Virus record (IMG/VR): IMGVR_UViG_3300024346_000406
Span: 1-27,535 of that record
Length of the DNA: 27,535 bases
Source of the DNA: a virus
Reading direction: 5' to 3' (one strand)
Below are positions 1 through 27,535 of this stretch, piece by piece. Below the pieces are notes generated by a model. The model was not told the DNA's origin, did not search any database, and saw only the letters and a list, made by a program, of their open reading frames with translations. The position numbers and the translations under genes are program-made. How positions within the stretch are numbered: the first letter of the stretch is position 1; each line of letters starts with the position of its first letter.

Positions 1-39
1 GGTTTCGCGCAAGCGCTTTTATTGCGTAGAGACAGAATA

Positions 40-78
40 TTCAAAACCTAATCCTAATTGTGTATATTGTGATATTAT
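40..78 (+). promoter_or_regulatory. candidate promoter of the packaging operon
   Basis: Two overlapping sigma70-like signals sit upstream of the small terminase gene. One is TTCAAA (40-45), 17 bases, then TATATT (63-68). The other is an extended -10, TGATATTAT (70-78), with no good -35. The first 102 bases hold no gene. A GC-rich stretch near the left edge (GCGCAAGCGC, 8-17) could belong to a cos region, since cos sites usually lie just before the small terminase gene, but no cohesive end can be shown. Confidence 0.35.
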
Positions 79-102
79 GTAAAAAAACCAAAGGGAACTA
101 GC

Positions 103-534
103 ATGGCATCTACAGGTGGAGTTAAGATCGGATCGAGCTATGACGAGGCTCGTACGAGAAAAGTTAACGCAGAAGCTGAGATAGCAGAATTAGAACTGGC
201 GACTGTACACGGAACTTTAGTTGTTGCAGAAGATGTAGTTAAAGCGTGGGAAGAAGTGCTTGGTGCGTTAAAGGGTAAGTTGCTGTCTATACCGACTAAA
301 GCTGCTCCTATTGTCTCTGCGGAAACTGAAGCAGGAATATGTCAGGACATCTTAGAAGACTTAATGAATGAAGCATTAGAGGAACTGAGTAACTATGATC
401 CATCGGTCAACGCGACAGAAACGAAAGGAACTGAGGAAGCACCTGAAGACGGCAATAAAAACACTAAAGCCGCCACCAAAGCTAACCGTAAGTCAGTGGG
501 CAGACCAAAAAAGACGACTAGACTCCCAAAGTAG
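103..534 (+). CDS. terminase small subunit, Nu1-like
   Basis: This 143-residue protein resembles the dimerisation and linker part of Nu1-type small terminase subunits, which bind cos DNA and bring it to the large subunit. Residues about 13-95 carry the family pattern SYDEARTRK...AEIAELELA, then a helical stretch with LLSIPTKAAP. Lambda Nu1 starts with a winged-helix DNA-binding domain; this protein begins directly in the helical region and appears to lack it. The C-terminus is basic with an AT-hook-like GRPKK core. The last 140 bases also encode the start of the large terminase in another frame. An AGGGA ribosome site (92-96) supports the start. Confidence 0.8.
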   Translation: MASTGGVKIGSSYDEARTRKVNAEAEIAELELATVHGTLVVAEDVVKAWEEVLGALKGKLLSIPTKAAPIVSAETEAGICQDILEDLMNEALEELSNYDPSVNATETKGTEEAPEDGNKNTKAATKANRKSVGRPKKTTRLPK

Positions 535-2242
535 TTCTGAGCCTGGTCGATGGCATACTGCTCGCGCTGAATACCAGCGTGGGATTATGGATGCTTGCTC
601 TGACCAGAATATACGAGAAGTTGTTGTTATGGCAGGAGCGCAGCTTGGCAAGTCAGAAGCCCTGTTAAACATTATCGGGTATCACATAGATAACGACCCG
701 TCACCGATTTTGTGCCTACAGCCTACATTGGAAATGGCGCAAGCATTCTCAAAGGATCGTGTTGCTAACGGGTTGCTTAAATCTACAGTCTGTCTAAGAG
801 GTAAAGTAAAAGACCCTCGCGCAAGAGACAGTGGAAATACTACATTACATAAATTGTTCCCTGGTGGCAGTTTGACGCTTGTCGGTGCTAACAGTCCATC
901 AGGTCTAGCATCTCGACCTATTCGCCTTGTACTTTGCGATGAGGTGGATCGGTATCCCGCGAGTGCTGGCTCAGAAGGTGATCCTATACAACTAGCCCGT
1001 AAAAGGGCAGCTACGTTCTGGAATCGTAAGGTTGTTATGGTTTCGACTCCCACGAATAAAGATGCAAGTCGTATTGAAGAGGCGTTTGAAGCATCAGATA
1101 TGCGTTACTACAACGTGCCTTGTAAACATTGTCACCATGAGCAAAAGCTAAAGTGGTCTAATGTACAGTGGACTGATGACGACCCAGATACTGCAAAGTA
1201 CCTATGTGAAGAATGCGATGTATTGTGGTCTGACTCTGATAGGCGATGGGCTATTCGTAACGGCACATGGAAAGCAGAAAAGGAATTTAAGGGTATAGCA
1301 GGATTTTCTATCAACGGATTGTATTCACCGTGGACACCCTTGTCTGATGGCGTAAGGGATTTCTTGTCCATGCGTAAGAACCCAGAGCAACTTAGAGTGT
1401 GGACAAACACTTACCTTGGAGAAACGTGGGAAGATCAGGGCGAGACTATTGACGACTACTCTCTGGCAGAGAGAAGAGAAGCGTATGGTGAGGGAATACC
1501 TGATGAAGTTATCTTTCTTACTTGTGGAGTAGATGTTCAGGATGATCGTTTAGAGCTTTCTATAATTGGCTGGGGGCGAGATGATGAGTCTTGGGTAATT
1601 AACCATGAAGTTCTTTGGGGCGATCCTTCTACTCCGCAATTATGGACTGCCCTAGACACTAAATTGTTTACTACTTATCTATGCAATGACGGTCGTCAAC
1701 TGCCTATACGCGCCACCTGTATTGACTCTGGTGGACATTTTACTAATACGGTATACTCTTACGCTAAGAAGAATTATGCCCGAAGAGTTTTTGCTATCAA
1801 AGGTGTTGGTGGTGAAGGCAGGGCGATAGCGGGCAGACCATCTAAGAACAACATTGGTAAGTGCTTGCTATTTCCTATTGGCGTTGATACTGCAAAAGAC
1901 TTACTATTTGCTAGATTGCGGATTAGAGAGGAAGGTGCTGGTTATATACACTTTCACGATGACTTGAATGACGAATATTTCCGTCAGCTAACCGCAGAGA
2001 AGATTGTGACAAAGTTCACTAGGGGATACAAAAAGCGTGTATTCCAAAAGATTAGACCAAGAAACGAAGCATTAGACTGTTTTGTTTACTCTATAGCAGC
2101 TTATGCTATATTGAACGTAGATATTAACGCTTTAGCAGATAACAGAGACAAGCAGCCACAGCAAACGGCTCAAAGTCCAGTTAAGCAGAAGCAATCATTT
2201 GTACCAAAGACAGGAAAGAGTTTTGTTAATTCGTGGCGATAA
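395..2242 (+). CDS. terminase large subunit, GpA family
   Basis: This is the DNA-packaging motor ATPase and nuclease. Seen in the 615 residues: the GpA-type opening PPPKLTVSQWAD (about 26-37); Walker A GAQLGKS (81-87); Walker B VLCDEVD (about 179-185); a zinc-ribbon CxxC pair (C243/C246 and C271/C274), typical of the GpA family; and acidic nuclease positions in GVDVQDDRLE (about 378-387), CIDSGG (442-447) and NEALDC (557-562). The start at 395 has AGAGGAA at 378-384. Because PPPKLTVSQWAD is family-conserved and lies inside the small-subunit gene, the long overlap is real rather than an over-extended call. GpA-type enzymes usually go with cos packaging. Confidence 0.95.
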   Translation: MIHRSTRQKRKELRKHLKTAIKTLKPPPKLTVSQWADQKRRLDSQSSSEPGRWHTARAEYQRGIMDACSDQNIREVVVMAGAQLGKSEALLNIIGYHIDNDPSPILCLQPTLEMAQAFSKDRVANGLLKSTVCLRGKVKDPRARDSGNTTLHKLFPGGSLTLVGANSPSGLASRPIRLVLCDEVDRYPASAGSEGDPIQLARKRAATFWNRKVVMVSTPTNKDASRIEEAFEASDMRYYNVPCKHCHHEQKLKWSNVQWTDDDPDTAKYLCEECDVLWSDSDRRWAIRNGTWKAEKEFKGIAGFSINGLYSPWTPLSDGVRDFLSMRKNPEQLRVWTNTYLGETWEDQGETIDDYSLAERREAYGEGIPDEVIFLTCGVDVQDDRLELSIIGWGRDDESWVINHEVLWGDPSTPQLWTALDTKLFTTYLCNDGRQLPIRATCIDSGGHFTNTVYSYAKKNYARRVFAIKGVGGEGRAIAGRPSKNNIGKCLLFPIGVDTAKDLLFARLRIREEGAGYIHFHDDLNDEYFRQLTAEKIVTKFTRGYKKRVFQKIRPRNEALDCFVYSIAAYAILNVDINALADNRDKQPQQTAQSPVKQKQSFVPKTGKSFVNSWR

Positions 2243-2254
2243 GGGTGTAAATTA

Positions 2255-2836
2255 ATGGCAAATCTATTTGATGCTGCTAACGCTCCAGAAGGAGAACCAC
2301 AGGAAATTGTTGTAGGGGACTTTATACAGTGGAAGCGGTCTGATATTGTCGCTGACTATCCTACGGATACCTATACAGCAACCTACGTTGCCAGAATCTC
2401 TGGTGGTGGTAGTAATGAAATAACAATTACTGGTACACCACAGACAACACATTACCTTTTCACCGTGCTTAATGCTGACAGCGAAGACTTTGTTCCAGGG
2501 CATTACTTTTATCAGCTAGAAATAACGAGAGAAGATGGTGAAAGGGTTGTCATTGATCGTGGGCATTTTAATGCAATTCCTGATTTAGACGTAAACCAAG
2601 CTGATCCACGCTCCCATGCAGAAATAATGTTAGGCAAAATAGAAAGTTTACTGTCTGGAAAAGCTGATTCTGATGTGGCAAGCTATTCCATAGCTGGTAG
2701 ATCGTTAAATAAAATGACGTTTGAAGAGCTTGTTAATGCTAGAGACTTCTACAGAAGAGAAGTTAAGCAGGAAATGAACGCAATAGACATTAAGCATGGG
2801 CGTAAAGGCTCAAGCACTATAAAAGTGAGGTTTTAA
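2255..2836 (+). CDS. head-tail connector-like protein with gpW-like C-terminus
   Basis: The 193-residue protein lies between terminase and portal, the position of gpW in lambda. Residues about 15-115 look like an all-beta, Ig-like domain (DFIQWKRSDI, TYTATYVARISGG, GHYFYQLEITREDGE). Residues about 122-193 fit the gpW pattern: a helix ending in LLSGK, a short hairpin VASYSIAGRSL, then a second helix FEELVNARDFYRREVKQE and a basic tail. Lambda gpW is only 68 residues, so this looks like a gpW domain joined to an extra beta domain. The gpW assignment is by pattern and position, not by a search. It is separated from the terminase stop by 12 bases and abuts the portal gene. Confidence 0.55.
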   Translation: MANLFDAANAPEGEPQEIVVGDFIQWKRSDIVADYPTDTYTATYVARISGGGSNEITITGTPQTTHYLFTVLNADSEDFVPGHYFYQLEITREDGERVVIDRGHFNAIPDLDVNQADPRSHAEIMLGKIESLLSGKADSDVASYSIAGRSLNKMTFEELVNARDFYRREVKQEMNAIDIKHGRKGSSTIKVRF

Positions 2837-4330
2837 ATGGCTCTTTTTGACATATTTAAGCCAAAAGCCGTAAAAAAAGACAAAGTGTTTAAGAGATCGT
2901 ATTCAGCAGCTAATGCTGGCAACTTATTTAATGATTTCAAGGCATCTGAACGATCAGCAGACTCAGAGTTAAGACCTGCACTAAGATCAATAAGATCGCG
3001 CTCTCGTGATCTTGCTAGGAACAACGAATACGCTAAAAAATACCTAAGCCTACTAAAAATTAACATAGTTGGCGAAAAAGGCTTTACTTTGCAGGTAAAA
3101 GCAACTGATTCCATAGGTAAATTAGACAGAGATGGTAATCAAAAGGTTGAAACTGCATTTCGTAAGTGGGGCAAGCTAGGTAATTGTACTGTTGATGGCG
3201 GTATGTCGTGGATAGATGCACAAAAGTTAGCTGTTGAATGTCTAGCCCGTGACGGTGAAGTGTTCATCATTAAGCATCGTGGTGCTTCGTTCCATGATTC
3301 ATTTGCCTTAGAGTTTCTTGAGCCAGATCAAATTGACGAGCAAAAGAACGAAAGACTATCTAATGGCAACGAAATTAGAATGGGCGTTGAGCTAAATAAG
3401 TTCCGCAAGCCTGTTGCATATCATGTAATGACGTATCATCCAGGTGATTACGATTATACGACTTCTGGTAAGTCGCCTAAGCACGTTCGTATACCCGCTG
3501 ATAGAATGATTCACCTGTACGACCCTAATCGTGCAGGGCAGTCTCGCGGTGAGCCTTGGATGGCATCTGCTATCTCTGCAATGAAGCAGTTAGGCGCATT
3601 AAGAGAAGCTGCGGTAGTAAATGCCCGCATTGGTGCCAGTAAGATGGGCTTTTTCACGTCTCCTAGTGGTGATGGCTTTGTTGCTGATGACTTAGATGGC
3701 AATGTTCCTATCATGGAAGCGACTCCAGGCTCATTCCACCAGTTGCCTAACGGTGTAGACTTTAAGACGTTCGACCCACAATATCCTAATAATGAGTTTG
3801 ATTCGTTTCACAAAGCAGTGCTAAAAGGCATTGCTTCTGCGTTAGGGGTTAGCTATTTTGCCTTATCTAATGATTTAGAGTCTGTATCTTACAGTTCTAT
3901 CCGTCAGGGTGCGCTAGAAGAGCGTGATGCGTATCGTAACCTACAGAAGTTCGTAACTGATCACTTTGTTCGCGTAGTTTATGATGATTGGCTTGCAGCA
4001 TCGATGGAAGTTAACAGCTTTGGCATACCTTTACGTCAATATGACCGTTTTTGTGATGCTGCTCAATTCCGAGGCAAGGCATGGAACTGGGTTGACCCGC
4101 AGAAAGAGATGAATGCAGCGATCACAGGGCTTAAATCAGGCGTTCTAAGCCTATCTGACGTTGCTAGTCAGTATGGTAAGGATGTAGAGGAGTTAGTGTC
4201 TCAGATCGCACGAGATCGCGATATAGCAGAACAATATGGCGTTAACTACGCTCTTGAGCCTTATGGCGCTAACTTCAACAGTATTAATCCTGATATAGTC
4301 GGAGATGATGATGCCGAAGTTCAAGGGTAA
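2837..4330 (+). CDS. portal protein, lambda family
   Basis: The 497-residue protein forms the dodecameric portal through which DNA enters the head and to which the tail attaches. The N-terminal signature RSADSELRPALRSIRSRSRD followed by LARNNEYAKKYL and NIVGEKG (about 39-85) is typical of lambda gpB-type portals, as are AVECLARDGEVF and FLEPDQID in the middle and YSSIRQGALEERD near residue 355. The length agrees with the family (about 500). The start abuts the preceding stop and the 3' end overlaps the capsid polyprotein gene. Confidence 0.93.
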   Translation: MALFDIFKPKAVKKDKVFKRSYSAANAGNLFNDFKASERSADSELRPALRSIRSRSRDLARNNEYAKKYLSLLKINIVGEKGFTLQVKATDSIGKLDRDGNQKVETAFRKWGKLGNCTVDGGMSWIDAQKLAVECLARDGEVFIIKHRGASFHDSFALEFLEPDQIDEQKNERLSNGNEIRMGVELNKFRKPVAYHVMTYHPGDYDYTTSGKSPKHVRIPADRMIHLYDPNRAGQSRGEPWMASAISAMKQLGALREAAVVNARIGASKMGFFTSPSGDGFVADDLDGNVPIMEATPGSFHQLPNGVDFKTFDPQYPNNEFDSFHKAVLKGIASALGVSYFALSNDLESVSYSSIRQGALEERDAYRNLQKFVTDHFVRVVYDDWLAASMEVNSFGIPLRQYDRFCDAAQFRGKAWNWVDPQKEMNAAITGLKSGVLSLSDVASQYGKDVEELVSQIARDRDIAEQYGVNYALEPYGANFNSINPDIVGDDDAEVQG

Positions 4331-6578
4331 AGAAATAAACACTAAGCCTACTGACGGAATGGTGTCAGAGGCAAAGAAAGGTCTTGAGTGGCGCAAAGAA
4401 TATGGGCGCGGTGGCACAGAAGTTGGTGTAGCCAGAGCAAGAGACATACAGAATAGAAAAGAGCTATCATTCAGCACTGTTAAAAGAATGTACTCTTTCT
4501 TTAGTCGGCATGAAGTAGACAAGAAAGCTGAGGGCTTTAGCCCAGGCGAGAAAGGCTATCCTAGCGCAGGGCGTATTGCTTGGGCATTATGGGGTGGCGA
4601 TGCAGGGTTTTCTTGGTCTAGGAAGATTGCTGGACAATTAGACGATGATAGAAACGAAGAGGCTGTAAATATGGACAATGAAGTAGAGGTAGAAGCTACT
4701 GTTGAGTCTGTTGACGAGGTTCGTACTGAAGAAGTAGTTGAAGAGACAGTAGAAGAAACTGCTGAAGCTGTAGAAGAGACTGCAGAAGAAGTGGTAGAAG
4801 AAACTGATCGCTCGGCTAGTCCTGAAGTGCAGCATCGTGCAATGGAGATGGATTTTTCTCCCATTGATGAAGAGACAAGAACAGTTAAGATGGCAATATC
4901 GAGTGAAGAGCCTGTAGGTCGTTCATTCGGTACTGAAGTATTAGACCATACGCGAGAGTCGATAGATTTATCGTTCTTAGCATCTGGTCGCGCACCATTG
5001 CTTTTGGATCACGATCCAGAGAAGCAGATTGGTGTCATTAAATCGGTAGAGCTTGACGAGAATGCGCGTAGACTACGTGCAGAAGTTCGCTTTGGAAAAG
5101 GTGAATTGGCTCGTGAGGCTTTCTCTGATGTTGTTGATGGAATTAAAGCTAACATTTCCGTTGGTTACTCTATTGGCAAAATGGAAAGAGACAAAGGCGA
5201 TAAGGAAACCTATCGTGCTAAGTCATGGAAACCCGTTGAAGCAAGTTTGGTGTCTATTCCTGCCGATATGACAGTTGGCGTTGGGCGTTCAGGCAAAGCT
5301 GAAAATAAACCCGTAATTAAAACTTCCCTAAAAGAGAGAAATATTATGTCAGAAGTTAATATCGAAGCGGTAAAAGCTGAAGCCCAGCAAGCCGCACAAA
5401 AGAATGCCGCTCAAATCGTTGAGTTAGGCGCACGTCACAATAAGTCAGATATGGCTCGCGATGCTATTGCAAAAGGCGAATCAATCGAATCTTTCCGTGG
5501 CGCATTACTAGAATCAATCGGTTCTGAAACTGCACTAGAAAGCCAAGACATCGGCATGAAAGATGCTGAAGTTAAACGCTTCTCTATGGCTAAAGCTATC
5601 CACGCTCTAGCTAACCCAACTGATCGTAGAGCGCAAGAAGCTGCTGCATTTGAATTTGAATGTTCACGAGCTGCTGCTGACCAGTACGGAAAAACTGCAC
5701 AGGGCATTATGCTTCCTGCTGACGTTCTTCGTAACTGGAAGCGTGACATGAACGCTCTTACTGATGATGCTGCATTAGTTACTGAAGACTTCCGTGGTGG
5801 TGATTTCATCGATGCCCTACGCAACCAATCTTCTGTAATGGCTGCTGGTGCTCGTATGCTTGGTGGTCTAAGCGGTGACGTTAAGATTCCACGCAAATCT
5901 GCTGCATCAACTGCTGCGTTTGTTGATGGTGAAGGTACTGCTGTAGCTGAATCAGAAATGACTGTTGGACAGGTTTCATTGACTCCTAAGACTCTAGGTG
6001 CATTCACTGACGTAACTCGTCAGCTTCTAATGCAATCTAGCTTAGACATTGAAAGCCTAATCCGTGATGATCTTGCTAAGTCTATTGCTATTGCAATTGA
6101 TAAAGCTGGTCTTGAAGGTTCTGGTTCTAACGGTAACCCAACTGGTATCTTAAACACTGCTAATGTTGGAACTGTAACTGCATTTTCTGCTGCTAACCCA
6201 ACTTTTGCTGAAGCTGTAAGCCTTGAAACTGCTGTTGCGGGTGCTAACGCACTTAACGGCAACCTTTCATACATTCTTCCTGCTGCAATGAACGGAGCTC
6301 TTAAAACGACTTCTGTTGACGATGGTTCAGGTGTATTTGTATCTCAAGGTGGTCAGATCAATGGTTATAACGCTATTGTATCTGCTCAAGCAACTGCTGG
6401 TAACTTGTACTTTGGTAACTTTGATGACCTACTAATCGGTATGTTCGGTGGTTTGGACATCGTAGTTGACCCATACACTGCTTCTACTTCTGGTACTGTT
6501 CGCGTTGTTGCGATGCAGTCTGTAGATGTAGCTGTACGTCACGCTGCAAGTTTCGCTTTCGGTAACGATGGCGCATAA
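4311..6578 (+). CDS. prohead protease-major capsid protein fusion
   Basis: One ORF of about 755 residues holds four regions (numbered from the first of three ATGs, at 4305). Residues 5-112 carry a small domain seen with some phage head proteases (HEVDKK, GYPSAGRIAWALWGGDAG). Residues 124-168 are an acidic low-complexity stretch of Glu and Val. Residues about 185-325 are an HK97-type prohead protease with likely catalytic H236 in LLLDHD and S285 in NISVGYS, plus the conserved WKPVEASLVSIPAD. From residue 348 there is a helical scaffold-like segment and then the HK97-fold capsid protein. Three ATGs lie in a row at 4305, 4308 and 4311; GGAG at 4301-4304 suits 4311 best. The product must be cut, or the capsid part also made from an internal start, to give stoichiometric capsid subunits. 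Confidence 0.88.
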   Translation: MPKFKGKEINTKPTDGMVSEAKKGLEWRKEYGRGGTEVGVARARDIQNRKELSFSTVKRMYSFFSRHEVDKKAEGFSPGEKGYPSAGRIAWALWGGDAGFSWSRKIAGQLDDDRNEEAVNMDNEVEVEATVESVDEVRTEEVVEETVEETAEAVEETAEEVVEETDRSASPEVQHRAMEMDFSPIDEETRTVKMAISSEEPVGRSFGTEVLDHTRESIDLSFLASGRAPLLLDHDPEKQIGVIKSVELDENARRLRAEVRFGKGELAREAFSDVVDGIKANISVGYSIGKMERDKGDKETYRAKSWKPVEASLVSIPADMTVGVGRSGKAENKPVIKTSLKERNIMSEVNIEAVKAEAQQAAQKNAAQIVELGARHNKSDMARDAIAKGESIESFRGALLESIGSETALESQDIGMKDAEVKRFSMAKAIHALANPTDRRAQEAAAFEFECSRAAADQYGKTAQGIMLPADVLRNWKRDMNALTDDAALVTEDFRGGDFIDALRNQSSVMAAGARMLGGLSGDVKIPRKSAASTAAFVDGEGTAVAESEMTVGQVSLTPKTLGAFTDVTRQLLMQSSLDIESLIRDDLAKSIAIAIDKAGLEGSGSNGNPTGILNTANVGTVTAFSAANPTFAEAVSLETAVAGANALNGNLSYILPAAMNGALKTTSVDDGSGVFVSQGGQINGYNAIVSAQATAGNLYFGNFDDLLIGMFGGLDIVVDPYTASTSGTVRVVAMQSVDVAVRHAASFAFGNDGA
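5332..5348 (+). promoter_or_regulatory. internal ribosome site and start for the capsid part
   Basis: Within the fusion ORF, AAGAGAG (5332-5338) lies seven bases before an in-frame ATG at 5346. Starting there would yield a 410-residue protein, close to the usual length of an HK97-type capsid precursor with its scaffold segment. A second in-frame internal start with GAAGAGG (4656-4662) precedes ATG 4671, just before the acidic linker. Use of either is inferred from spacing only. Confidence 0.5.
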
Positions 6579-6588
6579 GTAACACTGT

Positions 6589-6606
6589 GAGGGGGTTCGC
6601 CCCCTC
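6589..6606 (+). terminator. GC hairpin after the capsid gene
   Basis: A perfect 7-bp stem GAGGGGG/CCCCCTC closes on a TTCG tetraloop, 10 bases after the capsid stop codon. TTCG loops are unusually stable. No strong T-run follows (only CTTTACT), so it could be a weak terminator or a 3' stabiliser of the abundant capsid mRNA. Confidence 0.6.
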
Positions 6607-6607
6607 C

Positions 6608-6656
6608 TTTACTAAAGGCTATTCCATGGCTATCCCATAGTAGCTTTTACTAAAGG
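6608..6656 (+). repeat. direct repeat TTTACTAAAGG in a leader
   Basis: TTTACTAAAGG occurs at 6608-6618 and again at 6646-6656. The second copy supplies the ribosome site of the next gene (start 6665). Between them lie small inverted repeats such as CTATCCCATAG. Together with the hairpin before it, this makes the whole 86-base gap structured. Confidence 0.4.
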
Positions 6657-6664
6657 AGAAAAGT

Positions 6665-6871
6665 ATGAAAGTTAAATTTGTAGAAAGATGCAATATTGAC
6701 TCAGCACTTTATAGAGTGGGAAGTATTTTAGACCTGCCAAAGAAAGAAGCTGACAAGCTAATAGACTCTGGCAAATGCGTTGCTGTTGAATCTAAGAAGA
6801 AAGCAAAGAACAGAAGCGTTGGGCTTGAGGCAAGTGAATTAGAAACTAGAGTAGAAACAGATGCCAGTTGA
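6665..6871 (+). CDS. small head-region protein of unknown function
   Basis: This 68-residue protein starts MKVKFVER and has the pattern LYRVGSILDLPKKEADKLIDSGK, seen in short proteins that often follow the capsid gene in lambda-like phages. The C-terminal third is charged and rich in Lys and Glu. It has a strong ribosome site, AAAGGAG, and overlaps the next gene by 11 bases. Its role is not known; position suggests head completion or decoration. Confidence 0.6.
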   Translation: MKVKFVERCNIDSALYRVGSILDLPKKEADKLIDSGKCVAVESKKKAKNRSVGLEASELETRVETDAS

Positions 6872-7169
6872 GACTGCTGACGATAGAGCTTTGATGATAG
6901 CTGACTTTGGTGAGTCAGTTACTTATATGCCAACAGGTAGAGCAAAGAGTACGATCACTGCTATATTTGACAACCAATACCAGTCTGTTGATGCAGGTGG
7001 TACGGTTAGCTTCGCAGTTGTTCAGCCAAGACTTACAGTTAGATCGGCAGATATACCTAACGCGGAAGAAGGTGATTGCTTTCTTGTTCGCAGCACATTG
7101 TATGCTGTTACAATCTTAATGGATGATGGCACAGGGATTACAGAGATTGCACTAGAGGCGCAGCAATGA
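6861..7169 (+). CDS. head-tail joining protein, gpFII-like
   Basis: The 102-residue protein fits lambda FII-type head-tail connectors in size, position and pattern: MIADFGESVTYMP at the N-terminus, a central ITAIFDNQYQSVDAGG, then a beta-rich core with LTVRSADIPNAEEGD and a DGTGITEIALE end. Such proteins sit under the portal and create the surface to which the finished tail binds. It overlaps both neighbours, with ATGA coupling to the next gene. Confidence 0.7.
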   Translation: MPVETADDRALMIADFGESVTYMPTGRAKSTITAIFDNQYQSVDAGGTVSFAVVQPRLTVRSADIPNAEEGDCFLVRSTLYAVTILMDDGTGITEIALEAQQ

Positions 7170-7609
7170 GTCATGTCAGAAAAAGCATAAGGGATAACAT
7201 CAAGACAACACTTACTGGTCTTGCAACAACTCGAAGCAACGTGTTTCAAAGTCGAGTCTATCCCATGCATAGCTCTAAATTGCCTGGTATTCTGATTTAC
7301 AATAAGTCAGAGGAAACTAGCTACGAAACGGTATCTACGCCTAGAATGCAAAATAGAACGGCTGATTACCAAGTAGAAGTATATGTTAAAGGTACAGCTA
7401 ATTATGATGATACTCTTGACCAAATATGCCTAGAAATAGAAGAGGCATTGTATGAAGATTTAACAAGAGGTGATAATGCAAGTGATACACGCATTACATC
7501 TTTTGATGCAGATTTTGACGGTGGTGGAGATCAGCCCGTAGCTGTGGCAACACTGACTGTTGAAGTAACTTATCAGGTAAGAGAAAATAACCCTGATGTT
7601 TCAATTTAA
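7166..7609 (+). CDS. tail terminator, minor tail protein U-like
   Basis: The 147-residue protein opens with a helix (VRKSIRDNIKTTLTGL), then LPGILIYNKSEE, a strand pair with DYQVEVYVKG, a helix LDQICLEIEEALYED and a C-terminal strand TLTVEVTYQV. This is the arrangement of lambda gpU-type tail terminators, which cap the tail tube and stop its growth. Its place between the joining protein and the tail tube gene fits. Its start overlaps the previous stop (ATGA). Confidence 0.72.
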   Translation: MSHVRKSIRDNIKTTLTGLATTRSNVFQSRVYPMHSSKLPGILIYNKSEETSYETVSTPRMQNRTADYQVEVYVKGTANYDDTLDQICLEIEEALYEDLTRGDNASDTRITSFDADFDGGGDQPVAVATLTVEVTYQVRENNPDVSI

Positions 7610-7610
7610 T

Positions 7611-7629
7611 GGCGATTACGCCTTTTTTT
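7611..7629 (+). terminator. short hairpin with T-run before the tail tube gene
   Basis: GGCG, loop ATTA, CGCC, then seven T residues (7623-7629). The 4-bp stem is weak, so this probably acts as an attenuator rather than a full stop. It lies right after the tail terminator stop codon and 19 bases before the start of the tail tube gene. Confidence 0.5.
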
Positions 7630-7648
7630 AATATTTGAGGTAACTAAA

Positions 7649-8065
7649 ATGGCAACACACACTGGACACTCAGGCGTAGTCACAGTTGGCAGTAATATTG
7701 TCGCTGAAGTAAAAGACTTTTCGATTGAGATAACTGCTAACACAGTTGACGCAACAACTCTTAATGCCGCTGCAGCTGATGCTGGTTGGACTAAAACTAA
7801 AGTAACTAACAGATCATGGTCTGTAAGCATTAACTGCTTTATGGATGATGGCGCAGCTAATGGACAAATTGACATGGTTAATAACATTAATCAGTCTGTT
7901 ACTGCTATGCTTGCTAACGCAGGTGTATCTATTTCATGTGAAGCAGGTGGCGATACTTTTGCTGGAGACGTACTAATTACGTCAATGTCGGAATCAGTTT
8001 CTGGTGACGGACTTGTTGAAGTTTCGTTTACTGCAACTGGTCTAGGCGCACTTACAATTTCATAA
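7649..8065 (+). CDS. major tail (tube) protein
   Basis: The 138-residue, Gly/Ala/Thr-rich beta protein has the tail tube pattern: GVVTVGSNIVAEVKDFSIE near the N-terminus, a middle TKVTNRSWSVSINCFMDD, then GDVLITSMSES and a final VEVSFTATGLG. Such proteins stack as hexamer rings to make the tail tube. A good ribosome site (GAGGTAA, 7637-7643) agrees with high expression. The position between tail terminator and tail assembly chaperone is standard. Confidence 0.85.
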   Translation: MATHTGHSGVVTVGSNIVAEVKDFSIEITANTVDATTLNAAAADAGWTKTKVTNRSWSVSINCFMDDGAANGQIDMVNNINQSVTAMLANAGVSISCEAGGDTFAGDVLITSMSESVSGDGLVEVSFTATGLGALTIS

Positions 8066-8076
8066 GGAACTAAACC

Positions 8077-8400
8077 ATGGGAAAATTAATTGATAGTGCC
8101 GTAGCGCACTTCAGTGGGAAGCAAGTTAGAAGTATTCGGGTAGATGAGTGGGATTGCACTCTCTACTCGAAGAACCTATCTTTAGAAGACAAAGCTAGAT
8201 GGTTTGCTAGAGCCGATGGTGATAACACAGATTATCTTGTTTACGCCTTAATATTTGGCGTAACAGATGAGAAAGGTGACTCAGTATTCGACCTGAGCGA
8301 TAAAGCAAAGCTAAGAAAAAATGTTGACCCTGAAGTCTTGAGTAAAGTAGCTAACTTTGTTCTTTATATCGATGAAGAAGAGGAACGCGAAAAAAACTAA
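8077..8400 (+). CDS. tail assembly chaperone, short form (gpG-like)
   Basis: The 107-residue protein matches the short chaperone made from G-type genes: WDCTLYSKNLSLEDKARWFARA, then YALIFGVTDEKGD and a helical, acidic end (EEEEREKN). It binds the tape measure protein during tail assembly and is not part of the finished tail. The last codons GAA AAA AAC precede the TAA stop and form a slippery site from which a longer product is expected. Confidence 0.82.
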   Translation: MGKLIDSAVAHFSGKQVRSIRVDEWDCTLYSKNLSLEDKARWFARADGDNTDYLVYALIFGVTDEKGDSVFDLSDKAKLRKNVDPEVLSKVANFVLYIDEEEEREKN

Positions 8401-8564
8401 TAAATGATCAAGGTGTGCCAACTGAAACTTATTATATGTTTCACTTAGCAGAACACCTTGGTCAACCACTCTCGACCATCTTAGCAATGACACCAGATGA
8501 GTTTAATTATTGGTTTACTTATTTGCGTATAAAACACGAGCAGACTGAGGCAAGAAATGGCTAA
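8077..8564 (+). CDS. tail assembly chaperone, -1 frameshift form (gpGT-like)
   Basis: A -1 slip at A AAA AAC (8391-8397) continues in the frame starting CTA at 8397, reading 55 further codons to TAA at 8562-8564. The extension includes TYYMFHLAEHLGQPLS, ILAMTPDEFNYWFTYLRIKH and a short polar end, a pattern typical of the T part of GT chaperones. The total is about 162 residues. It ends eight bases inside the tape measure gene. Without a frameshift the 156 bases between chaperone and tape measure genes would have no explanation. Confidence 0.88.
8391..8464 (+). promoter_or_regulatory. -1 programmed frameshift element
   Basis: The slippery heptamer A AAA AAC (8391-8397) is followed by a 7-base spacer and a 12-bp stem: TGATCAAGGTGT (8405-8416) with ACACCTTGGTCA (8453-8464), eleven Watson-Crick pairs and one G-U. 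The 36-base loop holds a nested 6-bp stem TGAAAC (8423-8428) with GTTTCA (8438-8443). A 5-9 base spacer before a stable structure is the known optimum for -1 frameshifting. The zero-frame stop TAA lies directly after the heptamer. Confidence 0.85.
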
Positions 8565-10257
8565 GACCGCACAAGCAGTAATCGAAACTAAAGTCAAAGA
8601 CGGAGCGTCTGCTGGCTTCCGTAAAGTTGATAAGGCAATGCAAAATACTGCGAAGCAGGGTAAAGTCCTGAATCAGCAGTTTAGGTTTATGCGTGGCGGT
8701 CTAGGTCAGGTAGGTCATCAGGTGCAGGATGTCGCTGTACAGTTACAGATGGGACAGAATGCCATGTTGGTATTCGGTCAGCAGGGTTCACAAATTGCCT
8801 CTTTATTCGGACCTGGTGGCGCGATGTTAGGTGCTGTTCTAGCTGTAGGTGCTGCTCTTAGTATGAGTTTAGCTCCTTCATTTTTCGGTGCTACTGAAGC
8901 CGCTAAAGAACTAAAAAATGCTAACAAAGACCTGATTGATAGTTTTGACAGCCTAAGCCCGGCACAACAAAAGTTTGCCAAAATTTTAGCTACAAAAAAA
9001 TTAGAAGAATATGAGGCAGAGTTAAAAAAACTTAATGAAACAACAAGAGATCAGATGACAACTGTTCTTACTGGCTCATTTGGTATTGTTTATGGTCGTA
9101 AAGATTTAGAAACGCTCGAAGAATATAATGAGCGTATTACTAAACTTGATAGTGATACTGATTTTTACGAAGCAGCAATAGCTGCTCTTAAAGAAAAGGT
9201 TGATAACACTACGACTGCCTTTGAAAAGCAAGATGTGGCACTAAAAAAACAAATAGGCACATTTGGGATGTCTTCTCTTGCAATAAAAGATTATGAGATT
9301 AGACAAAAAGTCTTGCGTGATGAACTAACGCTGACTGAAGGCTTACAGTTAATCTTTCATCTTGCTGAATTAAATCGTTTAGAAGAGGCTAAAGCTGCAA
9401 GAGAAGAAGAGCAAAAACTCTCATCAGAAGCACAGCAAAAACTTAAGCAAGAAGCAGAGAAAAAGTTACAGCTAGAGGAGAATCAAAAAAACCAACGTAT
9501 ACTAGCGGTTAATAATTTAATAGCAACTTTAGACCTAGAGATTGCTAAGACCAAAGAAACAGAATATGCAAATTTAAGCGCACGAATTGCTGTAGCTGAT
9601 CTCACTGATGGTGAAAGAAAATTAATCCAAGCTAAAATGGATAAGTTAAAAGTTTTAGATGCAGAGAAGAAGAGAAAGGAAAAGCTAGACGAGTGGGAAA
9701 AGAAGTCTGCAACAGAAAAAAGCGCACATCTTGCAGGTGAAGCGGCTAAATCATTTGGGGCATTTGCACATAATAGCAAAAAAGCAGCAGCTTTACAGAA
9801 GACAGTGCAGATCGCCCAGGCAACAATGAATACAATAACAGGTGCAACAGCTGCGCTTGATGACTATCCCGTGCCTATAAACTTTGCAATGGCTGCTATG
9901 ACTGTAGCGCAAGGTATGGGTATGGTTAGCCAGATTAAAGCGCAATCGTTTGACGGTGGTGGTTTTACTGGTGCAGGTTCTAGGACAGGCGGTGTAGATG
10001 GTAAAGGTGGCTTTCCTGCTATACTTCACCCTAATGAGACTGTTATTGACCATACAAAATCAAATCGAGGAGCTGGTTCATCAGTTGGCGATAGCATTGT
10101 GGTCAATCAAACAATCAATGTCACAACTGGTGTACAATCTACAGTAAGATCAGAAATACAAAACATGATGCCACAAATTGCTGAATCTGCACAAAATGCT
10201 GTGCTTAATGCTAGGATGAGGGGCGGTAGTTACTCTAAAACATTATTAGGTCGATAA
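8557..10257 (+). CDS. tail tape measure protein
   Basis: The 566-residue protein sets tail length and is expelled with DNA at infection. The N-terminal part has the TMP pattern GASAGFRKVDKAM and GQVGHQVQDVAVQLQMGQ, FGQQGSQIASLFGPGGA, then a hydrophobic segment (about residues 88-108). The middle (about 120-420) is charged, heptad-rich and helical. The C-terminal part has Ala/Gly-rich hydrophobic helices and GGGFTGAGSRTGGVDGKGG with HPNETVIDH, as in other phage tape measures. It is short for the family, which suggests a short flexible tail. TGAGG at 8546-8550 supports the start. Confidence 0.9.
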   Translation: MAKTAQAVIETKVKDGASAGFRKVDKAMQNTAKQGKVLNQQFRFMRGGLGQVGHQVQDVAVQLQMGQNAMLVFGQQGSQIASLFGPGGAMLGAVLAVGAALSMSLAPSFFGATEAAKELKNANKDLIDSFDSLSPAQQKFAKILATKKLEEYEAELKKLNETTRDQMTTVLTGSFGIVYGRKDLETLEEYNERITKLDSDTDFYEAAIAALKEKVDNTTTAFEKQDVALKKQIGTFGMSSLAIKDYEIRQKVLRDELTLTEGLQLIFHLAELNRLEEAKAAREEEQKLSSEAQQKLKQEAEKKLQLEENQKNQRILAVNNLIATLDLEIAKTKETEYANLSARIAVADLTDGERKLIQAKMDKLKVLDAEKKRKEKLDEWEKKSATEKSAHLAGEAAKSFGAFAHNSKKAAALQKTVQIAQATMNTITGATAALDDYPVPINFAMAAMTVAQGMGMVSQIKAQSFDGGGFTGAGSRTGGVDGKGGFPAILHPNETVIDHTKSNRGAGSSVGDSIVVNQTINVTTGVQSTVRSEIQNMMPQIAESAQNAVLNARMRGGSYSKTLLGR

Positions 10258-10258
10258 C

Positions 10259-10858
10259 ATGGCAATAACGTATCCATTAACTTTCCCAGAAATTGACGGC
10301 AAAACAATTATAGAAAAAATAACAATGCGACATATCAATAGTGTTGCTGTTACGCAGTCGCCTTTTAATTACAAACAACAAGTGCAGGATTATGGCGGCG
10401 TTAGATGGGAAGCCGAAGTAACTATAAGACCGTTAACGCATACCGAAGCAAAAACATTTAATGCTTTTATAAGTTCATGTAAAGGTAGCTTAGGCACTTT
10501 TAAAATGGGCAATCCATTAGATGTGAAGACAGTTGATAATGCTACAGCAGTTTTTCAATCAGCTCATTCTGAAGGTGACAATGCTATTAATGTTTCATTT
10601 ACTGGCAGTGCAAGAATTTTAGTTGGTGAATATATTTCTATAGCAAATCATTTGTATTTAGTCTTAAACAGAACCGCAGTAGGTGGTGGTGAAAGTTTAG
10701 ATATCATACCACCGTTAAGACAATCAGCAGTTACAGGGCAAACAGTTGTAACAGATGAGCCTGTAGGGTTATGGAGACTAGCAAGCAATCAGACAGAATG
10801 GAATGTTAGCAAGAACCTACATTACAGCTTTACATTTTCTTGCGTAGAGGACATTTAA
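10259..10858 (+). CDS. minor tail protein, probably distal tail component
   Basis: The 199-residue protein follows the tape measure gene directly. Its N-terminus ITYPLTFPEIDGKTIIEKI, the segment SVAVTQSPFNYKQQVQDYGG and RWEAEVTIRPLTHTEAKTF are typical of a family found just after the tape measure in many siphophages, likely forming the ring between tube and hub. The middle, GTFKMGNPLD, also recurs in that family. Exact equivalence to Dit or to lambda gpM/gpL is inferred from position. Confidence 0.68.
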   Translation: MAITYPLTFPEIDGKTIIEKITMRHINSVAVTQSPFNYKQQVQDYGGVRWEAEVTIRPLTHTEAKTFNAFISSCKGSLGTFKMGNPLDVKTVDNATAVFQSAHSEGDNAINVSFTGSARILVGEYISIANHLYLVLNRTAVGGGESLDIIPPLRQSAVTGQTVVTDEPVGLWRLASNQTEWNVSKNLHYSFTFSCVEDI

Positions 10859-10859
10859 A

Positions 10860-11420
10860 GTGGCACGTAATTTAAGCGCAAATCTTTTAGCTGAGTTTAC
10901 TTCTGAATCATTGCGACCAGTTTTTTTTGTACGCATACAGTTTGCTAATAACAATTTCTTAAAGATAAGCACATTAAATTCGCCTATAACTTACGACGGT
11001 CATACTTATGTCGGAGCAGGTAATTTATTAGGCATTGAATCAGCAGACGAAAATAGTGATTTAGGGGTTTCTGGCTTAAATATATCTCTAAGCGGAATAG
11101 ACTCACAGGTAGTGCAAAATACTAGAGACGAAGATTATCAAGGGAAAGAATGCGTAGTTCTGTTAGGTGCAGTCGATGACAACAATTCAGTAGTGGGAAC
11201 TACAGTATATTTTCAAGGATATAACGACTACATTGTTTATACTCAAAGCGCAGGTACTATTATTGCTACTTTGACTGCTGAGAATAAACTAGTGCGTTTT
11301 AGCAAAAGCAAAGTTAGCAGGTACACTTGGGCTGATCAAACCAAAAATCATAGTACCGATTTGGGCTTACAATTTGTTAACACAATCGCAGAATCAGAAA
11401 TCAAATGGGGACAGGATTAA
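10860..11420 (+). CDS. minor tail protein, DUF2163-like hub component
   Basis: The 186-residue protein starts with GTG one base after the previous stop. Features: FFVRIQFANNNFLKISTLN, an ITYDGHTYVGAGNLLGIES strand pair, then LNISLSGIDSQVVQN and YQGKECVVLLGAVD. This matches the pattern of beta-rich tail proteins that precede the hub protein in gene-transfer-agent and lambda-like tails. The C-terminal part (KLVRFSKSKVSRYTWADQ) is also usual for it. A likely hub or baseplate adaptor. Confidence 0.65.
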   Translation: MARNLSANLLAEFTSESLRPVFFVRIQFANNNFLKISTLNSPITYDGHTYVGAGNLLGIESADENSDLGVSGLNISLSGIDSQVVQNTRDEDYQGKECVVLLGAVDDNNSVVGTTVYFQGYNDYIVYTQSAGTIIATLTAENKLVRFSKSKVSRYTWADQTKNHSTDLGLQFVNTIAESEIKWGQD

Positions 11421-11421
11421 T

Positions 11422-11469
11422 ATGTTTTTTGCACTTGAACCTATAATTAAAAACGATGCAGGTGAATAA
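11422..11469 (+). CDS. possible 15-residue leader peptide
   Basis: A 15-codon ORF (MFFALEPIIKNDAGE) fills the gap between the two tail genes and its TAA overlaps the ATG of the hub gene (TAATG). It may only couple translation to the hub gene, or be a remnant of a lost gene. In many relatives an NlpC/P60 or other small gene lies here. No support beyond position. Confidence 0.2.
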   Translation: MFFALEPIIKNDAGE

Positions 11470-13907
11470 TGGGGTTTAGTCTTTCAGATGTTTTATTTGG
11501 CGCGGGTTCATCAGAAGTTGTAGGTTCTGCTGAAAAGTTAGTTGGTGCTATTGTAGGCAGTCCTTTTGGTGTGGGTTTCGATTATGTAATGGAAGGCATG
11601 ATTGATGATGCTCAATTTGACACTATGTCTGGTAGAACAGCTACTGGTCGCGACCCTACAGCATCAAGAAAAATAGTTTATGGAGAATGCCGAACTGGCG
11701 GCACTATTGTGTATTTGGCAAATAGTGGTGTCAGCAATATATACTTACACCAGATGACTTGCTTCGCTGTTGGTGAATGCGAAAGTATAGAAGAAATTTG
11801 GTATGACGATAAAATGGTAATGAAGCTAGATGCTGGTATTCCTAAATATTATGATGAATGGAGTTCAGGAACATCACCTTCAACTACACCAAAATATACA
11901 TATATAAAAACCAAGACTGGTGCGGATAATCAGGTTGCTGTAACAGGCTCCTCTGAAACTGGAAAAGAATTGCCTAGCCAATGGTCATCAAATCATAGAT
12001 TATTTGATATATGTTACGCCTACACTAGATTCGATTTAGAAGAAGGAAACCCTTACGACGGACAACCCAACGTAACTGCTAGAATAAAAGGGCGTAAATT
12101 ATACGACCCTAGAAAAGATAGCACATCTTCTATGTCTGGTACTGGCAGTCACCGACCAGATGACCCTGCAACTTGGGAATACTCAAATAATTCTGCGCTT
12201 TGTGTTCTTGATTACTTAACTAATAGTAGTTATGGCGCAAATATATCGCATGACGATATAAATTATACTGCGCTAGAAATCGCGCTTGATATATGCGATG
12301 AGGATGTAACTACTCAAGAAGGCACACAAAAACGCTATACTTGCGATGGCGTAATAAACACTGAGTCTAGTCTTAGAAATAACGTAGCAGCTATACTTTC
12401 TAGCATGAATGGAAAAATCACTTTTTCTGGCGGTCAGTTTTTCATTGATGCTTATGCTTATAAAACTCCGCATAGTGTGGTTGTTGATGAAAGCATGATG
12501 CTTGGTAGTTTTACTGTAAGGACTAAACAAAGTAAGCGCGATTCTTATAACCAGGTACGCGGTACTTTCATGTCCGCAGAAGATAATTTTCAGCCTTCTG
12601 AATTTCCTACGAAAACTTTTAGTCAGTATGTTACTGATGATGGAGAAGTTTTAGAGCATGAAATGCAACTGAGCATGACCACTGACGTAGAAGCCGCGCA
12701 GAGGTTAGCTAGGTTGACTTTATTGCGCTCCCGAATGCAAGACACTCTAAAAATGCAGTTAAACATGAAAGGTTTACAGTATAGAGCGGGTGATAATATT
12801 AAAGTAAGCAATGCAAAGTTTGGTATTGTCGAAAAAGAATTTGAGATTACAAGATTAGGCATAGTGCCTGATGTGAAAAATGGCATTGTTGTTGACATCG
12901 AAGGCAAAGAGGTTCAATTATCAATATTTGATTGGCAAAGCAGTTATGCAGATGCTTACGATTCTGGCAATACAATTCAACTATATGACCCTAATGTAGT
13001 TGCGCCTCTTACTGGAATGTTTGTAATACCAATTGCTCATAAAGGTAATCTTAATGATACAGGACCTATCGTACCAGAAGTAGGATTTAGGGTTACTTGG
13101 GATGCTATAAACGATACTACTTTAAGATACAAAGTTGTAGCGACGCTAAACGGGCAATCAACCATCGCAAAGACCATAGATGCATTTACAAATTTTGTAG
13201 AATTTGTGAATTTAGAACAAAATCAAGATTATGAAATAACAATTTTTGTAATGAGGCATGGTGTTGAAAGCACTGGCTATACGGAAACGCACAGGTCTGG
13301 GCGCGCTACAGATTACGGCGGTGGTACATATACTTACACAACGACACAAAGTGTCGCGGCAATGACTGAAACAGAATTTCTGCAGAAATTTGGTAAAATG
13401 GCACAAGCTGGAGATCAGCTAACAGTTTTGCAAATTGACCCTTACACTTTAGAAATATTAGACTCTAGAAGTTATGTTTATGAGGCAGAAATTTATTTTA
13501 GTCAAATTGTGCAAACCGTAGGGGGTAGGAATGCAAATTTCCTTCTTAGAAGTCAAAATATCGCCCCTGTTTATGAAGCAATCATTTCTGTACCAGTAGC
13601 TTTTGAAGATGTCACATGGTCTGCTGCTTTATCAGCTAATACCTTTGGTTGCACAGACACTTCCATAACGACATTTACAGATATGTCAATTGTAGAAGTT
13701 TTAGACAATGATGGCGCGGGTAGCACAGCAAAGTTAATAGTAACTGCACCATTAGCCAATATTGACGCTAGAGATGCACGAGTTATGGGTTACGAATATC
13801 CCGTATACGCTGAGTATTGTACAGTTGTTGTAACAGCTACATTTGACAACCAGACAGTTGAGAATACTTTCATGAATATTTTTATAGCAGTGGAAATGGA
13901 CACTTAA
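11469..13907 (+). CDS. central tail hub / tip protein, gpJ-like
   Basis: The 812-residue protein resembles phage tail tip proteins of the gpJ/GTA hub group. The N-terminus is Gly-rich and hydrophobic (SDVLFGAGSSEVVGSAEKLVG). RKIVYGECRTGGTIVYLAN (about residues 67-86) and the HRLFDICYAYTRFD region are typical hub segments. About 240-345 has ALCVLDYLTNSSYGAN and INTESSLRNNVAAILSSMNG, the conserved core of such tip proteins. Residues about 536-597 look like a fibronectin type III domain. The remaining C-terminus is beta-rich and unrecognised. It probably forms the trimeric tip to which the downstream adhesion proteins attach. Confidence 0.82.
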   Translation: MGFSLSDVLFGAGSSEVVGSAEKLVGAIVGSPFGVGFDYVMEGMIDDAQFDTMSGRTATGRDPTASRKIVYGECRTGGTIVYLANSGVSNIYLHQMTCFAVGECESIEEIWYDDKMVMKLDAGIPKYYDEWSSGTSPSTTPKYTYIKTKTGADNQVAVTGSSETGKELPSQWSSNHRLFDICYAYTRFDLEEGNPYDGQPNVTARIKGRKLYDPRKDSTSSMSGTGSHRPDDPATWEYSNNSALCVLDYLTNSSYGANISHDDINYTALEIALDICDEDVTTQEGTQKRYTCDGVINTESSLRNNVAAILSSMNGKITFSGGQFFIDAYAYKTPHSVVVDESMMLGSFTVRTKQSKRDSYNQVRGTFMSAEDNFQPSEFPTKTFSQYVTDDGEVLEHEMQLSMTTDVEAAQRLARLTLLRSRMQDTLKMQLNMKGLQYRAGDNIKVSNAKFGIVEKEFEITRLGIVPDVKNGIVVDIEGKEVQLSIFDWQSSYADAYDSGNTIQLYDPNVVAPLTGMFVIPIAHKGNLNDTGPIVPEVGFRVTWDAINDTTLRYKVVATLNGQSTIAKTIDAFTNFVEFVNLEQNQDYEITIFVMRHGVESTGYTETHRSGRATDYGGGTYTYTTTQSVAAMTETEFLQKFGKMAQAGDQLTVLQIDPYTLEILDSRSYVYEAEIYFSQIVQTVGGRNANFLLRSQNIAPVYEAIISVPVAFEDVTWSAALSANTFGCTDTSITTFTDMSIVEVLDNDGAGSTAKLIVTAPLANIDARDARVMGYEYPVYAEYCTVVVTATFDNQTVENTFMNIFIAVEMDT

Positions 13908-13908
13908 A

Positions 13909-15114
13909 ATGGCTTTTGTAGAAAAAGATAAACATATATCAGGAAATATGGTCATTGACGGTACGCTGACTGCTGATCAAATAAAGACCGATTCTTTGAC
14001 AGCTAACAAATTCAAGGGTGCTACAGAAGAACAATATTTTAACTTTTTCAAAAACCAATCTGTTGGTTTTAACACTTATGTGACACTTCACGAATTTGAC
14101 TTTCCAGAAACCGAGTTAGAGTTGGTCAAATCGAGAAACCTAGAGGTTAGCTTTGATGGCTATATGTACACTGGCACTTCTGCTACTGTTGCAAGTACGG
14201 TTTATTTATACGTTGAAATCAAAGTTCCAAATGAGCCAACCTATAGGTTTGTAGGAAATGCAACGCACGAAAGCTACCCCGTGTCTGGTTGGCAAAGAGT
14301 CTATATTGTAGGCAACAGACTTAACAGATTTGGTTTAGGTCAAGCGGGTGATGTCGGTAGCTATAGAGACTACAGAAATTTAAAATTTATACAAAATTAT
14401 CCAACGACTACAAACGTAATATCTAACTCATTTTTTGGTAGCACTGCAAACTGGACAGTTGTAAGCGGAACATTTATTAGCGAATATGGTCAATACGGAA
14501 GATTACAGCAGGATGCTACAACAGATTTTGCACACATATACCAACAAGTAGATACAGTTGCAGGTAAGACTTATCAGTTTAATAAAACCATGTACCAACA
14601 ATCGACAGCGGTTGGAAGATTCCATTTATCGACAAGCAGTGATATTGCAGATTCTTTTTTTTACACTGAAATAAGTTCATCAGGCGGCACGACTACTGAT
14701 TATGTTAAAGTAGATTACGATTCTGTATACGTTATAATTGAAAATAGAAGCTCCACAAATTATGACTATATAGCAGTTGATAATGTTTATCTTTATGAAA
14801 CAGAGCCGAGAACTTATGTTGATGTTTCAACAGCAGGCGGTCAGGCAATTTACAACACAGAGTCACTGTATTTTCATCCTTATGGGAGCGCAGGCGCATA
14901 TACATGGAAAGTGGTTAAGACAACCCAAATGAGTGTTCGGACAAATCCATATAGCCATTATTTCACAATGAACGCAAATGCTTATCTAGGTACGGATAAT
15001 ACATTTTTACAATGCCGAGTAAGGGCTAGACATTTTTTTAGTGGCGATACTTTGAGCATAAATAGCGGCACAGTGCTAATGAAAAGCAGAATGACAGGGG
15101 AGCAGAACGAATGA
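13909..15114 (+). CDS. tail tip / fibre protein with carbohydrate-binding-like domain
   Basis: The 401-residue protein begins with VIDGTLTADQIKTDSLTANKFKG, a segment often found at the end of gpJ-type proteins, so it may be a gpJ C-terminal part carried as a separate gene. Residues about 168-298 look like a jelly-roll carbohydrate-binding module (NSFFGSTANWTVVSG, QQVDTVAGKTYQF, DYIAVDNVYLYE), and flanking regions are beta-rich. It likely attaches to the tip and contacts surface sugars. It starts just after the hub stop codon. Confidence 0.65.
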   Translation: MAFVEKDKHISGNMVIDGTLTADQIKTDSLTANKFKGATEEQYFNFFKNQSVGFNTYVTLHEFDFPETELELVKSRNLEVSFDGYMYTGTSATVASTVYLYVEIKVPNEPTYRFVGNATHESYPVSGWQRVYIVGNRLNRFGLGQAGDVGSYRDYRNLKFIQNYPTTTNVISNSFFGSTANWTVVSGTFISEYGQYGRLQQDATTDFAHIYQQVDTVAGKTYQFNKTMYQQSTAVGRFHLSTSSDIADSFFYTEISSSGGTTTDYVKVDYDSVYVIIENRSSTNYDYIAVDNVYLYETEPRTYVDVSTAGGQAIYNTESLYFHPYGSAGAYTWKVVKTTQMSVRTNPYSHYFTMNANAYLGTDNTFLQCRVRARHFFSGDTLSINSGTVLMKSRMTGEQNE

Positions 15115-15353
15115 TTGTGGTAGGATATGAAAGAAGATTATCAGAAGAGCCGTATTTCGAATATGTAGAAGACAGCAGGCACGATAACAAAGAAGATGCA
15201 GAGTCGGCAATGCTTTCTCTGCGTACAGCTCAGGCTGACAATGATGATGTTCTTTTGTTTTTTTATGGAGTCGCAACGAGCGACACAGAATTTAAAGTTA
15301 ACTTAATAATGGATGTAGATACACCATTACCCCCAAGCGCACCAGAGGTTTAA
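15111..15353 (+). CDS. small acidic protein of unknown function
   Basis: An 80-residue protein whose start overlaps the previous stop (ATGA). It has one predicted helix (HDNKEDAESAMLSLRTAQAD) and a Pro-rich acidic end. I do not recognise it. Its tight coupling to the tip and connector genes suggests a tail or fibre accessory role. Confidence 0.5.
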   Translation: MIVVGYERRLSEEPYFEYVEDSRHDNKEDAESAMLSLRTAQADNDDVLLFFYGVATSDTEFKVNLIMDVDTPLPPSAPEV

Positions 15354-15354
15354 G

Positions 15355-15699
15355 ATGACAGCAGGAAAATATGACATAACGATTGAGCAAGGCTCGGACT
15401 TTAGTTTAACCCTAAATATTAAGCAAGGCGGCGTGGCTCGAAACTTATCTGGCTATACTGCGCGTGGCTCTATGCGTAAGACTTACGATGCTACAACAGC
15501 GCATGACTTCACTTTTGGCGCACTAGACAGCACAGGTGTTATCTTGATGGAAATGTCTCACGCAGATACAGCACAGCTAGACGCTGAGTTTTATGTTTAT
15601 GACGTTGAGATTTACACTGGCACAGGAGAAGCAGGTGACAGCGTTACAAGATTGCTGCAAGGTAAAGCAGAAGTAACTAGAGAAGTCACTCGTGCCTAG
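15355..15699 (+). CDS. fibre connector-like protein, copy 1
   Basis: This 114-residue beta protein is a paralogue of the protein encoded at 16991-17329. Shared positions include KYDITIEQGSDFSL versus KYNITIDQGSDFEL, LSGYTARGSMR versus LSGYDARAQLR, YVYDVEIY versus YVYDIEIF and TRLLQGKAEVTREVTR versus TRILQGKATVTGEVTR. The fold looks Ig-like, reminiscent of the N-terminal domain of upper baseplate proteins such as BppU, but that link is tentative. Each copy is directly followed by a different fibre gene, so it may connect the fibre to the tip or serve its assembly. Confidence 0.65.
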   Translation: MTAGKYDITIEQGSDFSLTLNIKQGGVARNLSGYTARGSMRKTYDATTAHDFTFGALDSTGVILMEMSHADTAQLDAEFYVYDVEIYTGTGEAGDSVTRLLQGKAEVTREVTRA

Positions 15700-16936
15700 T
15701 GATATTTTTGTTGGTGATAACAAAACTACTATTGATGCGTCAGAAACGGTATCAAGTGTAACCCTGTCAGAAGAAAAAAACATAATAGAAACAACTGCTG
15801 ATAAAACTGAAATAAATGTCGTTCAGCAAATCAGCGACATTAATATTACAAAATCAGAAGCCACTGAAATAAAACTAGAAGAACAACTAACAACTGTAAT
15901 TGCAGGTACGCCAGAAATGTCAGGTAGCTTTACTGGTGACGTTAGCGTTCCTTACCTTAGTTCTTTTAAATCTGAAAATATTGTAAACGGAACAACTAAT
16001 TCTTTTTCTTTAGCCTTATCTGATACGGGCGATAACTCTACAACAACCTTAGAAACTACAGGCACAAATGCTAAGTTTGTTATTGACTCGCGAAATATAG
16101 ATATAGAATCTTCTCGTTTTTTAAAGATGTATGGCGAAGAAATAGAGTTAATCCAGAACAATAATAAACTACATATTGGCAGTGAGTTCTCTCAAAGTGG
16201 CACAGATTTAGGAATGAGATTCAAAAGCTCTGGCACTCCTTTTACTGGTCTATTTGTTATTGAAAACTTATCAACACCAAGTTCCGTTGAATCATTATGC
16301 CCTTCGATAATTTTAGAGGGCAGGAACACTGCTTCAAGTAACCCTGTAAGTAAGCAAGAGTTTGCACACATTGGGGTAGGCGGAACTATTAGTAGTGGAT
16401 ACAATACCAGATACCCTATAATTATAAATCCGCTAGGCTTTGGCATTAGATTGGTTTATTCAGCTAACTCTAGCTTCAGTGGGTTACAGCCTATAGATGA
16501 AGTTGGCATAATAGACGATAACGCTCACAGCTTAGGAATGCAGTTTGCTAGATGGTCTACTGTCTACTTAGCAAGCAATCCCATAGTTGGTTCAGATGAA
16601 AGCCTAAAACAAGATATAGAAAGCCTAGACGATGCAGAGCGCAAAGTAGCGGTAGCTTGTAAAGGGTTGTTGAAAAAGTACAGATTAAGACAAAGTGTAG
16701 AAGAGAAAGGCGATAGTGCGCGCATCCATTTTGGCATAGTAGCACAGGAGCTACAGCAAGCGTTCAATGCAGAGGGTTTAGACCCTGAAAGATATGCAAT
16801 GTTTTGTTCTGATACTTGTTACGAGCATGAGGGTAACATTTATAGCCAAGAGGAAGCCCCAGAAGATGCTGTTGCAGTAACGCGGCTCAGCGTCAGATAT
16901 GAACAGTTATTAGCTTTTATAATATCGGCATTATAA
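15692..16936 (+). CDS. tail fibre with C-terminal S74 intramolecular chaperone
   Basis: The 414-residue protein starts with GTG, overlapping the previous gene by 8 bases. The N-terminal 85 residues are repetitive (Thr/Glu/Ile-rich, short beta turns), fitting a trimeric fibre shaft. The middle is a beta-rich putative receptor-binding part. Residues about 300-414 are the peptidase S74 domain: GSDESLKQDI, a helix ERKVAVACKGLLKKYRL, HFGIVAQELQQAF and the final VRYEQLLAFIISAL. In known members this domain trimerises the fibre and cuts itself off before a Ser in the SD motif (here about S301). Confidence 0.85.
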   Translation: MPSDIFVGDNKTTIDASETVSSVTLSEEKNIIETTADKTEINVVQQISDINITKSEATEIKLEEQLTTVIAGTPEMSGSFTGDVSVPYLSSFKSENIVNGTTNSFSLALSDTGDNSTTTLETTGTNAKFVIDSRNIDIESSRFLKMYGEEIELIQNNNKLHIGSEFSQSGTDLGMRFKSSGTPFTGLFVIENLSTPSSVESLCPSIILEGRNTASSNPVSKQEFAHIGVGGTISSGYNTRYPIIINPLGFGIRLVYSANSSFSGLQPIDEVGIIDDNAHSLGMQFARWSTVYLASNPIVGSDESLKQDIESLDDAERKVAVACKGLLKKYRLRQSVEEKGDSARIHFGIVAQELQQAFNAEGLDPERYAMFCSDTCYEHEGNIYSQEEAPEDAVAVTRLSVRYEQLLAFIISAL

Positions 16937-16937
16937 C

Positions 16938-16963
16938 TGTTAAACTTAACATAGTGATATAAT
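16938..16963 (+). promoter_or_regulatory. extended -10 promoter with upstream dyad
   Basis: The gap between the first fibre gene and the second connector gene has a perfect 6-bp dyad with 2-base centre, TGTTAA-AC-TTAACA (16938-16951), followed by an extended -10 TGATATAAT (16955-16963). No clear -35 is present; the dyad occupies that place, so an activator or repressor may bind there. It would allow separate control of the second adhesion module. Confidence 0.5.
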
Positions 16964-16990
16964 CTGTATATCCATAACTGAGAAAAAATA

Positions 16991-17329
16991 ATGCCAGCAG
17001 CGAAATACAATATTACAATAGATCAAGGCTCTGATTTTGAATTATCAATTCAAATCTATGAGGATGATGCTGTTAAAAGTCTTAGCGGTTACGATGCTAG
17101 AGCGCAACTGAGAAGCAAAGCTGACTCGCCGCATAAGGTTGACTTTGATACTACTGGCAGTTCTTTTGATGCTACAGGCACAGTAAAGATAGCCTTATCT
17201 AATTCAGTTACTAAAGGCATTGATGCGGGTGATTATGTTTATGACATTGAGATATTTGAAAGCGGTGATTCTACCGTAACTAGAATACTACAAGGCAAAG
17301 CAACAGTGACAGGTGAGGTTACTAGATAA
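16991..17329 (+). CDS. fibre connector-like protein, copy 2
   Basis: A 112-residue paralogue of the protein at 15355-15699, with the same overall beta pattern and conserved ends (ITIDQGSDFEL; GDYVYDIEIF; TRILQGKATVTGEVTR). The middle portions differ more. Its stop overlaps the start of the next fibre gene (TAATG), so the two are probably co-translated. It is preceded by its own candidate promoter. Confidence 0.65.
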   Translation: MPAAKYNITIDQGSDFELSIQIYEDDAVKSLSGYDARAQLRSKADSPHKVDFDTTGSSFDATGTVKIALSNSVTKGIDAGDYVYDIEIFESGDSTVTRILQGKATVTGEVTR

Positions 17330-19251
17330 TGGCTATAACTAAGCTGGTCATCACAGGAAACACTACTGCTGTTGGAATAAGCAGCACTCCAATTACTATT
17401 AGCCTTGCACACAAAGCACAATCAACAAGCGTAGTCCCTGATGACAACATCACTGCCACTAATGTTCAAGATGCTTTAGAGCAACTAGACGATATAAAAG
17501 CACCTATTGCTAGTCCTGATTTCACTGGCACAGCCACGATGGATGGGCTTACTGTTGATGGTAGTGCAACAATCCGAGACGCTGTTTCACCTAGCCTTCG
17601 GTTTTTAGACACTAACGCAGTTAATAGCGACTTTACACTTTATAGCCCAGACGGAAACAACAGCCTTAGAATTAAAGCAGGCTCGTCACAGACTGATGCT
17701 TTTTCGATAGCTTCAAGCGGAGACATCAGCTTCTACGAGGACACAGGCACAGCGCCTAAGTTTTTCTGGGATTCTTCTGCGGAGTCTTTGGGTATAGGTA
17801 CTACTAGTTTTACAAGTAAATTTCATGTTGGCGGCAACATGACTGATCATCTTTACAGTGAGCCAACAGGAGATTCAATAGCAACATTTGCCCCTATAAC
17901 AACTGGCTCATCATCTGCAATGAACGTAAACATTGGTTCAGGTATGTATGGCGGTGCAGGTGTAGAAACAGCTAGGCTTAACTTTTTAAACGGTCATGGT
18001 AATGATGGATTTGCCACGGGCTTTAGTATCAAAAGTTACAAAACCGCATCTGCTACCGCAACTGATGAATATCTTGCATTTGAAGAAATACGCAGAGCAG
18101 GAAATACTGGCGTTACGCATAATGAACGTATGCGCATAGACTCATCAGGCAACCTATTGGTGGGTACTACTAATACAACACCTTTTGCTAATTCAGCTAA
18201 TTCAAGCTCAGACAATGGAATAGCACTTCGTAGTGACGGTATTCTTGCAGTAGCGGCTTACAAAAGTACGGCAAATAGTGGAAACGTTGTAACAGCAAAT
18301 AGAACAGGAACAGACGGCTCGATTATTGGCTTACAAAAGTCAGGCACAACTGTAGGGTCTATCGGTACATTAGCAAGCCATCCATACTTTGTATCAAGTA
18401 GTCGTGGAATTAGGATAACTAATAGCGAGGTTTTGCCTTGCACTTCTACAGGGACTACTAGCGACAATACAATGGACTTGGGTTCTACTTTCGGTCACTT
18501 CAAAGACCTCCACCTATCTGGTACAGGTTACTTTGGTACAAAAGTAGGTATAGGTACTACTAGTCCTGATAGTAAACTACACGTAAGAGGGTCAAGCTCA
18601 GGTGCTACTGGTGTTGCTGATGGTACTTTAATAGTAGAGCAGGGTTCAGCACCTTCTATACAAATTCTTTCAGCAAATTCACAAACTCAGACAATAAAGT
18701 TTGGTGACCCTGAAGATGGTGACGTAGGAAAAATAAGTTATTCTCACGCTACCAACAACATGGCTTTCAATACTGACGGCACAGAACGCATGCGCATAGA
18801 CTCATCAGGCGTTGTCCATGTTTATGAAGGAATTGACTTTGGCGGTGCTGTTAACTCAGGTGGTACAGTATCATCAAGCAATAAGTTAGATGACTATGAG
18901 GAAGGTACTTGGACACCTGTTGCTTCTGGTTATAATGAGACAGGTGCAATCATGACAGTAAATTCTGCGGCATATACAAAAATTGGAAGACTGGTGCATT
19001 TAAGAGCAAGTGTTACATTTAGCGATACAGCAGATGGGAGTATAATTCAAATCAGTGGCGTGCCGTTTGCTCAAGGAAGCGCAAGCACTGGTAGAGGCGG
19101 CAGTGTAACAAGAGACACTAGCGGTAGTGTTGCATTTACTGATGGCTCTACAAGTACAGTTTTAAGAATGTTATCTAATACGCACTCGACTGTTACCTAT
19201 ACAGCCGTAAGAGGCGCAACAGTAGAGTTCTTTCATATTTATGATGCTTAA
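17329..19251 (+). CDS. second tail fibre, repeat-containing
   Basis: The 640-residue protein has an N-terminal oligomerisation-like segment NVQDALEQLDDIKAPIASP (about 45-63). Its shaft contains repeated motifs: SLGIGTTSFTSKFHV and VGIGTTSPDSKLHV (about 750 bases apart), and ERMRIDSSG at residues 266-274 and 486-494. The C-terminal part has NKLDDYEEGTWTPV and YTKIGRLVHLRASVTFS, a receptor-binding-like module common on fibres of marine phages. No S74 domain is present, in contrast to the first fibre. Likely a second adhesin with different specificity. Confidence 0.82.
   Translation: MAITKLVITGNTTAVGISSTPITISLAHKAQSTSVVPDDNITATNVQDALEQLDDIKAPIASPDFTGTATMDGLTVDGSATIRDAVSPSLRFLDTNAVNSDFTLYSPDGNNSLRIKAGSSQTDAFSIASSGDISFYEDTGTAPKFFWDSSAESLGIGTTSFTSKFHVGGNMTDHLYSEPTGDSIATFAPITTGSSSAMNVNIGSGMYGGAGVETARLNFLNGHGNDGFATGFSIKSYKTASATATDEYLAFEEIRRAGNTGVTHNERMRIDSSGNLLVGTTNTTPFANSANSSSDNGIALRSDGILAVAAYKSTANSGNVVTANRTGTDGSIIGLQKSGTTVGSIGTLASHPYFVSSSRGIRITNSEVLPCTSTGTTSDNTMDLGSTFGHFKDLHLSGTGYFGTKVGIGTTSPDSKLHVRGSSSGATGVADGTLIVEQGSAPSIQILSANSQTQTIKFGDPEDGDVGKISYSHATNNMAFNTDGTERMRIDSSGVVHVYEGIDFGGAVNSGGTVSSSNKLDDYEEGTWTPVASGYNETGAIMTVNSAAYTKIGRLVHLRASVTFSDTADGSIIQISGVPFAQGSASTGRGGSVTRDTSGSVAFTDGSTSTVLRMLSNTHSTVTYTAVRGATVEFFHIYDA
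17791..18564 (+). repeat. 18-base repeat inside the fibre gene, two copies
   Basis: An identical 18-base stretch (beginning GGTATAGGTACTACTAG) occurs at 17791-17808 and 18547-18564. Both encode the same GIGTTS motif in frame, so it marks protein repeat units of the fibre shaft. Confidence 0.7.
18130..18810 (+). repeat. 21-base repeat inside the fibre gene, two copies
   Basis: A perfect 21-base repeat (starting ATGCGCATAGACTC) lies at 18130-18150 and 18790-18810, coding MRIDSSG in both. Extending to the preceding GAACG gives 27 bases with one mismatch. Near-identity at DNA level points to recent duplication or gene conversion between shaft units. Confidence 0.7.
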
Positions 19252-19294
19252 TTATACTTAGTGGATTCTAGGTACAGACTAAAAGGAAACTAAA

Positions 19295-19507
19295 ATGAGT
19301 TTAACCAAAGAAGTAACAGCAGATAAAATTGAAGTAGTTACTACAGAGGAAGGTACAGTAGTGCAAGTGCGTACAGCTACAAAAATACTTGAGGATGGAG
19401 CAGTAATCTCTAGCAACTATCATCGTCATGTAATCAACTCAGGTGATGACTACAGTGCTGAGCCTGCTAATGTGCAGGCAGTTTGCTCTGCTGTATTCAC
19501 TGGATAA
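19295..19507 (+). CDS. small tail-region protein of unknown function
   Basis: A 70-residue protein with pattern MSLTKEVTADKIEVV, VVQVRTATKILEDG, NYHRHVINSGDD and EPANVQAVCSAVFTG. Similar short proteins recur after fibre genes in many environmental phages, usually unnamed. AAAGGAAAC supports the start. Probably structural or an assembly factor for the fibre. Confidence 0.6.
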   Translation: MSLTKEVTADKIEVVTTEEGTVVQVRTATKILEDGAVISSNYHRHVINSGDDYSAEPANVQAVCSAVFTG

Positions 19508-19519
19508 CGAGGTATAAAA

Positions 19520-19771
19520 ATGGAAGACTGGCATCTAAGCAGAAACGTACCAATAGCAATATTTTTAGCACTTGTTGTGCAAGCTGTTTCCGTATCTGGC
19601 GCATTCAGAGAAGTTGAAGTTGGCGTAGCGCAGAACGCTAAAGACATTACTGGGCTTGAGTCTACAATACAAAAGCTAGATGCCAATCAGCGCACAATAG
19701 AATTAAAGTTAGCGCGTATTGATGAAAACATAATCCAAATGTATAAGTGGATGGAGCAAGATCAGCAGTGA
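19520..19771 (+). CDS. TM plus coiled-coil protein, possible spanin-like or lysis accessory
   Basis: The 83-residue protein has one hydrophobic segment (VPIAIFLALVVQAVSVSG, about 10-27) followed by a heptad-rich helix to the C-terminus (LESTIQKLDANQRTIELKLA). One N-terminal TM and a long periplasmic coil is the shape of inner-membrane spanins and of some phage membrane anchors. No partner with a lipobox is evident next to it, so a spanin call is tentative. It overlaps the next gene by GTGA. Confidence 0.5.
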   Translation: MEDWHLSRNVPIAIFLALVVQAVSVSGAFREVEVGVAQNAKDITGLESTIQKLDANQRTIELKLARIDENIIQMYKWMEQDQQ

Positions 19772-20394
19772 GAAGAATAGCTATCCTATGGCTATTTGCA
19801 TCACTAGCTATGGCGAATGACCAACAGGGTAGCTTAAACACTTATAACGGTGAGGCTTCAGTTGTAAGTTCTAACAACAATACAGAAGACAAGTCAGTAT
19901 CCAATACATATAACGGTGTTGGCTCTTCAAGCGAAATACCTGTTGGCTCTGCCATTACCCCTGGATATATGTCTAACGGCTTAGATACCTGTTTAAAAGG
20001 CACTGGTGGCTCTTTGCAGACTGTTGCTGTTGGTTTTTCTTCTGGTGGATACCAAGTAGACGAAGATTGTGTAAGATTAAAAGAGAGCAAGTTACTGTCT
20101 GACCTGGGCATGAAAGTAGCAGCAGTATCCAGGTTATGCTCTTCCATAGATGTATTTAAGGCTATGCTATTAGCAGGTAGTCCTTGTCCAATAATCCAAA
20201 ACTCTAGGTTGGTCGTGGGGAAGCGAGCATTCTTGGCTATGAAAACACAGCCAGAACTATACATACCAGACTATAAAAACAATACCGATTGGTACAACGG
20301 TGTCCTACAGATTGGAGAGGTAACTGAAGATGTTGAAGAAGATATTGTATCTGTTAGCGATAAGTTCCGCAGCACAAAGCAATCAGCTAGATAA
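19768..20394 (+). CDS. secreted protein of unknown function
   Basis: The best start is GTG 19768, overlapping the previous TGA, with GGAG at 19753-19756; it gives a clear Sec signal peptide (MRRIAILWLFASLAMA, then NDQQG). The mature part has an Asn/Ser-rich segment with two NTYNG repeats (about 24-55), then a domain with four Cys (in LDTCLKG, DEDCVRL, SRLCSS, SPCPII), which may form disulfides in the periplasm. I do not recognise a named family. Its neighbours, another secreted protein and the lysis genes, suggest a role at the envelope late in infection, or a virion part exported for adsorption. Confidence 0.55.
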   Translation: MRRIAILWLFASLAMANDQQGSLNTYNGEASVVSSNNNTEDKSVSNTYNGVGSSSEIPVGSAITPGYMSNGLDTCLKGTGGSLQTVAVGFSSGGYQVDEDCVRLKESKLLSDLGMKVAAVSRLCSSIDVFKAMLLAGSPCPIIQNSRLVVGKRAFLAMKTQPELYIPDYKNNTDWYNGVLQIGEVTEDVEEDIVSVSDKFRSTKQSAR

Positions 20395-21163
20395 CTTGAT
20401 TGATGCCTCTTCGGGTATCGTAGATCAAATTGACACTGGCATTAAGTTAGTTGGTGCGGCTAGTAAATACGCTTATCATGGTGATGCTCTTTCTAGCGGT
20501 CAGCTTTCTGGTTCTGCTCATATAAGCACTGAGCAATTACAGGCTTACAATGATGCACTATATAATATGTCAACCTATCAGCCTTATGGTGACTTGCAAC
20601 AAGTTCTGCAAGATAAAGCTACTGGTGAACTTGAACTCATGGATAACGCTATAGACACCTTTACAGAGGTGGTTGTAGATATGATTCAGGTAGTAGAAGT
20701 TGCTGAGATGGCTGAGACGGCATCTACACCAAAGCAAGAAGAAGAAGTGCAAATGTTTGTTGCAGAGAATCAAGAGATACTTTCTATCTCACAGGAAGAG
20801 GTTGATACTTACAACCAGTCCATAGATGATATTGAAACTCATGCCAATAATGCATCAGCCTATCTAGCAGTAGCAAGTAACGAAGAAGCAGTAGAGTTTT
20901 TTGAGCAAGGTATAGAAAACGCTAACACGACAGCAGAGCAAACTAGTATTTTCTATGATGCAAATATGCAGTGGGTGTCTATGGGTTACAACACGACTAG
21001 AAACCTAAGTGCTGTTTACTTGAACGGTCAGGACAATATTGGTTTAGACTTGTATGTATCTGAAGCTGATGTACTACTGGCAGGAAGCGAGAGCGAGTTC
21101 TATCTTACTTCCCCTATAGGTCAGGGTTATAATTGCTTCATGTATGGAGAAGATTGCGAATGA
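20330..21163 (+). CDS. secreted helical protein of unknown function
   Basis: The 277-residue protein has a signal peptide (MLKKILYLLAISSAAQS) and a mature part rich in Glu, Asp, Gln and Ala, predicted mostly helical, with an acidic stretch PKQEEEVQMFVAENQE and a Cys pair near the end (NCFMYGEDCE). GGAGAGG at 20314-20320 supports the start. The first 65 bases, which encode the signal peptide, overlap the end of the preceding gene in another frame. Function unknown; possibly a periplasmic partner of the preceding protein. Confidence 0.55.
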   Translation: MLKKILYLLAISSAAQSNQLDNLIDASSGIVDQIDTGIKLVGAASKYAYHGDALSSGQLSGSAHISTEQLQAYNDALYNMSTYQPYGDLQQVLQDKATGELELMDNAIDTFTEVVVDMIQVVEVAEMAETASTPKQEEEVQMFVAENQEILSISQEEVDTYNQSIDDIETHANNASAYLAVASNEEAVEFFEQGIENANTTAEQTSIFYDANMQWVSMGYNTTRNLSAVYLNGQDNIGLDLYVSEADVLLAGSESEFYLTSPIGQGYNCFMYGEDCE

Positions 21164-21636
21164 ATCTAGCTGAAACAGAACTATCTATTGGTGGTGTTAA
21201 GTTTAAAGGAATCTATATTGTTATACTAGTTTCCCTGGCTACCACGATAGGTTCGTTTGTCTGGACTGCCAGTAGCCTATACAGCAGATTAGAGTCTGTT
21301 GAGTCAAGGGCTATTCCACAGGTAGCACCTATAGAAGAAAAGATAGGTCTTATTGAACAACAGCTTAAAGATAACGATATAGCCTCTTTAAGCGCGAAAT
21401 TAGCCACTTTAGGGACTAACCTAGAGACTATAGTAGGGCAGCAAGAAAAGCTGTTAGAATTGTCTAAAGACGTAATTACGCTAGAGAAAGATATAGAGAC
21501 AATGAAAGCAACAGTGAAACAAGCAGAATTAATAAGTGAAAGTTTAGGGGATGTAGATGACCGAATTAAAATAGTTAATAAGGAAATAAACGATTTGTGG
21601 GATGGAATGGACTATTTGTCTAACCCTCTTAAATAG
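21160..21636 (+). CDS. membrane-anchored coiled-coil protein
   Basis: The start at 21160 (ATGA overlap with the previous stop) is preferred over an upstream GTG-type extension. The 158-residue protein has a short N-terminal segment with GGVKFKG, one TM helix (IYIVILVSLATTIGSFVW, about residues 18-35), then long heptad-rich helices (KIGLIEQQLKDND, LETIVGQQEKLLELSKD). The shape fits a periplasm-facing tether, such as an inner-membrane spanin or a lysis regulator, but no family motif is seen. Lies just before the holin. Confidence 0.5.
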   Translation: MNLAETELSIGGVKFKGIYIVILVSLATTIGSFVWTASSLYSRLESVESRAIPQVAPIEEKIGLIEQQLKDNDIASLSAKLATLGTNLETIVGQQEKLLELSKDVITLEKDIETMKATVKQAELISESLGDVDDRIKIVNKEINDLWDGMDYLSNPLK

Positions 21637-21645
21637 GAGATAACC

Positions 21646-22017
21646 ATGTGGCAAACATTAATAACACCAATAGCTAATTTAGCTGGCGGTTATATGAAGA
21701 ACAAAGCAGAAGAAAAACAAGCTAAACACAAAGCCAAGATGAGCATGATTAAGAACGATGCTGATTGGGAGTCTAAAGCTGTTGATGCTACTCAAAATAG
21801 TTGGCGTGACGAATTTTGGACTATAGTTTTGTCGATACCTATATTTATGATTGGCTATTCCATAGTTGTAGGCGATCCTGACATTGTTATTCGTGTTGAA
21901 GATGGCTTCCAAGCTCTAGCGCAGCTACCTGAGTGGTATCAGTATTTATTGTTCATAGCTATTTCAAGTAGCTTTGGTATTAAGGGTGTTAGCAAACTAG
22001 CGAGTTTAAAGAAATGA
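21646..22017 (+). CDS. holin, GTA-type three-TM family
   Basis: The 123-residue protein matches the pattern of holins of the gene-transfer-agent type (three-TM, PF11351-like): MWQTLITPIANLAGGYMKNK at the N-terminus, a charged linker with DWESKAVDATQNSWRDE, a TM helix (57-75), an acidic loop EDGFQALAQLPEWYQY and a last TM helix (98-115) with SFGIKGVSKL. Holins make holes in the inner membrane to release the endolysin. TAGGAG combines the previous stop with the ribosome site. It overlaps the endolysin gene by ATGA. Confidence 0.8.
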   Translation: MWQTLITPIANLAGGYMKNKAEEKQAKHKAKMSMIKNDADWESKAVDATQNSWRDEFWTIVLSIPIFMIGYSIVVGDPDIVIRVEDGFQALAQLPEWYQYLLFIAISSSFGIKGVSKLASLKK

Positions 22018-22361
22018 GATTTAAGTATTTTACTGTCGAAGAGTTTAACTGCCAAGAGACTGGCGAGAACGAGATGTCAGCAGAGTTTATTTACAAGCTA
22101 GATCAGTTGCGTGAAGCCTGTGGATTTCCGTTTAAGATCACTAGTGGCTACAGAAGTCCATCCCATAGTATAGAGGCTAAGAAAGTAAAGCCAGGTACTC
22201 ATGCTCAGGGAATAGCCTGTGATATATATGTATCTGGTGGCGCACAACGTCATATTATTATCAAAGAAGCTATGCGATTAGGCTTTACTGGTATTGGTGT
22301 TGCTAAGACATTTATTCATGTAGACATCCGTGAAACCACACCAGTTGTCTGGAAATACTAA
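22014..22361 (+). CDS. endolysin, M15-type peptidase
   Basis: The 115-residue protein is an M15A-like peptidoglycan peptidase. The conserved segments are SGYRSPSHS (44-52), the zinc site GTHAQGIACDI (H63 and D70) and FIHVDIR (third ligand H102). It would cut peptide cross-links in the cell wall. No signal peptide, so it needs the holin encoded just upstream (ATGA overlap). The length is usual for single-domain phage M15 endolysins. Confidence 0.88.
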   Translation: MRFKYFTVEEFNCQETGENEMSAEFIYKLDQLREACGFPFKITSGYRSPSHSIEAKKVKPGTHAQGIACDIYVSGGAQRHIIIKEAMRLGFTGIGVAKTFIHVDIRETTPVVWKY

Positions 22362-22370
22362 ACATTTCTG

Positions 22371-22399
22371 TTGATAGATAAACAACATTAGAGTATATT
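22371..22399 (+). promoter_or_regulatory. sigma70-like promoter for the recombination genes
   Basis: TTGATA (22371-22376), exactly 17 bases, then TATATT (22394-22399). It precedes a strong ribosome site AGGAGG (22411-22416) and the ERF start at 22424. This is the best match to a host sigma70 promoter in the window and likely marks the start of an early transcript, at the border to the late lysis genes. Confidence 0.7.
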
Positions 22400-22423
22400 G
22401 TTACTTCCATAGGAGGTAATAAT

Positions 22424-23047
22424 ATGAAATCTAGTGAGTCAATAAAAGCCCTTGCAGAAGCATTATGTAAGGCACAATCTGAGATGGGGGGTGCGGTAAA
22501 AGATTCCTCTAACCCTTTCTTCAAATCTAGCTACGCGGACTTAACATCCGTTATTAAAGCTATCAAAGAATCGTTTGCTAAGAACAACCTTAGTTATACT
22601 CAGTTCCCCATATCTGATGAATTTGGCGTTGGTGTTGTCACCAGGCTAATGCATACATCGGGTGAGTGGATGGAGAATAGTTATACCTTGCCCTTAGTTA
22701 AGCGTGATCCACAAGCTGCGGGATCGGCAATCACTTATGCTAGACGTTACGCCTTGCAATCTATTGCTGGCATACCTACGGCTGATGATGATGCTGAGTC
22801 TGCAATGTTACGGACAGAGAAGTCCAAGCAGGATGAGTATGAGGACATGATTGTTGACCTTATGCCTGTGATTAAAGCAATTAAGGATGGCATTGCGACT
22901 GGAGACTATTCCACGGCTAACGAAGAATGGATGTCTCTGAGCGATACAGAGAAACAATTAGTATGGAAAGCACCCTCGAAAGGTGGAAAGTTTACCACCA
23001 AGGAAAGGGAAATAATGAAAACATCTGAATTTAGAGAAGCACAATAG
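22424..23047 (+). CDS. erf: ERF-family single-strand annealing protein
   Basis: The 207-residue protein has the ERF signature: IKALAEALCKAQSEMGGAVKDSSNPFFKSSYADL (split: ALCKAQSEMGGAVKD and NPFFKSSYADLTSVIKAI), FGVGVVTRLMHTSGEWME, and AGSAITYARRYALQSIAGI with DDDAESA. Such proteins anneal complementary single strands during phage recombination and genome circularisation. The C-terminal third is charged and less conserved. It leads an early gene group with an SSB-like protein two genes on. Confidence 0.88.
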   Translation: MKSSESIKALAEALCKAQSEMGGAVKDSSNPFFKSSYADLTSVIKAIKESFAKNNLSYTQFPISDEFGVGVVTRLMHTSGEWMENSYTLPLVKRDPQAAGSAITYARRYALQSIAGIPTADDDAESAMLRTEKSKQDEYEDMIVDLMPVIKAIKDGIATGDYSTANEEWMSLSDTEKQLVWKAPSKGGKFTTKEREIMKTSEFREAQ

Positions 23048-23055
23048 GAGTGTAT

Positions 23056-23244
23056 ATGAAAAAGCTAATAATTAGTTTGACGTTATTTGCAATGAGTACA
23101 GCAGTTTATAGTTCATGTTTTTGGACTAAGATTGCAGAGATTAAAGGACAGGGTGGAGTTATTTGCACATGGAGATGTGGGTTTGGCTCACAAGCTGTAC
23201 ACACAACAACTAGCGGCATGGCATTTTGCCCAAGACCACGATAG
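23056..23244 (+). CDS. small secreted Cys-rich protein
   Basis: From ATG 23056 (AGGAG at 23046-23050, overlapping the previous stop) the protein has 62 residues. MKKLIISLTLFAMSTAVYS is a clear signal peptide; the mature part begins SCFWT and has four Cys (C21, C37, C41, C58), suggesting two disulfides. The site before C21 is a poor lipobox (YSSC), so lipidation is doubtful. It is unusual between a recombinase and an SSB-like gene. Function unknown; an envelope role early in infection, such as superinfection exclusion, is conceivable only by context. Confidence 0.55.
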   Translation: MKKLIISLTLFAMSTAVYSSCFWTKIAEIKGQGGVICTWRCGFGSQAVHTTTSGMAFCPRPR

Positions 23245-23254
23245 GAGATAGATC

Positions 23255-23563
23255 ATGACAGTAGGTATTAGTATAAGAATTAATGTTGAAAAGATAGATA
23301 AGGCAAGGTTGTATAAAGGAGCTAAAGGTACTTATTTAGACCTGACAACTTTTGTCGATCTTGATAACAAAGATCAATATGACAACAACGGCTTTATTAA
23401 GCAAAGCACTTCTAAGGAAGAACGTGACGCAGGTGTTAAGACAGAGATACTTGGCAATGTAAAAGTATTTTCTAACGATGCTCAAGGCGCGACTGGCAAC
23501 ACTGCCAAGGTGAAAGAGGTAATGCAGAAAGCTGATCTACTTGAAGACGATATTCCGTTTTAG
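23255..23563 (+). CDS. single-stranded DNA-binding-like protein
   Basis: The 102-residue protein starts GISIRINVEKIDKARLYKG and has GTYLDLTTFVDLD, a central NNGFIKQSTSKEERDAG and ILGNVKVFS, a pattern of small phage proteins found next to ERF genes. It ends in LLEDDIPF, the acidic tip with Ile-Pro-Phe that bacterial SSB uses to recruit partner proteins. An OB fold is plausible but not shown. It would coat ssDNA for the ERF protein. A TAGGAG stop/ribosome site joins it to the preceding gene. Confidence 0.65.
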   Translation: MTVGISIRINVEKIDKARLYKGAKGTYLDLTTFVDLDNKDQYDNNGFIKQSTSKEERDAGVKTEILGNVKVFSNDAQGATGNTAKVKEVMQKADLLEDDIPF

Positions 23564-23565
23564 TT

Positions 23566-23589
23566 AAAAAACCCCCTCCGAAGAGGGGG
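23566..23589 (-). terminator. intrinsic terminator acting on the - strand
   Basis: CCCCCTC (23572-23578), loop CGAA, GAGGGGG (23583-23589), with six A residues before it (23566-23571). Read on the - strand this is a 7-bp GC stem with TTCG loop followed by TTTTTT, an ideal intrinsic terminator. On the + strand no T-run follows. It would block leftward transcription into the ERF operon. Confidence 0.7.
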
Positions 23590-23599
23590 CAAACCATAG

Positions 23600-23631
23600 G
23601 AGCGTGAGGGGGAAACTCACAGCTCGATTTT
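23600..23631 (+). terminator. hairpin terminator or attenuator before the Cro-like gene
   Basis: GAGC-GTGAG (23600-23608), loop GGGGAAA, CTCAC-A-GCTC (23616-23625) with one bulge, then GATTTT. On the + strand it could stop transcripts from the ERF promoter, or attenuate expression of the regulator gene that starts at 23655. Confidence 0.5.
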
Positions 23632-23654
23632 AACACGATAAAAGGAATGTCAGC

Positions 23655-23870
23655 ATGATTGATACAGCAAAGTGCCTAAAGATGGCACAAATTCACCTAG
23701 ATGTATCTAGTGTTGAGTTAGCTAAGATGACGGACAGTACACCGCAGCAAGTAGTACGGTGGAGAGCGCAAGCTAACATGAAGATACATACCATAGACAA
23801 GATATGTAAGGCGATGAATATATCGATTTATGATTTCTTGTTATACCAGAAAATAGAAACCCCCAATTAA
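23655..23870 (+). CDS. Cro-like helix-turn-helix regulator
   Basis: The 71-residue protein has an HTH of the XRE/Cro type: SSVELAKMTDSTPQQVVRWRA as helices two and three, then MKIHTIDKICKAMNISIYDFL, the usual fourth and fifth helices. AAAGGAA (23640-23646) supports the start. The small size and single domain fit Cro-like repressors. Its own operator is unknown; dyads before the methyltransferase gene (24185-24204) are candidates. The stop codon lies within a terminator hairpin. Confidence 0.82.
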   Translation: MIDTAKCLKMAQIHLDVSSVELAKMTDSTPQQVVRWRAQANMKIHTIDKICKAMNISIYDFLLYQKIETPN

Positions 23871-23884
23871 GGGGGTTTACTTTT
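23857..23884 (+). terminator. terminator overlapping the regulator stop codon
   Basis: AAACCCCC (23857-23864), loop AATTAA, GGGGGTTT (23871-23878), then ACTTTT. The perfect 8-bp stem with T-rich end can act on the + strand; the mirror A-run also allows weak action on the - strand. The TAA stop of the regulator sits in the loop. Confidence 0.68.
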
Positions 23885-23938
23885 AGTCTCAGGAAAGACT
23901 ATACTTGAATCTACGACAAAACAAGTAAGCTAAGTATA
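23884..23938. repeat. cluster of inverted repeats
   Basis: TAGTCT (23884-23889) pairs with AGACTA (23896-23901); TATACTT (23900-23906) pairs with AAGTATA (23932-23938); ACTTG (23903-23907) could instead pair with CAAGT (22 bases on, 23922-23926). Overlapping choices suggest either alternative RNA folds or protein-binding dyads. Confidence 0.4.
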
Positions 23939-23965
23939 CCATACTATCCTTTCCATAGAAGTATT

Positions 23966-23985
23966 ATCTTGTCTTATCTTGTCTT
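23966..23985. repeat. tandem 10-base repeat
   Basis: ATCTTGTCTT is repeated twice head to tail with no gap, followed by a third partial match (GTGT). A 10-base period puts both copies on the same face of the helix, as expected of paired regulator sites, but chance cannot be excluded. Confidence 0.4.
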
Positions 23986-23993
23986 GTGTATTC

Positions 23994-24173
23994 GGGCTTG
24001 GGGCTGACGAACTCCTTAAATAAAACGTCAGAGCGTGGTTGACCCTCCAGACAAAGCCCTCGATGCAGATCGGTTTCTGCAAAGAGATAGGTTGGATATC
24101 CGATACGAATACAATGTAACCGCAAAGTTGCTATGCCCTTTGATCTTAAATTTCGCTCCGCGCAGTGAAAGGG
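23994..24173 (+). ncRNA. candidate structured RNA in a gene-free region
   Basis: The 395 bases from 23871 to 24265 hold no credible gene. Within them: GGGCTT (23994-23999) pairs with AAGCCC (24054-24059), enclosing CTGACG (24004-24009) with CGTCAG (24026-24031); then TGCAGA (24064-24069) with TCTGCA (24076-24081); then TTTCGCT (24151-24157) with AGTGAAA (24164-24170, one G-U), competing with CCCTTT (24136-24141) and AAAGGG (24168-24173). ATCGG (24069-24073) could alternatively pair with CCGAT (24100-24104). No tRNA, known riboswitch or other RNA family is recognised. Strand and ends are uncertain. Confidence 0.3.
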
Positions 24174-24184
24174 TTAAATAATGC

Positions 24185-24211
24185 TTGTACATATACAAAT
24201 ATGTATATAAT
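24185..24211 (+). promoter_or_regulatory. promoter with overlapping operator-like dyads
   Basis: TTGTAC (24185-24190), 15 bases, TATAAT (24206-24211) lies before the methyltransferase gene (start 24266). The -35 and spacer hold two overlapping inverted repeats: TTGTA-CATA-TACAA (24185-24198) and ACATA-TACAAA-TATGT (24189-24204). A repressor bound here would block the promoter. The Cro-like protein encoded upstream is an obvious candidate. Confidence 0.55.
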
Positions 24212-24265
24212 ATAAATATTAAATTAATCGGGCGAAACTTTAGTTGAGCCATATAGGAGTGGGAA

Positions 24266-25090
24266 ATGAATGTATTAAGTTTGTTTGACGGAATGAGTTG
24301 CGGAAGAATCGCACTCGAAAGAGCAGGAATTAAAGTAGATAAATACTTTGCTGCTGAGATTGATAAGTACGCTATACAGATAGCTAATAAGAATTACCCA
24401 GACACTATTCACCTGGGTGATGTCCAAGAAGTAATATACCCTGAGTCATTTGATGGACATAAGATTGACTTGGTGATTGGTGGCTCGCCTTGTCAGGGAT
24501 TTAGCTTTGCAGGGCAAAGACTTAACTTTGATGACCCACGCTCAAAACTATTCTTTGAATACGCTCGATTAGTGAAAGAGTGTAATCCTAAATACTTTTT
24601 GCTAGAAAATGTACGCATGAAGCAAGAATGCCAAGACGTTATTAGCGATATTCTTGGAGTCTATCCCATACCTATTAACTCAAGTCTGGTTTCAGCTCAA
24701 AGCAGAAAAAGATTGTACTGGACAAATATCCCACGGGTATCTCAACCAGACGATAAAGCTATTGTTTTAAAAGATATACTCGAAAATGGCATTGTAGACA
24801 GGGATAAATCACACTGCATTGATGCTAACTATTTCAAGGGTGGAAATTTAAAGCAATACTTTGAAAAACATAGAAGACAGCTTGTATTTAGTGAAGATGG
24901 TTTATGTCACATAGGGACTGCTGATGATGAAAAGCGATGGAGAAAGCTAACACCACTAGAGTGTGAGCGACTACAGACTGTTCCTGACGGCTATACCGTG
25001 GGTGTTTCAAACAGCCAGAGATACAAGATGCTAGGCAACGGTTGGACAGTTGACGTTATTTCACATATATTTAAAAACATGGAGGCGTGA
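24266..25090 (+). CDS. DNA cytosine-5 methyltransferase, DNMT3-like
   Basis: The 274-residue enzyme has motif I LSLFDGMSCGRIAL (4-17), motif IV GGSPCQGFSF (72-81; catalytic C76), motif VI ENVR (114-117), motif VIII QSRKRLYW (145-152), motif IX TPLECERLQTVPDGYT and motif X RYKMLGNGWTVDVI (252-265). The FDGMSCG form of motif I and the short target-recognition part (about 153-225) are typical of a DNMT3-like group common in phages. No restriction enzyme is next to it, so it is an orphan, probably protecting phage DNA from host restriction. AGGAG (24255-24259) supports the start. Confidence 0.92.
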   Translation: MNVLSLFDGMSCGRIALERAGIKVDKYFAAEIDKYAIQIANKNYPDTIHLGDVQEVIYPESFDGHKIDLVIGGSPCQGFSFAGQRLNFDDPRSKLFFEYARLVKECNPKYFLLENVRMKQECQDVISDILGVYPIPINSSLVSAQSRKRLYWTNIPRVSQPDDKAIVLKDILENGIVDRDKSHCIDANYFKGGNLKQYFEKHRRQLVFSEDGLCHIGTADDEKRWRKLTPLECERLQTVPDGYTVGVSNSQRYKMLGNGWTVDVISHIFKNMEA

Positions 25091-25091
25091 T

Positions 25092-25394
25092 ATGAACGGT
25101 AAAGGCAGCAAGCAAAGACCAACAAACAAAGCTAAGTTTGATTCTAATTACGATGCAATATTTAACAAACCAGAGGAAAAGCCAATGACACAGCAAGAGA
25201 GAATACATAATTATCTGCAAGAAAATAAATACATTACTGGGCGTGAAGCATTAATAGACTTGGGTATTTACCGATTATCGGCTAGAATCTCCGAAATGAT
25301 GCAAGATGGCATAGATATTAAGAAGAAGCGTATCACTGTTAAGAACAAGTTTAATGAGTCTTGCAGTGTAATGCAGTATTCACTGGGGGAATAA
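25092..25394 (+). CDS. helix-turn-helix protein, HTH_39-like
   Basis: The best start is ATG 25092 (GGAGG at 25081-25085), giving 100 residues. The N-terminus GKGSKQRPTNKAKFDSNYD and IFNK is a short motif found on many small phage proteins. The second half, MTQQERIHNYLQENKYITG, EALIDLGIYRLSARISEM and DGIDIKKKRI, matches the pattern of a small winged-helix domain. It probably binds DNA near replication or as a regulator. It follows the methyltransferase by one base. Confidence 0.7.
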   Translation: MNGKGSKQRPTNKAKFDSNYDAIFNKPEEKPMTQQERIHNYLQENKYITGREALIDLGIYRLSARISEMMQDGIDIKKKRITVKNKFNESCSVMQYSLGE

Positions 25395-25396
25395 TT

Positions 25397-25801
25397 ATGT
25401 TATGTAAAGACGGTAGTACATACGAACCAAAGACAGAAGATGTTATTGCTTGGGAAAGAACTTATACAGAACGTGGTGTAAAAGTTCATCAGGAGCTAAT
25501 GTCAATGGAATCTTGGTTAGATGCTAACCCAGGTAAAAGAAAGACAAAGGGTGGCATGAAGAGGTTTATTGATTCTTGGTTAAAGAGGGCTGCCGAACAA
25601 GGCGGCTCTCCCATGGTTAAGTCTAAGAGTCAAAGTAGTAGAGCTATATCAGTTGAAGATAAGTTGGCTGATGTTAGTTGGGTTGAAAATGTGGAGGCAA
25701 AAAACAGAGCCATTAACTATTTCATAGGTAAATATGGCTATTACTTTGATGGGACTGTAAGACATGAAGACCCGAAAAATCCAGTTCAAGGGAAGACATG
25801 A
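25397..25801 (+). CDS. replication-associated small protein
   Basis: From ATG 25397 (GGGGGA just before) the protein has 134 residues. ITAWEK-like DVIAWERTYTERGVKVHQEL, MESWLDANPGKRKTKGGMKRFIDSWLKRA is a helical module often found at the C-terminus of phage replication initiators or as a separate protein next to them. Here it lacks an N-terminal DNA-binding domain, which the preceding HTH protein might provide. The end (NYFIGKYGYYFDGT) is unrecognised. The 3' end overlaps the next gene by 38 bases. Confidence 0.6.
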   Translation: MLCKDGSTYEPKTEDVIAWERTYTERGVKVHQELMSMESWLDANPGKRKTKGGMKRFIDSWLKRAAEQGGSPMVKSKSQSSRAISVEDKLADVSWVENVEAKNRAINYFIGKYGYYFDGTVRHEDPKNPVQGKT

Positions 25802-26033
25802 CTCGTTATTAGATGGTAACTATTACACTTATAACGAATTATCTGAACTAATAGGCTCGACATATAACTGCATTAAAAACAGATTATATAGTAAGCCTTA
25901 CTGCACAAGTGACGATCTCTATCCACCATATTCAAGAAGTGGAGGCAAAGCCAAGAGCAAGCCAAAAGAGATATGCAGACTGGAAACTGATGCGATGGTA
26001 ATATCGCAAAACTATTTGAGGAGAAAATTATAA
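25764..26033 (+). CDS. small HTH-like protein, tandem paralogue 1
   Basis: The 89-residue basic protein shares an ordered pattern with the next gene: LLDGNYYTYNELSELIG versus LINGQFYTYNELAEASG, YNCIKNRLYSKPYCTSDDL versus YKAITNRLGRRPFVTDRDL, and a C-terminal YLRRKL versus WLRKPL. The shared core looks like a helix-turn-helix (NELSELIG as helix two, STYNCIKNRL as helix three). The start overlaps the preceding gene and has only a weak ribosome site, so an alternative start is possible. Function unknown; probably DNA binding. Confidence 0.6.
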   Translation: MKTRKIQFKGRHDSLLDGNYYTYNELSELIGSTYNCIKNRLYSKPYCTSDDLYPPYSRSGGKAKSKPKEICRLETDAMVISQNYLRRKL

Positions 26034-26308
26034 TGCCAGCAAGAATAAGAAAAAGGTATGACGGCACAGAAAGTGATGTATTAATAAACGGGCAGTTCTA
26101 CACATACAACGAACTTGCAGAAGCATCTGGTATCACATATAAAGCAATAACTAATAGGCTAGGCAGAAGACCTTTTGTTACAGACAGGGATTTAGTGCCA
26201 GTCAGGGAAGCAAAGCGAAGAGACTATAGCGCAAGGAAGAAGCGCACCAGTGCTTTTGAGGATAGATGCGAAACAGTAATGGATAAGTGGCTACGAAAGC
26301 CCTTATGA
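26033..26308 (+). CDS. small HTH-like protein, tandem paralogue 2
   Basis: The 91-residue basic protein is a paralogue of its neighbour (see the shared YTYNEL core and the WLRKPL end). It has a good ribosome site, GAGGAGA (26018-26024), and its start overlaps the previous stop (TAATG). The middle (about residues 60-75) is rich in Arg and Lys. It probably binds nucleic acid; whether the two act as a heterodimer is open. Confidence 0.6.
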   Translation: MPARIRKRYDGTESDVLINGQFYTYNELAEASGITYKAITNRLGRRPFVTDRDLVPVREAKRRDYSARKKRTSAFEDRCETVMDKWLRKPL

Positions 26309-26763
26309 GCCAAGGAGAATTTGTGAGATTTAACAGCAGGGGTGAAGTAGAGAAAAGGTCAAAATACCTGATTGATAACATGATGGATTGGGACTTTACT
26401 CAGCCCCTGGTTGTTAAGCTAGAGAAGTACCAAGACCCAAGAAGCCTTAGCCAGAATGCGCTATCCCATATATGGTACAGGGAGATCGCTAAAGAGATGC
26501 ATAATAAAGGGCATAGGGTTGAACACGATAAGCCTGAGTTAGTTTGGAAGATATGGCTGAAGAAAAGATTTCTAGGGACAGACACATATAAGATAGGAAA
26601 GCATGAAATATCTGAGCAAGTGAAGAGTAGTAGCGACTTAAAGAAAGGGGAAATGGCGCACTACTTAGACCAGGTATATCATTGGGCAATAGAGTTAGGA
26701 ATAAGATTATCAATACCATTAGAGTGTGAGTACGCGGAAATAAAAAAACAACAGGAGAGTTAA
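26305..26763 (+). CDS. ninB: NinB-like recombination protein
   Basis: From ATG 26305 (ATGA overlap with the previous stop) the protein has 152 residues; a GTG at 26287 could add six. The pattern fits NinB/Orf of lambda: PLVVKLEKYQDPRSLSQNALSHIWY, then KPELVWKIWLKKRFLG, SSSDLKKGEMAHYLDQVYHWA and IPLECEY at the end. NinB binds ssDNA and assists RecF-pathway-type recombination. It fits a region that also has ERF and SSB-like genes. Confidence 0.78.
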   Translation: MSQGEFVRFNSRGEVEKRSKYLIDNMMDWDFTQPLVVKLEKYQDPRSLSQNALSHIWYREIAKEMHNKGHRVEHDKPELVWKIWLKKRFLGTDTYKIGKHEISEQVKSSSDLKKGEMAHYLDQVYHWAIELGIRLSIPLECEYAEIKKQQES

Positions 26764-26764
26764 A

Positions 26765-27535
26765 ATGCTAAGACCTGAGACATTAATACCGTTTTGTACG
26801 ACCGAAAGACAGAAAGAGATATTGAGCGCACTAGCAACAGAGTCAAACATAAGCGAGGCTTGTAGACAGGTAAACTGCGATAGACGATATGCTTATAGGT
26901 TGATTAAGAAACTAGAAGAGAAAGCAGCAAGCCAAGGTGTTGCTCCACACAGAGACTTAACCCATCAAACAGCAGAGGGATTCAACGCAAAGCGTATCTC
27001 AACTGCATACAAAGAAGACGGGTCAATCGCCCTGCAATGGGTTATCCAAGAACCAGAGAAGCGCGACCTAAGACAAAAGATAGATGCTATGGTCGATGGG
27101 TTACGTGATGACCTGTCTGGCTTTAAAAAGCCTGTTACAGCACCTAAAGAGGTCAACCAAGATTACTGCGCCCAATACCTGATAGGCGATCATCATTTTG
27201 GGATGCTTGCCGACTCAGATACTAAATTTGATGACGCTGATTGGGATGTTAAGATAGCGACCAAAGTCTTAGTTAATGCCGTGGATAGATTGTCGAGTCG
27301 TGTTGGCAATGCTCATACTGGAGTTTTGGTGAACGTGGGAGATCTATTCCATGCAGATAGCAGTGCTAATACTACGACAGCAGGAACACCAGTAGACGTA
27401 GATACACGAATTGGAAAGACGTTTAAACTTGCTGGCAGACTGTTCCAAACTATTATTGATAAGATGCTAGAAGTGCATCAAGAGGTGGTGGTAATTAACG
27501 TGCGCGGCAATCACGACAGTGATATGGCTTGTCAC
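26765..27535 (+). CDS. HTH plus metallophosphoesterase protein, cut at the window edge
   Basis: The ORF starts at ATG 26765, two bases after the previous stop (26761-26763), and runs open for 257 codons to the right edge. Residues about 14-50 look like a helix-turn-helix (ERQKEILSALATESNIS, EACRQVNCDRRYAYRLIKK). From about 138 a calcineurin-like phosphoesterase begins: GDHH (141-144), GDLFHAD (192-198) and GNHD (248-251), three of the metal-binding motifs in order. The rest of the enzyme, including the later His motifs, must lie beyond the edge. Such proteins are found in phage replication regions; the substrate is unknown. Confidence 0.8.
   Translation, partial: MLRPETLIPFCTTERQKEILSALATESNISEACRQVNCDRRYAYRLIKKLEEKAASQGVAPHRDLTHQTAEGFNAKRISTAYKEDGSIALQWVIQEPEKRDLRQKIDAMVDGLRDDLSGFKKPVTAPKEVNQDYCAQYLIGDHHFGMLADSDTKFDDADWDVKIATKVLVNAVDRLSSRVGNAHTGVLVNVGDLFHADSSANTTTAGTPVDVDTRIGKTFKLAGRLFQTIIDKMLEVHQEVVVINVRGNHDSDMACH

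What the first reader, a model, noticed from the sequence alone, without database searches (positions are those of the whole stretch)
8391..8464. Complete -1 frameshift cassette with a 12-bp stem and nested hairpin in the tail chaperone gene
The slippery heptamer A AAA AAC lies directly before the stop, a 7-base spacer follows, then a 12-bp stem (one G-U pair) whose 36-base loop holds a second 6-bp stem. The -1 frame encodes a typical GT-type C-terminus ending at 8564. G/GT frameshifting is known in many siphophages; a stimulatory structure this clear, with a hairpin inside the loop, is less usual and could set a defined ratio of the two forms.
Basis: partly seen in the sequence, partly recalled or inferred. 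Interest (0 to 1): 0.72.

Follow-up and report, generated by a model that had tools for sequence, protein, structure and literature searches.

The report
Phage tail-gene frameshift signal with hairpin
A marine tailed phage carries a built-in ribosome-slipping signal (slippery bases plus an RNA hairpin) that should make a longer version of its tail-building helper protein; the slipping itself is a well-known trick of tailed phages, but here the slippery site, its spacing and the hairpin are shown to be preserved by evolution in more than 70 related phage sequences.

Summary
It is far from chance. In 73 aligned sequences from related phages the heptamer is always canonical (62 A AAA AAC, 11 G GGA AAC). 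The heptamer-to-stem spacing is always 7 nt, even where the zero-frame stop has moved. Eight stem pairs are unbroken in every distinct sequence, and at least five independent double changes preserve pairing. Synonymous sites are frozen over the site and both stem arms but not over the loop. The G GGA AAC variants argue against transcriptional slippage. The nested hairpin is only partly supported: its register drifts, but the loop folds better than synonymous controls in 23 of 25 representatives. Best explanation: lambda G/GT-type programmed -1 frameshifting stimulated by a conserved hairpin. It is a new member of a known kind; the fusion protein and its ratio are untested.

The parts
8077..8400 (+). 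G ORF, tail assembly chaperone, 107 aa (zero-frame product)
   Evidence: phrog_344 tail assembly chaperone E = 3e-7; 12 of 12 relatives match phrog_344 and phrog_16513
8377..8384 (+). Shine-Dalgarno-like GAAGAGGA; [quoted passage not shown]
   Evidence: motif in the experimentally proven spacing window (PMC4066793) in 48/50 relatives vs a synonymous-null mean of 27.7, max 36; synonymous variability about 0.6 of average. Predicted pairing energy itself is hardly above the null (mean z -0.44)
8391..8397 (+). slippery heptamer A_AAA_AAC
   Evidence: canonical in 73/73 aligned sequences: A AAA AAC 62, G GGA AAC 11
8398..8400 (+). zero-frame stop TAA
   Evidence: position not fixed in relatives (for example AAAAAAC TCC TAA, TTC TAA), while the spacer stays 7 nt
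8398..8404 (+). 7-nt spacer
   Evidence: length constant in all 73 aligned sequences (ungapped alignment A5)
8405..8416 (+). 5' arm of the stimulatory stem
8417..8452 (+). 36-nt apical region; inner hairpin 8423-8428 with 8438-8443 (register variable in relatives)
8453..8464 (+). 3' arm of the stimulatory stem
   Evidence: CTT 50/50 and GGT 49/50 codons
8397..8564 (+). -1 frame T extension, 55 codons plus stop; fusion GT of 162 aa
   Evidence: open in the relatives; phrog_16513 spans residues 5-151 of the fusion; conserved LAEHLGQP, MT and W motifs
8557..10257 (+). tape measure protein; its start ATG overlaps the T stop (ATGGCTAA)
   Evidence: phrog_1538 E = 3e-27; overlap of T end and tape-measure start common in relatives
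7649..8065 (+). major tail protein upstream (expected neighbour)
   Evidence: phrog_1407 E = 7e-18; PF06199 E = 0.0012, below its gathering score

Best explanation
This is a programmed -1 ribosomal frameshift signal of the lambda G/GT kind. Most ribosomes end at 8398-8400 and release gpG (107 aa). A minority pause on A AAA AAC when the ribosome meets the stem starting 7 nt downstream; [quoted passage not shown] The stem is an elongated imperfect hairpin: a conserved 9-11 bp base (12 bp in the window) plus a folded but sequence-variable top. An upstream GAGG/AGGA probably adds pull through 16S rRNA pairing. gpG should coat the tape measure protein and the T part should recruit the major tail protein. 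Shown here: the anatomy, conservation, covariation, frame and gene context. Inferred: that slippage occurs, its rate, the role of the upstream element, and gpG/gpGT function (from lambda).
For: Fold z = -5.7. All 73 aligned sequences keep a canonical heptamer and the 7-nt spacer. Pairs at columns 40-47/90-97 are unbroken in 71 distinct sequences; 95% of stem cells paired vs at most 46% when slid; 12 double-change cells vs 1.7 shuffled, 0/500. On a tree, both sides changed independently: columns 41/96 to C-G twice and G-C once, 44/93 to G-C, 48/89 to C-G or G-C. Synonymous variability 0.33-0.6 of average over about 8371-8414 and 0.59-0.65 near 8448-8464, but about 0.9-1.2 in the loop. Upstream SD-like motif enriched. 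Synteny and family matches. Distant relatives (pelagiphages, DSL-LC06, phi3LM21, L020-L022) keep an A AAA AAC or A AAA AAG site at the same junction.
Against: No product was measured. A AAA AAC and G GGA AAC are low-efficiency heptamers in E. coli (PMC4066793). The sequences are related, so shuffle controls overstate significance; tree counts are the safer figure. Two pelagiphages (HTVC026P, HTVC202P) keep the site without a strong near hairpin, so the hairpin is not universal in the wider family. The window's inner hairpin alone is not significant against a synonymous null (z = -1.2, p = 0.13).
Confidence: 0.95

Rival explanations
1. Transcriptional slippage on the A run makes mRNAs with an added or missing A, so that T is read without ribosomal slipping.
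For: Seven A in a row in the window (8390-8396), nine in HTVC026P.
Against: Eleven of the 73 aligned sequences have G GGA AAC, with no long homopolymer; the heptamer changed about four times on the tree and always to another ribosomal slippery heptamer. A downstream hairpin at constant 7-nt spacing is what a ribosome responds to.
Confidence: 0.02
2. T is an independent or reinitiated ORF starting at GTG 8415 or ATG 8436, and the stem controls its start.
For: In-frame GTG 8415 and ATG 8436 exist; the ATG is kept in 48/50 relatives.
Against: The ATG is replaced by GTT or GTA in L080 and L083. It lies inside the stem loop with no good ribosome-binding site before it (by inspection). Changes in the 5' arm before it are mostly synonymous in the -1 frame (GAT/GAC, CAA/CAG, GGT/GGA/GGC), so that stretch looks translated in the -1 frame. 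A canonical heptamer is fixed.
Confidence: 0.02
3. The inverted repeat is a DNA or RNA element unrelated to frameshifting (protein-binding palindrome, processing site or terminator) that happens to follow the heptamer.
For: Inverted repeats are common, and a 12-bp stem arises at 0.2% of positions.
Against: U-G is the commonest state of pair 42/95 and G-U is frequent at 47/90: RNA wobble, not a DNA palindrome. No T run follows. Spacing to the heptamer is fixed at 7 nt while the stop moves. No Rfam match.
Confidence: 0.02
4. The heptamer alone drives low-level frameshifting, as described for lambda; the conserved stem is a minor or condition-dependent modulator.
For: Some tailed-phage shifts seem not to involve stimulators (PMC5009743); HTVC026P and HTVC202P lack a strong near hairpin.
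Against: Stem conservation with independent compensatory changes; AAC-ending heptamers are weak in E. coli and should need help (PMC4066793).
Confidence: 0.12

Closest known systems
Phage lambda G/GT tail assembly chaperone frameshift
   Same: Gene order major tail protein, G, T in -1 frame, tape measure; slippery heptamer at the end of G; GT fusion predicted.
   Different: A AAA AAC or G GGA AAC as the site; a conserved downstream hairpin and an upstream SD-like element, whereas the 2016 review says that certain tailed-phage shifts seem not to involve stimulators, citing the lambda papers (PMC5009743, sections 6 and 9).
E. coli dnaX and IS911 -1 frameshift cassettes
   Same: Three parts: SD-like sequence upstream, A-rich heptamer, stem-loop downstream (IS911 has a three-way junction; PMC5009743).
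   Different: Heptamer ends in C rather than G, a class weak in E. coli (PMC4066793); different gene and purpose; the stem here is mostly an unbranched elongated hairpin.
Pelagiphages HTVC111P/112P/026P/202P tail gene
   Same: Homologous G with A AAA AAG or A AAA AAC at its end and an open -1 T frame.
   Different: HTVC111P/112P use a compact 7-bp stem (AGCGACC/GGTCGCT); HTVC026P/202P have no strong near hairpin. The T half is not annotated in these records.
Phage DSL-LC06 tail assembly chaperone
   Same: A AAA AAC TAG followed after 5 nt by an outer stem (GAGGATGCT/AGCATCCTC) that encloses an inner hairpin.
   Different: Unrelated stem sequence and a longer enclosed region; the resemblance rests on one fold prediction.

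Membership tests
lambda G/GT-type tail chaperone frameshift | G homologue between major tail protein and tape measure genes | tested here: met
   phrog_344 E = 3e-7, phrog_1407 upstream, phrog_1538 downstream; 12/12 relatives match
lambda G/GT-type tail chaperone frameshift | overlapping -1 frame T region open to the tape measure start, homologous to known T | tested here: met
   open 8397-8564, stop overlaps ATG 8557; phrog_16513 matches residues 5-151 of the fusion, 12/12 relatives; phrog_337 only weak for T alone (E = 0.008)
lambda G/GT-type tail chaperone frameshift | conserved canonical slippery site at the end of G | tested here: met
   73/73 aligned sequences
lambda G/GT-type tail chaperone frameshift | GT fusion made at low ratio and needed for tail assembly | not testable with these tools
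   needs proteomics and phage genetics
hairpin-stimulated bacterial -1 frameshift (dnaX/IS911 class) | hairpin starting 4-10 nt after the motif, stability at least 7.6 kcal/mol (criteria of PMC4066793) | tested here: met
   7 nt, -24.3 kcal/mol; first pair is U-A, the G-C follows after 8 nt; compensatory changes
[quoted passage not shown]
   GAGG at 8 nt; 48/50 relatives vs 27.7 expected; hybrid energy hardly above null
hairpin-stimulated bacterial -1 frameshift (dnaX/IS911 class) | measured dependence of frameshifting on the stem | not testable with these tools
   needs a reporter assay
transcriptional slippage site | long homopolymer run (about 9 A or T, from general knowledge) kept in relatives | tested here: not met
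   7 A here; run broken by GGGAAAC in 11/73
frameshift pseudoknot | conserved pairing of the loop with downstream bases | tested here: inconclusive
   no pseudoknot program was run; by inspection the best loop-downstream pairing (4 bp) leaves too short a linker across an 11-bp stem, and the downstream CTCTCG is not kept in deeper relatives

The most novel reading that the evidence does not exclude
The clade keeps a deliberately weak AAC-type heptamer (A AAA AAC or G GGA AAC, never AAG in 73 sequences) and offsets it with a strong, covarying long hairpin and an SD-like element, so that the G:GT ratio is set by the stimulators rather than by the slippery site; the variable folded top may tune the rate from phage to phage.
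Probability: 0.3. Interest if true: 0.5.

Novelty: new member of a known kind. Interest (0 to 1): 0.36.

Why it matters
It gives a well-supported stimulatory hairpin in a tail-chaperone frameshift, backed by covariation across many uncultured phages, where the lambda model is described as lacking one. It offers natural variants (two heptamers, moved stops, drifting loop) for testing how phages set the G:GT ratio. Practically, the T half is missing from annotation in four pelagiphage records that could now be corrected.

Tried and rejected
Transcriptional slippage (broken A run in relatives). Independent start of T at ATG 8436 (start lost in two relatives). DNA palindrome or terminator (G-U pairs, no T run). 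Pseudoknot with the conserved downstream CTCTCG: linker too short, and the conservation is limited to the near clade; no pseudoknot software was run. Rfam search: nothing. Nucleotide search of named phages: no real match. Genome search for a host: one contig in an archaeal MAG that has the same length as the IMG/VR contig of L089 and is probably misbinned, so the host stays unknown. Binding strength of the SD-like element to 16S rRNA: hardly above the synonymous null, although motif presence is enriched. Another in-frame A AAA AAG at 507 with stable downstream RNA was checked: the -1 frame closes after four codons. Three cited phage papers (on P2, A2 and lambda) were not held in the library, so the comparison with lambda rests on the 2016 review.

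Full report
WHAT WAS CHECKED. The sequence at 8391-8464 is as described. ORF 8077-8400 ends ...GAA CGC GAA AAA AAC TAA, so the heptamer is A_AAA_AAC in the zero frame, directly before the stop. After 7 nt comes TGATCAAGGTGT (8405-8416), complementary to ACACCTTGGTCA (8453-8464) with one U-G pair. The 36-nt loop holds TGAAAC/GTTTCA. RNA folding gives this as the minimum and the centroid, -24.3 kcal/mol, z = -5.7, none of 200 shuffles as stable. The -1 frame gives a 162-aa fusion that ends at 8564. Among 118 slippery-type heptamers of the window this one is followed by the longest stem at proper spacing; such a stem occurs at about 0.2% of positions.

WHAT IT LIES IN. The ORF before it is a major tail protein, the ORF after it a tape measure protein, and 8077-8400 matches the tail assembly chaperone family phrog_344. 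The fused protein matches another tail chaperone family, phrog_16513, over residues 5-151, across the frame junction; all twelve relatives tested match it. Pfam support is only below threshold.

CONSERVATION. Protein searches brought 50 distinct sequences, the window included, and then 23 more. They align without gaps from upstream of the heptamer to beyond the stem. The search patterns were peptides, mostly away from the signal; one pattern overlaps the 3' arm at protein level (HLGQ). All 73 have a canonical heptamer: 62 A AAA AAC, 11 G GGA AAC. The two forms interchange with about four parsimony changes on a tree of the G gene, although K becomes G in the protein. The stop is not always adjacent (AAAAAAC followed by TCC TAA, TTC TAA, TTC TGA, TCA TAA or TCA TAG), yet the heptamer-to-stem spacing is always 7 nt. 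What is kept is therefore slippery site plus stem, not stop plus stem.

STEM. On 71 distinct sequences the eight pairs at columns 40-47 with 90-97 are never broken; 95% of the cells of the 11-bp stem pair, against at most 46% when the arms are slid. Double changes that keep pairing occur at columns 41/96 (A-U, G-U, G-C, C-G), 44/93 (A-U to G-C), 47/90 and 48/89; on the tree several are independent: L083, L169, L175/178, L121/129, L095/096, L098. The 12th pair seen in the window (8416/8453) is not conserved, so the conserved stem is 9-11 bp. U-G is the commonest state of one pair, which points to RNA rather than a DNA palindrome. The shuffle controls ignore relatedness; the tree counts are the safer measure.

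SYNONYMOUS SITES. Codon variability relative to expectation falls to 0.33-0.6 over about 8371-8414 (upstream element, heptamer, spacer, 5' arm), is 0.9-1.2 in the loop, and falls again to 0.59-0.65 near 8448-8464 (3' arm); Leu CTT is used 50/50 and Gly GGT 49/50 there. The T end also shows low values where it overlaps the tape-measure start.

NESTED HAIRPIN. The exact inner stem is not conserved (68% of cells of an 8-bp inner stem paired). Yet the loop folds more stably than codon-synonymous versions of itself in 50/50 sequences with the window's codon usage (mean z -2.3), and in 23 of 25 representatives thinned to under 80% loop identity with pooled codon usage (mean z -1.7). For the window itself the effect is not significant (z -1.2). 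The reading is that a folded top is favoured and its register is free. Distant DSL-LC06 shows a similar nested shape with unrelated sequence, which is a lead only.

UPSTREAM ELEMENT. [quoted passage not shown] coli (PMC4066793). It is present in 48/50 sequences; synonymous resampling gives 27.7 on average and never more than 36. Where the local protein sequence changes, an SD-like purine run often persists. Hybrid energy with 16S rRNA is hardly above the null, so the element is likely but not proven.

WIDER FAMILY. Pelagibacter phages HTVC111P and HTVC112P have A AAA AAG plus a 7-bp stem; HTVC026P and HTVC202P have A AAA AAC with more A and no strong near hairpin; Sinorhizobium phage phi3LM21 has A AAA AAC GAC TGA; L020-L022 have A AAA AAC followed by an 8-bp stem with the stop in its loop. 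The frameshift is therefore older than this particular stem.

MECHANISM AND LITERATURE. In lambda the G:GT ratio is about 30:1, G binds the tape measure and T the tail tube protein, and certain tailed-phage shifts seem not to involve stimulators (PMC5009743). A_AAA_AAC and G_GGA_AAC are low-efficiency motifs in E. coli, though likely used by IS elements (PMC4066793). A weak heptamer with a strong stem is thus a plausible way to reach a defined low ratio, but no rate was measured and the host is unknown.

VERDICT. The finding is real and its main interpretation is supported; it is a new member of a known kind with unusually good comparative evidence. The nested hairpin and the ratio remain open.

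Noticed in passing
8377-8384: Conserved SD-like GAAGAGGA before the slippery site; the GAG codon is used in 44/50 relatives although Glu codons are about evenly split overall in these genes.
   Followed up: yes
8557-8564: ATGGCTAA: the tape measure start overlaps the stop of the -1 frame T extension, so frameshifted ribosomes end at the next start; T end and tape-measure start overlap in most relatives.
   Followed up: partly
23571-23590: A strong leftward intrinsic-terminator-like hairpin (minus strand GCCCCCTCTTCGGAGGGGGT then TTTTT) although the neighbouring likely genes are on the plus strand; suggests a leftward transcript from about 23.6-24.3 kb.
   Followed up: partly
23857-23878: AAACCCCCAATTAAGGGGGTTT, a near-perfect palindrome at the end of the small ORF 23655-23870, terminator-like on both strands.
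   Followed up: no
23870-24266: About 400 bases without an evident plus-strand gene before the C-5 cytosine methyltransferase gene 24266-25090.
   Followed up: no
15355-15699 and 16991-17329: Two ORFs with similar start sequences (KYDITIEQGSDFSL / KYNITIDQGSDFEL) flanking a Peptidase_S74 tail fibre gene; the second weakly matches LtfC, suggesting a duplicated small tail module.
   Followed up: no
507-513: In-frame A AAA AAG in ORF 103-534 with stable RNA downstream (-25.9 kcal/mol), but the -1 frame closes after four codons; probably chance.
   Followed up: yes
L024-L027: In the four pelagiphage records the T half of the tail chaperone is not annotated; in HTVC111P and HTVC112P a minus-strand hypothetical gene is annotated over it.
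   Followed up: yes
L104: A contig of this phage group sits in a Euryarchaeota MAG (JABJFP010000292.1) with the same length (10238) as the IMG/VR contig of L089; probably a binning error.
   Followed up: no
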